Source: Candidatus Hydrogenedentota bacterium
GTDB lineage: Bacteria; Hydrogenedentota; Hydrogenedentia; Hydrogenedentales; JAJRTN01
Assembly: GCA_024278275.1 (NCBI GenBank)
Contig: JAJRTN010000179.1
Coordinates: 1-52,431 of the forward strand
Length of the DNA: 52,431 nucleotides
Reading direction: 5' to 3'
Numbering within the stretch: the first letter of the stretch is position 1; each line of letters opens with the position of its first letter. Of the stretch, positions 1 to 52,431 are shown in pieces. The notes below the pieces were generated by a model, which searched no databases, had not been told where the DNA came from, and worked only from the letters and a program-made list of their open reading frames with translations. The translations under genes and the position numbers were made by a program.

Positions 1-32
1 CGTTGTGCTTCCAATTGTTGGAGCCGGGTCAT
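1..32 (-). CDS. 5' end of a divergent gene, cut by the window edge
   Basis: Only the first ten or so codons are inside the window, reading M-T-R-L-Q-Q-L-E-A-Q on the minus strand from an ATG at 32-30. The start is well supported: an AGGAGG ribosome-binding site (complement of 41-46) lies seven bases upstream. A perfect 22-bp palindrome (64-85) lies 31 bases upstream of the start codon, so the gene is probably repressor-controlled and may encode that repressor. Too little is visible to name the product. Confidence 0.6.
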   Translation of the reverse strand, partial: MTRLQQLEAQ

Positions 33-63
33 ACTCAATCCTCCTGTGGTTGTAATCAACGAC

Positions 64-85
64 CATGTAGTATATATACTACATG
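64..85. promoter_or_regulatory. perfect 22-bp palindrome, probable operator
   Basis: The two 11-base arms are CATGTAGTATA and TATACTACATG, with no mismatch and no spacer. The site sits in the only AT-rich patch of the intergenic region, between a minus-strand gene starting at 32 and the plus-strand nuclease gene at 250. The TGTAGTA/TACTACA half-sites resemble those bound by winged-helix repressors of the BlaI/MecI type. That assignment is from memory of the motif, not from a search. The position fits an operator of the left-hand gene. Confidence 0.6.
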
Positions 86-249
86 CTACTGCCCAAAAAC
101 GAAAGAAAAATCGAAAAACTCACTTTGGTGACGCAGGCCCGGTAGGGGCCACCACCTTTCGCTTTCCCCCTCACTTCGCATACACTAGGGGGGTCGTCCG
201 ACTGGACGATACGGATTGTCCATTCCCCGAAAAGCAGTAGCGCCCTTTC

Positions 250-1431
250 ATGAAGCTGATTCATACCGCCGATATCCATCTTGACACCGCCTATGCCTGG
301 GCCGCGCGGCCGGGGGTCATCCATGGACCGGGCTTTGGCGCGCGGCGACGGCTCGCCTTGCGGACAGTCTTCCAGGACATCATGCGCAGGGCCACGGAAT
401 GGCCGGCGGATGCCCTGCTTATCGCGGGGGATCTTTTTGACGCGGAACGCCTGCAATGGGATACGGTTTCCTTTCTCCGGGAAATGTTCGCGTTGGTACG
501 GCCCATCCCGGTATTTATCGCGCCGGGGGAGAGCGACCCCCATACGCCCGATTCCCCTTATGCCTGCGAACCGTGGCCGCCGAATGTCCACATTTTCCGC
601 GCGCCTGCCTGGTCGTCGGTCGATCTGCCGGACCTGAACGCGGTGGTCCATGGGGCCGCCTTCGACGGTCCGCAACCGTCGAACAATCCCTTGGCGGAAG
701 GCCTCTCAATCAAGGCGGACGGGTGCTGCCATATCGCCGTGGCCCATGGCGCGGAAATGAGCCATCTCGCGCCCGGGACCTCCGGGGTCATGCCCTTTCA
801 CGCCGGGAACATGGCCCATGAGCACCTCTCTTACCTGGCCCTGGGGCACTACCACGAAATCACGCCCATCATGGGCCAGGCCCACACGGCCATGAGCTAC
901 CCGGGCACTCCCGAGGGACTCGATTTCAATGCGCCCGGCATGCACTATTTCCTGGAAATCGAGGTCGAGGCGGGTGGCGAAGCCACGATCCGCCCCGTGG
1001 ATTCGTCGCGCATCCTGTTCGAAGCGCACGAGATCGATTGCACGGGCTTCCATGGTCCCCGGGACCTGGCGAAGCGCCTTGGGGAGCTGGCGGGAGAGGG
1101 CCTTCCCCGCGCCTTGCACCTTACCCTGTCCGGGCGTGCGCCGGAAAACTTCCACAGGTGGCTGCGGGAGGCACTGGGGGAAGCGGCCTCCGGCTTTGAA
1201 CTGCTTTCGTGGTCCGACCAGACGGACGCCAGTGCGTACCTCGACGCGCTGGCGCGGCAAAGCACCAGCCTCGGCGCTTTCGCGGAGCGCCTGGCGAAAG
1301 AATTGGCCGACGCGCCCGACGAAACCCGGCGGCGGGCGTTGCGTCGCACACGCGAGGCGGGGATTGCCGCATACCGCGGCGAGACGCTTCCCCTGCCGCA
1401 AGGGGATGTCCGTGGGGGAGCGCCTTCATGA
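250..1431 (+). CDS. YhaO/SbcD-like calcineurin-type metallophosphoesterase (DNA repair nuclease subunit)
   Basis: A 393-residue protein of the Mre11/SbcD/YhaO family, expected to act as the nuclease partner of the coiled-coil ATPase encoded next. Visible phosphoesterase motifs are HTADIHLD at residues 5-12, AGDLFD at 59-64, a conserved AHGAEM segment and LGHYHE. Motif III is odd. Where the family has GNHD this protein reads PGESDPHTPDS, so the usual metal-binding Asn and catalytic His are Glu and Ser. Activity may be altered or lost. The C-terminal 130 residues would be the capping/partner-binding part. The stop codon overlaps the next start as ATGA, so the two proteins are probably translated in a coupled way. 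No strong Shine-Dalgarno is seen before the ATG at 250. Family is sure; exonuclease activity is not. Confidence 0.88.
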   Translation: MKLIHTADIHLDTAYAWAARPGVIHGPGFGARRRLALRTVFQDIMRRATEWPADALLIAGDLFDAERLQWDTVSFLREMFALVRPIPVFIAPGESDPHTPDSPYACEPWPPNVHIFRAPAWSSVDLPDLNAVVHGAAFDGPQPSNNPLAEGLSIKADGCCHIAVAHGAEMSHLAPGTSGVMPFHAGNMAHEHLSYLALGHYHEITPIMGQAHTAMSYPGTPEGLDFNAPGMHYFLEIEVEAGGEATIRPVDSSRILFEAHEIDCTGFHGPRDLAKRLGELAGEGLPRALHLTLSGRAPENFHRWLREALGEAASGFELLSWSDQTDASAYLDALARQSTSLGAFAERLAKELADAPDETRRRALRRTREAGIAAYRGETLPLPQGDVRGGAPS

Positions 1432-4400
1432 GGGTGCGCCAGGTTCACATCGACGGCTACGGCCGCTTCACCAACCGGAAACTCACTTTCCAGCCGGGGT
1501 TGCAGGTTATCGTCGGCCCCAACGAGCAGGGGAAGTCAACTCTTCGTTGCTTCATCACGGACCTGCTGTACGGGCAGAAACAGGGCGTGTCCGTCCGGGC
1601 CTACGAGGAAGCGAATGATCTGCGCAGGCCCTGGCAAGGGGCCGAACGTTATGGCGGACGGCTCGACTATGTCCTCGACAACGGCGAGGGCTTCGAAATA
1701 GACCGTGTCTTCACGCGGGAGGAAGAGTCCGTCCGCGTGACCACCGCCTCGGGGGAGGACGTTACGCGGGACTTCCGGCAACTGGGCAATGGCGAGGTGG
1801 ATTTCGCGGGAACGCACCTGGGCCTCGCCAAGGAGGTCTTCCTCGGTGTCGCCACCATCAGTCACCTGAGTCTCGATGGCTTGGGCGATCACGACGCGCT
1901 GGCGCGCATCCGCGAAAAGCTTGCGGCCCTGGCCGATTCCGGTTCCGAAGGCGCTTCGGCGGACGCCGCCATTGCGCTACTCGCGGAACGGGTGAAAGCC
2001 ATCGGTCGCGGCGACGACCGGACGCGGCCCCTGCCCGGCGCCCGGGCACGATTGGTGCTGCTCGATCATGAATTGGGCCAGGCCCGTGAGCTGCGTCGTC
2101 AAATGGCGCGGTTGCGCGCCGAGCGCCTTTTCATCCGCGAGGAGACGGACCGGCTGCGTGTGCAACGACAAGGCATCGACGACGCCCTCCGGGTTATGGC
2201 GTGGCACGAACAGGCCGGGCGTCTCCGCGAGGCGGAAGCCCTGAAAGAACGCATCGACACGGCCACGAAACATTGCTTCGCCCTGGGGGCCGTGCGCGAG
2301 TTTCCCCTGGACAAGCTGGACGAGGTGCGCCAGGCCGAGGCCCTGCTCAACACGGCCCGCCTTGAGTTGGATCGCACCGTCCGCGAGGAAACCGGGTTGG
2401 CGGAACAACTCACCGAAGAACGGGACTTGTTGGGAGGAGACCCGCAAGCGTCTCCCGAAGTCCCCTCCGGGTTGGCGGAAAGGCACCGCCAGGCGCTGGA
2501 AGCCCACCAACAGGCGCAAAACGATCTGGCGGCGGCGGAAGACCGCCTGCTGGCCGCCGGCGAGGGACTCCTGGCCGCGCAGGAAAAGGTCGCCCAATTA
2601 CCTGATTTCGCCCGTCTATCCGCCGATCCTGTCGAGTGGTTGACCCAGCTTGTCACGTCCTTTGACGTGGCCCGGCGCGCGCGGGATGAAGAAACCGCCC
2701 AACGCGACAGCCTTATGGCCGACCTGGATCGCCGCCGCGCGGCCATCGCCACCAGCCACGCTCTTTTCAAGGAGCATAAGGACTTTCCCGACCTGGCGCG
2801 GGAATACGAATTGGCGCGGCGTGTCCGGGAGGAACAAGCCTCCCAACGGGCAAGCCTCATGCAGACCCTTGACGGGCAACTGGAAGAAGCCGTGGACAAG
2901 CTGGGCTCTTACCGTATACTTGCCCTGCTCTGTGTCCTGGGTTTTGCCGCGCTTGGAATAACCTGGTTTTTCACGCAAAAACCCGCCATGTTCATTCCCT
3001 TGGGGGTGGTGGCGGGCGCCACGCTTTTCTACACGGGCAACGTGCTGTTGTTCATGAAACGCGTGGCTTCCCTCAACGCCCGGATCGCCCAATCCGGCGA
3101 AGAACCCGGGGAGGAGGAACCGGAAGCTCCCGAACCGGGCGTGGTGGACAGGCTTCTCGCCCAATCCGGCTGTGAAACGGTCCGGGAGCTGGAGGCCCTT
3201 TTCGAGGAGTACCGGGAGGCCAGCGCCGAATTAACGGCCTGCCTGGAGGTGTACCACGCCCAGGAGGCCCGTGCGCAGGAGGCGGAAGAGCGTATGCCCC
3301 AACTCCTGGACCACTACCGGCAAACCTTCGAGAAGCTCGGAGAGACCATCGAAACGGAAGACGACGTGCAACGCGCGGCCGGCAGCGCCATCGGCCGCTA
3401 CCAGGAATACCGGGAAGCCAAACGCCGTGTTACCGACCAGCGGGCCGTCATCAAACGGGCACGCGAAGATCGCCGGCAATGCAACGAAAAAGTCCACGAG
3501 ACCGGCCGGGTACTCGACGAAGTGAACGCCGAGGTATTGGACTTTCTCGCGGAATGCCGGTTCGATACGGCGGACCATGCCGACGCGACCGAGGCACTGG
3601 ATGCCTACGCCCGGCGGAACGCGGAACTTCGGGAGCGAAGAACGCGGATTGGCATACTGGAGGAACAGGCGGAGTCCATGGCCCGCAAGCGCAAGGCCGA
3701 TGAAGAGGAGGTCGAGCGCCGTGAGTGGGCGCTGGACCATCTTCTCGCCGAGGCGGGCGTCACGTCCGTGGCCCAATGGCAGGTGGTGGCGAAGCAGGCG
3801 CGGGAATATCAGGACGTGTGGCAACGGCGGGCCAGGCTTGAACAGGAGCTCGCGGAATTGCTCGACGGGCGGGAGCTGAACGCCTTTCGCCGGGAAATCA
3901 CGGCGCTTGGTCCGCTGCCCGATCCGCCGGCGGAAGACCGCGAAACCCTGGTCCGGCAACGGGACGAATTGACCGAAGCCATGGAGGCGCTGAAAGAACA
4001 GGACCACGCCCTCCATGTCACCCTCACCGAGCGTGGCGCCGGGATGCGCCCCATCGCCGAGATCGAGGAAAATCGTGCCGAGGCCGAATGTCTCGTGGCG
4101 GAGCTGGAGCTGGAGCTGGAAAGCACCGGCTACGCCATGGCCCTCATCGAGGACATCGCCCGCGACAAACACGCCCGCATCGCGCCCGAACTGGCCCGCC
4201 GTGCGGGAGAGCATCTCGCGGCCATTACCGGTGGCGCCTACGGGGACGTGCGCATCGGTCGTGACCTGTCCATCGGTATCCCCATCCCCGCGCGGGGCGA
4301 CGGCGAACGCCCCGAGAAGTTCCTCAGCAAAGGCACCGTGGACCAGGTCTACCTGGCCCTCCGCCTGGCCCTGACCCAGTGCATCAGCGAAACCGGTGAG

Positions 4401-4574
4401 TCCGTGCCCATGCTGCTCGACGATCCCCTCGCCAACTACGACGACGCCCGCCTGGAACGCACCATGGCCCTCCTCTCGGAATTGGGGCGGGAAAACCAGA
4501 TTTTCCTCTTTACCTGCCGGGAAGACGTGGTACGCGTGGCGGAAGCGTTACACACCCCCGTGATTCGGCTCTGA
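1428..4574 (+). CDS. YhaN/SbcC-like AAA ATPase with long coiled coil and two membrane helices
   Basis: 1048 residues, starting at the ATG that overlaps the nuclease stop; a longer in-frame ORF upstream only reads through the nuclease gene. The N-terminal ATPase half begins MRVRQVHIDGYGRF and carries a Walker A GPNEQGKST near residue 36. A long Glu/Arg-rich coiled coil follows. It is broken around residues 490-545 by two hydrophobic helices (YRILALLCVLGFAALGITWF and FIPLGVVAGATLFY), a feature known from YhaN-type proteins rather than SbcC. The C-terminal ATPase half has a signature-like LSKGTVDQVYLALRLAL near 964 and Walker B PMLLDDPLANYDD near 993. The pair likely forms a membrane-associated DNA end-processing complex in the style of SbcCD/Rad50-Mre11. 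It ends eight bases from a convergent gene. Confidence 0.88.
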   Translation: MRVRQVHIDGYGRFTNRKLTFQPGLQVIVGPNEQGKSTLRCFITDLLYGQKQGVSVRAYEEANDLRRPWQGAERYGGRLDYVLDNGEGFEIDRVFTREEESVRVTTASGEDVTRDFRQLGNGEVDFAGTHLGLAKEVFLGVATISHLSLDGLGDHDALARIREKLAALADSGSEGASADAAIALLAERVKAIGRGDDRTRPLPGARARLVLLDHELGQARELRRQMARLRAERLFIREETDRLRVQRQGIDDALRVMAWHEQAGRLREAEALKERIDTATKHCFALGAVREFPLDKLDEVRQAEALLNTARLELDRTVREETGLAEQLTEERDLLGGDPQASPEVPSGLAERHRQALEAHQQAQNDLAAAEDRLLAAGEGLLAAQEKVAQLPDFARLSADPVEWLTQLVTSFDVARRARDEETAQRDSLMADLDRRRAAIATSHALFKEHKDFPDLAREYELARRVREEQASQRASLMQTLDGQLEEAVDKLGSYRILALLCVLGFAALGITWFFTQKPAMFIPLGVVAGATLFYTGNVLLFMKRVASLNARIAQSGEEPGEEEPEAPEPGVVDRLLAQSGCETVRELEALFEEYREASAELTACLEVYHAQEARAQEAEERMPQLLDHYRQTFEKLGETIETEDDVQRAAGSAIGRYQEYREAKRRVTDQRAVIKRAREDRRQCNEKVHETGRVLDEVNAEVLDFLAECRFDTADHADATEALDAYARRNAELRERRTRIGILEEQAESMARKRKADEEEVERREWALDHLLAEAGVTSVAQWQVVAKQAREYQDVWQRRARLEQELAELLDGRELNAFRREITALGPLPDPPAEDRETLVRQRDELTEAMEALKEQDHALHVTLTERGAGMRPIAEIEENRAEAECLVAELELELESTGYAMALIEDIARDKHARIAPELARRAGEHLAAITGGAYGDVRIGRDLSIGIPIPARGDGERPEKFLSKGTVDQVYLALRLALTQCISETGESVPMLLDDPLANYDDARLERTMALLSELGRENQIFLFTCREDVVRVAEALHTPVIRL

Positions 4575-4582
4575 GGATTCCA

Positions 4583-5530
4583 TCAGGCGCCCTGGCCATC
4601 GTCTCCGTCCGCGACCAGTGCAAGCAGATCCTTCTTGTCGGAGAGGGGATACTCACGGCAGGCGCGTTCGACGTATGCCTTTATCTGGTTGCGTACATAG
4701 GGTGAGGCGCATTTTTCCGGGCTGCGCCGCGACGCAAGAAAACGGGCGGTTCCTGAAATATCACGGAGCGCCGTGTCACAAAGGGAACGTGTCTTGTGCG
4801 ACAAGGCCGGCGCGTCTTTTTCATCCGCCAGGAGGAGTGAAAAGGCGCGGCCCTTCTCTTTTTCGTACGCCTGTACGGCGGGATCGGCCGCGAGTGCCCG
4901 GGCAATGTCGTTCCTGGGCAGTTGAAACAGGGCGTCCATGCTGGTCACCGCGACCAGCGGATCCTCATCTTTGTACATGAGGTTTTTCTGGAGGATGGTC
5001 TTGAGTTCCCGGCGCCGTGGCGCCAGGTTCTCCTGGAGATACAAGGCGAAGAGCGAATCCGAGGCCAGGCCGGGTACGCACCGGCGGATGAGATAGGTCC
5101 TGAAGTACTTGTTGCCCCGAAGATGCCGAATGGCATTCAAGATGGCCTCGAGATCCTCGTCGCTGTCGGCCAACAGTGGATAGTATTGTAAGCAAAGATC
5201 AAAGTTCTGGATGAACTTGCGCGATATCGCTGCCTCCGTGGCGCCCCGCGACTCGTAACGGGTGCGATGGATACTAGAACGCGCGGCCAGCAGGAGGAAA
5301 GGCGCGTCCAGCATCCTGATTCGGTCAAAAATGAAAACACGGTTGCCGGCGCGATTCCTGTTGCCCCGGGAACTGGCGGAACGGAACAAACGGCTTTCCG
5401 GGTCAAGATAGGTTTCGATAACATCCCAGTAGCGTGTTCCGGTGGAAACCACCGAAGAGGCCTCTTCCGGCGAGCCGGTCGCGGGGTTCGCGACCAACAT
5501 GAGCACGACCAGACTTTGCACTAAAGACAC
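4583..5530 (-). CDS. secreted protein of unknown function
   Basis: About 315 residues. The N-terminus (SLVQSLVVLMLVANPATGS) looks like a signal peptide, so the protein is probably exported. The rest is largely alpha-helical and rich in Leu, Arg and Asp, with no family I recognise; a HEAT/TPR-like helical solenoid is possible. The start is taken as the GTG at 5530, because a GAGGTG ribosome-binding site lies six bases before it. A GTG three codons further upstream (5539) is in frame but poorly spaced. The gene lies about 200 bases downstream of the glycosidase-like gene on the same strand and converges with the YhaN-like gene. Confidence 0.7.
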   Translation of the reverse strand: MSLVQSLVVLMLVANPATGSPEEASSVVSTGTRYWDVIETYLDPESRLFRSASSRGNRNRAGNRVFIFDRIRMLDAPFLLLAARSSIHRTRYESRGATEAAISRKFIQNFDLCLQYYPLLADSDEDLEAILNAIRHLRGNKYFRTYLIRRCVPGLASDSLFALYLQENLAPRRRELKTILQKNLMYKDEDPLVAVTSMDALFQLPRNDIARALAADPAVQAYEKEKGRAFSLLLADEKDAPALSHKTRSLCDTALRDISGTARFLASRRSPEKCASPYVRNQIKAYVERACREYPLSDKKDLLALVADGDDGQGA

Positions 5531-5730
5531 GGCATTCACCTCATGGCTTGTAATGACGCGGATGGAAGCACCTTCACGAAGGCCATTGTACTAAACACCG
5601 GGGCGGGGGAAAAGCACGAGCCGCGGAGTGTCCATTTGCAAAACCGGTGACCTCGTGTCATCCCGAAGGTTGCCGCCCATCGATCCGTCCCCCTCGAATA
5701 CCGGGAACGGACACGGACCGGCAGGTTTCC

Positions 5731-6972
5731 TTACCGTGTTGATCCCTCGCTTACCTTCCAGACAAAGACCTCCCAGGGCCGGGCGGTACCGCCGGTCAAA
5801 CGGCCCTTGTGTATGTCCGTGGCCGTGGCCCGCGTGCTTCCCCAGGGCGTCAGTTTCGCTTCCTTCACCTGGCCTTCCAACCCCCGGGTCAACGACTGCT
5901 CCAGGGGCCAGGCATTCACCGCCACCAGGTACGTACCGGAGGGACGGCGCCACAGGGCCATGATAAAGTTGCCGTCCCGGGCCCGTTCGAGGAGGATGGG
6001 TTTGTGTGTCGGGGCCGTCAGGTCCACGAAATCGCGGAACTCACGGCTTACCCGCGCGAAGGGTCCGTTGATCCAATCCGGGTCCACGCGAACAGACTGG
6101 GTGTGGGACCACCAGAACATGCCCCGTATGCCCTGGGCAGCGCCGCTGTAACACCAGTAACGTATCTCATCGGCCGTGGGAAAGCGCAACGCCGAGACGG
6201 GACTGCCACGATAGGTTTCCTTGCCTTTCCCGAACACCTTCCAGTTGAAGCATTGGTTGATAGGCATTACGGGTTGTCCCTGCGCGATGGCCCCGTCGGT
6301 GAAGCGGGTCATCAGGCTCAGGTCACTCTCGGGAAAGGGCCGGTGCTGCACGGGATAGATATCGATCATGAGGAAGTCCTGCGCTTCCTTGAAGGCATAC
6401 CACTTCGCCGTCCACGCCTCTGCAATCGCGACCGGGATATGGGGCGTGATCTCTTTCAGCGCCCGGTAAAAGGGCTTTAACTCGGCGGGCTGATGATTGC
6501 CGTCGGGTTCATCATAGAAATACCAGAAACCCAGGGCGGGATGATCCTTGACCGCATTGACCAGCACCAGCATCTCGTCCACGCCGTTCTTCATGGCGGC
6601 CCAACGCTGTCCCTGAAGATTAAACATCACCTTCAACCCGCGAGCGTGCGCCTTGTCCATGTAGGTCAGGTCACGGGCAATGTCCTTGGGGCTATTGCCG
6701 CCGCCCAGGGCGTAGGTGTGTACGTAGGTCAGCCCCATCTTTACCACCTGGTCCATGGCCGAGGCATTATCCGCCGAAAACATGCCCAGCGGGAACTCGT
6801 CGGAATCCAGGTGAAACGACGCCGTCGCGGGGGATTCCCCGGCGAATGAAACGCCCGAAGCAAGCAACGCCAGACCCACCAGGAGTCCCATGAGCGGGAC
6901 ATGCCCCTTCATTCCCTTTTCCCATTTGAAGGCGCCGGTCACTTTCCGGGACCGCCCGAAACACTTCTTCAT
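5731..6972 (-). CDS. secreted glycoside-hydrolase-like TIM-barrel protein
   Basis: 413 residues, with a membrane-type leader (hydrophobic stretch about 26-43 ending SGVSFAGES), so it is probably exported. The body looks like a (beta/alpha)8 glycosidase-type barrel: FPLGMFSADNA at the first strand, a GLKVMFNLQGQRW strand and a WYFYDEPDG motif at 150-158 that places an acidic pair at the usual active-site strand. A C-terminal beta-rich part reads like a glycosidase accessory domain. The start at 6972 is chosen because AGGAG lies eight bases upstream; the reading frame extends 16 codons further without such a site. It lies 55 bases downstream of the sulfatase gene on the same strand, so the two probably act on the same sulfated polysaccharide. 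No exact GH family can be assigned by eye. Confidence 0.75.
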   Translation of the reverse strand: MKKCFGRSRKVTGAFKWEKGMKGHVPLMGLLVGLALLASGVSFAGESPATASFHLDSDEFPLGMFSADNASAMDQVVKMGLTYVHTYALGGGNSPKDIARDLTYMDKAHARGLKVMFNLQGQRWAAMKNGVDEMLVLVNAVKDHPALGFWYFYDEPDGNHQPAELKPFYRALKEITPHIPVAIAEAWTAKWYAFKEAQDFLMIDIYPVQHRPFPESDLSLMTRFTDGAIAQGQPVMPINQCFNWKVFGKGKETYRGSPVSALRFPTADEIRYWCYSGAAQGIRGMFWWSHTQSVRVDPDWINGPFARVSREFRDFVDLTAPTHKPILLERARDGNFIMALWRRPSGTYLVAVNAWPLEQSLTRGLEGQVKEAKLTPWGSTRATATDIHKGRLTGGTARPWEVFVWKVSEGSTR

Positions 6973-7027
6973 GCAACTATCTCCTGGTGACATGCCCCGG
7001 GACACGAATACTTTGTTCATGGAACGC

Positions 7028-8341
7028 CTACCCGGTTTTTACCTCCGCGAAGGCCCGCTCAAGGCGTCGCTTCGCGGCGGCGGCCGTGCCGTTCAACGGC
7101 ATCGGCAAAGGTTGACGTTCCAGTGGATCCCTGCCGAGGTCGAACAGCGTGCCATCACCGTAAAGTTTCCAGCGTTTTTCACGCACGTATTCCCTCGTGG
7201 GTTCGTTCGGGTTTTTGCTCACGAAATGACAGAAGATCCATTCCCGGGGCGTCCCCCTGTCACCACGAAGTTGCGGAAGGAAGGAATGGCCGTCCAGCGC
7301 GCGGTTCCGGGGCAAGGGGGCACCCGCCGCTTCGCACAGGGTGGGCAGGAAATCGGAAAAGTCGATGAGGTCGTCACACACCACGCCCCTGGGCGTCCGG
7401 CCCGGCCAATGGGCGACAAGGGGCACATGGGTCCCGGCATCGGTCATGTCCCCCTTTCCGCCACGGACCGTTCCGTGGGCGGTGCGGGAAACCAGCTTCC
7501 GGTGCGTTCCATTGTCGCCGGTGAAGAGGAGCAAGGTGTTGTCGCGAAGGCCGAGTTTCTCCAAATGCGCCACGATACGGCCCACGAGAGCGTCCATGTA
7601 TTCCACCATGTCCACGAAGTTCTTCTTGCTGTCTTCTTCGGATTGGTCGGCGCTTTGGGGCGTGGGGACGAAGGGGGCGTGGGTAAGTATCATGGGGTAA
7701 TACACCAGGAACGGCGTGGACCGGTTTTTCTCGATGAACCGATTGATGAAATCACAGCACACGTCGGGACCATAGCGATCCGGCCCATACGCCCGCCACC
7801 GGCCGTTCTCATAGAGCACGGGAGCCTGGTAGCGTTGGCGCGCCGTCTTCGGTTCTTTGGCGTCGGGGGTGTCATCACCACCATGGTAGGCGTGCATGTT
7901 CCACAAGCAAAGTTCGTCAAAGCCGAAACCGTCCACCGTGGCCGCGTCGCCGCTGAGTTGCCACTTTCCCGCGATACAGGTGCGATAACCCCTTTGCCGC
8001 AGCACGTTGGCAAAGGTGATTTCCCGGGGGTCCAGGTAGCCAAACATGGTGTAATTGCGCTGGTTATAGCGCCCGGTCATGATCTGCACACGCGAGGGCG
8101 TACACAAAGGCTGGGAGTAGCAGTGGCTGAAACGCACGCCTTCCCTGGCCAGGGCATCGAGATTCGGCGTTTGATAATCCAGGCCGCCGTAACAACCCAG
8201 GCCTTCCGTTCCCAGGTCATCGGCCATGACAAGGACGATGTTGGGTTGTCCGGGCCGGGCCTCTTTCGCCTTGCACCATTGGGGCACGGCCAACGCGGCG
8301 CCCCCCAAAACAGTCGTCTTCAGAAAGTCCCGTCGTTTCAT
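7028..8341 (-). CDS. Tat-exported sulfatase (arylsulfatase type, formylglycine-dependent)
   Basis: 437 residues. The N-terminus MKRRDFLKTTVLGGAALA is a twin-arginine signal, as is common for sulfatases of this group. NIVLVMADDLG at 34-44 supplies the metal-binding Asp pair. CTPSR at 80-84 is the sulfatase signature whose Cys80 is converted to formylglycine; TGRYNQRN follows. GDNGTHRK later in the chain is the second metal/substrate motif. It hydrolyses sulfate esters, most likely on an extracellular polysaccharide. The formylglycine-generating enzyme is not in this window. The neighbouring secreted glycosidase-like gene downstream suggests a small polysaccharide-degrading unit. Confidence 0.93.
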   Translation of the reverse strand: MKRRDFLKTTVLGGAALAVPQWCKAKEARPGQPNIVLVMADDLGTEGLGCYGGLDYQTPNLDALAREGVRFSHCYSQPLCTPSRVQIMTGRYNQRNYTMFGYLDPREITFANVLRQRGYRTCIAGKWQLSGDAATVDGFGFDELCLWNMHAYHGGDDTPDAKEPKTARQRYQAPVLYENGRWRAYGPDRYGPDVCCDFINRFIEKNRSTPFLVYYPMILTHAPFVPTPQSADQSEEDSKKNFVDMVEYMDALVGRIVAHLEKLGLRDNTLLLFTGDNGTHRKLVSRTAHGTVRGGKGDMTDAGTHVPLVAHWPGRTPRGVVCDDLIDFSDFLPTLCEAAGAPLPRNRALDGHSFLPQLRGDRGTPREWIFCHFVSKNPNEPTREYVREKRWKLYGDGTLFDLGRDPLERQPLPMPLNGTAAAAKRRLERAFAEVKTG

Positions 8342-8467
8342 GGATTCCTCGAACAGGGTATGCTGAACGATTCGCCTCGGGGCGAGGTCATTGAACCCTA
8401 CACTACCGCTGCTGTAAGTTCAACGAAGGCACCAGGTGCAAACAACAGGGACGGGCCGATTCTCATC

Positions 8468-9154
8468 ATGCAAGAACGAAAGAAGGTGCCCGGAAAACAC
8501 CGACCCAGGGGCCTGATTGTCCTTTACGAGGACCGGGACATTCTGGTCGTGGACAAGGCTCCAGGACTCCTGACCATGGGCACGGACCGGGAAAAGGTAC
8601 GGACAGCCTATTACCGGCTGACGGACTACGCGCGCAAGGGTAACCCGAAGTCCCGCGCGCGGGTATACATCGTGCATCGACTGGACCGGGAAGTCTCGGG
8701 GATCCTGGTCTTCGCCCGTTCCGTGGCCGCCAAGAACACGTTGCAGGAGCAGTGGCCCGGCGTGGAAAAACACTATCTTGCGTTGGTTCATGGCATGCCC
8801 CCGGCCCCCAAAGGCATGTTCAGTTCCCACCTGGTCGAGAACGGCGTCCACAGCGTGCATTCCACCACGAACCCGAAGCGGGGCAAACTGTCCCACACGG
8901 CCTATGAACTCCTGGGGTTTTCGCAGGGTATCGCCTTGCTGGATATCCACTTGCTGACCGGCCGCAAGCACCAGATTCGGGTACACCTGTCGGAAAACGG
9001 ATTGCCCATCGTGGGCGACACGAAATACGGCGGCAAACGCGCCCCGCGCCTGGCGCTTCATGCCAAGTCAATGGCCTTTAAACACCCCTACAGCGGCGAG
9101 CCGTGTTTCTTCGAGACGCGCGTTCCCCACCTCTTTTCGCGGTATTCTGGGTAG
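8468..9154 (+). CDS. RluA-family pseudouridine synthase
   Basis: 228 residues, taking the ATG at 8468. The family's conserved blocks are all present: VLYEDRDILVVDKAPGLL near the start, YIVHRLDREVSGILVFA with the catalytic Asp in HRLD, LTGRKHQIRVHL and PIVGDTKYGG. These enzymes convert uridine to pseudouridine in rRNA or tRNA. No S4 RNA-binding domain is present, so it is a short RluA/TruC-like form; the target cannot be told. A much longer in-frame ORF extends upstream, but it runs antisense through the sulfatase gene and is not real. The ribosome-binding site is weak. Confidence 0.92.
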   Translation: MQERKKVPGKHRPRGLIVLYEDRDILVVDKAPGLLTMGTDREKVRTAYYRLTDYARKGNPKSRARVYIVHRLDREVSGILVFARSVAAKNTLQEQWPGVEKHYLALVHGMPPAPKGMFSSHLVENGVHSVHSTTNPKRGKLSHTAYELLGFSQGIALLDIHLLTGRKHQIRVHLSENGLPIVGDTKYGGKRAPRLALHAKSMAFKHPYSGEPCFFETRVPHLFSRYSG

Positions 9155-9413
9155 GGCTCACGGTGGCCGTGTCCATAACACCCGGCAGCCGCGGCAAATT
9201 GGGTTGCACGGACTGCCGGCCCGAGATTCACGCGCAGGGATAACCGCGAGAAGCTCTGGAGCCAACACAAATAGGTTAGACTGTTCTCGTGCCGGCAAGG
9301 CGGTGGGAAAAAATGGTCATATTTCCTTTTGTGGCATTTCATGGTGAAGGCCCCAACGGGTGCCCACACCACACACACAACTCTTGTGGACCCCGTCCAG
9401 AAAGGAGGAATCC
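9155..9413. other. intergenic region, leader of the small ORF
   Basis: 259 bases between the pseudouridine synthase and the 37-codon ORF. It presumably contains the promoter for the following two-gene unit; a relatively AT-rich stretch at 9306-9345 is the best place for it. No repeat or RNA gene was recognised here. Confidence 0.4.
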
Positions 9414-9527
9414 ATGATCACCCGCGAGCGTGCGCGGTTCCGTTTGACTCGGCGGCGTGCGCACCGTAGGATACGCTTCTTTCGGGCTGGGGGGCTGCCG
9501 CGTGACGACAAGGAGATTCTCGGTTGA
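9414..9527 (+). CDS. 37-residue Arg-rich small protein or leader peptide
   Basis: An ATG at 9414 is preceded by a near-ideal AAAGGAGG site five bases upstream, the strongest ribosome-binding site in this area. The frame encodes 37 residues beginning M-I-T-R-E-R-A-R-F-R-L-T-R-R-R and ends with a TGA at 9525-9527. Twelve of the residues are Arg. The stop overlaps the TTG start of the next gene as TTGA, the geometry of translational coupling. It may be a real small basic protein, possibly nucleic-acid or membrane binding, or a leader peptide controlling the downstream gene. No family is recognised. Confidence 0.55.
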   Translation: MITRERARFRLTRRRAHRRIRFFRAGGLPRDDKEILG

Positions 9528-10507
9528 AGAAGGGCTGCATCATTGCTTTGGGATTGCTGTTGCTGGCGGTGGGGATCCCCGGCGCGGTGACTTTTTCGAG
9601 AATGAACCGGGAGTACGGCATCACGGACAGTCCGGTCGTTTCCCATGAAGCCTTTGCGCAACCGGACACGGGGCTGAAAGTCAGCGTGGAGCCCGGCCAT
9701 GCCCGTGATCTCATTGCCCTGCTGCTCGCGCCGGATTTCAAGATGCCTTCCTGGTTACCGTTGGATCTTGAAACGGCGCTGGACCAGGTGATGCCGCGGG
9801 AGATGGCCTTGCTGGCTACGCCGAATTACCGGGCGTCGGCGCTTGACTTGACGCTGTTCATGAATGAGAAGCGGTTGGGGCCGCGCCTCGTGGAGGCGAT
9901 GAACGCCGCCAGGCCGTTTGCGCGGTTCCCCCGGATTCACTGGCAAAAGGGTGGTTTCAGTCTGCCCGAACGGGGGGTCATTACCGCCCGGGGCAGCGTC
10001 GATTTGCCCGATGCCTTCGAGGATGAGCTGTTGCGCTATTGGTCGCCGCGGCGGCGTCCCGTTACGGCGAAGACGGAAGGGGGGCATCTTTTCGAGGCCG
10101 TGCTGGACAACCGCCATGGGGACGGCTTCATGCTTTGGGTCGCGGCCACCACGATGGCGGGGAAGGACTGGCGGGCGGTGTTGAAAGACCCGCGCTATCG
10201 GCAGATGCTGGACCTGTCGGTTTATGTTGATGAGGTTCGGTTGACCGCCGACCTGGCGGACGTGGATACCATGAACCTTCACATCAGCATGATTGCCGAT
10301 CCCACGGTGGGCGCCAACCTGGTGGGGGTGTTGAACATGACCTTTCCCCTGGTGGAGGCTTCACTTCGCAGCGCCTACCAGATGGAAATCAAGGGGGCCT
10401 TTGTCTGGAATGAGGCGGAAAGCGCCATTGTGGGGGATTACACCATCACTGGCATCCGCGCGGAATTGAAGCGTCAGCGCGATCGCCTTGTCGCCGCCTC
10501 TTCGTGA
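9524..10507 (+). CDS. membrane-anchored or exported protein of unknown function
   Basis: 327 residues starting at a TTG codon, supported by AAGGAG eight bases upstream. The N-terminus KKGCIIALGLLLLAVGIPGAV is a signal peptide or anchor. The remainder is a mixed alpha/beta protein with no motif I can name; it may lie in the periplasm. The start overlaps the stop of the 37-codon ORF by four bases. The stop is four bases from the end of convergent recR, so the two transcripts must terminate against each other. Confidence 0.72.
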   Translation: MKKGCIIALGLLLLAVGIPGAVTFSRMNREYGITDSPVVSHEAFAQPDTGLKVSVEPGHARDLIALLLAPDFKMPSWLPLDLETALDQVMPREMALLATPNYRASALDLTLFMNEKRLGPRLVEAMNAARPFARFPRIHWQKGGFSLPERGVITARGSVDLPDAFEDELLRYWSPRRRPVTAKTEGGHLFEAVLDNRHGDGFMLWVAATTMAGKDWRAVLKDPRYRQMLDLSVYVDEVRLTADLADVDTMNLHISMIADPTVGANLVGVLNMTFPLVEASLRSAYQMEIKGAFVWNEAESAIVGDYTITGIRAELKRQRDRLVAASS

Positions 10508-10511
10508 TCTT

Positions 10512-11111
10512 TTACAGCCGGTTCCGTCCTTCGAGGGCATGGCTCAAGGTGGCGTCGTCGGCGAACTCCAGTCCCCCGCCCATGGGCACGCCCTGGGCAA
10601 TACGGGATACGCCGATACCCATTGTCCCGATACGCCGGGAAAGGTACATCGCGGTGGCTTCCCCCTCGGCGGTGGCGTTGGTGGCGAGGATGACTTCTTC
10701 GATGCCCCCCTCTTCCAGGCGCTTCATGAGCCGGTCCACGCGCAATTCAGAAGGTCCCACGCCGTCCAACGGGCTCAGTGCGCCGTGCAATACATGGTAC
10801 AGGCCCCGGTAAGCGCCCCCTTTTTCGATGGCCATGGCCCCGGCGGGCTGTTCCACCACGCAGATCAGGGAACGGTCGCGCCGCGAATCGGTGCAAACGC
10901 CGCACGGATCGGCTTCGGTCAGGTTGCAGCAGATTGAACAGGTGGTGATGCGGGCGCGGGCGTCGCGAACGGCCTCGGCGAGCCGGGCGGCCTCCTCCTC
11001 GGGCGCTCCCATGAGATACAGCGCGAGTCGTTCGGCGGAACGCTTGCCCACGCCGGGTAAACGTCGAAAGGCCTCGATCAAACATTCCATGGCGGGAGAA
11101 TGGGTCAGCAT
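10512..11111 (-). CDS. recR: recombination mediator protein RecR
   Basis: 199 residues, the usual RecR length. An N-terminal helix-hairpin-helix region contains RRLPGVGKRSAERLALYL. The Cys4 zinc finger follows (CSICCN and CGVC around residues 57-72). The Toprim domain starts at ICVVEQP, with TNATAEGEATAMYL and a C-terminal GGGLEFADDATL. With RecF/RecO it loads RecA on gapped DNA. It is nine bases downstream of def on the same strand, so the two are co-transcribed and probably belong to the dnaA transcription unit or lie just after it. Confidence 0.96.
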   Translation of the reverse strand: MLTHSPAMECLIEAFRRLPGVGKRSAERLALYLMGAPEEEAARLAEAVRDARARITTCSICCNLTEADPCGVCTDSRRDRSLICVVEQPAGAMAIEKGGAYRGLYHVLHGALSPLDGVGPSELRVDRLMKRLEEGGIEEVILATNATAEGEATAMYLSRRIGTMGIGVSRIAQGVPMGGGLEFADDATLSHALEGRNRL

Positions 11112-11120
11112 AGGCGTAAA

Positions 11121-11642
11121 TCAGGCACGTTGGCCCACTTCTTCCATCATTAGCCGCCGTGCCTCCCGCCACGCCTGGAGCGTGGCCTCGCGGGTAATGA
11201 TATCGAGACGGTCCGGGAAAACGATGCCGTCCAAATGATCATACTCATGCTGGATAATCCGGGCTTCAAACCCATGGGCCTCGAATTCCAGGGGTTGCCC
11301 CGTCTCGTCCAGGGCGCGCACGCGGACCCAGGCCGCCCGGGGCACCTTTTCCGCGTAAATCCTCGGCAGGCTGAGGCAGCCTTCCTCCCCTTCCTCGTGG
11401 CCGCCCTTTTCGAGGATTTCAGGATTCACCAGGCACCGGGGATCCTTGTCCGGCTCGCACATGACAAAGATTCGCCTGGAAATTCCCACCTGCGGCCCCG
11501 CGAGACCGACACCTTCGTAGGCAAACATGGTTTCCACCATGTTCCTGGCCAGTCGTGTCACGGCGGCATCCACGGTGTCAAAGGGATCCGCCTTGCGCAA
11601 CAGGGGTTCGTCGGGATAGAGCACAATGTCGAGAAGAGCCAT
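11121..11642 (-). CDS. def: peptide deformylase
   Basis: 173 residues. Removes the N-formyl group from nascent proteins with a divalent metal. Motif 1 GVGLAGPQVG, motif 2 EGCLSLP (metal-binding Cys) and motif 3 QHEYDHLDG (HEXXH) are all intact. The start at 11642 has a GGTGGAG site seven bases upstream; the frame stays open for 29 further codons upstream without another good site. It is sandwiched between dnaA and recR on the same strand. Confidence 0.96.
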   Translation of the reverse strand: MALLDIVLYPDEPLLRKADPFDTVDAAVTRLARNMVETMFAYEGVGLAGPQVGISRRIFVMCEPDKDPRCLVNPEILEKGGHEEGEEGCLSLPRIYAEKVPRAAWVRVRALDETGQPLEFEAHGFEARIIQHEYDHLDGIVFPDRLDIITREATLQAWREARRLMMEEVGQRA

Positions 11643-11728
11643 GGGGTGTCTCCACCGGCGGATACTAGCACAGCCCGGGGCAGGGTACAAACCCGGCCGG
11701 CGGGCCGCGGCCTTTGACCATGTACACA

Positions 11729-11759
11729 CGCCGCCATGGGGAAAGTATTCCCGGCGGCG
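11729..11759. terminator. GC-rich hairpin between dnaA and def
   Basis: Arms CGCCGCC (11729-11735) and GGCGGCG (11753-11759) enclose a second inner pairing of GGGAA with TTCCC around AGTA. No T-run follows on either strand, so it is not a classical intrinsic terminator. It could attenuate transcription or protect an RNA end between dnaA and def. Confidence 0.35.
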
Positions 11760-11817
11760 GGTCCCATCCGGCGCTATTCGTGAAATCGAGGGCGCTCTTT
11801 ACGGGATGAGATCATTT

Positions 11818-13185
11818 TCAGGAACGGATGCGTTTGCGGAGTTGTTCGAGCAACTGCCGGGTGGAACTCTTGGCGTGGGATTCCTTGCTGATCTTGTCGC
11901 AGGCATAGATTACGGTGGTATGATCCTTGCCGCCGAAGGCTTCCCCCACGTCGCTGAGGGAAAGGCTGGGCACCATCTCCTTGCAGAGGAACATGGCCAT
12001 CTGGCGTGGTTTGACGACCTGCCGCTGGCGGCTGCTGCCGCGCAGGTCCGCGATGCGCACATCAAAGTGCTCGGCCACGGCCCGCTGCACTTGTTCGATG
12101 GTGACGGGACGAATCTTCTCGCTCCCCACCAGGTCCCGCAGCACTTCGTCCACCATGTCAATGCCCAGCTTCTGATCGGTAAGGCGGCTCAAGGCCAACA
12201 CGGTGATCAGGGCGCCCTCCAACTCCCGGATGTTCGTGGTGATATGGGTGGCGATGTAGCGGAGAATCTCCTGGGGCACCGTAAGGTTTTCGAGGCGCGC
12301 CTTGTTTTGCAAAATGGCCACGCGCGTCTCCAAATCCGGCGGCTGAATGTCGGTCACAAGCCCCGATTCAAACCGTGATACCAAACGTTCTTCGATTCCC
12401 GCCAGTTCCTTCGGAGGCCGGTCGCTTGAAATCACAATCTGCCGGTGCATGTCATAGAGGGCGTTGAAGGTGTGGAAGAACTCCTCCTGGGTCGCCTCTT
12501 TGCCGGCGATGAAATGGATGTCATCAATCAGCAACACATCAACCTTGCGGTACTTGTTCCGAAAGCGGTTCGTCGATTTATCGGCGATGCTTTGAATCAG
12601 TTGATTGGTGAATTCCTCCGACGAGACAAAGGCACAGGTCATCCCCGGAGTCCGGCCATGGATATCCTGCCCGACGGCCTGCATCAAATGGGTCTTGCCC
12701 AGGCCCGTTTCACCGTAGAGGAAGAGCGGATTGTACGCCCGGCCCGGGGACTCGGCGACCGCTTTGGCGGCGGCATAGGCAAAGCGATTACCCGCGCCGA
12801 CAACAAAGCGATCAAAGGTGTAGCGGTGGTTGAAACCGCTGAGACGCTGCCGCGCCTGCGTTACCTTTTGCCTGGTCGCACGCTTTGGCCGGGGCGCGGG
12901 GTTTTCAGTGCCGGCGGCCCCCCCGTCACTACTGCCCCCGGGAATGAACTTAATCGAATCAAACTCGGGCGCCACCTTGCGCATGGACTCGCAAATCGTG
13001 TCGAGATAATGGTCGCGCAGCCAGTCGGCAAAGAACTGGCTGGGAACGTTGACCTCGAGTCGTCCCCCGTCGAATGACTGGAAGCGGGTCTGGGAAAACC
13101 AATTCTTGTAGCTGTACTCGTCCAGTGCCTCTTGCAAGTGTGGTTGCGCTAAATCCCACGGATTGGCTTCCCTCAAAGGTGACAT
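11818..13185 (-). CDS. dnaA: chromosomal replication initiator DnaA
   Basis: 455 residues. Domain I is MSPLREANPWDLAQPHLQEAL onward. Domain II is a short linker near 85-110. The AAA+ domain III starts around YTFDRFVVG, with Walker A GETGLGKTHL near 158 and Walker B LLIDDIHFIAG. The C-terminal DNA-binding domain IV ends with the signature DVGEAFGGKDHTTVIYACDKI. The start at 13185 has GGGAG closely upstream; the frame stays open 30 codons further but without a convincing site. It binds DnaA boxes in the adjacent upstream region. Downstream genes on the strand are def and recR, not the usual dnaN and recF. Confidence 0.97.
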   Translation of the reverse strand: MSPLREANPWDLAQPHLQEALDEYSYKNWFSQTRFQSFDGGRLEVNVPSQFFADWLRDHYLDTICESMRKVAPEFDSIKFIPGGSSDGGAAGTENPAPRPKRATRQKVTQARQRLSGFNHRYTFDRFVVGAGNRFAYAAAKAVAESPGRAYNPLFLYGETGLGKTHLMQAVGQDIHGRTPGMTCAFVSSEEFTNQLIQSIADKSTNRFRNKYRKVDVLLIDDIHFIAGKEATQEEFFHTFNALYDMHRQIVISSDRPPKELAGIEERLVSRFESGLVTDIQPPDLETRVAILQNKARLENLTVPQEILRYIATHITTNIRELEGALITVLALSRLTDQKLGIDMVDEVLRDLVGSEKIRPVTIEQVQRAVAEHFDVRIADLRGSSRQRQVVKPRQMAMFLCKEMVPSLSLSDVGEAFGGKDHTTVIYACDKISKESHAKSSTRQLLEQLRKRIRS

Positions 13186-13565
13186 TTCTTCTCCCGGCAA
13201 CGATGGTTGGCGGACGCTCCTGGAATCAGCGCCGCGACCTCCTATGCAAAGGGCCGGCTCTTGGCGCGGCGGCAATTCACCATGGCCTCCCCAGACACCA
13301 TGGGGGCTTTCAAGTGCCGCGCAACAAACCCACCCGATTGTTAAGTTATTAAAGTTTTGACGGCAACAGGCCGGTCAACCGCACGGGCGCCACGCACCCG
13401 CGCCAAGCAGTTTTCCACCACTTTTCCACACCTCGACCGGCCTGCCAACAGGCTGTCCACAATTTGTCCACAGGGCCGTTTCGGCCTTTAGAATAAGGCC
13501 TCTTCGCAATTGCGGAGTACTGAGTCTGCCTCAAGAACGGGCTCTTTGTCAAGGCCCTATCCAAG
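13186..13565. other. oriC: probable replication origin (oriC) between dnaA and mazG
   Basis: This 380-base gene-free region directly upstream of dnaA contains four DnaA-box-like sites on one strand: TTTTCCACC (13411-13419), TTTTCCACA (13422-13430), CTGTCCACA (13453-13461) and TTGTCCACA (13464-13472). They form two closely spaced pairs. An AT-rich stretch at 13338-13361 lies next to them and could be the unwinding element. Position beside dnaA plus clustered boxes is the standard picture of a bacterial origin. Strand-composition change was not computed. Confidence 0.65.
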
Positions 13566-13982
13566 TCATTTGGTACCATGCCTTTTCGCCCGGGCCCACA
13601 GCGCGTCCAACGCTTCAAGCGAGCAACTTCGCAGGTCCAAACCCTCCGCCTGCGCCGCCGCTTTCACCCGGTCGAAGCGCACCCGGAAGCGTTCGTTGGC
13701 CCCGGCAAGGGCCTCCGAGGGGGAAACCCCGAGAAAACGCGACAGGTTCACCGCGGCCAGCAGTATATCGCCCAGTTCCCGTTGCGCCTGCGCCATGTCA
13801 TGGGCGGCCAGGGCTTCACGGACCTCGCCGGCTTCTTCGATAATTTTGTCAAGCACGCCCTGGGCGTTTGGCCAGTCAAAGCCCTGGGCCGAAGCGGCGT
13901 CCTGCAGGGCGATGGACGCCGTCCACGGGTCGACATGGTCTTTCTCGGAAGTCACGGACATCCCTCCCCGGCAAAGGGTCAT
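13566..13982 (-). CDS. mazG: MazG-type nucleoside triphosphate pyrophosphohydrolase
   Basis: About 138 residues with one MazG domain: IIEEAGEVREAL provides the EExxE half and ELGDILLAAVNLSRFLG the ExxD half of the Mg-binding site, followed by SPSEALAGANERFRVRFDRV. It hydrolyses NTPs or dNTPs to monophosphates. E. coli MazG has two such domains; this is a single-domain form matching the C-terminal one. The start is set at 13982 because GGGAAGG lies five bases upstream; an ATG at 13961 is a possible alternative. It reads away from the origin region side shared with dnaA. Confidence 0.85.
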   Translation of the reverse strand: MTLCRGGMSVTSEKDHVDPWTASIALQDAASAQGFDWPNAQGVLDKIIEEAGEVREALAAHDMAQAQRELGDILLAAVNLSRFLGVSPSEALAGANERFRVRFDRVKAAAQAEGLDLRSCSLEALDALWARAKRHGTK

Positions 13983-14236
13983 TATAGCCTTCCCGGACAC
14001 ACCGTGGAAAGTGCCTTGGCGAAGACTGTCGCGAAGACGATTTTCAGCGAGCCTGGCACATGATCCTGCATGTTGCGGTTATCTTGGCCGCAACACGGTA
14101 AACACGGGGACCAAAGGCGATCTTTCGAATGGCACGTAAACGATCCTTTATCGCGCTTCGGAAAGAGGATTGCCCGACATGCACAGGGGGCGTATGATAG
14201 GGGCGTTGGTTGACGTGGGGGATCTCGGAGAATCAA

Positions 14237-14899
14237 ATGAAACAGGCATTGAACAGGGGCGAAACACTTCTTTTCATTGGTGACAGTATTACCGACGCCG
14301 GACGGCGCGAGGATGCCGATGGCCTGGGCTTTGGCTATGTGCGGTACTTCCACGACATGCTTTTCGCACGCCATCCGGGTTGCGGAATCCAAGTGCTTAA
14401 CCGGGGTATCGGTGGCGATACGATTCGCCACCTGGACGCGCGCTGGGAAACGGATGTCATCGCCGAGAAACCGGACGTGCTGAGTATCAGCATCGGCGTG
14501 AATGACGTGTGGCGGCAGCTTCAGTCGCCGGGGAATCCCGAGGAAGTCCTTATCGACGAGTTCACGGCCATTTACCGCAAGCTGCTGGACCGGACCCGCG
14601 AGGCCGTGGGGTGCCGCCTGCTCCTGCTGGAGCCCACCATCATCGGCGAGGAACCGGATGCGCCCCACAATCGCCTCATGCAACCCTACCTGGACCGCGT
14701 GGCGGATTTGGCGAAAACCTACGACGCGACGCTGGTGCCCCTCAACCGCGCCTTTCACCGGGCCATTGCCGCCCGTCCGGAGCAACAATGGACCACCGAT
14801 GGCGTCCATCCCTTGACCCATGGGCACATGCTGATGGCACTGGGGATCGTTGACGTCTTGGGGGGCCTCGATGCCTGTGTGACGGAGAACGGACCGTGA
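14237..14899 (+). CDS. SGNH/GDSL-type esterase
   Basis: 220 residues, no signal peptide, so probably cytoplasmic. Block I is FIGDSITDAG with the catalytic Ser near residue 15. GIGGDT gives block II, GVNDVW block III and DGVHP block V with the Asp/His of the triad. Family members deacylate or deacetylate small molecules, sugars or lipids. The ATG at 14237 has GGAG six bases upstream. The stop overlaps the GTG start of pdxA (GTGA), so the genes are translationally coupled. Confidence 0.88.
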   Translation: MKQALNRGETLLFIGDSITDAGRREDADGLGFGYVRYFHDMLFARHPGCGIQVLNRGIGGDTIRHLDARWETDVIAEKPDVLSISIGVNDVWRQLQSPGNPEEVLIDEFTAIYRKLLDRTREAVGCRLLLLEPTIIGEEPDAPHNRLMQPYLDRVADLAKTYDATLVPLNRAFHRAIAARPEQQWTTDGVHPLTHGHMLMALGIVDVLGGLDACVTENGP

Positions 14900-15861
14900 T
14901 AAGTAAGCCGCGCCTGGCCATAACCATGGGCGATGTGAACGGTATTGGTCCCGAGATCCTGGTCAAGGCATTGGCCCGTCCTGAGCCCTGGGATTCCTGT
15001 ATCCCCCTGGTCGTGGGCGATGCCGCCGCATTGGCCGAGGCTGCCGCGCGGACCGGCGTGGAATTGCCCGCCAACAACGACGTGGCCCTCACCGACGGGG
15101 GCTTCAAGGCACCGGCAACACGGCCCGGCACGATGGACCCCAGGGCGGGCCGTTGCGCGGTGGAGTGGATCAAGAGCGCCACGCGAATGGCCATGGATGG
15201 TGAGGTGGACGGGTTGGTCACGTGTCCCATCAACAAGGAGTGCATCTACCGCGCGGGCTACACCTGCACGGGGCACACGGACCTTATTGCCGGCATGACG
15301 GGGAGCGAGGATTACCGCATGTGCCTCTTTACGGACACCATGCGCATCGTCCACATCACGGCGCACCTGTCGCTGCGCGAGGCTCTCGACGAAGTACGCA
15401 AGCCCCGGATAGAACGGTCGATCCGGATCGGCCATGACGCGCTTTGCCGCATGGGCTTTGCCCGTCCCCGCATCGCCGTGGCGGGGCTCAACCCACACGC
15501 GGGCGAGGCCGGGAAGTTCGGCCGGGAAGAGCTCGAGGAGATAGCGCCCGCCGTGGCGGCCTGTCAGGCCGAAGGCATCGGGTGTTCGGGACCGTGGCCG
15601 CCGGACACGCTCTTCGGCAAGATGCGCGACGGCCTTTTCGACATGGTCATCGCCATGTATCATGATCAGGGCTACATCCCCCTCAAACTGGTTGCCATTG
15701 ATGAGGGGGTCAACGTCACCTTGGGCATTCCCATCGTGCGCACCTCGGTGGACCACGGCACCGCCTACGACATCGCGGGCCGGGGCACGGCACGGGAACA
15801 CAGCCTGATCGCCGCCATCCGGCTGGCCGCGCAACTGGCGGGCGGGGGAGGGCGGGCATGA
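14896..15861 (+). CDS. pdxA: PdxA-family dehydrogenase (4-hydroxythreonine-4-phosphate dehydrogenase or PdxA2-like)
   Basis: 321 residues, starting at a GTG that overlaps the esterase stop. Metal-binding and active-site blocks are present: TMGDVNGIGPE near 10-20, GHTDL at 126-130, NPHAGE, MYHDQGYIPLK with His256, and SVDHGTAYDIAG with Asp286/His287. PdxA oxidises 4-phosphohydroxy-L-threonine in pyridoxal phosphate synthesis. PdxA2 paralogues act on phosphorylated sugar acids. No other pyridoxal genes are nearby, and the partners are an esterase and an exported FG-GAP protein, so a catabolic role is possible. The stop overlaps the next ATG by four bases. Confidence 0.9.
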   Translation: MISKPRLAITMGDVNGIGPEILVKALARPEPWDSCIPLVVGDAAALAEAAARTGVELPANNDVALTDGGFKAPATRPGTMDPRAGRCAVEWIKSATRMAMDGEVDGLVTCPINKECIYRAGYTCTGHTDLIAGMTGSEDYRMCLFTDTMRIVHITAHLSLREALDEVRKPRIERSIRIGHDALCRMGFARPRIAVAGLNPHAGEAGKFGREELEEIAPAVAACQAEGIGCSGPWPPDTLFGKMRDGLFDMVIAMYHDQGYIPLKLVAIDEGVNVTLGIPIVRTSVDHGTAYDIAGRGTAREHSLIAAIRLAAQLAGGGGRA

Positions 15862-17147
15862 GTATGCGCAGCACGTTTCTTTGCGTGTTGGTTTTCTCTT
15901 TCCTGGCGCACACCGCCTTCGGGGCGGATGTTTTCAAGGCTCAGAAGCGTCTCTATCGCGTGGGGCCCACACCCTGCGCCATCGCCGCCCGTGATCTCAA
16001 CGAGGACGGCCTGCCGGAGCTCGTGACCTGCGACCGCGGGCAGATGCGCGGCCCGAAAGAGGAAAAACCCGCGAACGATGAAATCTCCCTGCTCATCGCC
16101 CAGCCGGATGGTGGCTATGTGAAGCGAACCCCTTCCCTGCGCACGGGCTTCGCGCCTTACGCCGTGGCGCTGGTCAACATTGACGCCCTCAAATGGCCCG
16201 ATATCGTCACGGTCAGTTTCCTGGCCGACAACTCGCCCAATATTCACCTGTTTCTGAATCTCCGGAGCGAGGATCTTTTCAAGCCCATGCCCTTCAGCCT
16301 CCCCGACAAGGACTTGACCTACACCTACCAACTGCCTGCCGACCTGCTGCGCTATTGGCGGCACGAAGACGGTGACAAAAAGCCCCTCTTCGCCAAACCC
16401 GGTCTCACCGCGCTGGCCGTGGCCGACCTCAACGGCGATGGCCTCCGCGACCTTGTCACCACCGCCTGGGCCAGCGATGTTCTGGCCGTCATTCCCGGTG
16501 ACGCGAAAAAGTACTTTGACCTGGACGCCACCCGTTTCTATTCCGCCCCCGGAGCGCCACGCGATGTGGCCCTGGCCGATTTCGACGGTGACGGCAATCT
16601 CGATGCCGCGGTCGCGCTCTACACCACCAATCGCGTGATCCTCTTTCGTGGAGATGGGCAGCTCGGTTTCGAGGAGGCGGCACGCTTCGGTACGCGGGGC
16701 ACCCTGCCCGTTCGGCTGCGGGCGGGCGACCTCAACGGCGACGGCCTGTTGGACCTGGCCGTGGCCCATCGGGGCGCGGGCGATCTCATCTCCCTGTTCT
16801 ATGGCGAAGGTGATTTCCTTTTCGACACCAGCCAGTTGCTCTTCCTGGGCAAGGACCCCGACATCCTGGAGCGCGACGTCCGCGACATCGTGCTCAAGGA
16901 CCTTAACGGCGACGGCCGCCAGGACCTGGCCGCCGCCTGCAACGCCTCCGGCGAGGTGGTGGTGCTGCTCAACCGATCCAGGCCGGGCAGGTTCCGGTTG
17001 GACTTCACCCGGGAGATCCATCGTTTTCCCGAGGGCAAACCGGCCGCCCTGGCCGCCGCCGACCTTGATAACGATGGTGATACGGACCTCGCCGTGGCGC
17101 TCTGGGAGGCCGATGCGGTGGGCGTGCTGTGGAACAAAGGGAAATAG
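15858..17147 (+). CDS. exported FG-GAP/VCBS-repeat protein
   Basis: 429 residues with a signal peptide (CVLVFSFLAHTAFGA, cut near residue 23). At least five Asp-rich repeats are seen, such as DLNEDGLPELVT, DLNGDGLRDLVT, DFDGDGNLDAAV, DLNGDGLLDLAV, DLNGDGRQDLAA and DLDNDGDTDLAV. These are calcium-binding FG-GAP blades of an integrin-like beta-propeller. Such proteins are common outside the cell in Planctomycetota and relatives; their substrate is usually unknown. The gene overlaps pdxA by ATGA and so belongs to the same operon. Confidence 0.9.
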   Translation: MSMRSTFLCVLVFSFLAHTAFGADVFKAQKRLYRVGPTPCAIAARDLNEDGLPELVTCDRGQMRGPKEEKPANDEISLLIAQPDGGYVKRTPSLRTGFAPYAVALVNIDALKWPDIVTVSFLADNSPNIHLFLNLRSEDLFKPMPFSLPDKDLTYTYQLPADLLRYWRHEDGDKKPLFAKPGLTALAVADLNGDGLRDLVTTAWASDVLAVIPGDAKKYFDLDATRFYSAPGAPRDVALADFDGDGNLDAAVALYTTNRVILFRGDGQLGFEEAARFGTRGTLPVRLRAGDLNGDGLLDLAVAHRGAGDLISLFYGEGDFLFDTSQLLFLGKDPDILERDVRDIVLKDLNGDGRQDLAAACNASGEVVVLLNRSRPGRFRLDFTREIHRFPEGKPAALAAADLDNDGDTDLAVALWEADAVGVLWNKGK

Positions 17148-17156
17148 GGGGAGGAA

Positions 17157-17190
17157 TTGAACCACAGAGGCACAGCGGGCACAGAGGAGG
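17157..17190. repeat. degenerate dispersed repeat of the ACCACAGAGG type
   Basis: The intergenic stretch contains repeated ACAGAGG and GGCACAG words (ACCACAGAGG at 17161, then GGGC-ACAGAGG). This resembles the ACCACAGAG-type dispersed repeats that I recall from many environmental genomes. Only one copy is seen in this window. Confidence 0.35.
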
Positions 17191-17339
17191 GAATGGGGAG
17201 TTTAGAATCGCTGAATCAGCCGACGGGTTTGGTCCGTGCATGCGGTACAATACACGGCAGGTGCGTGGAGGAGGCAGGCGCGCAGGCGTGAAATCCGGCG
17301 GACGACCTTTGCGTGTTTGACAGAATGGGGAGGTATTTC

Positions 17340-18791
17340 ATGAAGCGGATTGTGGGGCCGATGGTTGTGGCGGTCTTCCTTGTTTTCGCGCTTTTCGGTG
17401 TCATGAACGGTATCGGGGCCCAGGAAAGGGGCGGGCTTTCCGTCAGTGCCGATGGGCATTACTTCAGCTACAGGGGGCGGGAGCTGCTGTTGGTCGGGGA
17501 CAGCGGCACGCAGTGCGTCATGCAGGATTTGAACATCGACTACCGCGCCTGGATCGACGACCTGGGCGAACGCGGGATCAACGCGGTACACATCTGGGCG
17601 TTTACGCCGCCCCGGCAGAAGAGCGATGGAAGCGTGGTCGAGAAACGCTATGGCTACGTCTATCCGGGCGCCACGCCCTGGAAGAGGAGGCCGGCCGGTT
17701 CACGCGCGGCGGACCAACTTCCCCAATGGGATCTGACCGCCTTCGACGAGGGCGCCGACCCGAACAAACATTACTGGCCCCGCCTGCGGGATTTGGCCGG
17801 GTACGCCAGGAAGAAGGGGATGTGCCTTGGCGTCACCCTCTTCTTCGGCTGGCCGAAACATGAAAAGGACTGGCGCTTTCATCCTTTCAACAAGGCCAAC
17901 GGAGGACACCTTGAAGACCGGCACGGCACGGTTGTCATTGAGACACCGGGGACCGAGGTGCTTGGCCGGGCGTGGTCCGATGGGTGGCCCGAGGCTCGAA
18001 AGACCCAATGGATTTGGGAGCGCTATGCCGACAAGATGGCGGCGGATCTTCTCCCTTTGGGCAATGTCTTTTTCGTCTACAAAGACGAGCGCTCCTACGA
18101 AGAGGGATCATGGCACGACAACATGGCTGATCACATGGTGGCCTTTCTCCGGCGTCGTGGCGCGGCCGTGGTGATCGATTGGGAGGCGCAGCGCGACGTG
18201 GTGGATGCCGTCATGGTGGCCCGGGAGGGAGCGGATAAGAACGCACGGGCCGTCGAGGCATTCAACAAACATCCGGCGCGGCCCGTGGTCCTTCTTGAAT
18301 CCACGCCCTACACCCTGGGGGATCCCGCCGTTCGTTGTTCCATGTGGACTTTTGCCGCGGGGGGCGGGCATTTCTTTTTTCACGACGACGAACGGCAGGG
18401 AACCCCCACCACGGGGATCATGGGCTATGACCCTCATGTGGAAGGCGGTGCAAAACCCCTTCAAACCTATGAATGGCTGGGACACCTGGGCCGCTTCTTT
18501 AACCGGCATGTGTCCCGGCTGAAGGGCATGACGCCCCGCAACGACCTGGTGAAGGAGGGCAAGGCCTATTGCCTGGCCCGGCCCGGCGAGGAATATGCGT
18601 GTTATCTCCCGGAAGGCGGCCGGCTCCTTCTCGACCTGTCCTTCCCCGCCGGCGCCCCTTTGGCGCGGTGGTACGATCCGCGAAAAGGTGTGTTCCTCGA
18701 GACAGCCGCCAACGCGGTGGCGACAGGCGGTCTTACACAATACACCGCGCCCGACAGCAAGGACTGGGCACTTCTCCTTCAGGCGCCGTAG
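17340..18791 (+). CDS. secreted glycosidase-like protein (DUF4038/collagen-binding-domain type)
   Basis: 483 residues with a signal peptide (VVAVFLVFALFGVMNGIGAQ). The core resembles the apiosidase-like DUF4038 barrel: LSVSADGHYFSYRGRELLLVGDSG at the first strand, GINAVHIWAFTPP, then KKGMCLGVTLFFGWP and a VFFVYKDERSY strand bearing Glu. The C-terminal 90 residues (LARWYDPRKG and DSKDWALLLQAP) look like the beta-sandwich called the putative collagen-binding domain, which often follows DUF4038. GGAGG lies six bases before the ATG at 17340. It probably attacks a polysaccharide outside the cell; the family call is by pattern memory. Confidence 0.75.
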   Translation: MKRIVGPMVVAVFLVFALFGVMNGIGAQERGGLSVSADGHYFSYRGRELLLVGDSGTQCVMQDLNIDYRAWIDDLGERGINAVHIWAFTPPRQKSDGSVVEKRYGYVYPGATPWKRRPAGSRAADQLPQWDLTAFDEGADPNKHYWPRLRDLAGYARKKGMCLGVTLFFGWPKHEKDWRFHPFNKANGGHLEDRHGTVVIETPGTEVLGRAWSDGWPEARKTQWIWERYADKMAADLLPLGNVFFVYKDERSYEEGSWHDNMADHMVAFLRRRGAAVVIDWEAQRDVVDAVMVAREGADKNARAVEAFNKHPARPVVLLESTPYTLGDPAVRCSMWTFAAGGGHFFFHDDERQGTPTTGIMGYDPHVEGGAKPLQTYEWLGHLGRFFNRHVSRLKGMTPRNDLVKEGKAYCLARPGEEYACYLPEGGRLLLDLSFPAGAPLARWYDPRKGVFLETAANAVATGGLTQYTAPDSKDWALLLQAP

Positions 18792-18843
18792 ACGTACGTG
18801 GTCTCTTCCGCGCTTTTGCCTCCCCGGTTCTCCCTGGGAATGC

Positions 18844-18868
18844 CCATGCGGGCGTCCTGCCCGCATGG
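18844..18868. repeat. REP-like hairpin, 10-bp stem, GTCCT loop
   Basis: Arms CCATGCGGGC and GCCCGCATGG are perfect complements around GTCCT. It sits 53 bases after the stop of the glycosidase-like gene. There is no T-run. The loop resembles those of the hairpins at 21430-21680, so it probably belongs to the same dispersed family. Confidence 0.6.
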
Positions 18869-19068
18869 ACACTGGACAACATCCGATTCCCGTCAACCCC
18901 CGCCTTTACCCCGCTTGGTGGCGCCTGGGGATAAGCACCCTCCCGACCGTCCTTGAAATAAACAGCACCGAAGGTACGTCATTTTGACGCATTGACGCAT
19001 CCGTGACTTGACGGGGGCCGGGGGTAAGCCGTAGGCTGTGGGGGTTGGTTCCCACATGTTGACCTCCG

Positions 19069-19101
19069 GGAAAGGCGTGTCTCGTGGCGGGACGCCTTTC
19101 C
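19069..19101 (+). promoter_or_regulatory. 5'-leader hairpin before the sialate O-acetylesterase gene
   Basis: Arms GGAAAGGCGT (19069-19078) and ACGCCTTTCC (19092-19101) are perfect complements with a 13-base loop. The hairpin ends 36 bases before the start codon, so it would lie in the mRNA leader. It may stabilise the message or gate translation. Confidence 0.4.
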
Positions 19102-19137
19102 GCAAACCGTTTCGTGCCAAAAAGGAGTTTGGATCCC

Positions 19138-21363
19138 ATGATGAGAATGAGACAGTTCGTGCGTCCGTGGATGGTGACTTGTGCCATGTTGCTGGCGCTG
19201 CCGTGCGCCTTCGCGGAAGGGCTGCGGTTGCCGTCCATCTTCGCCGATCACGCGGTGTTTCAGCAGAAGGCCGATGTGCCCATCTGGGGCTGGGGGACGC
19301 CGGGTGCGCAGGTTACGGTGACCTTCATGAAGCAGGAGCGTCACGCCACGGTAAATGAGAACGGCCGGTGGCGCGTGGACCTGAAACCCATGAAGGCGGG
19401 CGGCGGCCCCGGGGAGTTGACCGTAACGTCGGGCACGGAAAAGATCGTCCTGTCCGACATCCTCCTGGGCGAGGTGTGGCTGGCGTCGGGCCAGTCGAAC
19501 ATGCAGTTTTCCGTTAAGTCCCTGAATAACTGGGAACAGGCATTGGCGGACTCGGCGAATGACAACATTCGCTTCGCCATGATCTTTCGCGAGTTCAGCC
19601 CCAAGCCGCTGGAGGAATTCCGCGGTCTCACGCCGTGGGCCGCGTGCACCCCGGAGACACTGGCCACGTGCTGTAACAACGAGGGATTTTCGGCGGTGAG
19701 CTACTACTTCGCCAAGTACCTTCAAGAGGCATTGGGCGTGCCCGTGGGCGTTATCAATACCAGTTGGGGCGGCACGCGCATCGAGCCGTGGACGCCGCCG
19801 GAAGGCTTCGCGCAGGTACCGGCCCTGGCCGATATTGATGCGCTGATTCGCATGAACACCCCCACCAGCCCCGAGTTCCAGGATGCGCTCCGGCGGGCCA
19901 TCGGCGACGCGGAAACCTGGATCCCCGCGGCGAAACAGGCCCTGGCCGACGGTGCGTTCCCGCCGGCCCTTCCGAAAGTCGCCTCGGCCTCGGCGCTGAA
20001 CACGCATCAGTCGCCCACGACGCTCTACAACGCCATGGTGAATCCCCTGGTGCCCTATGCCAACCGGGGCTTCATCTGGTACCAGGGCGAGTCCAACCGG
20101 GGCGAGGGGATGCGGTACCGCGACAAGATGGAGGCGCTCATCAAAGGGTGGCGCACCCGTTGGCATCAAGACGACCTGGCCTGTTATTTCGTTCAGCTTG
20201 CGCCCTTCAATTATGGCAGCAAGCCCGAAGCCCTGCCGGAGATCTGGGAGGCCCAGTCGGCCACGCTGGCTCTTCCTCACACGGGCATGGCCGTCGTCAA
20301 CGATATTGGCAATGTCAAGGATATCCACCCGAGGAACAAGGACGATGTGGGCAAACGCCTGGCCCTGCTCGCCCTTAACAAGACCTACCGGAAGCGGGGG
20401 GTGGTCTGCGAAGGCCCCACCTTCGACCGCTTCAAAGTCCGGGGCAACGCCCTTACCGTGTACTTCAAGCACGCCAAGTCGCTCGCCACGCGGGACGGCG
20501 CGGCGCCCAACTGGTTCGCCATCTGCGGAGCGGACGGGGTTTACCATGACGCCACCGCCGTTATCCGGGGCACGCGCGTCATACTGACCGCGCCCGAAGT
20601 CGCAAAGCCGGTGGCGGTCCGCTTCGCGTGGAGCCACGTGGCGGAACCCAACCTGGTGAACGAGGCCGGGCTGCCCACGTCGGCCTTTCGCGCGGGCACC
20701 ATCCCCCTCGATGGCGCGCTGACGCAAAACGTGCCCGAAGCAAGGGGGATGAAACTGCTTTACGCGCTGGACCCGACCCGGGCCGGCGTTGCCGATGGCA
20801 AGGTGGTGTACACCGCGGACAATCGGGCGAATCTTTCCGGGAAGCCCATTGAGCGTGTGGGCTATTATCTGCAGTTGGTGGATAAAACGGGCGCGTCACG
20901 CTGGGTTTACACCGAGATGGATCCTTTTACCCGGAATGTGAATTACCTGGGGGTGCCCGTGGCGGAGTCGGGCTGCCGGTTTCAGCAGGAAGTGACCAAC
21001 CTCTGGGTCAAGTCCAACGTGGAGGGGCTGCCCACCGGTACACGCGCCCATGGCGCCATCGAGTCGTGGAGCTGCAACTACGGCCCGCAGCAGGCCAAAG
21101 GCTATGCCGGCGCCAGCAACGACCTTTTCGATTTTGATGACACCATGGCGCCGCAGGTGGCCAATGGCTATGGTTGTCTGCAGATTCACGACCTGGCGGC
21201 AGGGGTCACGCTGTTGGCCTACAATAACCATCGTGCCGGTTCCGATGCCGATGTGGGCATCGGCAACAACCCGGGTGATCAACCCGACTGGACCTTTTCA
21301 GCCACGGCGAAGGATTATGCCTCCGGGAAGTTGTTGGTCCTGGTGAAGGTGGCGGGCAAATGA
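19138..21363 (+). CDS. secreted sialate O-acetylesterase-like SGNH protein
   Basis: About 741 residues with a signal peptide (MVTCAMLLALPCAFAEG). An N-terminal beta domain starts LRLPSIFADHAVFQQKADVPIWGWG, typical of bacterial 9-O-acetylesterases. The SGNH core has SGQSNMQF with Ser120, GFIWYQGESN near 313 and DIHPRNK with Asp395 and His397. A C-terminal beta-rich domain of about 150 residues follows the esterase. It removes O-acetyl groups from sialic acid or from plant/algal polysaccharides. AAGGAG lies 10 bases before the ATG at 19138, with a second ATG directly after it. Confidence 0.9.
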   Translation: MMRMRQFVRPWMVTCAMLLALPCAFAEGLRLPSIFADHAVFQQKADVPIWGWGTPGAQVTVTFMKQERHATVNENGRWRVDLKPMKAGGGPGELTVTSGTEKIVLSDILLGEVWLASGQSNMQFSVKSLNNWEQALADSANDNIRFAMIFREFSPKPLEEFRGLTPWAACTPETLATCCNNEGFSAVSYYFAKYLQEALGVPVGVINTSWGGTRIEPWTPPEGFAQVPALADIDALIRMNTPTSPEFQDALRRAIGDAETWIPAAKQALADGAFPPALPKVASASALNTHQSPTTLYNAMVNPLVPYANRGFIWYQGESNRGEGMRYRDKMEALIKGWRTRWHQDDLACYFVQLAPFNYGSKPEALPEIWEAQSATLALPHTGMAVVNDIGNVKDIHPRNKDDVGKRLALLALNKTYRKRGVVCEGPTFDRFKVRGNALTVYFKHAKSLATRDGAAPNWFAICGADGVYHDATAVIRGTRVILTAPEVAKPVAVRFAWSHVAEPNLVNEAGLPTSAFRAGTIPLDGALTQNVPEARGMKLLYALDPTRAGVADGKVVYTADNRANLSGKPIERVGYYLQLVDKTGASRWVYTEMDPFTRNVNYLGVPVAESGCRFQQEVTNLWVKSNVEGLPTGTRAHGAIESWSCNYGPQQAKGYAGASNDLFDFDDTMAPQVANGYGCLQIHDLAAGVTLLAYNNHRAGSDADVGIGNNPGDQPDWTFSATAKDYASGKLLVLVKVAGK

Positions 21364-21429
21364 GATTCGCTTTCCTTTACGAGCAAGCGTTCACGGCGTA
21401 ATCCGCCACCTGTTCATTCTCTTTTTTCT

Positions 21430-21455
21430 CGTTCCCATGGTCCTCCATGGGAACG
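21430..21455. repeat. hairpin repeat type 1, copy a
   Basis: Perfect 11-bp stem (CGTTCCCATGG and CCATGGGAACG) around a TCCT loop, followed by CGTGTC. It is related to the copy at 21659-21680, whose stem differs by a paired change. Confidence 0.75.
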
Positions 21456-21466
21456 CGTGTCAATCC

Positions 21467-21491
21467 GGTAGGGTCGCGCTCCCGCGCGACC
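21467..21491. repeat. hairpin repeat type 2, copy a
   Basis: GGTAG is followed by an 8-bp stem, arms GGTCGCGC and GCGCGACC, around a TCCC loop. The copy at 21557-21581 is the same unit inverted, with four base pairs changed on both arms. Confidence 0.75.
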
Positions 21492-21556
21492 GTTGGCGTC
21501 AGGTGTTTTGTGTCTGGCAAGAGGTCCATTTTGCGGGTTGTTTACGCCCGGTCAAC

Positions 21557-21581
21557 GGACAAGCGGGAGCTTGTCCCTACC
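21557..21581. repeat. hairpin repeat type 2, copy b (inverted)
   Basis: Arms GGACAAGC and GCTTGTCC around GGGA, followed by CTACC. Read on the minus strand it is GGTAG, stem, TCCC loop, stem: the same layout as the copy at 21467, with compensating substitutions in the stem. Confidence 0.75.
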
Positions 21582-21658
21582 ACATTGTTTGCCTGTTCCG
21601 ACCGTCCCCGGTCGCATCGGCCTTCGCGAGATGCCGCCGGGGACGGCGACCCGTCGCA

Positions 21659-21680
21659 TTCCCACGGGGGACCGTGGGAA
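21659..21680. repeat. hairpin repeat type 1, copy b
   Basis: Arms TTCCCACGG and CCGTGGGAA around GGGA, followed by CGAGTGTC. Compared with the copy at 21430 a T-A pair has become C-G on both arms, and the loop is in the other orientation. Confidence 0.7.
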
Positions 21681-21773
21681 CGAGTGTCGTGAGACGCGAG
21701 AAGCCGGACCGGTTTCCGGGCGGCACCCACGGTGCGGTACAATGGGCGCTTACGTTGGATGGAGGTCACCTGA

Positions 21774-23219
21774 ATGAAGCGAGCACTTCTCATGGCATCA
21801 ATGCTGCTGATTCCCCGCCTGTTGATAGCGCAGGAACTGGATGTGGACGGCCTGTTGGGCCAGGACTGGTATGGCCTGTACTTCAACGGGAAGAAGGCGG
21901 GCTACGCCGTCACCACGCTGGAAAAGGATGACGAGGGCAACGTCACGTCCCGGGAAGATTGCTCGTTCCGCATCAACATGGTGGGGGTTCCCCAGGAGAT
22001 GGAGCTCCATGTGGCCCGTGTCTACGGGCCGGGAGGGGGCTTGAAGTCCATTACTTACGACGTGAGCGATACGCATATCGAGGCCACCGTGCGGGGGGAG
22101 AAGCTGATCCTGGTAACGACCGTGGCCGGCCAGACGCAAACGGAGGAGGTGCCCAAACCGGATGAGTCCCTGGCGGACGCCGTCGAGCATGCCCAGTGGG
22201 TGAAGGGCAAGCCCGCCGAGGGCGATACGATGACCTTTGTTGAATACGACCCGCTCAATCGCACGGAGATCACCGGGCACAGTACTATCGTGGGCATGGA
22301 GGACCGGGTGCTCGACGGGGTGATAACGCGCGTTTACCGCATCGAGACCCGTTTCGACATCATGAACCTCACCAAGGTGAGCTATGTCACCCAGGACGGC
22401 ACCACGCTGGAGGATGTGGTTTCCGGCGTGCTCACCATGCGGCTCGAACCCGAAGACGTGGCCAAGGACGTGAACTACTCCAACGACACTATTGTGTCGA
22501 ACGCCGCCCTTATCGATGCGCCCATCCAGGATGCCCGGACTCGGCCCACCCTGCGTCTCGCCCTGCGTGGTCCCATGGATGACATGCACCGTTTCAATGA
22601 CGGCCGTCAAACCATGCGGGAGACGGACCAGGGGTATGTCCTTTTCGAGAGCAGGCGGCGGAAAGCTGACACGATCCAGCACGCCACGCTGCCGGTCAAG
22701 GACCCCGAGCTGCTTCAGTGGGTCAAGCCGACCGTGCTTGTGCAGAGCGACAACGAGAAAATTGTCGCCAAGGCCCGGGAAATCGTGGGCGACGAGACCG
22801 ATCCCGTGAAGATGTCGCGCTTGCTCTGTAACTGGGTGTACGACCATATGCACACCGCCTTCTCGGCGCGTCTGAGCAACTCCCTCGAAGTCCTCAACAG
22901 CCTGGAAGGCGATTGTACCGAGTACAGCACCCTCTTCATTGGCCTCGTGCGGTCGCTGGGCATCCCGGCACGCGAAGTGGGCGGTCTTATCTATGTGGGC
23001 ACCACGCCCGGCTTTTATTACCACCAATGGGCCAAGGTGTGGGTGGGCGAATGGATCGACGTGGATCCCACCTTCAACCAGCCCCTCGTGGACGTGACCC
23101 ACATCAAGCTTGTCGAGGGCGACCAGTTGCAGATGGCCAAGCTCATCCCCATCATTGGCAAGCTGAAGGTCGAGGTACTCCCCGATGAACCGTCGCCCGG
23201 CGCGGCGGACACCCCATAG
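21774..23219 (+). CDS. exported transglutaminase-like protein
   Basis: 481 residues with a signal peptide (MASMLLIPRLLIAQE). The C-terminal part is a transglutaminase-like papain fold with a complete Cys-His-Asp triad: Cys381 in EGDCTEYSTLF, His417 in YYHQWAKVW and Asp431 in WIDVDPTF. The N-terminal 300 residues are beta-rich (DWYGLYFNGKKAGYAV). Such proteins act as proteases or amidases in the envelope, or are non-catalytic scaffolds. It is 12 bases upstream of the YdbH-like gene, so it may be a functional partner of that envelope system. Confidence 0.88.
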   Translation: MKRALLMASMLLIPRLLIAQELDVDGLLGQDWYGLYFNGKKAGYAVTTLEKDDEGNVTSREDCSFRINMVGVPQEMELHVARVYGPGGGLKSITYDVSDTHIEATVRGEKLILVTTVAGQTQTEEVPKPDESLADAVEHAQWVKGKPAEGDTMTFVEYDPLNRTEITGHSTIVGMEDRVLDGVITRVYRIETRFDIMNLTKVSYVTQDGTTLEDVVSGVLTMRLEPEDVAKDVNYSNDTIVSNAALIDAPIQDARTRPTLRLALRGPMDDMHRFNDGRQTMRETDQGYVLFESRRRKADTIQHATLPVKDPELLQWVKPTVLVQSDNEKIVAKAREIVGDETDPVKMSRLLCNWVYDHMHTAFSARLSNSLEVLNSLEGDCTEYSTLFIGLVRSLGIPAREVGGLIYVGTTPGFYYHQWAKVWVGEWIDVDPTFNQPLVDVTHIKLVEGDQLQMAKLIPIIGKLKVEVLPDEPSPGAADTP

Positions 23220-23231
23220 GAATCAGGCGGC

Positions 23232-26159
23232 ATGGACGGCGATGAAACGTCCTCGAAGCCATCCCGGTGGCGTCGGCGGTTAGGGCGCGCGCTCTGGATG
23301 GGCGCGGCGTGCGCCGTGGTGATGCTCGTCCTGCTCCAGGCCGAAGCCCTGCAGCGGTGGGCCTTCCGTGCCGGGATTAAGACAGCCCTCGGGGCCGAAG
23401 CGGTGGTGCGCGGTATCGCCTTTCCCGACTTCGGCGTGCTTCGTGTGGGTGAACTGACCCTGGGCGACCCCGGCATGCCGCCCGTGGTACGCCTCTCCGG
23501 CCTTTCCATTGAATATACGCCGCGGGGCACGGACGGGCGCTACCTGAAGCGCGTGTCCGTGGACGACCTGTCGCTGACCCTGGACGAAAGGCGGCCGGGC
23601 CAAAGGAACTACGCTTTCCTGCAACGCCTGACGAAGGGGCCGGCATCCAACGGTGATTCCATGCGTTTCACCCCGCCCGAGATCGATATCAGGACCCTTT
23701 CAATCCAGGTCCGGCGTGCCGACTGGTCCGTTCGGGGCGCGGGACTTTCCCTCAATGCCACGGTGTCCGCCATGGATCACCTGTCTTTCGTGTTGAAGAG
23801 CGACCACCTCGACGCGGAATGGACCACGGCCATGCTTCCGGAGCCGGTCTCGTCGACGGGAGCCGTGGAACTGCTTGGCGAACGAACGTCCCGGGGCATG
23901 GACCTGCACGCCGCCCTGCGCCTGCCGGAGGTGGGCCGATTCGATGGCGACGCCCATCTTGGCATGGGACCGGCCGGGCTCGACTTCGAATTAAGCGCGG
24001 TGGACACGGAACTGGCCGAGTCCTTCATCGCCGCGCTCGCCAGTGATCGGCTTGGCACGCCGCTTCGCTTCGAAACCCTCCGCATACCCGGCATCGAATT
24101 GTCCGGGCGCTATGGGCCAAGTGGAATCACCCTGAACACGGCCGAGTTCAACGCGGACGTGGAGGGCCTGCGCGTGGGTGAGGACGAAGCATTGCTCTAC
24201 GCGGGGCGGCTGGGAATCGAAGGCCGCCGCGCCGAGGAAGACCCGGCGGCCATGGACTTCGTGCTTACCCTGGCCGACGGACAGCAGGCGCGTCTCCGTG
24301 CCCGTTTCGCCGGAGGAAGGCCCCCGCTGCAAGCCCGCGTGGATGGCTGGTCACGGGAGGCCCTCATGGCCGCGATGCCGGAGGCATGGCGCGACACCAT
24401 CGTTCCGTGGCTTGGCGGCATCAGGGGGCTTGATGCCGACCTGACCGCGGATCCGGGGGGCGTAGAGGGCCGGGTCATCCTCCGTTGGAATCTTCCCGGC
24501 GAGGCCGCGCCGACAATGGAAGGTACGTGGTCCATGGCGTCTGGTGAAGGCCGCCTTGTGGCACAGGGACTTGATCTCTCCCTCTCGCGGTCCCCCGGAA
24601 AACCGCCCAGGGTCCGAATTGTCCTGGAGGCCTTGCCCGTGGCCCGGTGGTACCAGGGTTTGACCGGGGTTCCCATGCCGGGCGATCTCCAGGGCCTTGT
24701 CACGGGCGAGGCCGTGGCCACGCGAAAGCAGGATGGCGCCTATGCTTTCCGGTCTGCCCTGAGCACGGAGGTCCTGCATGCCATGGGCGCCGACCTTCCC
24801 GCCGGCACCACGCTCACCATGACTTTGGCGTCCACGGCATCGAGTGACCTGCGCCACTGGCAAGGCAACACGGCCACCGCGAAACTGGCCGATGCGGCCA
24901 CCCTGTTCCTGGCGGAAACGTACCTGACCACAAGCCCCCTTCGTCTTACTTCCCAGGTGTCCGCCACCGCCGACCTGCCCGCCTTGGGCACGCTCCTGAA
25001 CCAGGGCGAATGGCGTGGTGAAGCCAAACTGGATGGGAAGCTCACCCTGGCGGAGGGCGTGCTCTCGGGGCCGATCACGGTGATGGGAGAAACCCTGGGC
25101 TACGGGGACTACTTCACGCCTTACGGTGAAGCGATTTCCCTCCGGGCAGACGTGCGCTACCACCTGGCCCAGGGGACCGCCGGGGCGAGCGATGTCCGTC
25201 TGCAACTTGGCGAGGGCACCCGTGCCACGGTGAAGCGTCTGCGCTACCTTGACGGAACGGTAAAACTCGACACGCCGGCCCTGGAGACGGACCTCCAGCC
25301 CGCCGTGTCCAAAGGTTATCTTGACCGGGTAGACGGTCACGCCACCCTCGACATGGATCAACTGGTGGTTTCATCCGGCAGTCTGACGGGAAAAGGTATC
25401 CTGCGCGCCACCATTGCCCGCGCTGTGCTGCCCGGCGGCGTGGCCGTCATCGAAGGGGGGGACGTGAAGGCTGACCTCAGCCTGGCGAATGCCCTCAACG
25501 CCACGGGAAGCCTGGGCTTGGATGCCCTGCTGGCCGGCGGCCTTACGGTGCGCCGGATCACCGCCAAGGCAACGGCAGAAGAGAATGTGCTCCATCTCCG
25601 CGACATCAAGGGAAAGGCCGCGGGAGGAACGATACAAGGGAACATAACCGTCCCGCTTTTGGAGCCGGCCCCGTCCATTACCGTGGATATGACCGTTGAA
25701 GACGCCGATTTGGCGGCCCTTTGTGACGAGTTGGACCTGACCGATGTGCGGCTTACGGGCAAGGCCCGGGGAGAAATACACCTCGAGTACGCCTCGGACG
25801 GTCTGCGCGCCCTTGACGCCGACTTGTCCTGCACGAAAGACTTCACGGTTAACCGTGATCTCATCGAGCGGGCCCTGTTGGCCCAGTTCGTGCAGGACGC
25901 CATCGGCAAGGGTCTTACCCGGCGCGCCCGGCGCATCATCGGCGACGCGCCCCAACGCCCCTTCGATTCCGCCACCGCCACCCTCCGCTACGATGCCGAT
26001 ACCCGGCGCATGGTGGGCACGCTGACATTGAAAAGCCGGCTGCTCGACCTGCCCATCGAGGTCCGGGTCGACCTGGAGGCCATCCTGGAGGTGCTGCGGC
26101 TCAAGCAACGGGGTTTACTCGGTGAATTTGGCGATTCCGCCATGGACGGGGTAGAATAA
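23232..26159 (+). CDS. YdbH/AsmA-like intermembrane lipid-transfer protein
   Basis: 975 residues. A single membrane helix lies at about 20-37 (WMGAACAVVMLVLLQAEAL) after an Arg-rich cytoplasmic start; the rest is one long beta-strand-rich chain, as in AsmA-like proteins that form a groove bridging inner and outer membrane. The C-terminal DUF-like end (ALDADLSCTKDFTVNRDLIE, RRIIGDAPQRPFDSA, TLTLKSRLLDLPIEV) resembles YdbH-type ends. The next gene encodes a YnbE/YdbL-like lipoprotein, the same pairing as E. coli ydbH-ynbE-ydbL, which supports YdbH over TamB or YhdP. Predicted role: phospholipid transport to the outer membrane. Identification rests on architecture and neighbour, not alignment. 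Confidence 0.78.
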   Translation: MDGDETSSKPSRWRRRLGRALWMGAACAVVMLVLLQAEALQRWAFRAGIKTALGAEAVVRGIAFPDFGVLRVGELTLGDPGMPPVVRLSGLSIEYTPRGTDGRYLKRVSVDDLSLTLDERRPGQRNYAFLQRLTKGPASNGDSMRFTPPEIDIRTLSIQVRRADWSVRGAGLSLNATVSAMDHLSFVLKSDHLDAEWTTAMLPEPVSSTGAVELLGERTSRGMDLHAALRLPEVGRFDGDAHLGMGPAGLDFELSAVDTELAESFIAALASDRLGTPLRFETLRIPGIELSGRYGPSGITLNTAEFNADVEGLRVGEDEALLYAGRLGIEGRRAEEDPAAMDFVLTLADGQQARLRARFAGGRPPLQARVDGWSREALMAAMPEAWRDTIVPWLGGIRGLDADLTADPGGVEGRVILRWNLPGEAAPTMEGTWSMASGEGRLVAQGLDLSLSRSPGKPPRVRIVLEALPVARWYQGLTGVPMPGDLQGLVTGEAVATRKQDGAYAFRSALSTEVLHAMGADLPAGTTLTMTLASTASSDLRHWQGNTATAKLADAATLFLAETYLTTSPLRLTSQVSATADLPALGTLLNQGEWRGEAKLDGKLTLAEGVLSGPITVMGETLGYGDYFTPYGEAISLRADVRYHLAQGTAGASDVRLQLGEGTRATVKRLRYLDGTVKLDTPALETDLQPAVSKGYLDRVDGHATLDMDQLVVSSGSLTGKGILRATIARAVLPGGVAVIEGGDVKADLSLANALNATGSLGLDALLAGGLTVRRITAKATAEENVLHLRDIKGKAAGGTIQGNITVPLLEPAPSITVDMTVEDADLAALCDELDLTDVRLTGKARGEIHLEYASDGLRALDADLSCTKDFTVNRDLIERALLAQFVQDAIGKGLTRRARRIIGDAPQRPFDSATATLRYDADTRRMVGTLTLKSRLLDLPIEVRVDLEAILEVLRLKQRGLLGEFGDSAMDGVE

Positions 26160-26384
26160 CGTGAACAAACGGGGCGATAGTTGCGTCCATATAGGTGGTT
26201 ATCGGGAAACCATCCGGCGAGGCTCCCGGACCGCGCACGCATACGTTCGAGATGGCATGAGGCCGGCGTGGCTGACAGGGTGTCTCGAACGTGTTGGTAA
26301 GTATCTGGAGCTATCTGCTTTTGCTATTCGTTCCGGGCAGCACGTAGCGGTGCTGAGTTCCCCGAAATGCTGAAGGAGCTTCCC

Positions 26385-27068
26385 ATGTTGAGAAACGCTT
26401 TGGCCGCACTGTTGATAGTTACCGCCCTGACCGTCCTGGGGTGTAGCGTTATTCGCACGGAACACAAAATCGAGGCCCATATCACCCTCGATATCCGCAT
26501 CGAACAACAAGTAGACGATATCTTTGACTTTGTTGAGGGGGATACCGATGTGCTGCCGGCAATCAAGGGCGCGGAACCCGCATCCTCCCTGTTGGACACG
26601 CTGAACTGGCTGGACCCCTTCCCGGTGGCCCATGCGGCCGAAAACATGAACAGTACCTCGGCCCTGATCACGGAAATCGCCCGGCGATTACGCGACCGGC
26701 ATACGAAGATCGTGGCTGCTAAAACCCAGGGATGCTTTGGCGAGAATAATCGCGGATATCTCGAACTGCGAGACTGCGAGGCCCTCAAGGATGGCGACTT
26801 CAAGAACCAGGTCCAGAAACTTCTCGCCGAGGAAAACAAGGACCGCAAAGCCCTCTACAACGAACTCGCCCGGTTGAACCGGGAAAGCGGCGCCACCGTC
26901 TCCACCATGGAGACCGTGGCCGCCATGAACAAACTCAAACGCGCCGCCAGGGGTGAATGGGTCCAGCTTCCCGTCGCCGGGAAAGACTTCGACCGTGTCA
27001 AGGCGTCTTCTCTCGGCAAGAAACTCGGGACGAAATGCCAGCCGGGCGCCTGGGTGCGGATGCCGTAA
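26385..27068 (+). CDS. lipoprotein resembling YnbE fused to YdbL
   Basis: 227 residues. The leader ends in a lipobox with Cys20 (ALTVLGC), so the protein is lipid-anchored. Residues 21-60 (EHKIEAHITLDIRIEQQVDD) match the small lipoprotein YnbE in character. Residues about 105-227 match YdbL/DUF1318: KTQGCFGENNRGYLEL, then EENKDRKALYNELARLN, then VAAMNKLKRAARGEWVQ. In E. coli YnbE and YdbL are separate proteins that work with YdbH. Here both appear in one chain, joined by about 45 residues. The ATG at 26385 has AAGGAG six bases upstream. It is 225 bases downstream of the YdbH-like gene and probably in its operon. Confidence 0.72.
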   Translation: MLRNALAALLIVTALTVLGCSVIRTEHKIEAHITLDIRIEQQVDDIFDFVEGDTDVLPAIKGAEPASSLLDTLNWLDPFPVAHAAENMNSTSALITEIARRLRDRHTKIVAAKTQGCFGENNRGYLELRDCEALKDGDFKNQVQKLLAEENKDRKALYNELARLNRESGATVSTMETVAAMNKLKRAARGEWVQLPVAGKDFDRVKASSLGKKLGTKCQPGAWVRMP

Positions 27069-27479
27069 AGCGTGGATCATGGTGGACGGGGGCATAGGCC
27101 CACCGAGTCCACGGCGTCCACATTGCGGGGGAACGGTCGTGACCGTCCCACGGCCCGGCCGGAACCAGGCATCGCTATCCCCTTTTCCGCGGTTACGCCA
27201 TGGAAAGCCCGTGTTTTCCAGGAAACTTGAGGATTTCCCCCGAAAGTCTCTACATTTCAGATCAACGTTGGTTTGTTGCGAAAGGGCAGGCCGAGTTCTT
27301 GGAGCGGGATGGCAGGCCGCCGTTCGGGCTTTGTGACAAGAGGTTCACAGGCCGCCGTGCGCTCAGCATGAGGCCCCCATGGGGAAGATCGTTGCGGTAT
27401 CGGAAATGCCTCGGGCATAATCGCGTTTTGGCGGCCGGGGTACTTGTCGGCCGGGTCCATCACGAAGGAGAATGGTGCC
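27069..27479. other. intergenic region of 411 bases
   Basis: No convincing gene. A short inverted repeat ACGGTC/GACCGT is centred at 27139-27140 in a GC-rich block typical of the dispersed repeats seen elsewhere in the window. The last 60 bases should hold the leader of the nucleotidyltransferase gene, with GAAGGAG at 27464-27470. Confidence 0.4.
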
Positions 27480-28208
27480 ATGAAGGGTGTGGTATTGGCC
27501 GGCGGCCTGGGAACGCGGTTGCGTCCGCTTACGCGGGTAACGAATAAGCATCTCCTGCCGGTGTACAACAAGCCCATGATTTTTTATCCCATCCAAACGC
27601 TGGTGGACGCGGGGATTCGGGACATTATGCTGGTTACGGGGGGCAATAACGCGGGTGATTTCCTGCGGCTTTTCGGTAATGGCGAGGATTTTGGGCTGAG
27701 CCAGATGAATTACGCCTATCAGAAAAACGAGGGCGGTATCGCCGAGGCGCTGGCCCTGGCGAAAACCTTCGTGGGCGAGGACAAGGTGGCGGTGATTCTC
27801 GGGGACAACTTTGTCCAGGGAACCATAAAACAGGCCGTCGAGGATTTCGAAGTACAGCCGCAGGGCGCCAAGATCTTCCTTAAAGAGGTGGAGAACCCCT
27901 GTGACTTCGGCGTTGCGGAGTTGAAGGGCGATAAGGTGGTGCGCATTATCGAAAAGCCGGAAAGCCCGCCTTCCCACTACGCCGTGGTGGGAATCTATAT
28001 GTACGATGCCTCCGTGTTCGACATTTGCGACCACCTGGATCCAAGCGACCGCGGTGAACTGGAGATCACCGATGTGAACAACGAATACATTCGCCGGGGC
28101 GCCATGACCTACGAGGTGCTGGAAGGCTGGTGGGCCGATTGCGGGAGTTTTGAGGCCTTGCTTCGCAGCAACCTCCTCGTGGCCCGCGAACATGGAATGG
28201 ACGTGTAG
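27480..28208 (+). CDS. sugar-phosphate nucleotidyltransferase (RmlA-like, short form)
   Basis: 242 residues. The nucleotide-binding loop GGLGTRLRPLT is at 8-18, LLPVYNKPMIFYPI follows, LGDNF gives the metal-binding Asp, and CDFGVAEL and EKPESPPSHYAVVGIYMYD are standard for glucose-1-phosphate thymidylyltransferases. The protein is about 50 residues shorter than RmlA and lacks the C-terminal part, as in StrD-like or archaeal-type enzymes. It makes an activated hexose for surface polysaccharide. Start at the ATG with GAAGGAG nine bases upstream. It marks the left end of the polysaccharide region. Confidence 0.9.
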   Translation: MKGVVLAGGLGTRLRPLTRVTNKHLLPVYNKPMIFYPIQTLVDAGIRDIMLVTGGNNAGDFLRLFGNGEDFGLSQMNYAYQKNEGGIAEALALAKTFVGEDKVAVILGDNFVQGTIKQAVEDFEVQPQGAKIFLKEVENPCDFGVAELKGDKVVRIIEKPESPPSHYAVVGIYMYDASVFDICDHLDPSDRGELEITDVNNEYIRRGAMTYEVLEGWWADCGSFEALLRSNLLVAREHGMDV

Positions 28209-28308
28209 GAAATTCGGGCGAGCAGACCAGGTTCTGGACTCAAAGACAGATAGGCCTGTAACATGTGCTCGACCGAGTACGTGAGGTGGCAACACGCCAC
28301 TGAAAACG

Positions 28309-29463
28309 TCATAACTCAAGGCAAGAGCCCGGTGCGGTAGTTTCGTTCGCCGGGATCGGTGCGGGAGGTGACCCGAAAGGGCCATCCCTACCGCGATCAC
28401 TTATCTGTCCCCACTTTTCCCCGGCCATTTCCCTCATCCGAATGTAATCGGCTAAGAACTTGGTAAACTTCTTCGCCCCTCGGCTTGTCATGTGGCCATA
28501 GTCAAGGAAATCCTTATCATCTAGCCCGCAGTCTGCCGGGAACTCCCAGATTTTCACGTGCGTGTTATTGTTGGCGAGACTTTTGGCGATTCTTACATAT
28601 GTGCTGTAAGCTTTACTGCACTGGGTGACTGTCTTCATGCGCTCCGTGTATTCACTGTGCGTGGGTGGCCGCATAACAAGGACCGCGATGCCACGATTGC
28701 TCATTTCCTCCAACAGACTTTGCCAGCGTATGCGAGCATTTTCGTCGATCCTGAAATTCCGTGTATGACGTAAGCTCATGCGGACCGGCTCGAAGGCGAA
28801 ATCCACGTTTGGGTTGTCCTCAAAGTCCCACTTGTTCGGCCGGGGGACGGGGAACCCTCCGCCCATAGATATGGTATAGCAGCCGCCCAGCCAGTCACGG
28901 AGACTTCGGCGTTCCAGCTGAAATGGCCAGGCAATATCAACGGTCCACTTGAATCGATCGATCCCTTGTACCGAATCAAGTCTCTCACTCGCCGACACCA
29001 GACGGAAGAATCTCGGTGTCGGAAAGGCTTCATGGCCTGCGTTGAAATGCCAACACTCACAATCAATGATAACCAGGTCAACAGAATCTAAAAGGTCGGG
29101 ATTTCGTTCGAGCATCTTGAGCGCATCCCAAGGCCCTCCTTGGTCCACAGCAAGGTTTTGGACTGACGATCTAGGAATGTCCATCTCCTTAGCGAAAAGC
29201 TCGGGCACAATGGAATACCTCATCCTGGAACTGCCGAAGAGCAGTACCCGAGGCGGGACCTCGGTATCCCGAATGAAGTGCTGCTCGACCCCCAGGAATT
29301 GTCGGACGTCATACGGACCAGGAAACTTGTCAAGGACACCCGTGGAAGCAAAAAGGATGAGGCGCACCAAGGCGCAGAAAACCAAGGCCATCATTACGGA
29401 TGCCGCCATCCTGGGTCTTTCTGTAAGCGTATCAAAACTGAAAATAGATGAATGATGTAGCAT
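28309..29463 (-). CDS. membrane-anchored SGNH-hydrolase-like protein, partner of the MBOAT acyltransferase
   Basis: 384 residues. One membrane helix at about 20-40 (ASVMMALVFCALVRLILF), then an SGNH-type domain: VLLFGSSRMRYS with the nucleophile Ser at 78 or 79, and DYGHMTSRGAKKF near the end giving the Asp/His pair. Such proteins accompany MBOAT acyltransferases (AlgI/AlgJ-type, DltB/DltD-type) in O-acetylation of exported polysaccharides. GGGAG lies six bases before the ATG at 29463, so the gene overlaps the MBOAT 3' end by 32 bases. Base composition is visibly less GC-rich than the flanks, suggesting transfer. Confidence 0.75.
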   Translation of the reverse strand: MLHHSSIFSFDTLTERPRMAASVMMALVFCALVRLILFASTGVLDKFPGPYDVRQFLGVEQHFIRDTEVPPRVLLFGSSRMRYSIVPELFAKEMDIPRSSVQNLAVDQGGPWDALKMLERNPDLLDSVDLVIIDCECWHFNAGHEAFPTPRFFRLVSASERLDSVQGIDRFKWTVDIAWPFQLERRSLRDWLGGCYTISMGGGFPVPRPNKWDFEDNPNVDFAFEPVRMSLRHTRNFRIDENARIRWQSLLEEMSNRGIAVLVMRPPTHSEYTERMKTVTQCSKAYSTYVRIAKSLANNNTHVKIWEFPADCGLDDKDFLDYGHMTSRGAKKFTKFLADYIRMREMAGEKWGQISDRGRDGPFGSPPAPIPANETTAPGSCLEL

Positions 29464-30888
29464 CTGATTCTCCCAGGAACGAGACGACAACAAGGGCGGC
29501 GCCATACACGAGACCTTTAACCCAGAGGGGCCACTCTGCGGAGAACGGTGTCTCACGTCTTCCATAATGACAGCTCAAATCCATGAGCAAGGTGACGCAC
29601 CCGAAGAAACCCGTAACAACCAGGAGTTCATAGCGTTCAGCTGAGAAACGGAACGGACTCGTTGAGCTGCCCGCTTGGAGCGAGATGATGCCCCAAAGAT
29701 ATGCCCAAGCCTTCGCGAAAGAGTCAGCACGGAAAAAAATCCACGTCAGGCAAACCAGATGAAACGTCAATAAAGTCATAAGCGCACGGTTGAGAATCGA
29801 GGTAGTAGGATTGGCGACACGAATAATCCCATCTGTCCTGCCTCGTTCTACAAAGAGTTTGTGAATAGAAAGGTATACACCATGCACCCCCCCCAAACAA
29901 CGAACGTCCAACTGGCCCCGTGCCATAGTCCGCCGAGTAACATCGTCAGCATTAGATTCCTGTAGGTATTGAGTCGTCCGTGTCGATTGCCTCCCAGTGG
30001 TATATAGAGGTAATCCTTCAACCATGCGGAAAGTGATATATGCCAGTGCCGCCAAAACGCCGTAATGTTTGTGCTTAGATAGGGCTGTCTGAAGTTGACC
30101 ATGAGGTCGATTCCGAGCAGTTTACTCACCCCGCGTGCGATATTACTATACCCTGCGAAATCACAGTATATTTGGATGGAAAACAGATAAAGTGACATAA
30201 GGAGCGCGGACCAAGCTAAACCATTCGGTGCTTGAAAGGCTTTATCAACATAAGGTGCGACCGAGTCAGCAATGAAAACCTTCTGTATATAGCCTGTTAG
30301 GATAAGCCTTGCCCCATCTGAAATCATCTCATTGTCAACCCTGCGACAGGTGAGAATCTGCGGTAACAAGCGAGTAGAACGTTCGATTGGTCCGGCAACA
30401 AGCTGCGGGAAGTATGCCACGTATAGGGCAAATGACAAAAAATCCCGCGTTGGTTCCGCTTGGCGTCGGTAGATGTCGATCGTATATGACATTGTTTGGA
30501 AGGTATAGAAACTGATCCCTACAGGAAGGACAACGTACAGGACTGGTGAAGAAACCGAGAGACCGAACCGGTCCAGAAATACAGTGAAGCTCTCACAGAA
30601 GAAGTTGAAATACTTAAAGAAACCCAACAGACCTAGGTTGGTACATACACTAAGAGTTAGCCAGAATCGCCTTGCTTGGCTCTGTACTGCTCGGTGGATT
30701 TTTTGCCCGCAGATAAAATCAACTACGGTCGAGATGACGAGCAGTGAAAGAAACCGATAGTCCCAGAATCCGTAGAAGAAGTAACTGGCTGCCAGCAAAA
30801 AGGCATTTTGATACCCTTGCGAGAGGACATAGTACAATAGTAATACGCAAGGCAGAAAAAGAAAAAACTCGAACGAATTGAACAGCAT
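29432..30888 (-). pseudogene. MBOAT-family O-acyltransferase, frameshifted in a G8 tract
   Basis: The first 346 residues from the ATG at 30888 (MLFNSFEFFLFLPCVLLLYY) form a standard AlgI-like MBOAT protein with many membrane helices, the VAYFPQLVAGPIER segment and the catalytic His in FWRHWHISLSAWLKDY. The frame then runs off at WGGCMVYTF. The correct continuation, GVHGVYLSIHKLF and four further hydrophobic segments, is intact in the next frame down to 29432. The join is at eight consecutive G (complement of 29887-29894); nine G would restore one frame. It could be a phase-variable gene, a sequencing error or a recent mutation. Role: moving acetyl groups across the inner membrane to a polysaccharide with the SGNH partner downstream. 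Confidence 0.88.
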
Positions 30889-30920
30889 AACGACCCCCCT
30901 ATTGGGATGATGATCTACTA

Positions 30921-31261
30921 CTACCGCCAACGAAGCAGTGGCGATCTCGAATCGATCATAGTCATAGTGTACCGGCCCTGTTTTTTGGGCACAAGTTTGC
31001 GGTTGGACCGGCTGAATCCCTTGCCGTACTCCATCCTCAGGTCTTTCGCCAGGCGATCGATCAGCCCCGTGCCGTAGGCCGTTTTACCGCTCCGCCCTGC
31101 TCGAACTCCACAATATACCGACCGATCTGCCAATAAGTCCGCACCAGAATCGTGTTGACCGTTTGCCCCGTCCGCCTGCGCCCTTCGGCGAGCAGTGTGC
31201 CGATCTGCTCTTTAAGTACTATGTGTATTTGTTCTGTTCGTGCAAAGAGGTCATTCTTCAC
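30921..31261 (-). pseudogene. remnant of a DUF1016 (YhcG-type) gene
   Basis: From a GTG at 31261 the frame encodes an N-terminal DUF1016-like helical domain: LLAEGRRRTGQTVNTILVRT then YWQIGRYIVEFEQGGAVK. After an A4 run near 31077 the homology jumps frame and continues TAYGTGLIDRLAKDLRMEYG and KGFSRSN. One missing A explains the shift. After GFSRSN the sequence no longer looks like the family, and the C-terminal PDDEXK nuclease domain is absent. It is a decayed, truncated gene. DUF1016 genes are often carried on mobile DNA, consistent with the exchanged character of this region. Confidence 0.7.
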
Positions 31262-31307
31262 TCCATGGAACGGATTTTCGATTCGATGAAGGTGTTCTCC
31301 TCTGCCG

Positions 31308-31553
31308 TCAGTTTATAACGCCTATACAGCTGTCTTGGATAGCAGTGGCTCCCACATGTCCTTCGCAGGAGACCACGAAGTCCATACGCCCGTCTCCGTT
31401 CAAATCGTGAACGAAAAGTCCGCCTGAAACCGAAGCGGTGGGGAAGGGTTGCGCGAGGGCAAATTCATGGGTCACGACAGCTTCGGATGGCGTTGCCGCG
31501 GCGGGGGTCCCAAGGGCGATCAGCGAGACGAACAATACTGGACTCATCATCAT
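31308..31553 (-). CDS. truncated exported FG-GAP protein
   Basis: 81 residues from the ATG at 31553 (GGAG five bases upstream). It has a signal peptide (PVLFVSLIALGTPAAAT) and a single FG-GAP motif, VHDLNGDGRMDFVV, then ends in unrelated-looking residues. Normal members have several repeats and more than 300 residues. The break lies beside the DUF1016 remnant, so the 3' part was probably lost in the same rearrangement. The start is 26 bases after the glycosyltransferase stop on the same strand. Confidence 0.6.
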   Translation of the reverse strand: MMMSPVLFVSLIALGTPAAATPSEAVVTHEFALAQPFPTASVSGGLFVHDLNGDGRMDFVVSCEGHVGATAIQDSCIGVIN

Positions 31554-31579
31554 GTGATCTCCGGTTTTTGTTTCCCGTG

Positions 31580-34078
31580 CTATTCCTTGGAGAAGTCGAT
31601 CCACCCGAGGTCGGCCGCGGTACCGTGGGGGGCGCCGGAGGGGCTCAGGATGCCCACTTGGATGAAGTAGGACATGGGTTCGGCCTCGACCTGGTGGGTG
31701 ATCAATACGTAGTCCCCTTCGCGCCACCGGGTGGTGGGCGGCGAGGGTTCGAAGTTCCAGTCCATGTAGCCCTGTATCTGCTTGTTCGCCGGAAGGCGAC
31801 CAATGTCTTCCTTGCCCACCTTGCCGATGAAGAGGATGTCCCAGTCCCGTTTCATGGCCCGGTTTACGTGGAAGAGAAGGTCGAAAGCGACGGTCTTCGC
31901 GTCGATACGCCTTCGGCCCAGGGGGATGACGGATACCTCGTCGTTGAGTTTCACGGGAGCCGCTTCCCTGCGCAGTAATTCCTGGAAACGGTTCCTGGCG
32001 TACTGTTGAAGCGCCGGTTCAAGCCCGGAGAAACGGCCCCAGGCATACTGCAACTGGTAGAGTTGAACCAGGTTGAGTTGGTCGATGGTGGCGCGGGTCA
32101 CATCGATGTTGTGAACTTTCCGGCCATAGACGCCGTAGATACGGTCCTCGGTGCCGCCGGATCGGGGCATGAAGAAGCGATCCAGTCGCTGGAAACCACG
32201 GCGGACCAGGTATTGGTGCCACCGGGCCTCCAATGCCTCTTCGCCCTCCCTGATGTAATAGACCAGGTAGTCGGCGCCGTCCAGTTTTCCCGCGACTTCC
32301 TCGGGGGAGTCGCCCATGCCGATGCTGCGCAGTTTTCGGGCGGGAAAGCGGTCGGGGGTCCAGTCACGCCGGGCGTAGGGATTGGGAGCTTCCTTGGTGG
32401 AAGGCCAATAGTGCCGCTCGTCGAATTCCATGCCGCGCACACGTACGCGCAGGTAGTTGGCAAACTCCCCGTTGGCCTTGCCGCGCTTCTCGTCGGCCAC
32501 CATGTCGTCGAAGAGCCGCTCCTTGTAGTTGTCGTCCACCGGTGCGCTGAGACGGGCGAAAGATTCGCCGAAGACAAGGATGTCCTTCCACAGGACCAGC
32601 CCCTGGTCTCCGCCATAGCGCATTTGGGCCGTGGGATCGATCTCGGCGGCCACAGCCATGCGGCCATAGGTACCGTAGCTTCGCGCCGTAAGGTTCCCGT
32701 ATTGAAACAGGAGGAGCGCGGAAAACAGCACCACGAGCAGCCCCCGAATCCAGCGCCAGGGCGGCGAGAGAATAGCCAGGGCCGCCAGCAGGGTGAATCC
32801 GCCCGCAAAGGGAAGCGCGTAGCGGGGCGTGGAGTTTTTGAACAGAATGGTCATGAGCACCCAGGCGCCGAGCACCCAGAGAATGATCGTGAAGGCGGGG
32901 AGGCCCCGGAAGCGGCGGTGTGCCAGGGCACACAAAAAGCCCAGCAGGCCCATGAAGAAGGTGGGCAGGAAAACACCGTTGTTGATGAGGTAGACCGGAT
33001 ACCGCAGCCACGGTTCGCCGGGGTGGAGGAAGTGCTCCCTGATAGCACTCAGACAGGCGGGGAGGCGGTTCGGAATCGCCTGGGCGATTTGGATTGCGGC
33101 GGGCACGACGGTGGAAAGCGGTCCGGGTTCCGTCGCCTTCGAGGCGAGGGGGCCCCCGCTTGCATGGGTCTGGGTCCAGAAGGTGTAGAAGGTGTCGAGA
33201 TGGTGAAAATACCAGGGCGCGCAGACGCCGAAGGTAACGACGAGCGTGACAATGGCGTTAAGCGTCAACAGGCCAAGCTTCCGCCAGCGGCGGCCTTCCT
33301 CTTCCCGGGTCGCGAGAACGGCCCAAAGCCCCGCCAAAGCGATGAAAGCGGCGGGAACGATGTAGTAGAGAAAAGTGTTGATGCGCGCCATGAAACCGAG
33401 GCCGTTGAGCAGTCCGAAGAAAAAGAGCCATCCCGTATGCCTGAAAAGCCGGGATTTGAGAAGGGCGTAGATGGCCCATACGGTGATGGTGGCCGAAAGG
33501 AAGTCGGTCATGAAGAATCGCGATGACGCATAGATCATGGGCGTGAAGCTGACCACGAAAGCGGCGAAGAGCGCTTCCCACGGATTGAGTATCCGCCGGG
33601 CCAGCAGGAAAAAACCCAGAATGAGCAAGGCGAAAAGCACCGTGGTGGTGGCCGCGATGATGTCGGGGTGGTAACCGAAAACACGAATCATGAGGGCGCC
33701 GAGAATGGACAGCAACGGGGGATGCGCGGGGTTGCCCGGACGGATGTCGCCAATGGCGATAATCCGCTCGACCAGGTTGGGGTAGGGCGTGACGAAAAGT
33801 GTCTCATGGTAGGCCCGCGCGATCTGCATGTGCCCTTCTTCATCGGTACGGATGACATGCCTATCCTGCTTGAGCCAGGCAAGGTTCGCCACAACGTGGA
33901 AAAGGATAAGGACCAGGAGCAGGAACCATGCGGTGCCGGCGTGCGTGGACACCGCTCCCTTGTCCTTCCCCCGCACCCCGGGAAGGGGCGTGAGATCCGA
34001 TTCAACGGGAAGCACGGGTTCGATGGGGATTCGCGGCGGCGGCGATTCCAGTGTGAGTTTCGGTTTTTCGGATGACAA
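31580..34078 (-). CDS. GT39/ArnT-like membrane glycosyltransferase
   Basis: 832 residues. A Pro-rich cytoplasmic start is followed by a first helix (WFLLLVLILFHVVANLAW) and the acidic loop motif RTDEEGHMQIARAY that carries the catalytic Asp in dolichyl-phosphate-mannose-type transferases. NPAHPPLLSILGALM and about ten further hydrophobic segments come next; the last 330 residues form a soluble domain. It uses polyprenyl-phosphate sugars on the outer face of the membrane to modify proteins, lipids or polysaccharide. The start is a TTG at 34078 with AGGGG seven bases upstream; the next in-frame Met is after residue 80, inside the conserved motif. The acceptor is unknown. Confidence 0.85.
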   Translation of the reverse strand: MSSEKPKLTLESPPPRIPIEPVLPVESDLTPLPGVRGKDKGAVSTHAGTAWFLLLVLILFHVVANLAWLKQDRHVIRTDEEGHMQIARAYHETLFVTPYPNLVERIIAIGDIRPGNPAHPPLLSILGALMIRVFGYHPDIIAATTTVLFALLILGFFLLARRILNPWEALFAAFVVSFTPMIYASSRFFMTDFLSATITVWAIYALLKSRLFRHTGWLFFFGLLNGLGFMARINTFLYYIVPAAFIALAGLWAVLATREEEGRRWRKLGLLTLNAIVTLVVTFGVCAPWYFHHLDTFYTFWTQTHASGGPLASKATEPGPLSTVVPAAIQIAQAIPNRLPACLSAIREHFLHPGEPWLRYPVYLINNGVFLPTFFMGLLGFLCALAHRRFRGLPAFTIILWVLGAWVLMTILFKNSTPRYALPFAGGFTLLAALAILSPPWRWIRGLLVVLFSALLLFQYGNLTARSYGTYGRMAVAAEIDPTAQMRYGGDQGLVLWKDILVFGESFARLSAPVDDNYKERLFDDMVADEKRGKANGEFANYLRVRVRGMEFDERHYWPSTKEAPNPYARRDWTPDRFPARKLRSIGMGDSPEEVAGKLDGADYLVYYIREGEEALEARWHQYLVRRGFQRLDRFFMPRSGGTEDRIYGVYGRKVHNIDVTRATIDQLNLVQLYQLQYAWGRFSGLEPALQQYARNRFQELLRREAAPVKLNDEVSVIPLGRRRIDAKTVAFDLLFHVNRAMKRDWDILFIGKVGKEDIGRLPANKQIQGYMDWNFEPSPPTTRWREGDYVLITHQVEAEPMSYFIQVGILSPSGAPHGTAADLGWIDFSKE

Positions 34079-34708
34079 GGCTTTACCCCTGTATGGTTAT
34101 TCCCAGACCCCAACCGGTCGAAAAACAAAGCATGGGCGGCCAAAGGCAGAGGCCTCCCGGAGTATGATGTCCATTGTAGACCCGCGCCCGCCCCGCGTCA
34201 AACGAGCGGGTTGCGCTCACAGCCGAGGGCGGCTGTGCCACATAAGAAATGGCGCATCGAAACGCACCTCACACAGGCCCACATCGACCAAATCGTCGAC
34301 GAAATCAACAACCGACCGGGAAAACGCCGAGCGCCCAACAAAACCTTCCAACAACAGCGAAAAACGCACCGCGTTGCACTTGGTGCTTGAATCTAGGAAA
34401 TTGGAAATGGTTTTCCATGCCCCCCCGTTCGGTTCCCGTATGGCTGAAAATCGTTGTGGGGCAAGGCACTTGCGGGTTCCGCGGTTGAAGGGATTCCGGG
34501 CCGGTAGGACCCACGGGGCGGCTGTCCACATGAGGAAGCCCTCCTTTTCTGCCGGTAACAGCGCAGCATCCTTGCGTTACAGGCGTTCCCGGCCATGAAT
34601 GGTCACCTTGCCTGGAACGTATTGAGCGGGGAGAATCCTGGAAGATTCCCCGTGGCCCTCAGGAACAAGGACCGGGAACCATGGACAACGGACTTTCCCT
34701 GCACACCT
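34079..34708. other. intergenic region with transposase-remnant cassette
   Basis: 630 bases. The first part (34079-34214) should carry the promoter of the glycosyltransferase gene. 34215-34393 is the IS30-type remnant listed separately. The rest (34394-34708) shows no gene I can support. Confidence 0.5.
34215..34393 (+). mobile_element. hairpin plus IS30-type transposase C-terminal remnant, copy A
   Basis: Begins with a hairpin (arms CACAGCCG and CGGCTGTG, loop AGGG). It then reads in one frame HIDQIVDEINNRPGKRRAPN and TFQQQRKTHRVALGA to a TGA, the C-terminal end of an IS30-family transposase (the NNRP...PN..F signature). No catalytic DDE part or upstream reading frame remains. A second copy on the opposite strand at 45572-45758 has the same two ends. 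Relative to a full-length reading, this copy lacks nine bases after the Lys codon, which keeps the frame open. Confidence 0.65.
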
Positions 34709-35257
34709 TCATGCCGGTGCGGAGGAACCGTCGGTCATGAGTTCGTCGAGCGTGGTGCGCATCATTTGCAGGGATTTGGAGGCGGGATCAGCCTTCAGGC
34801 CCAGTTCAACCTGTCGCCGCGCTGCTTCGAGATCATGGCGAATGATGGGCGTTCCCATGCCGTTGCTGCTGAGGATATAGATGCGACGCAGGTAAACCGT
34901 GGCCATTTCGTGGTGGATAAGCCCAAGGAATTCGTCGGACGTCCATTTTCCGGTTAAAACACCCAGGTCCGGGGAAGCCTCGAAAAGCGTCAGGGCGGTG
35001 TCGAGTTCACCCTTGGCGATGGCCAGGTTGGCATCCGGTACACGCAGGTAACTCTTGGCATAGAGCAAATGCCCCGGTGCACTGTCGGGATTGTGCGCCA
35101 AGTAGCGCTTGACATAGCTTCGTGCCGTTTCCCACTGGTACGCCTCACCCAGTTCATAGGCTTTCAGCAAAAGGGGATCGCTTGTGCCATGTGGCCCGCA
35201 CCCGACGGCCAACACCAGTGACGCGATCAGGAGCATTCGGGGCGGCAGCTTTCGCAA
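34709..35257 (-). CDS. lipoprotein with TPR-like repeats
   Basis: 182 residues. The leader ends in a lipobox with Cys at about residue 20 (LVLAVGC), giving a lipid anchor. The mature part has helical repeats of TPR character: YELGEAYQWETARSYVKRYL, PGHLLYAKSYLRV and DLEAARRQVELGLKADP. The start is a TTG at 35257, because AGGAGG is six bases upstream; an ATG seven codons later is possible. Such lipoproteins scaffold envelope or polysaccharide complexes; the partner is unknown. Confidence 0.75.
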   Translation of the reverse strand: MRKLPPRMLLIASLVLAVGCGPHGTSDPLLLKAYELGEAYQWETARSYVKRYLAHNPDSAPGHLLYAKSYLRVPDANLAIAKGELDTALTLFEASPDLGVLTGKWTSDEFLGLIHHEMATVYLRRIYILSSNGMGTPIIRHDLEAARRQVELGLKADPASKSLQMMRTTLDELMTDGSSAPA

Positions 35258-35352
35258 GGCATTCCTCCTGTTTCCTCATCAGGGATTTTTCCGGGGCAGT
35301 ATAGTGGATACGACAAGGGCATGAAAAACAGGCGGGCACCTCGCCGGTGATG

Positions 35353-35384
35353 AAAAAACGCGACCCCGTCGAAGCGGGATCGCG
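35353..35384 (-). terminator. Rho-independent terminator of the pseudopilin gene
   Basis: Read on the minus strand, CGCGATCCCG pairs with CGGGGTCGCG (one G-T wobble) around a CTTCGA loop and is followed directly by six T. It lies 31 bases after the stop codon of the gene ending at 35416. It is the cleanest intrinsic terminator in the window. Confidence 0.9.
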
Positions 35385-35415
35385 TGCGTGTGGGTCCAAT
35401 TTTCGTGGCGGTGAT

Positions 35416-36417
35416 TTAACTGAAGAAGCCTACCAGGCTGGCGAATCCCTTGCTGGCGGGGAACTTGGAGGGATATTTCACGAACTCGGTGTGGCCGTCC
35501 ATGTAGAGCACGTTGCAGCCGCCGGGAATGTGATTGTAAAGGCCGATGGACCCCGCGATATCGCTGCCTGTCACGATGGCCGCTTCGGCCGAGGCGATGG
35601 TGTCCCAGCACACGGGAAGGGTGCTTTGCGCCATGGCGCCCGCGGCGGGATTGTTGATATCGGTGATCATGAAGCGCTCGACACCCTCTTTCAGGCGGAC
35701 CACCGTGAGGCCGCCCGCCGTGCCCACGGGTGCGCCGGCAAGCTGGCTGCCGAGACTCACATCAATATCGCGATCCATGAGGTAATCATTGGCATCGTTA
35801 TCATCGTCCAGGATGGGTGCGCCACCGTCTCCCGTGTTGAAATAGATAATAATGGCCGAAATCTGCCCGTTGGCCATAACGGCCCCGGGCGCGCCCAGCA
35901 CCTGGCTGAGGTTGATCATGGGATCCGTGTCTTTCACCAGGTCCAGCGCATATCCCAGGTAAACGTAGCTCTCGTCGCTCTGGGTAATAGCGCCCACCCA
36001 GTCGCAGGGGCCTTGATCTTCCTGGACAATCGAGAGGGCTTCCTCCACATCACCTTCCGCGCCGGCATCGGAAGGACAAATCAGCACGGACGGATCAGTC
36101 AGGTACTCGGGGTAAATGGCTTCCATCTGCGCGAAGAAATCGGCGTCGTCCAAGCCGTTTTTGCACGCCGGCTCAATGTTGGAGTCGCGGCCATAGGGTT
36201 CATCGCCGTGGAGGACCGGCCATTTCTCTCCCTTGGACTCGTTGGCGTACATCTTGAAGGTGAGGCCCAATTGCTTGAGATTGTTGGCGCAACTCGCACG
36301 CCGCGCGGCTTCCCGCGCCCGCGCCAGCGCGGGCAAGAGTATCGCCGCCAGAATACCGATAATAGCGATAACTACGAGTAGCTCAATCAGTGTAAAACCT
36401 TCTTTCCTATTGCTCAT
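35416..36417 (-). CDS. DUF1559-type pseudopilin (type II secretion-like major prepilin)
   Basis: 333 residues. The class III leader MSNRKEG is cut before [20 protein letters not shown], with the conserved Glu at position 5 of the mature protein. [20 protein letters not shown] follows. The C-terminus has [20 protein letters not shown], matching the H-X9-DG block that marks DUF1559 proteins, a family expanded in Planctomycetota and relatives. The Gly-Gly and Asp-rich middle may bind calcium. AAGGAG is seven bases upstream of the ATG at 36417. It ends at a strong intrinsic terminator, so it is probably an independent unit. Confidence 0.92.
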
Positions 36418-36763
36418 TCTCACGCTCCTTCTTTGTTGATTCCTCTTCCCGGAACACCAGGACGGGACCACATCAGCCCCGTCATTCCAGTATACCGAAC
36501 ATTAGGGCGGCATAAACAATTCCCACCGGGAAAAAATTATGGACCCACAGCCACCAAGACAATGTATCAGATTGTGGCTGACTTGGCAACCCCTCACGGG
36601 CAACGTGTCACCCCTCACGGGCAACGGGACTTCCGGTCGAATAATGTGAACAGCACGGAAGGCATGATGGCGAGGCCGCGCCGCGAAGGCCCGGGGCATT
36701 TGCCCGCCATCCACCCGCACGGTATACTCTCCCCGCCCCCCCGGGGGGGCGCCACCTTTACGC
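36418..36763. other. divergent intergenic region with two 17-bp direct repeats
   Basis: 346 bases between divergent genes, so it must hold promoters for both. A 17-bp direct repeat (ACCCCTCACGGGCAACG) occurs at 36589-36605 and 36610-36626, a 21-base period equal to two helical turns. CAGCCAC (36548-36554) pairs with GTGGCTG (36574-36580). Confidence 0.5.
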
Positions 36764-38740
36764 TTGGGGATTGGGATTGTGCGCAATAATAGTGCGGAAA
36801 TCATCGGCCATGGTGGCGAATCGCTGCCACCGCCGAGAATGGTGACGATTCGCGCGGTGTGTATCGCCTGCGCGCTCATGCCGGCCATCGCCCTGTGGGT
36901 GGTGTTGTGTGAAATGGTGTGGTTTGCCAATCACCCCACGGCGCTCTCCCTTTTTTTTCACGTTACGGCCATTCTGTTCTTTATCGCCGTGTTGAACGTA
37001 GCCGTGGAGAAGTGGTGGCCCCGTCACGCGCTCACGCCGGGCGAGTTGGTCACGATTTACATGATGCTCTCGGTGGCCAGCGTGTTTTGCAGCCACGATT
37101 TCATGCAGACACTTATTCCCCTTCTTTTCCACCCCCAGCACGTGGTTAATCCGGGCAATAACTGGCAGACACTGGTGCTGGATCGCGCCCCGGCCTGGGC
37201 GCTGGTGCGGGGCCATGGGGAGGCGGTGACGGGCGCGGCCCTGGGCAATTCGAGCCTCTATTCGTGGGAAGTGCTTTCCGCGTGGCTGGGTCCCTTCGCG
37301 TTTTGGGGCACGTTCATTGCCGCGCTGGTGGGCGCTCTGCTGACGTTGAACGTGTTCTTTCGCAAGCAATGGACGGAACGGGAGAAATTGAGCTTCCCCG
37401 TCATCCAGATACCGCTCATGGTCGCCACGCGCATGCGTGATTTGCTGGGCAGCCGGGTGTTCTGGATTGCTTTTGGCATTGCGGGCGGTATTGATGTGGT
37501 CAACGGTCTCAATTTCTACTACCCCCTGGTGCCCAAGATTCCCAACATCCCCATGCTCGTGTTTTCCGACTACCTTCAGGAGCCCCCGTGGAACGCCATT
37601 GGTTTCGTGCGCTTCAACGTACTCCCTTTCATCATTGGCATTGTCTTCTTTATTCCGGCGGATCTCGCTTTCAGTTGCTGGTTCTTTTATGTTTTCTCCA
37701 AACTGATGTTGGTTCTCGGCGCCGCAACGGGGATGAACGCCATTCCCGGTTTTCCCTTCGAAAAGGAGCAGTCGGGCGGAGGCTACCTGGCGCTGGGATT
37801 GCTCGCCATCTGGCTGGCGCGGGGTCACCTGGTGATGGTGGCCAAAACCATACTGGGTCGTCCGGGCGGCTATGACGAAACAGGCGAACCCATGCGCTAC
37901 CGCACCGCCGCCGCCGTCTTTCTCGTCAGCACCGTGACCCTGGTGGTTTTCGGCTGCCTGCTGGGGGCATCCTGGTACGTGATGGTCGCTTTTTTCGCCA
38001 TTTTCTTCCTGTATTCCATCGCCATCGCCCGCATGCGTGCGGAACTTGGGCCGCCCGCCCATGATCTTTACGCCATGGGGCCGGACGTGATGATCCACAA
38101 CGCCGTGGGCACCCGGGACCTGGGCGATGGGAACCTCATGGCCTTCACCATGTTGTACTGGTTCAACCGGTCCTACCGTTCCCACTTTTCGGCCCATTGC
38201 ATTGAGGGCTTCAAACTGGCCCAACTCCGCCGCATCACGGCCCGTTCCATGATGGTCGCCATGCTGATTGCCGTGGTGGTGGGCACGATCTCCGGCGTGT
38301 GGGCCATTCTTCACACCTTCCACGTTCACGGCTACAGCGCGGGCGCGGGCATGGGCTACTACCTGTCGGCCGAAACGTGGAACCGCTATGTCTCGTGGAC
38401 CACCCTTCCCCGGCGGGCGGACCTGGCCGCCACCCTGGCCACGGGCTTTGGCGCGGTCTCCATCCTTTGCCTGGGTGCGCTGCGTATGCGCTTTACCTGG
38501 TGGGCCTGGCATCCGGTGGGCTATATTACCGCCAATTCCTGGACCATGGACAACATCTGGTTCTGCATGTTTCTGGGGTGGCTGGCCAAGGCCGTCGTCG
38601 TTCGCTACGGTGGCGCCCGGCTCTACCGCAAGGCCGAGCCCTTTTTCGCCGGCTTGGTGCTTGGAGAGTTTGTCATCATGACCATCTGGTCCATCATCGG
38701 CGTGGCCACGGGCACGGGCGGTTACCGGTTCATGTATTGA
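36764..38740 (+). CDS. large multi-pass membrane protein (DUF6785-like)
   Basis: About 658 residues with at least 12 hydrophobic segments, for example ALWVVLCEMVWFANHPTAL, FAFWGTFIAALVGALLTLNV, FIIGIVFFIPADLAFSCWFF and FFAIFFLYSIAIARMRAELG. The motif RMRAELGPPAHDLY with a nearby NLMAFTMLYWFNRSYRSH is what I associate with the DUF6785 proteins of Planctomycetota-like genomes, probably transporters related to oligopeptide carriers. The start is uncertain: TTG at 36764 or GTG at 36779, neither with a strong ribosome-binding site. Function is unknown; context suggests envelope or polymer transport. Confidence 0.75.
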   Translation: MGIGIVRNNSAEIIGHGGESLPPPRMVTIRAVCIACALMPAIALWVVLCEMVWFANHPTALSLFFHVTAILFFIAVLNVAVEKWWPRHALTPGELVTIYMMLSVASVFCSHDFMQTLIPLLFHPQHVVNPGNNWQTLVLDRAPAWALVRGHGEAVTGAALGNSSLYSWEVLSAWLGPFAFWGTFIAALVGALLTLNVFFRKQWTEREKLSFPVIQIPLMVATRMRDLLGSRVFWIAFGIAGGIDVVNGLNFYYPLVPKIPNIPMLVFSDYLQEPPWNAIGFVRFNVLPFIIGIVFFIPADLAFSCWFFYVFSKLMLVLGAATGMNAIPGFPFEKEQSGGGYLALGLLAIWLARGHLVMVAKTILGRPGGYDETGEPMRYRTAAAVFLVSTVTLVVFGCLLGASWYVMVAFFAIFFLYSIAIARMRAELGPPAHDLYAMGPDVMIHNAVGTRDLGDGNLMAFTMLYWFNRSYRSHFSAHCIEGFKLAQLRRITARSMMVAMLIAVVVGTISGVWAILHTFHVHGYSAGAGMGYYLSAETWNRYVSWTTLPRRADLAATLATGFGAVSILCLGALRMRFTWWAWHPVGYITANSWTMDNIWFCMFLGWLAKAVVVRYGGARLYRKAEPFFAGLVLGEFVIMTIWSIIGVATGTGGYRFMY

Positions 38741-38777
38741 GAATACCCATGGGCGCAACCCCAAAGGCCGTGACGGC

Positions 38778-40163
38778 CTACTTCGACCTTGGGGGCGCGG
38801 GATACTCGTAGGCGCCCACATCCACCGATTTGCCTTGGGGGCGTGGCGTACCGGTGATATCGACCGGGGGCGCGAGGTCCCGGTGCCCCGTGTCGATGGC
38901 GGGGCTGCCATCGATGAGGCGCAGGTCATGGTGTGAAGGAACGCGAAAGAACTTTGCCGGTTCCCGGACAAGCAGGTTGTGGTCCAGCACCATGCCCTCG
39001 CCGGGATCCACGTTGAGCGCCGGGGCCAGGTTGTTCCGAATGGTGCAGCCGGAGGACGGCGTGCCGTTCTTGTGATCCACAATGCTGATCCAGGGTGGGC
39101 CGGGGCGGTCGTTGTTCGGGTCGATCACCGTGTTGTTCACGATACGGCAACCGCGGGCACCCACCAGGGTGATGCCATGAAAGTGATCCACCACCACCAC
39201 GTTGTTCTCGATGATCCAGTCCACGTAGGTCCCGTCAAAACACCCGATGCCCTGTAACGTGCCCCGATGAGGCTGTTCGGGGTCTTCGTAGTTGATAATG
39301 GTATTGCCCCGCAGGACGATTCCCCGCACTTCCCCTGTGCCGACGCCCCGGGAACCGCGTGACCAACTCTGAAACCCGTCATCATGGTTGCCGTTTACGT
39401 CGTAGCAGTTCTTGACCAGGTTGTATTGAAAAACGCCATAGTCGCCCAAGCCGCGCAAACCATCGCCGGCGAAGTTTTCGATGATGTTTTGCTCCACCAG
39501 GGCATGGGAACCCATCACGGAGATGCCGAAGTTTACATTCTTCAACCGGTTGCCGCGCAGGATGATCCGTGTGCCGTCCGCTTCCACGCCGTTCCAGGCG
39601 CGCGTGTTCCAGTCCCGGGCCGACCAGGAGGATGTATCCCGGGCGGATTGAAGGACACATTCCTCGACCAGGATATGGTGGATGGGGCCCCGCCTGCGGT
39701 CGGACGCAAGACGGACCAGCGTGCCGGGCTTCGTGTCCGCCGCCCGTTCGGGGCCGACATGCAGCCCCCTGAGTGCCCAATAGGAAGAAGATTGGAGCTG
39801 AATGGCCTGGAAACGGGGCGTATTCCCCGGCAGAGCGGCAATGGTAATGAAGTCCTTGTTGTAAAACCCCCGGATCGTCAAGCCGCCATAATCGCCACTG
39901 CGCAGCCAGATGGTGTCGCCGGCCTTGATCGGCGCCGACGGGTTCTTCGGCGTCAGCTTTCCCTCTTCGTTCCAGGGAAGCGAATCCCAATCCCGGCTTT
40001 CGACAAGCCCCGTGTCGATAACCTGCTGTAAGCTCATCCAGGGTCTGTCCGCGCTGCCATCATTACCCGGAGCGCCTTTTTGCGGGTCAATGTAATAATC
40101 CGCGCTTTCTCCAAGGGCGGGGATCAAGATCAGCATCACCAGTAAAGTCAAGGTCCAACGCAT
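38778..40163 (-). CDS. exported right-handed parallel beta-helix protein
   Basis: 461 residues with a signal peptide (TLTLLVMLILIPALGESA). It has a pectate-lyase-like repeated structure: GIVLRGNTIINYED, DWIIENNVVVVDHFHGITLV and RGCRIVNNTVIDPNND are typical turns. The C-terminus, DITGTPRPQGKSVDVGAYEY, is the choice-of-anchor-Q type ending often found after such helices. Likely binds or cleaves an extracellular polysaccharide; the active-site residues cannot be assigned by eye. GGGAGG lies seven bases before the ATG at 40163. Confidence 0.85.
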   Translation of the reverse strand: MRWTLTLLVMLILIPALGESADYYIDPQKGAPGNDGSADRPWMSLQQVIDTGLVESRDWDSLPWNEEGKLTPKNPSAPIKAGDTIWLRSGDYGGLTIRGFYNKDFITIAALPGNTPRFQAIQLQSSSYWALRGLHVGPERAADTKPGTLVRLASDRRRGPIHHILVEECVLQSARDTSSWSARDWNTRAWNGVEADGTRIILRGNRLKNVNFGISVMGSHALVEQNIIENFAGDGLRGLGDYGVFQYNLVKNCYDVNGNHDDGFQSWSRGSRGVGTGEVRGIVLRGNTIINYEDPEQPHRGTLQGIGCFDGTYVDWIIENNVVVVDHFHGITLVGARGCRIVNNTVIDPNNDRPGPPWISIVDHKNGTPSSGCTIRNNLAPALNVDPGEGMVLDHNLLVREPAKFFRVPSHHDLRLIDGSPAIDTGHRDLAPPVDITGTPRPQGKSVDVGAYEYPAPPRSK

Positions 40164-40490
40164 TCTGGGGCCTCCCTCGCGCGCTCCGGCGCCGAAAACG
40201 GCAGCGGTTCACGGGTTTTGCTTCTGACTGTGCAGTACCTGTCGGACCGAACACGCTTCCACGGATGGCACGGGGGAAAGACCCCCCTGTTTCACAACGC
40301 CCTTGTCCTTGTGGATGGTCTCCTTGTTTCTCTGGTACGATGGGTTGCTTTTCCATGGTGAGGATACCAGAACTTCGTGGTGCCGACAACAGCGCGCCTG
40401 GTTGTCGTGGGAACGAGGCGGGCGTGCGCCGAAGCACGTTCCGCGGCATCCAATCCGTTTCGGAACCGCATCAACCGAGGTGGCAACAAG
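40164..40490. other. divergent intergenic region of 327 bases
   Basis: Lies between two divergent genes and so carries two promoters, neither clear. A small hairpin GGGGG-AAAGA-CCCCC is at 40272-40286. No gene was recognised. Confidence 0.4.
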
Positions 40491-41639
40491 ATGAAAATAG
40501 GCATCACATGCCAGCCCTCCGCGGGAGGCAGCGGCATCATGGCCACGGAATTGGGCATTGCCCTGGCCCGGCGGGGGCATGTCGTTCACTTTGTTACCCG
40601 GGGTACCCCCTTTCGTCTCAACCAGTACCGGGAAAACATCTTCATCCATATCGTGGAGGAAGTCAGTTATCCCCTGTTTAATTCTCCCCCCTACACACTC
40701 TCCCTGGCCACGAAGATTTGCGAAGTGGCCGAGGAGCACGACATTCAACTCTGGCATGTGCATTACGCCATTCCTAACGCGGCGGCAGCCATTTTCGGAC
40801 GGGAAATGCTGCCCGAGGAAAAACGCTTTGCCCTGGTGACTACCCTCCATGGCACGGACATCACCCTGGTGGGCAGCGATCCTTCCTTCTTCCGCATCAC
40901 CAAGTTTGCCATGGAACGCAGTTGCGCCGTGACCGCCGTGTCGGATTGGCTGGCCAACGAAACCATGGAAACCTTTTCCCTCTCAAAACCCGTGAAACGC
41001 ATCTACAACTTCCTGGATCCCACCAAGTTCACGGAAGACCGGCCCAGGCATTGCGACCTGAAAAAGGCCGACGAGAAGGTGATCATGCACATTTCGAATT
41101 TCCGCCCCGTTAAGCGTGTGACCGACGTGGTGCGGGTGTTCAAGAAAGTGACGGAGCGGATCGAAGCCCGGCTGGTCATGGTGGGTGAGGGTCCGGAACG
41201 CATGGCCGCGGTGGGTGTCGCCCGTCAGTTGGGCATTGCGGACCGCATCATGTACCTGGGCAACTGCGAGGACATCGAATCCGTGTTGCCCTGCGCGGAC
41301 CTGGTCTTCCAGCCCAGTGAACACGAGAGCTTCGGCATGGTGTCGCTGGAGGCCATGGCCTGTGGCGTGCCCGTGCTGGCCACGGCCAGCGGCGGCATTG
41401 TGGAAGTGGTGGAACATGGCCGCACCGGTTATCTCTGCGAAGTGGGCGACATTGAGACCATGGCCGCCCATGCCATCGATTTGCTGACGCACCCGGAAAA
41501 GGCGAAGGCCATGGGTGAGGCGGGAAGAGCGTTGGCGCTTGGCCGTTTCCGCCGCGACGACATGGTGGCCCAGTACGAGGCGCTTTACGGGGAGGTGCTT
41601 GCCCGGCGCGCCTCGTTGGCGACCGTGGCGGTGAAGTAA
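40491..41639 (+). CDS. bshA: N-acetyl-alpha-D-glucosaminyl L-malate synthase BshA (GT4 glycosyltransferase)
   Basis: 382 residues. The whole chain follows Bsh[21 protein letters not shown] at the N-terminus, [63 protein letters not shown] and the GT4 [20 protein letters not shown] block. It joins UDP-GlcNAc and L-malate in the first step of bacillithiol synthesis. bshB and bshC are not in this window. The ATG at 40491 has GAGGTGG seven bases upstream; a 38-codon upstream extension of the frame is not supported. A related GT4 enzyme for polysaccharide is possible, but the YAIPNAAA and HGTDITLVG blocks favour BshA. Confidence 0.88.
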
Positions 41640-41976
41640 ATCCACTGAAGCCAAGGTGTATTGAGCGGTCGCCATCGTGATTTACGTGAACCCCTGTTCT
41701 GTCCGCTCCTATTTCACCGAAAAACAGGATACTGCAGCGGTTCCTGCCAGTCCCCGGAGACGTCGGTCATCACCTGCTTGGTCCATGGGGAAGAGCTGTT
41801 TGCGATGTAGAACTCGAAGATATGGTCCGAGTCAAGGTCTATTGCCTCCTGGATCAGGTGGTGCGGTATAGCAGGATTATGGGGCCGTGCGGCGAAAGGG
41901 AATGGACGAACACGGATATTCATGGACTTGCACGGACAATCCCGGCCGGCCGGAGTCCTTGCCATCCGCGCTTGTT
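41640..41976. other. intergenic region with a possible gene fragment
   Basis: 337 bases between convergent genes. The minus strand has an 83-codon frame at 41714-41965 whose last 40 residues (DLDSDHIFEFYIANSSSPWT onward) look protein-like and could be the tail of a lost exported protein; there is no start site to support it. GGACGAACACGGA at 41904-41916 recurs at 45523-45535. Confidence 0.35.
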
Positions 41977-43038
41977 TCAGGACTTGGGCGAGGCGTCTTC
42001 AACCTCCCAACGGCGCACGCCCATGCGGGACAGGTAGGTGGGGATGACGCGGAAAGCGGGATCCACCCCGGGCAGGGCGTCCATGAAGGCCCGTTTCTGC
42101 TCGCCCTCGGGACCGCAGAGAATGGTGAGCGAGCCGCCTTCGCCGCCCGCGCCGTTGAGTTTCCAGCCGATGCAGCCGTGGGTCTTGGCGACATCGATCA
42201 CCGATTGGGCCGCGTCGGAGAGTAGGGCGGCGTGAAGGTCCCGCTGGGCCTCGGTGTTGCGAATCATGGCGCGGCCGAGGGCGTTGAAGTCGCCGTGGAG
42301 GACGGCGTTCTTGCCGTCGTGGGCGGCCCGGCGCAGGGGGACGAGGGCCGACTTGTCGGCGCCTTCGGCTTCGAGGCCCGCGATGACCTGGCTGTGAACC
42401 TGGCTGGAGGAATGGGTGTTGCCAAGATAAACCAGCACCAGCCGCCGCTCCAGTTCCCACCAGAGACGGTTGGGCACGGTGATTTGGGAAACGGCGGCGT
42501 GGGGGTAATCGTACATTTCGATGAAGCAGATCCCGCCGTAGGCCGCGCAGATCTGATCCTGGATGCCGCACTGAAGGCCGAGCTTTGTCGTTTCGACCTG
42601 GTGAGCCATTCGGGCGATCTCGTGGGGCGTCATGCGGCCCGGTGTCAGCAGGTCCAGCGCCGCGAGGAGGGCCACGCTTACCGAGGCGGAAGTTCCCGTC
42701 GAACAGCCCGCCGGTGCGCTGGAATAGAGGTTCACCTCGAAGGAAAGGTTTTCGGGCAACGCCATGATGTCAATACACGCTTCCAGCAGGGGATGCCGGT
42801 CATAGGCGATGGGGCCGGGGTCGATGAGATAACGGTCGCCGAAGTTTTCGGCATGAATGGCGATGCGCCGCGGGGTGTCGGCGGGGGTCTCGGAGACATA
42901 GATCTGCACTTCGGCGTAGGGGTAGACACCGATGTTGAACACGGCCCCCGTTTCGGCGAACCACGTGTCGGTCCAGCCGCCAAGATCGCAGATGCGAATG
43001 GGCGCGGTGGCGTTGATGATGCGGCGGTGTTTACCCAT
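41977..43038 (-). CDS. GHMP-family sugar kinase (HddA/fucokinase-like)
   Basis: 353 residues. The N-terminal substrate motif is APIRICDLGGWTDTWFAETG, as in D-glycero-D-manno-heptose-7-phosphate kinases and fucose kinases. The ATP-binding glycine/serine loop is PAGCSTGTSASVSVALLAAL. The C-terminal motif is GWKLNGAGGEGGSLTILCG. It phosphorylates a sugar or sugar phosphate on the way to a nucleotide sugar and could feed the nucleotidyltransferase at 27.5 kb. Start at the ATG at 43038, AAGGAG 12 bases upstream; the longer frame would run through the toxin gene. The exact sugar cannot be told. Confidence 0.85.
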   Translation of the reverse strand: MGKHRRIINATAPIRICDLGGWTDTWFAETGAVFNIGVYPYAEVQIYVSETPADTPRRIAIHAENFGDRYLIDPGPIAYDRHPLLEACIDIMALPENLSFEVNLYSSAPAGCSTGTSASVSVALLAALDLLTPGRMTPHEIARMAHQVETTKLGLQCGIQDQICAAYGGICFIEMYDYPHAAVSQITVPNRLWWELERRLVLVYLGNTHSSSQVHSQVIAGLEAEGADKSALVPLRRAAHDGKNAVLHGDFNALGRAMIRNTEAQRDLHAALLSDAAQSVIDVAKTHGCIGWKLNGAGGEGGSLTILCGPEGEQKRAFMDALPGVDPAFRVIPTYLSRMGVRRWEVEDASPKS

Positions 43039-43141
43039 ACTGAACAGTATCTCCTTGTGCTCCCACGGGAAATCGCGCGAGAGCCAAAACGGGCGCCCCC
43101 GTCTGCTTACGGCAACAATACAGATCCTCTTGCACAGCCTG

Positions 43142-43510
43142 TCAAATAGGAAGAATGCGTACTCTGCATTTCGTTTCCTCAACCACGATGAGCGCACCGG
43201 ATGCCAAGTCCGGTTCGTGTTGCTTCAGTGCCGCGACGAGGATTTCCGCCATGTGATCAGGGAGTACATTCTGGCCGCGGACCTGGATAACACTTGGTCC
43301 CGCCGCATGTGTCAATGCGAGTACCGTTCCGAAGTCGAGATCATGCGTAAAAACGACGTGATCGTTGGACCGGGCCCAAGCCATGATTTCTTCGTCTGCC
43401 GCCCCGGGATTGCCAATGGTTGACCAGTGCGTGGAAGACCAACCGTGCCTGGCCAACGCGTCCACCCACTGAGGCGAGAGGTTCATATCAATAACCACGC
43501 GAATACTCAT
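43142..43510 (-). CDS. DUF5615 PIN-like toxin
   Basis: 122 residues. The N-terminus IRVVIDMNLSPQWVDALARH and FTHDLDFGTVLAL carry the acidic residues of the PIN-like DUF5615 fold, a predicted RNase. The partner gene upstream is a DUF433 protein overlapped by ATGA, the standard arrangement of this toxin-antitoxin type. The target is unknown. It sits inside the surface-polysaccharide region, where such pairs often stabilise transferred DNA. Confidence 0.85.
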   Translation of the reverse strand: MSIRVVIDMNLSPQWVDALARHGWSSTHWSTIGNPGAADEEIMAWARSNDHVVFTHDLDFGTVLALTHAAGPSVIQVRGQNVLPDHMAEILVAALKQHEPDLASGALIVVEETKCRVRILPI

Positions 43511-43737
43511 GAGACAGACAGTGACACTTCCCGTTCCTCCATGCGCCATGCGGCATAGGCCAGGCAATGCTCAATGTCCTCGTCTTCCAGATAGGGATAG
43601 GCTTCCTGTATTTCATCACGGGATCGCCCCGCGGCGAGAAGGCCCAGGACCAATCCCACGGTGACACGCTGTCCACGAATACAGGGCTTGCCACCCATTA
43701 CGGATGGGTCAAGTGTGATTCGATCAAACGGTGCCAT
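43507..43737 (-). CDS. DUF433 antitoxin
   Basis: 76 residues. RITLDPSVMGGKPCIRGQRV is the hallmark of DUF433, followed by a helix-turn-helix-like TVGLVLGLLAAGRSRDEIQ and YPYLEDEDIEHCLAYAAWR. It binds DNA at its own promoter and neutralises the DUF5615 partner. AGGAGG lies eight bases before the ATG at 43737. It overlaps the toxin start by four bases. Confidence 0.88.
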   Translation of the reverse strand: MAPFDRITLDPSVMGGKPCIRGQRVTVGLVLGLLAAGRSRDEIQEAYPYLEDEDIEHCLAYAAWRMEEREVSLSVS

Positions 43738-43969
43738 TGCAGCTACCTCCTCTTGTCGTTCCAGGGGCCGGTCCATTGATTACCGCAATGCACAGGTACC
43801 GTTCCTTTTCGGGTAATCCGAAGCGCACCCAGCCATCGGTCGCAGGATATATGGCCACCTCTCCCGGTTTCTGAACCCGGGTCACCACGACGAAAGGCCG
43901 CGCTCGTGTTTCCGTCGTTTTCGTTTGCCTTGTAACGCCTCTCCATTTTATCACAGGACGTGCCATCAC
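43724..43969 (-). CDS. possible small protein upstream of the antitoxin
   Basis: An 81-codon frame from a GTG/ATG pair, containing FVVVTRVQKPGEVAIYPATD and GWVRFGLPEKERYLCIAVIN. It begins 10 bases after the flippase stop and overlaps the antitoxin start by 14 bases. There is no clear ribosome-binding site and an overlapping second frame is also open, so this may be chance or a remnant. No family is recognised. Confidence 0.25.
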   Translation of the reverse strand: MMARPVIKWRGVTRQTKTTETRARPFVVVTRVQKPGEVAIYPATDGWVRFGLPEKERYLCIAVINGPAPGTTRGGSCNGTV

Positions 43970-43978
43970 CGAAGCCGG

Positions 43979-45451
43979 TCAGGCGTTTCTCCTTCCGCGC
44001 CCCGGCAGGAGGGCGGCGCCGAGGGCCAGCAGTTCCCGGGGGTGGGGGGCGTTGAAGGAGAAGGACAGCCCCACGAAAAGCACCAGGGCCACGCCTCGCC
44101 AGGGGGGCGTGCCGCCAATGACGGCCAGAACACCGGCGACGGCCATGAAGGTCTGCATCTTGCCCAGCATGAGCAGGTCCACCGCGAGTCCGAGCCGCCG
44201 TACATGAATGGTCTGCATGACGGCGCTGAAACCGGCCGCCACCGTCAGGCTGATGCCGCCTCCCAACAAACCCAGGCGCGGCAGGAGCGCCGCGTTCAGG
44301 CCCACGGCGATGACGGCCATGATCACGTTTGTGCGGGTGACCAGGCCGGGCCGGTCGAGGGCGATAAGGGTAAGGCCCATGAGGCCCGCCTGCACGGCGA
44401 GACAGATGGCGGTCATGAGCAGGCCCATGACCGCCGTGGCGTCAAGGTATTCCGGGCTGAAAAGGAACACCACCAGCGGTTCCTGCACGGTCACGACGAG
44501 CAACACGCCGAGATAGCCGAAGAAGACTGAGAGCATGAGGGCCTGGTTCAGGAGGCGCGCGGCGGCGGCGCGTTGGCCCCGGGCCAGCAGTTCGGAGAGG
44601 TTCGGCAGGAAAGGCACCTGCAATGTGCCCAGGGTTCGCGACAGCAGCATGGGGAAACGCTTGGCGATTTCATACACCGCCGCCCGGTCGAGTCCCAGGA
44701 ATGCGGCGACCATGAGGCTGTCGAAACGCTGGAAGAAGAAATTGAGCAGGCTGTTGGCGTAGAGGGGGAGGCTGAAACGGATGGAGCTTCGATAGGCTTT
44801 CCAGTCGAGGGTGGGGATGCGTCCGACGGGCAGCGCCATGTACATGAGGAGGAAGGCGGCACCGTAGGCGGTGAGCATGCAGAGCGAGAGGGTCACCAGT
44901 CCCCCCTGGCCCCACCAGACAAAGGCCAGGATGAGGGCCACCTGGAGCGAAGCGGAGGCCACGATGCCCCACGCGCGGGCACCATAGCGGTTGAGCCCCG
45001 CCAGGGCCGCCATGACGTTGTCGCGAAACGTGCCCGCCACGAAAAGGGGCGGCAGCAGCCACAGGTAGGGGAAGAGGGTGTGCCCATCGGGATTGTCCGG
45101 CAGGGATCGCAGCCCCGGAAAGAAGCGCCAGGCCGTCAGGATGGCGGCGGCCAACGCGAGGGAGATCACGCCCTGGCAACCCAGCGCCGCCCGGACGATG
45201 CGGCGCTGGCGATCCGGCTCCGCCGCGCCGAGGAGCTTGGGCAGGGCGACCCACAGGCCGAAGTTGTTGGCAATGTTGAGGAAATCGGCGCAGAGGAGGA
45301 GCAGCATGAACACGCCCACGTCCGCCTGGTCCAGGGCGGGCGCGTTGGTGATCATCTTCCCCACGGCCAGCAGGGCCACCATGGAGAAGAACACACTCGC
45401 CCCGGACAGGAAGGCCCCGCGCATGAACCGTTGCGTCCGGTTTGTGGGCAT
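43979..45451 (-). CDS. Wzx/MATE-like polysaccharide flippase
   Basis: 490 residues with about 14 hydrophobic segments, no signal peptide. It opens RFMRGAFLSGASVFFSMVAL and includes SIRFSLPLYANSLLNFFFQR with FDSLMVAAFLGLDRAAVYEI, a pattern typical of oligosaccharide flippases of the Wzx/RfbX family. It turns lipid-linked repeat units to the outer face of the inner membrane. GGAGGGG is eight bases before the ATG at 45451. With the O-antigen ligase-like gene at 48.7 kb it gives the export half of a Wzx/Wzy-type pathway. Confidence 0.87.
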   Translation of the reverse strand: MPTNRTQRFMRGAFLSGASVFFSMVALLAVGKMITNAPALDQADVGVFMLLLLCADFLNIANNFGLWVALPKLLGAAEPDRQRRIVRAALGCQGVISLALAAAILTAWRFFPGLRSLPDNPDGHTLFPYLWLLPPLFVAGTFRDNVMAALAGLNRYGARAWGIVASASLQVALILAFVWWGQGGLVTLSLCMLTAYGAAFLLMYMALPVGRIPTLDWKAYRSSIRFSLPLYANSLLNFFFQRFDSLMVAAFLGLDRAAVYEIAKRFPMLLSRTLGTLQVPFLPNLSELLARGQRAAAARLLNQALMLSVFFGYLGVLLVVTVQEPLVVFLFSPEYLDATAVMGLLMTAICLAVQAGLMGLTLIALDRPGLVTRTNVIMAVIAVGLNAALLPRLGLLGGGISLTVAAGFSAVMQTIHVRRLGLAVDLLMLGKMQTFMAVAGVLAVIGGTPPWRGVALVLFVGLSFSFNAPHPRELLALGAALLPGRGRRNA

Positions 45452-45571
45452 GGTGCGATCCCCTCCTTCCCCCGGCAGTATAGCGCAGAGGCTCACGCCG
45501 GAAACAGGTGCCATGGGGCGCAGGACGAACACGGACAAGCGCTGGAGGCGGGGTACACTTGCAAACCCCTG

Positions 45572-45758
45572 GATTCAAGCACCAAGTGCAACGCGGTGCG
45601 TTTTTCGCTGTTGTTGGAAGGTTTCGTTGGGCGCCCGGTGTTTTAGCGTTTTCCCGGTCGGTTGTTGATTTCGTCGACGTTTTGATCGATGTGGGCCTGT
45701 GTGAGGTGTGTTTCGATGCGCCATTTCTTATGTGGCACAGCCGCCCTCGGCTGTGAGC
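45572..45758 (-). mobile_element. hairpin plus IS30-type transposase C-terminal remnant, copy B
   Basis: Same unit as 34215-34393 but on the minus strand, about 95% alike outside one 8-base difference. It starts with the same hairpin (CACAGCCG/CGGCTGTG) and ends with the same RKTHRVALGA and stop. Here the frame breaks after NNRPGKR (TAA). If one A is added before it, the reading continues TLKHRAPNETFQQQRKTHRV, which keeps the KTL...PNE.F pattern of IS30 transposases. So copy B preserves bases that copy A lost. Confidence 0.65.
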
Positions 45759-45915
45759 CTGTTCCCGCCCCTTACGAGACTGTGCGGGAGGCCCTTTTTC
45801 CAAGGGAGGCTGTTTCGTCGTCAAGGTTTCCGTCGTGGTGGTACCCGTCACGCCCTGCGTGAGAACGGGAGCATCTGCGTTCATCTGGGCAATCTGCGGA
45901 TACATTATCATGGAG

Positions 45916-45931
45916 CCCCGCCTTCGCGGGG
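45916..45931. repeat. short GC hairpin with CTTC loop
   Basis: CCCCGC and GCGGGG around CTTC, followed by GATGACGG. This compact hairpin resembles dispersed repeats common in many bacterial genomes. Confidence 0.5.
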
Positions 45932-45942
45932 ATGACGGTAAG

Positions 45943-45990
45943 GTAGAAGCGGCTTCCAGCCGCTTTGAAGAGGCTGGAAGCCCCTTCTAC
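45943..45990. repeat. 48-base hairpin built of two related half-units
   Basis: GTAGAAG pairs with CTTCTAC and GGCTTCCAGCC with GGCTGGAAGCC, one C-C mismatch between them, loop of ten bases. Within the left arm AAGCGGC and GCCGCTT also form their own hairpin around TTCCA. The GTAG start and pyrimidine loop recall the units at 21467-21581. Confidence 0.6.
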
Positions 45991-46176
45991 TTTGCTTCGA
46001 AACCACGGTTTTCAGCGGAGACGATTCTTGGTTCCGGCTACGCCGGGTTAGGATCCATTTTTCATCTCAGGACCTCTTTTCGCGTTATTGCGCCGGACCT
46101 TCAACGAACGGTAAACTGGGATGTTGGCGCCGGAGCCATTCCACGCGCCGTTGCGTGTGACAGGAGACGAATTATC

Positions 46177-46593
46177 ATGCTGGACCGTTTGAGCCCGAAC
46201 GAGCAGAAAGCGCTCATGGAACTGCTCATTTTCATGGCCAAGGCCGATGGCGCCGTTGACGATATCGAGGGCGTCGTCTTGCAGCAGTACGCCGACCTGG
46301 TGCATGTTGATTTCGATTCACTCGAAGGGGATTTCACGCCGGATGAACTGGTGCCTCAATTCGAATCGCCGGCGAGCAAAGTGGCCGTTTTGCAGGAGTT
46401 GTTTCGGCTCAGCCTTCTGAACGGGATTTTCACCGATGGCGAGCAATCGGCCATTCTCGATGTGGGCGCCCAGATGGCCATGCCCATGGAATTGCTGCGC
46501 AAGATCGAGGCCTGGGTGATGGACGACCTTCGGTTGACCGTCCGCGAGGAGGAACTGGTGGAAGAGGCGGAGCGGTTGTTCGGGCGCCTGTAA
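46177..46593 (+). CDS. TerB-like acidic protein
   Basis: 138 residues, strongly acidic and all-helical. LSPNEQKALMELLIFMAKAD then GAVDDIEGVVLQQYADLV, and later LFRLSLLNGIFTDGEQSAI, match the repeated DG...E pattern of TerB-like (tellurite-resistance-type) domains, which bind metal ions at membranes. AGGAG is 10 bases before the ATG at 46177. Function here is unknown; it stands alone between repeat-rich DNA and the heparinase-like gene. Confidence 0.7.
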   Translation: MLDRLSPNEQKALMELLIFMAKADGAVDDIEGVVLQQYADLVHVDFDSLEGDFTPDELVPQFESPASKVAVLQELFRLSLLNGIFTDGEQSAILDVGAQMAMPMELLRKIEAWVMDDLRLTVREEELVEEAERLFGRL

Positions 46594-46821
46594 TCGTTCA
46601 TGGTCTTAGAACACCCATGGAATGGTCTCTTACCCGTGAAGTGCCGGCGACGCGGCAATCCGGTTGGCGTGGGGCTGCCGCAGATGACACCGGATTGCTT
46701 CAGCGTTTCTTTTCGCAATGCCGGTTGATGAAAGGCATAAAGGTTAAGGCGTCTTCAGGCCGATTTTACCGCGCCATTGCATGGGGTGTGACGGGGTGCG
46801 CGAAACCGGAGTCTTTGGTTT

Positions 46822-48471
46822 ATGGCCGTACAGCGGGTGTTCACGGAAGCGCTTCTTCTCATGGGCACGGCGGTTCATCTGAGGCCGCGGCAGGTGGCCG
46901 GGCGCTTGCGCCACGGGGCGCGCCGCCGGTTGCGGGCTTTTCGCGTGTCGCCCGCGCCCCGGGACGTTCCGGAGTTCGACCCGGCGTGCCTGGAGCGGTT
47001 GCGGGCTTTGCTGGAGCGCTGGGTACGCCTGGCCCCGCCGGAGGGAGCGCGTCTTGAAGGACCGCGCCGGGGGCGCTTCACTTTCGGGGGCGAGACGGTG
47101 GAATCGACGGGGCTTCCGCCCTGGCACGCCGCGGAAGCGTCCCGGCTGTGGCGGCATGAGATTCAATACGGCGTTTTCCTGCGCGATTTGGCCCTGGCCT
47201 GTCTCCGGGAGTCCGATGAAGCGGAGCGCCGGCGGGTGCTCACCTGGATTCACGATTGGATCGGGTCGAACCCGCCGGGACCGGGGGCCGCGTGGGCGGC
47301 CTACCCGACGGCCGCGCGCCTGATGAACTGGGCGCTGGCCGAGTCGGTTTTCCGCTTCAACGACCCGGCCATGCGCAACAGTTTTGCCCGGCAGGTCCGG
47401 CATCTCTCCGCGAACCTGGAATGGCACCTTGACGGCAATCATCTCTTGCAGAATGCCGCGGGGCTTGTGGTGGCGGACGCGCTTCTCGGCGATACGCCGG
47501 CGACACGAAGTGTTCCTGTGCTGCGCCATGCCGTGGGGGACCAGGTGTTGCGCGATGGCGGGCACGTGGAGCGGTGTCCCATGTACCACGCGCGGGTGAT
47601 GGTGGATCTCCTGGTGGCGCGAGCGGCTTCTCCCGAGACGGTATTCCTTGACGCCACGCTGGATCGAATGGCCGGTTTTCTCCGCCGAATTCTGCACGAC
47701 GACGGGGACATCCCCCAGTTTGGGGATTCCGCCCTGGGCGAATACCCGGCTCCATTGGCGCTGGTGGAATTGGTACGCGGGGCGCGGGACATGCAAAAGC
47801 AGGGACTGAACCAGGCGGAGCGAGGTACGAGCCGTTGCGCGCCAGCGAAAGTACCCTCTTCCGACCGTGAAGACGGGGCCGTTCGGCTTCCTGCGTCCGG
47901 ATTCTATGTCATGGCATCGGAGGAACGTTCCGCCCGTGTTATTGTGAAGGCGTCGCCGCCGGGGCCGGCGTGGCAGCCGGGCCATGCTCATAGTGACGCT
48001 CTAAGTTACGAGTTCAGTTTTCAGGGCGCGCGTGTCATCGTTGATTCCGGCGTTCATGGTTATGACGGCAGCCCCCTTCGGGATTACTGCCGAAGTACCG
48101 CAGCGCACAACACGGTTCAGGTGGGCGGCGTGGAGCAGATGCGTTTCTGGAAAACCTTCCGGGTCGCGCAACGCTACGTGATTGAAAACAGCGGTCTGGA
48201 AGAGACGCCCGAGGGGCTGCATTTCTCGGGTTCTCTCAGGGTGCCGTTCCGGTATCGGCACTGTCGTGACATCCGAATGCCCGGTACGCCGGGGGAAGGG
48301 ATCTTTTCCGTGCGCGATCATCTTTCGGGAGGGATTGGCGGGCACGCCCTGCGCAGCTTTATCCACTTGCATCCTTCCTGGCGCGCGGCGGTGGAAGGTG
48401 ATGCGGCCACGGCGCGTCATGGGAAAAGGGCATTGCGTTTCGTGGCGGAAGGGGAGGGGCTTGCGTGGTAG
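46822..48471 (+). CDS. heparinase II/III family protein, ended early by an in-frame TAG
   Basis: 549 residues up to the TAG at 48469-48471. The N-terminal alpha-toroid part contains HEIQYGVFLRDLALACLRES, HLDGNHLLQNAAGLVVADAL and GDIPQFGDSALGEY. The beta-sandwich part has the family motif GHAHSDALSYEFSFQGARVI followed by VDSGVHGYDGSP. Such proteins are polysaccharide lyases or occur as conserved members of exopolysaccharide clusters. The chain ends EGEGLAW and then TAG, but the same frame continues for 72 sense codons to 48690. CGGAG lies 10 bases before the ATG. It heads an operon with the O-antigen ligase-like gene. Confidence 0.88.
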   Translation: MAVQRVFTEALLLMGTAVHLRPRQVAGRLRHGARRRLRAFRVSPAPRDVPEFDPACLERLRALLERWVRLAPPEGARLEGPRRGRFTFGGETVESTGLPPWHAAEASRLWRHEIQYGVFLRDLALACLRESDEAERRRVLTWIHDWIGSNPPGPGAAWAAYPTAARLMNWALAESVFRFNDPAMRNSFARQVRHLSANLEWHLDGNHLLQNAAGLVVADALLGDTPATRSVPVLRHAVGDQVLRDGGHVERCPMYHARVMVDLLVARAASPETVFLDATLDRMAGFLRRILHDDGDIPQFGDSALGEYPAPLALVELVRGARDMQKQGLNQAERGTSRCAPAKVPSSDREDGAVRLPASGFYVMASEERSARVIVKASPPGPAWQPGHAHSDALSYEFSFQGARVIVDSGVHGYDGSPLRDYCRSTAAHNTVQVGGVEQMRFWKTFRVAQRYVIENSGLEETPEGLHFSGSLRVPFRYRHCRDIRMPGTPGEGIFSVRDHLSGGIGGHALRSFIHLHPSWRAAVEGDAATARHGKRALRFVAEGEGLAW

Positions 48472-48690
48472 ATTCGCCGCGGCGTCATTCCTCCTTCCTG
48501 GGAACCGCGCTGGCGTGGGGCGAGCCGCGTTCGCCACTTGGTGAACGCTCCGGACGAAGGATGGTATTGCGCGCGTTTCGGCCAGGTGGAGCCCGCGGAC
48601 GTGCTTGTGCTGCATGGCGCGGCCCCCCGGAACGCCACGGTTTTCACCCTGGGCTACTCGGTCGTGGCCCTTTCGGACGCGTCCCCATGA
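48472..48690 (+). other. in-frame C-terminal continuation of the heparinase-like gene beyond the TAG
   Basis: Same frame as the heparinase-like gene. It encodes IRRGVIPPSWEPRWRGASRV, then RHLVNAPDEGWYCARFG and VEPADVLVLHGAAPRNATVF, then LGYSVVALSDASP and TGA. WYCARFG is a typical end motif of heparinase II/III C-terminal domains. The final TGA overlaps the ATG of the next gene as ATGA, as in other operon joints of this window. The TAG is therefore probably a point mutation, a sequence error or a readthrough site. Confidence 0.75.
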
Positions 48691-51527
48691 CGGAGGTGAC
48701 ACCGGAACGCCCGGTGGAGGGCCGGACCTTGGAACGTTGGCTGGCGCTGTGGGTTTTCGTGCTTGTCCTCGCGCTCCAGCCTTTCACGGAAGACCCCGCC
48801 GGTCCGATCAAGGAATTGATAGGTGCCTGGCTCCTGGTTCCCATGTTCGTTCTTCTCGCGCGGCGTGGACGGGACGGGCGGGCGCGGACGGCATGGGCCA
48901 ACCCGGGGATGTTGCTGTTGGGAGCTTTTCTCGGCGTGTGTTTTTTTTCTGCGTGCGTCTCGGCGTTCCCTGTCCGCTCCCTGTACGAATTGCGGCATTG
49001 GGCCGGCTTCGCCTTGGCGGCGTTCCTGGCGTCGCAAATCATCCGAACATGGGAAGCGGCCTGGCGCCTTCTCACCGTGGTGGTGGCGGCCGTGGCCTGT
49101 TCGAGTGTGTACGGCCTCCTTCAGTATGCCGGGTGGGACCCCTTTCCCTGGGCCATTCGCGCGGTGGAAGAGTACCGCGCGCTGCCGGCAACCTACGCCA
49201 ATCCCAACCTCGCCGGGCACGCGCTGACCCTGGCCCTGGTTCTCGCGGCCGGCGGCATTATCCGCTCCTGGAAACATCCCCGGCGGGTTGTCCTGCTCCT
49301 GGTGTTCACGGGGCTCATGGGAACCCACCTGTACCTCACCCATATGCGGGCCGCCCGGATTGCGTTGGCGGCGGCCCTGGCCTTTGTGCTTGCCTATGTC
49401 GTTTTGCTGCCCCTGTTGAAGCGTCCCGGCCGGGCCTTCGCGGTGTTGCTGACCCTTGCCCTGCTGGCGGGCCTTGCGGGTACGGCCTGGCTGGCGCGGG
49501 GGCCGCTCGTGCGGGGCGAAGGTCCGCTGCCGGTGGACAGTTCCATGGTCTTGCGCGTTAATGGGTATTCGGGCGCGGCCATTATGGTGCGGGAACATCC
49601 CTGGCTTGGCGTGGGGCCCGGCAACTACAGGCTGAATAACGCCCGCTACTGGACGAAGTTCGAGCAGGCGTGGTTTGCCACCAGGCACAAGAAGAACGAT
49701 CATGTTCATTGCGAGCCGCTTGAATTGGCGGTGGACACGGGCCTTCCGGGGGTGGCCCTGTTCTTCGCCCTGCTGACCTGGGCTCTTCTCGCGGCGCTGC
49801 AAATGACGCGGCGCGGGGCGCCTTTTCAACGCCGTGTGCTGGGGCTGACCCTGGCCGCTGGTCTCGTGGCATTCACGGTGGACGGTCTTTTTGGTTTCAA
49901 CCTGCACGCGCCCGTGTCGGGTGGACTGTTTTTTCTTATCATCGGTGTTACGGCGGGAATTACGACTCACGGGCGACGCTCCGGCGGTGCATGGCGGAAA
50001 GCCGGTCTGGTCCTGGCGGCATTGGGGCTTGCGGTGGTGCAGACGTGGGGCTTCGTGGCAGAGTACGCCTTGCAGCGGGCCTTCGTGGCGGGCGTTTACG
50101 CGCACACCTACCAGGAAGCCGGGGAGGAGGAAAGGGCCGGCCACGCACGGGAAAGCGTCAAGGCGTCACTCCGCTTCGCCCGCGTCCTGCTGCCGTGGGA
50201 CGCGCGTCCGCCGAGCCGATTGGCGCGTCTGTCCGCGTCGGAAAACCGGTGGGAAGAAGCCTTGGCGGACTATGGGCCGGCCCGGGACAGGAATCCGAAT
50301 AATCCGGCATTGATGGCGGCCTTTGCCCGTGCTTTGCTGCGGAGTGGCGACACGAGGCAGGCGGAAACCATGGCGCGGGACGCGTTGGCGTTGTGTGAAC
50401 CCCTCGCGGAAGCCCATGCCGTGCTGGGCGAGGCCGCGTTGATCACGGCGGAACGGTCGGCCGGTGCGGCGCGTCGGAAGTTTTTCATCGAAGCGCGACA
50501 ATACCTGGCCCGCGCCGCGCGATGCGGTCCCGCCGACTTTGGCCGGGTGGAGTGGTTGCTGGCCCGGACGTGCGTGGCTCTCGGGGACGACCGTGCCGCG
50601 GGCGGGGCCTACCGGCGCGCCGTGAAGGCCGCGCCCGCCGCGGAGACTCCGTGGCGTGAATACGCGGAATGGGCACGGGGCGGAAAGGAGGGGACGTACC
50701 GGGACGCCCTGCACGCGGAACTCGACCGTGCCCGCCGGGCAAGCCCCCCGGATCGGAAAGCCATCCATGTGTTGGCGGGGCTCATGCGGGACGAGGTGGT
50801 CCGCCACGGCTACGATCCCTGCCTGGCCTGTGCGGCGCTTTTCCGCGCCTTCGAGGCGGCCCCGGGAAGCCCCGAACTGTGGGGGGCCTACGCCGAGGCG
50901 CTGCCGGCGGCGGAACGGCTGGCGGGCCTGCGTTACGCGCTGGACACCTGGCGCGGCAGGTTGCCCGGCAACGTGCCCATACTCCGGACGCTTGCGGAAA
51001 TCCTCGGGGACGATCCCGCGGTGCGGCGGGAGGCCTGTCTCCGGTTGGCCCCATCCGGTGGCGATGACCCAGCGCGGGCGAAGAACCGGGCATGGATCGC
51101 GGACGTGGCCGTCCTGTCTCTTCGCGAAGATCCCCTTGAAGCGGGACCGCAGGCCGCGGCCCTGGCCGCCGCGGGGCGTGCCTTGGTGGCGGGCGGCCGA
51201 ATGGACGAAGGCGCCGGGGCGTTGGCCGAGGCGGTGCCGGGGCTGCGGGGGCGGGCGAAGGGCGACGCCCTGCTGGCCTGGTCCACCGCCCTGGCCGCCC
51301 AGGGGGAAATGGCGGCGGCCCTGGCCCGCGCCCGGGAGGCCGTTGCCGCGGGGGGAAACCGCGTGGACGTGCGCCGGCACTTCGCCAGAATGCTTGTCCG
51401 CACCGGACGCGCGGCCGAGGCCCGGCTGGAGTATGTGGCCCTCTTGCGGCGCGTTGGAAAAGACGACCCGCGGCGCGCGGCCCTTGAAGCGGAGTACGCC
51501 GCGCTGACGGAGGCGAAAAGACCATGA
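48687..51527 (+). CDS. O-antigen ligase/polymerase-like membrane protein with C-terminal TPR region
   Basis: 946 residues from the ATG that overlaps the heparinase frame stop; the longer frame upstream only shadows that gene. The first 460 residues carry about 12 membrane helices and the Wzy/WaaL block AAIMVREHPWLGVGPGNYRL followed by a His-rich loop (DHVHCEPLELAVDTGLPGVA). The last 480 residues are TPR-like helical repeats (EALADYGPARDRNPNNPALM, GDTRQAETMARDALALCEPL and others). It polymerises or transfers lipid-linked polysaccharide on the periplasmic face, with the TPR part recruiting partners. The stop overlaps the next start by four bases. Confidence 0.87.
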   Translation: MTEVTPERPVEGRTLERWLALWVFVLVLALQPFTEDPAGPIKELIGAWLLVPMFVLLARRGRDGRARTAWANPGMLLLGAFLGVCFFSACVSAFPVRSLYELRHWAGFALAAFLASQIIRTWEAAWRLLTVVVAAVACSSVYGLLQYAGWDPFPWAIRAVEEYRALPATYANPNLAGHALTLALVLAAGGIIRSWKHPRRVVLLLVFTGLMGTHLYLTHMRAARIALAAALAFVLAYVVLLPLLKRPGRAFAVLLTLALLAGLAGTAWLARGPLVRGEGPLPVDSSMVLRVNGYSGAAIMVREHPWLGVGPGNYRLNNARYWTKFEQAWFATRHKKNDHVHCEPLELAVDTGLPGVALFFALLTWALLAALQMTRRGAPFQRRVLGLTLAAGLVAFTVDGLFGFNLHAPVSGGLFFLIIGVTAGITTHGRRSGGAWRKAGLVLAALGLAVVQTWGFVAEYALQRAFVAGVYAHTYQEAGEEERAGHARESVKASLRFARVLLPWDARPPSRLARLSASENRWEEALADYGPARDRNPNNPALMAAFARALLRSGDTRQAETMARDALALCEPLAEAHAVLGEAALITAERSAGAARRKFFIEARQYLARAARCGPADFGRVEWLLARTCVALGDDRAAGGAYRRAVKAAPAAETPWREYAEWARGGKEGTYRDALHAELDRARRASPPDRKAIHVLAGLMRDEVVRHGYDPCLACAALFRAFEAAPGSPELWGAYAEALPAAERLAGLRYALDTWRGRLPGNVPILRTLAEILGDDPAVRREACLRLAPSGGDDPARAKNRAWIADVAVLSLREDPLEAGPQAAALAAAGRALVAGGRMDEGAGALAEAVPGLRGRAKGDALLAWSTALAAQGEMAAALARAREAVAAGGNRVDVRRHFARMLVRTGRAAEARLEYVALLRRVGKDDPRRAALEAEYAALTEAKRP

Positions 51528-52366
51528 ACCATTCAATGCGAGCTTCCGTGTCCCCTTGGGCGCCGTTATGCGCAGGTGTTTTGGCGACCTTTCTGCTGTG
51601 GGGATTTTGCCACCTCTACAGCGATACCGTCCCCCCGCTTCTCGCGCGCATGGATGTGAGCGTGGGCGAGGTCTTGAAGGAGCGGGGGCTGAGGCTTGAA
51701 CGGGCGGGGGATCGCGCGGCGGCGGCGCGGGCTTACGAACTCGCCCTGGCGGGAACCTTCAACGGCGTGGAGCATCGCAGGGAGGCTGAGGAACGGTTGG
51801 GACGGATTTTCCTGGACGCGGGACGGGCGCCGGAGGCGGTGCGGTTGCTCAAAAGCGCGGCAAGCGGCCCCCGGGGCCGGGCGGCCGCCCGGCCGGTCTG
51901 GGTCGAAGCGATCTTCGCCGCGGGTGAACCCGGGGAGGCGATCCGACAGCTTCGGGCCTGGGCGCCATCCGGCGGGAATGAGGATCGGGGCGAATGGTCT
52001 TATTGTCATGCCCTGATGTGGCGTTGGCTTATCGATACGGGAAGTAAAGATGGGAAAGCATTGGAGGAAGCGGCACGGAAGCCGACAGGCAGGGAACTGG
52101 TGCCCATGCTGGCGCCGGGGCTTATCGCGGCGGGCCGGTATGACGAGGCGAGGCGCCTCTTGCTCCCCTACATCGCGGGCGGGTCGGGCCGACGGGCCGC
52201 CGAAGGGCGACGCCTGTGGGAAGAACTGGATTCGCTGGAGCCCTGCGCGGTGTTGACGGCCTTGCAGGCCAATGGCGGGAAAAAGGGTGGGGGGCCTGCG
52301 TCAATTTTGGGGGTTTTCATGCGGCGCGCTGCTCCCAGTATTCCTCGAACCGTCCTGATTGAATGA
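51524..52366 (+). CDS. membrane-anchored TPR protein, 3' end overrun by an insertion sequence
   Basis: 280 residues from the ATG overlapping the previous stop. One membrane helix (PLCAGVLATFLLWGFCHLYS) is followed by TPR-like repeats: GDRAAAARAYELALAGTFNG, RLGRIFLDAGRAPEAVRLLK, GRYDEARRLLLPYIAGG. From about residue 254 the frame reads into the end of an ISKra4-family element (the last ~27 residues, ending RRAAPSIPRTVLIE, are antisense to its transposase). The native C-terminus is therefore lost. It probably assisted the ligase-like protein upstream. Confidence 0.75.
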   Translation: MNHSMRASVSPWAPLCAGVLATFLLWGFCHLYSDTVPPLLARMDVSVGEVLKERGLRLERAGDRAAAARAYELALAGTFNGVEHRREAEERLGRIFLDAGRAPEAVRLLKSAASGPRGRAAARPVWVEAIFAAGEPGEAIRQLRAWAPSGGNEDRGEWSYCHALMWRWLIDTGSKDGKALEEAARKPTGRELVPMLAPGLIAAGRYDEARRLLLPYIAGGSGRRAAEGRRLWEELDSLEPCAVLTALQANGGKKGGGPASILGVFMRRAAPSIPRTVLIE

Positions 52367-52431
52367 CGCAACGCAGTGCGGTGATTGCGTTTGCGCCGCG
52401 TACGGTCCACTCCATGCCGGATTGTTTGAGC
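52317..52431 (-). mobile_element. C-terminal end of an ISKra4-family transposase, cut by the window edge
   Basis: On the minus strand the frame ending at a TGA (52319-52317) reads LKQSGMEWTVRGANAITALR and then CVIQSGRFEEYWEQRAA. This is the characteristic C-terminal signature of ISKra4-type transposases (WTVxGAN..., ...SGRF.xYW). The GC-rich stretch at about 52285-52316 is likely to include the element's end, inside the TPR gene. The rest lies beyond the window. Confidence 0.82.

Follow-up and report, generated by a model that had tools for sequence, protein, structure and literature searches.

A probable YdbH-type lipid bridge in Hydrogenedentota with its YnbE-like and YdbL parts made as one lipoprotein chain

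How phospholipids travel to the outer membrane has long been an open question. In Escherichia coli, the products of ydbH, ynbE and ydbL constitute an inter-membrane phospholipid bridge. To our knowledge, a single study in E. coli underlies the role proposed for YdbL in this bridge. The interaction between YdbH and YnbE in that bacterium has been described (PMC12977461, PMC12045153). Here we ask what is encoded by a locus of Candidatus Hydrogenedentota that shares with the E. coli one the gene order, the homology of the YdbH C-terminus, the YdbL fold, and a YnbE-like segment behind a lipobox with an outer-membrane sorting signal, but in which ynbE and ydbL are one gene, joined by a linker with an AxA motif.

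The window, which is the whole stretch of DNA analysed (positions 1-52,431 of contig JAJRTN010000179.1, assembly GCA_024278275.1, Candidatus Hydrogenedentota bacterium), contains three ORFs in a row on the + strand (21774-23219, 481 aa; 23232-26159, 975 aa; and 26367-27068, 233 aa), with the region of interest at 23,232-27,068. The last gene most likely starts at 26385 because AAGGAG lies 8 nt upstream, and this gives a protein of 227 aa. The features are as follows:

21774..23219, + strand, exported transglutaminase/papain-like protein, 481 aa (PF01841)
23232..26159, + strand, YdbH-like AsmA-type beta-groove protein, 975 aa (family profile, PF11739 matches of relatives, model)
26385..27068, + strand, single-chain YnbE-YdbL lipoprotein, 227 aa
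26385..26441, + strand, lipoprotein signal peptide, residues 1-19, cleaved before Cys20 (sequence)
26442..26558, + strand, YnbE-like segment, residues 20-58 (YnbE HMM, hhalign)
26559..26642, + strand, linker, residues 59-86, ending P78...A82-H83-A84/A85-E86, a signal-peptidase-I-like motif (alignment A3)
26697..26969, + strand, DUF1318/YdbL domain, residues 105-195 (PF07027)

The YdbH-like protein and its neighbours

An earlier note on this DNA had taken the 975-residue protein for a relative of YdbH, and profile comparison bears this out. The profile of its family matched the gammaproteobacterial YdbH profile with a probability of 96.3 over query columns 710-972 (window residues 698-962), the rival AsmA families having been set against it as single sequences, not as profiles. 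Furthermore, Pfam YdbH (PF11739) matches 3 of 24 relatives, the best with an E-value of 1.2e-12; the window protein itself has no match to this Pfam family, and a PF11739 search of its own genome gave nothing above the cut-off. Its sequence identity to E. coli YdbH is very low. The possibility had also been raised that the large protein would best match unrelated translocation proteins, and it was the YdbH family that was matched instead. The match takes in the C-terminal ~250 residues and runs up to the terminus by which YdbH contacts YnbE in E. coli. In the structural model (pLDDT 83.8) a helix at residues 13-36, predicted from this model to be the inner-membrane anchor, is followed by near-continuous beta structure. 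A Foldseek search of the model against the PDB returned ApoB100, LptD and TamB, all with low TM, which are lipid-carrying beta structures and informative for fold class alone.

In contrast to the E. coli system, the window locus has a transglutaminase-like gene upstream. The exported transglutaminase-like protein that had been proposed to start the operon corresponds to a real gene, as it matches PF01841 (E 1.2e-17), has a signal peptide ending LLIA before QEL, and carries a Cys381-His417-Asp431 triad that is invariant in 15 aligned sequences. The order transglutaminase-like, YdbH-like and DUF1318 lipoprotein, for which a survey of relatives had been recommended, was found again throughout Hydrogenedentota: in 14 of 18 loci of the phylum the YdbH-like gene is immediately preceded by the transglutaminase-like gene, and a DUF1318 protein is present in 56 of 60 genomes from the window genome's order. 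Among the loci inspected, this neighbour is restricted to Hydrogenedentota, and it is present in most, not all, of the relatives. Two relatives (L041 and L051) have their YdbH-like gene at another site of the genome, which counts against a bridge.

The two parts of the lipoprotein

The lipoprotein begins with MLRNALAALLIVTALTVLGC, followed by SV..., and this lipobox contains Cys20, which is invariant in alignment A1, and a Ser at +2 that predicts, by the E. coli rule, sorting to the outer membrane. Its C-terminal half had been described as YdbL/DUF1318-like, and both sequence and structure comparison identify it as YdbL: PF07027 (DUF1318) matches with an E-value of 3.6e-14 and 53.5 bits (curated cut-off 27), and the sole significant Foldseek match of the lipoprotein model is PDB 28oj, the crystal structure of E. 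coli YdbL (E 5e-4, TM 0.76 of target, rmsd 2.4, 32% identity). The window domain differs from E. coli YdbL in an insertion of about 25 residues in the C-terminal hairpin. A second type of DUF1318 lipoprotein, which has no YnbE-like part, also occurs in Hydrogenedentota.

The YnbE-like segment consists of the alternating stretch KIEAHITLDIR and then the amphipathic IEQQVDDIFDFVEG. A YnbE HMM made from a broader set of standalone YnbEs detects it with an E-value of 2.2e-4 and ranks it next after the true YnbEs among 353 lipoprotein N-termini taken from the retrieved loci, and hhalign aligns it to Verrucomicrobia YnbE with a probability of 88.6, none of 200 shuffles being as good (z about 9). The same HMM gave E-values of 0.07 or worse on other Hydrogenedentota lipoproteins, the Pfam YnbE family (PF13617) has no match in the window lipoprotein, and the hhalign comparison with enterobacterial YnbE was not significant, 43 of 200 shuffles being equally good. 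The YnbE character claimed for this half thus stands with respect to the Verrucomicrobia proteins and not by direct comparison with the enterobacterial ones, and each half of the chain has found a profile match where the earlier note had allowed for none. Judged from sequence, the YnbE half appears weaker than the YdbL half but real. In the monomer model, residues 29-50 form a helix rather than a strand, which counts against the strand addition by residues 21-60 that the earlier note had envisaged. A PF13617 search of the window's own genome found no credible site for a separate ynbE and nothing above the cut-off; a small ynbE hidden in the gap at 26160-26384 was rejected, since none of the short ORFs on its + strand carries a lipobox.

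We consider it the best explanation, and a probable one, that the locus encodes an inter-membrane lipid bridge of the YdbH type whose outer-membrane adaptor (YnbE) and chaperone (YdbL) are synthesised joined in a single lipoprotein. By analogy with E. coli, the YdbH-like protein would be anchored in the inner membrane and cross the periplasm as a beta-groove, and the lipoprotein, acylated at Cys20 and then sorted to the outer membrane, would add its YnbE-like segment to the open C-terminal end of this groove. The YdbL domain, supplied in cis at 1:1, could keep YnbE from adding to itself. Lipid transport, strand addition and the chaperone role would in this way be carried over to the window proteins. 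The N-terminal segment could otherwise not be YnbE at all, the DUF1318 lipoprotein having some other job beside a general AsmA-like protein, as the missing direct match to enterobacterial YnbE and the second lipoprotein type of the phylum would suggest; we regard this as improbable in view of the match to Verrucomicrobia YnbE and the YdbH-type neighbour, and the distribution of the genes also speaks against it.

Fused and separate forms across phyla

Long DUF1318 lipoproteins are encoded behind YdbH-type genes in Hydrogenedentota, Gamma- and Deltaproteobacteria, Planctomycetota and Acidobacteriota, and the fused gene comes after the YdbH-type gene in the phyla examined. Among 143 gammaproteobacterial genomes, fused and separate forms are mutually exclusive: a separate ynbE accompanies the short DUF1318 protein (ydbL) in 12 of 12 cases and the long one in none of 25 (Fisher 5e-10), an exclusiveness that argues against a non-YnbE segment. 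The proteobacterial long lipoproteins (CVTINIYFPAAAAEKAADRII... type) share with the window the lipobox, the N-terminal segment, the AxA linker, DUF1318 and the upstream YdbH-type gene; their N-terminal segment is weakly similar to YnbE, and its homology to YnbE is therefore putative.

In Verrucomicrobia, unfused ynbE and ydbL pairs occupy the same place as the fused gene, and at L096 a standalone CTVKAVGDPNRPITINAHVTIDIKGLEKTASSIEDYVSSGK followed by ydbL constitutes an unfused counterpart, which also counts against an N-terminal segment unrelated to YnbE. Both these pairs (L074, L076 and L096) and the direct fusions of this phylum share with the window a YnbE-type lipoprotein segment followed by DUF1318, and L075, L076 and L096 have a large AsmA-like gene upstream, as in the window, where the locus reaches far enough. 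The pairs differ from the window in that ydbL has a true signal peptide and the direct fusions in that they have no AxA motif; these fusions are five proteins (L125, L130, L135, L141 and L144) that join an unmistakable YnbE to YdbL.

The fusion is thus not special to the window genome and is common in several phyla, most with a cleavage-like site at the join. Because it is repeated, and because it excludes the two-gene form where both could be tallied, it provides an independent line of evidence for a direct action of YnbE and YdbL on one another at a fixed ratio. The system, known to standard databases mainly from few groups, now extends to Hydrogenedentota, Planctomycetota, Acidobacteriota and many Gamma- and Deltaproteobacteria, in which the YdbH-type gene mostly has no Pfam YdbH annotation. 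A literature search, whose coverage is incomplete so that a prior mention is possible, found no earlier description of a YnbE-YdbL fusion.

The junction: one chain or two

The two parts of the chain may be separated by cleavage, since the junction bears an almost invariant signal-peptidase-I-like motif. In alignment A3 (n=36), Ala84 is present in all 36 sequences and residue 82 is Ala in 30 and Val in 5, so that 35 of 36 fit at this position, and the conservation of Ala84 spans Hydrogenedentota, Gamma- and Deltaproteobacteria and Scalindua, the rest of the linker being variable. A strict AxA was found in 26 of 31 and 65 of 73 fused proteins of two sets (shuffle means 9.3 and 17.2, respectively), and the residues at -2 (Y/H) and +1 (A/Q/E/D) are typical. 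Moreover, the motif lies where unfused YdbL loses its signal peptide, 31-33 residues ahead of the domain core as compared with 30.5 in unfused YdbL, and residues 84-88 are the least confident of the lipoprotein model, the cleavage-like site thus falling in its least ordered part.

All these data would fit cleavage of the exported chain by signal peptidase I behind Ala84, which would yield YnbE as a lipopeptide of 65 residues and YdbL as a soluble protein; the end products would then be those of E. coli, and the fusion would fix only their ratio and timing. A genuine signal peptide is more hydrophobic than the stretch ahead of the site, whose best 9-residue Kyte-Doolittle mean is 0.55 in Hydrogenedentota and 1.27 in the proteobacterial type versus 2.56 in unfused YdbL, and some Verrucomicrobiota fusions have no motif; we give this reading a real chance, though one below even. 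These same two facts, the AxA-less fusions being those with a classical YnbE listed above, point towards an intact chain, in which YdbL would remain tethered to the outer membrane next to YnbE, in line with the earlier note's proposal, the AxA being a relic or having another role. Against this, a relic would be expected to erode, and Ala84 does not vary across several phyla. An intact chain falls only slightly short of an even chance, so that cut and intact chain are nearly balanced.

In a literature search of incomplete coverage we found no precedent for a polyprotein cut by signal peptidase. More tentatively still, cleavage after the internal AxA into lipopeptide and soluble chaperone at 1:1 could be widespread in several phyla, the two-gene form of E. 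coli being one alternative. A single alanine in a conserved cleavage-like motif would separate a tethered from a released chaperone.

Architecture of the locus

The locus is a conserved single-chain YnbE-YdbL variant beside a true YdbH relative, and the observation of the earlier note proved real. It lies in an assembly of 5.35 Mb (contig C150) whose closest named relatives belong to Candidatus Hydrogenedentota, with three genes in line:

21774-23219, + strand, transglutaminase-like gene (first)
23232-26159, + strand, YdbH-like gene (second)
26385-27068, + strand, YnbE-YdbL lipoprotein gene (third)

The intergenic gaps are 12 and 225 nt, and no lipobox ORF was found in the 225-nt gap before the lipoprotein gene. 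Because AAGGAG sits 8 nt before 26385, this start is likelier than the upstream one (26367) previously assumed.

The YdbL/DUF1318 domain anticipated in the C-terminal half of the lipoprotein was confirmed, as Pfam DUF1318 matched residues 105-195 (3.6e-14, twice the curated score) and E. coli YdbL (28oj) was both the best solved relative by sequence (2e-4) and the sole significant fold match (TM 0.76 of target, rmsd 2.4 A, 32% identity) of the predicted domain (pLDDT mostly 98). Compared to E. coli YdbL, the Hydrogenedentota proteins have ∼25 additional residues within the C-terminal hairpin.

The YnbE-like nature of the N-terminal half held against Verrucomicrobia-type YnbE, but not in the Pfam YnbE search of the window lipoprotein, which gave no match, nor against the enterobacterial YnbE subset alone (profile-profile, not significant). 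We built a YnbE profile from standalone YnbEs, taken from the short lipoprotein genes that immediately precede an unfused ydbL, and left all fused proteins out. Run against 353 distinct lipoprotein-like N-termini from 1.5 Mb, the profile placed the true YnbEs at the top and the window protein directly after them (E 2.2e-4), ahead of all lipoproteins that are not YnbE-like; other Hydrogenedentota scored 0.07 and weaker. In profile-profile comparisons, Hydrogenedentota matched Verrucomicrobia-type YnbE (probability 88.6, with 0/200 column shuffles as good), which in turn matched enterobacterial YnbE (95.4), and membership therefore runs via the Verrucomicrobia chain. In the verrucomicrobial locus L096, a standalone ...PITINAHVTIDIKGLEKTASSIEDYVSSGK protein precedes a ydbL whose signal peptide is of the usual kind; this arrangement looks like the unfused state of the window's very type, and in the tree L096 branches, with weak support, basal to the large fused group.

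The window YdbH-like protein alone retrieved nothing convincing from Pfam and only a weak AsmA match from NCBIfam (5e-6). Its assignment as a YdbH relative was borne out at the family level, where 3 of 24 members matched PF11739 (best 1.2e-12) and the family profile matched E. coli-type YdbH with probability 96.3 over residues 698-962, almost reaching the C-terminal end. E. coli TamB, AsmA and YhdP gave 69, 63 and 3, although these were single sequences rather than profiles and the comparison is not fully fair. The predicted model consists of an N-terminal helix followed by almost unbroken beta strands. As the same genome also encodes TamB (1485-aa frame, C126:15789-17453), the YdbH-type bridge is probably not the sole one, and more than one putative lipid bridge is probably present. 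A further weak AsmA-like match lies at C197:77738-77968.

The junction motif and the proposed mechanism

The reading of the fusion in the earlier note missed a motif at the junction. The linker varies in length and sequence, yet its terminal motif is nearly invariant across phyla: among 36 sequences, Pro78 is found in 29, residue 82 is Ala (30) or Val (5), and Ala84 is present in all, residue 83 being mostly Tyr/His/Trp and the position after Ala84 mostly Ala/Gln/Asp. Signal peptidase I recognizes sites of this pattern. Strict AxA occurs in 26/31 and 65/73 linkers, versus means of 9.3 and 17.2 in shuffled linkers; the motif lies 31-33 residues from the domain core in fused proteins, equal to the 30.5 of unfused YdbL, and residues 84-88, exactly at the motif, are the least ordered part of the predicted model. 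The fused chain could thus be cut at AxA, releasing YdbL, but the hydrophobicity of the stretch before the motif falls far short of that of a signal peptide, most markedly in Hydrogenedentota, and there are Verrucomicrobiota fusions without AxA. The odds are nearly balanced between this cut and an uncut chain retaining the motif for another reason, which makes the earlier suggestion that YdbL can be tethered at the outer membrane no more than possible. The single-chain variant poses a processing question that is open to direct test.

E. coli YdbL has reportedly been proposed, by Kumar et al. in 2024, to prevent runaway YnbE self-assembly, and the fused chain would deliver adaptor (YnbE) and chaperone (YdbL) in cis at 1:1. 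YdbH of E. coli interacts with YnbE, an outer-membrane lipoprotein (PMC12977461), and strand augmentation at the YdbH C-terminus has been proposed for this contact (PMC12045153). Among eight Hydrogenedentota assemblies checked, only one (G605, locus L054) has no YdbH-like gene, and its lipoprotein, encoded directly downstream of a transglutaminase gene, has lost the alternating stretch of YnbE as well as the AxA linker. This joint loss is expected if stretch and linker both serve YdbH, and coming from one MAG it is only suggestive.

The transglutaminase-like protein is exported and keeps an intact catalytic triad. Of the 18 Hydrogenedentota loci that extend far enough, 14 have the transglutaminase gene directly upstream of the YdbH-like gene and four lack it (L024, L025, L035 and L048); searches with its profile found no relatives in the loci of other phyla. 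The protein may plausibly be linked to the bridge.

Spread of the fusion

A DUF1318 protein is present in 56/60 genomes of the order, and in almost all of them the frame has the length of a fused protein. Long DUF1318 lipoproteins also turned up outside the order, in Gamma- and Deltaproteobacteria, Planctomycetota (Scalindua), Acidobacteriota and Tectomicrobia, and most of these loci place them directly downstream of an AsmA-like gene. These AsmA-like proteins mostly give no Pfam YdbH match, but profile comparisons scored 97-98.5 against the Hydrogenedentota YdbH-like family and 87-93 against E. coli-type YdbH. Of the surveyed proteins, 108 were fused with an AxA-type architecture, 10 were fused without it and 57 were unfused; the poorly resolved DUF1318 tree requires at least five changes between fused and unfused forms. 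Five Verrucomicrobiota proteins join a textbook YnbE to YdbL by a short linker, and the N-terminal segment of the proteobacterial type (CVTINIYFP...) is only weakly similar to YnbE.

One set of 143 gammaproteobacterial genomes was scored for both ynbE (PF13617), found separately in 12, and DUF1318, found in 37. The 12 ynbE genomes coincided with those whose DUF1318 frames are short, and ynbE was missing from all 25 with long frames (Fisher 5e-10, a test that ignores relatedness).

Other arrangements were also observed. Two Planctomycetota ydbL genes encode their own signal peptide (L091:7860-8369, directly behind a 1396-aa AsmA-like gene, and L190), and no ynbE was found upstream of either. 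A second Hydrogenedentota DUF1318 lipoprotein type (CGTIRSFVRIAPDYSALPQEEL...; L250:5578-6156, L251 and L253) has neither YnbE-like strand nor AxA, and in L250 lies ∼2 kb from the fused gene. Yet another DUF1318 lipoprotein type, conserved in its N-terminal part (PEVQVTLVDTRTALENQVLGSYKEL...) and likewise without AxA, came from the Desulfobacterota (L222, L225 and L226) and Planctomycetota (L197 and L198) searches. Finally, an MBOAT O-acyltransferase gene in the window (29432-30930, - strand) is seemingly split by a frameshift near 29850-30050, as its Pfam match ends at profile position 295/337 and an overlapping frame carries on, reflecting either a sequencing error or a pseudogene.
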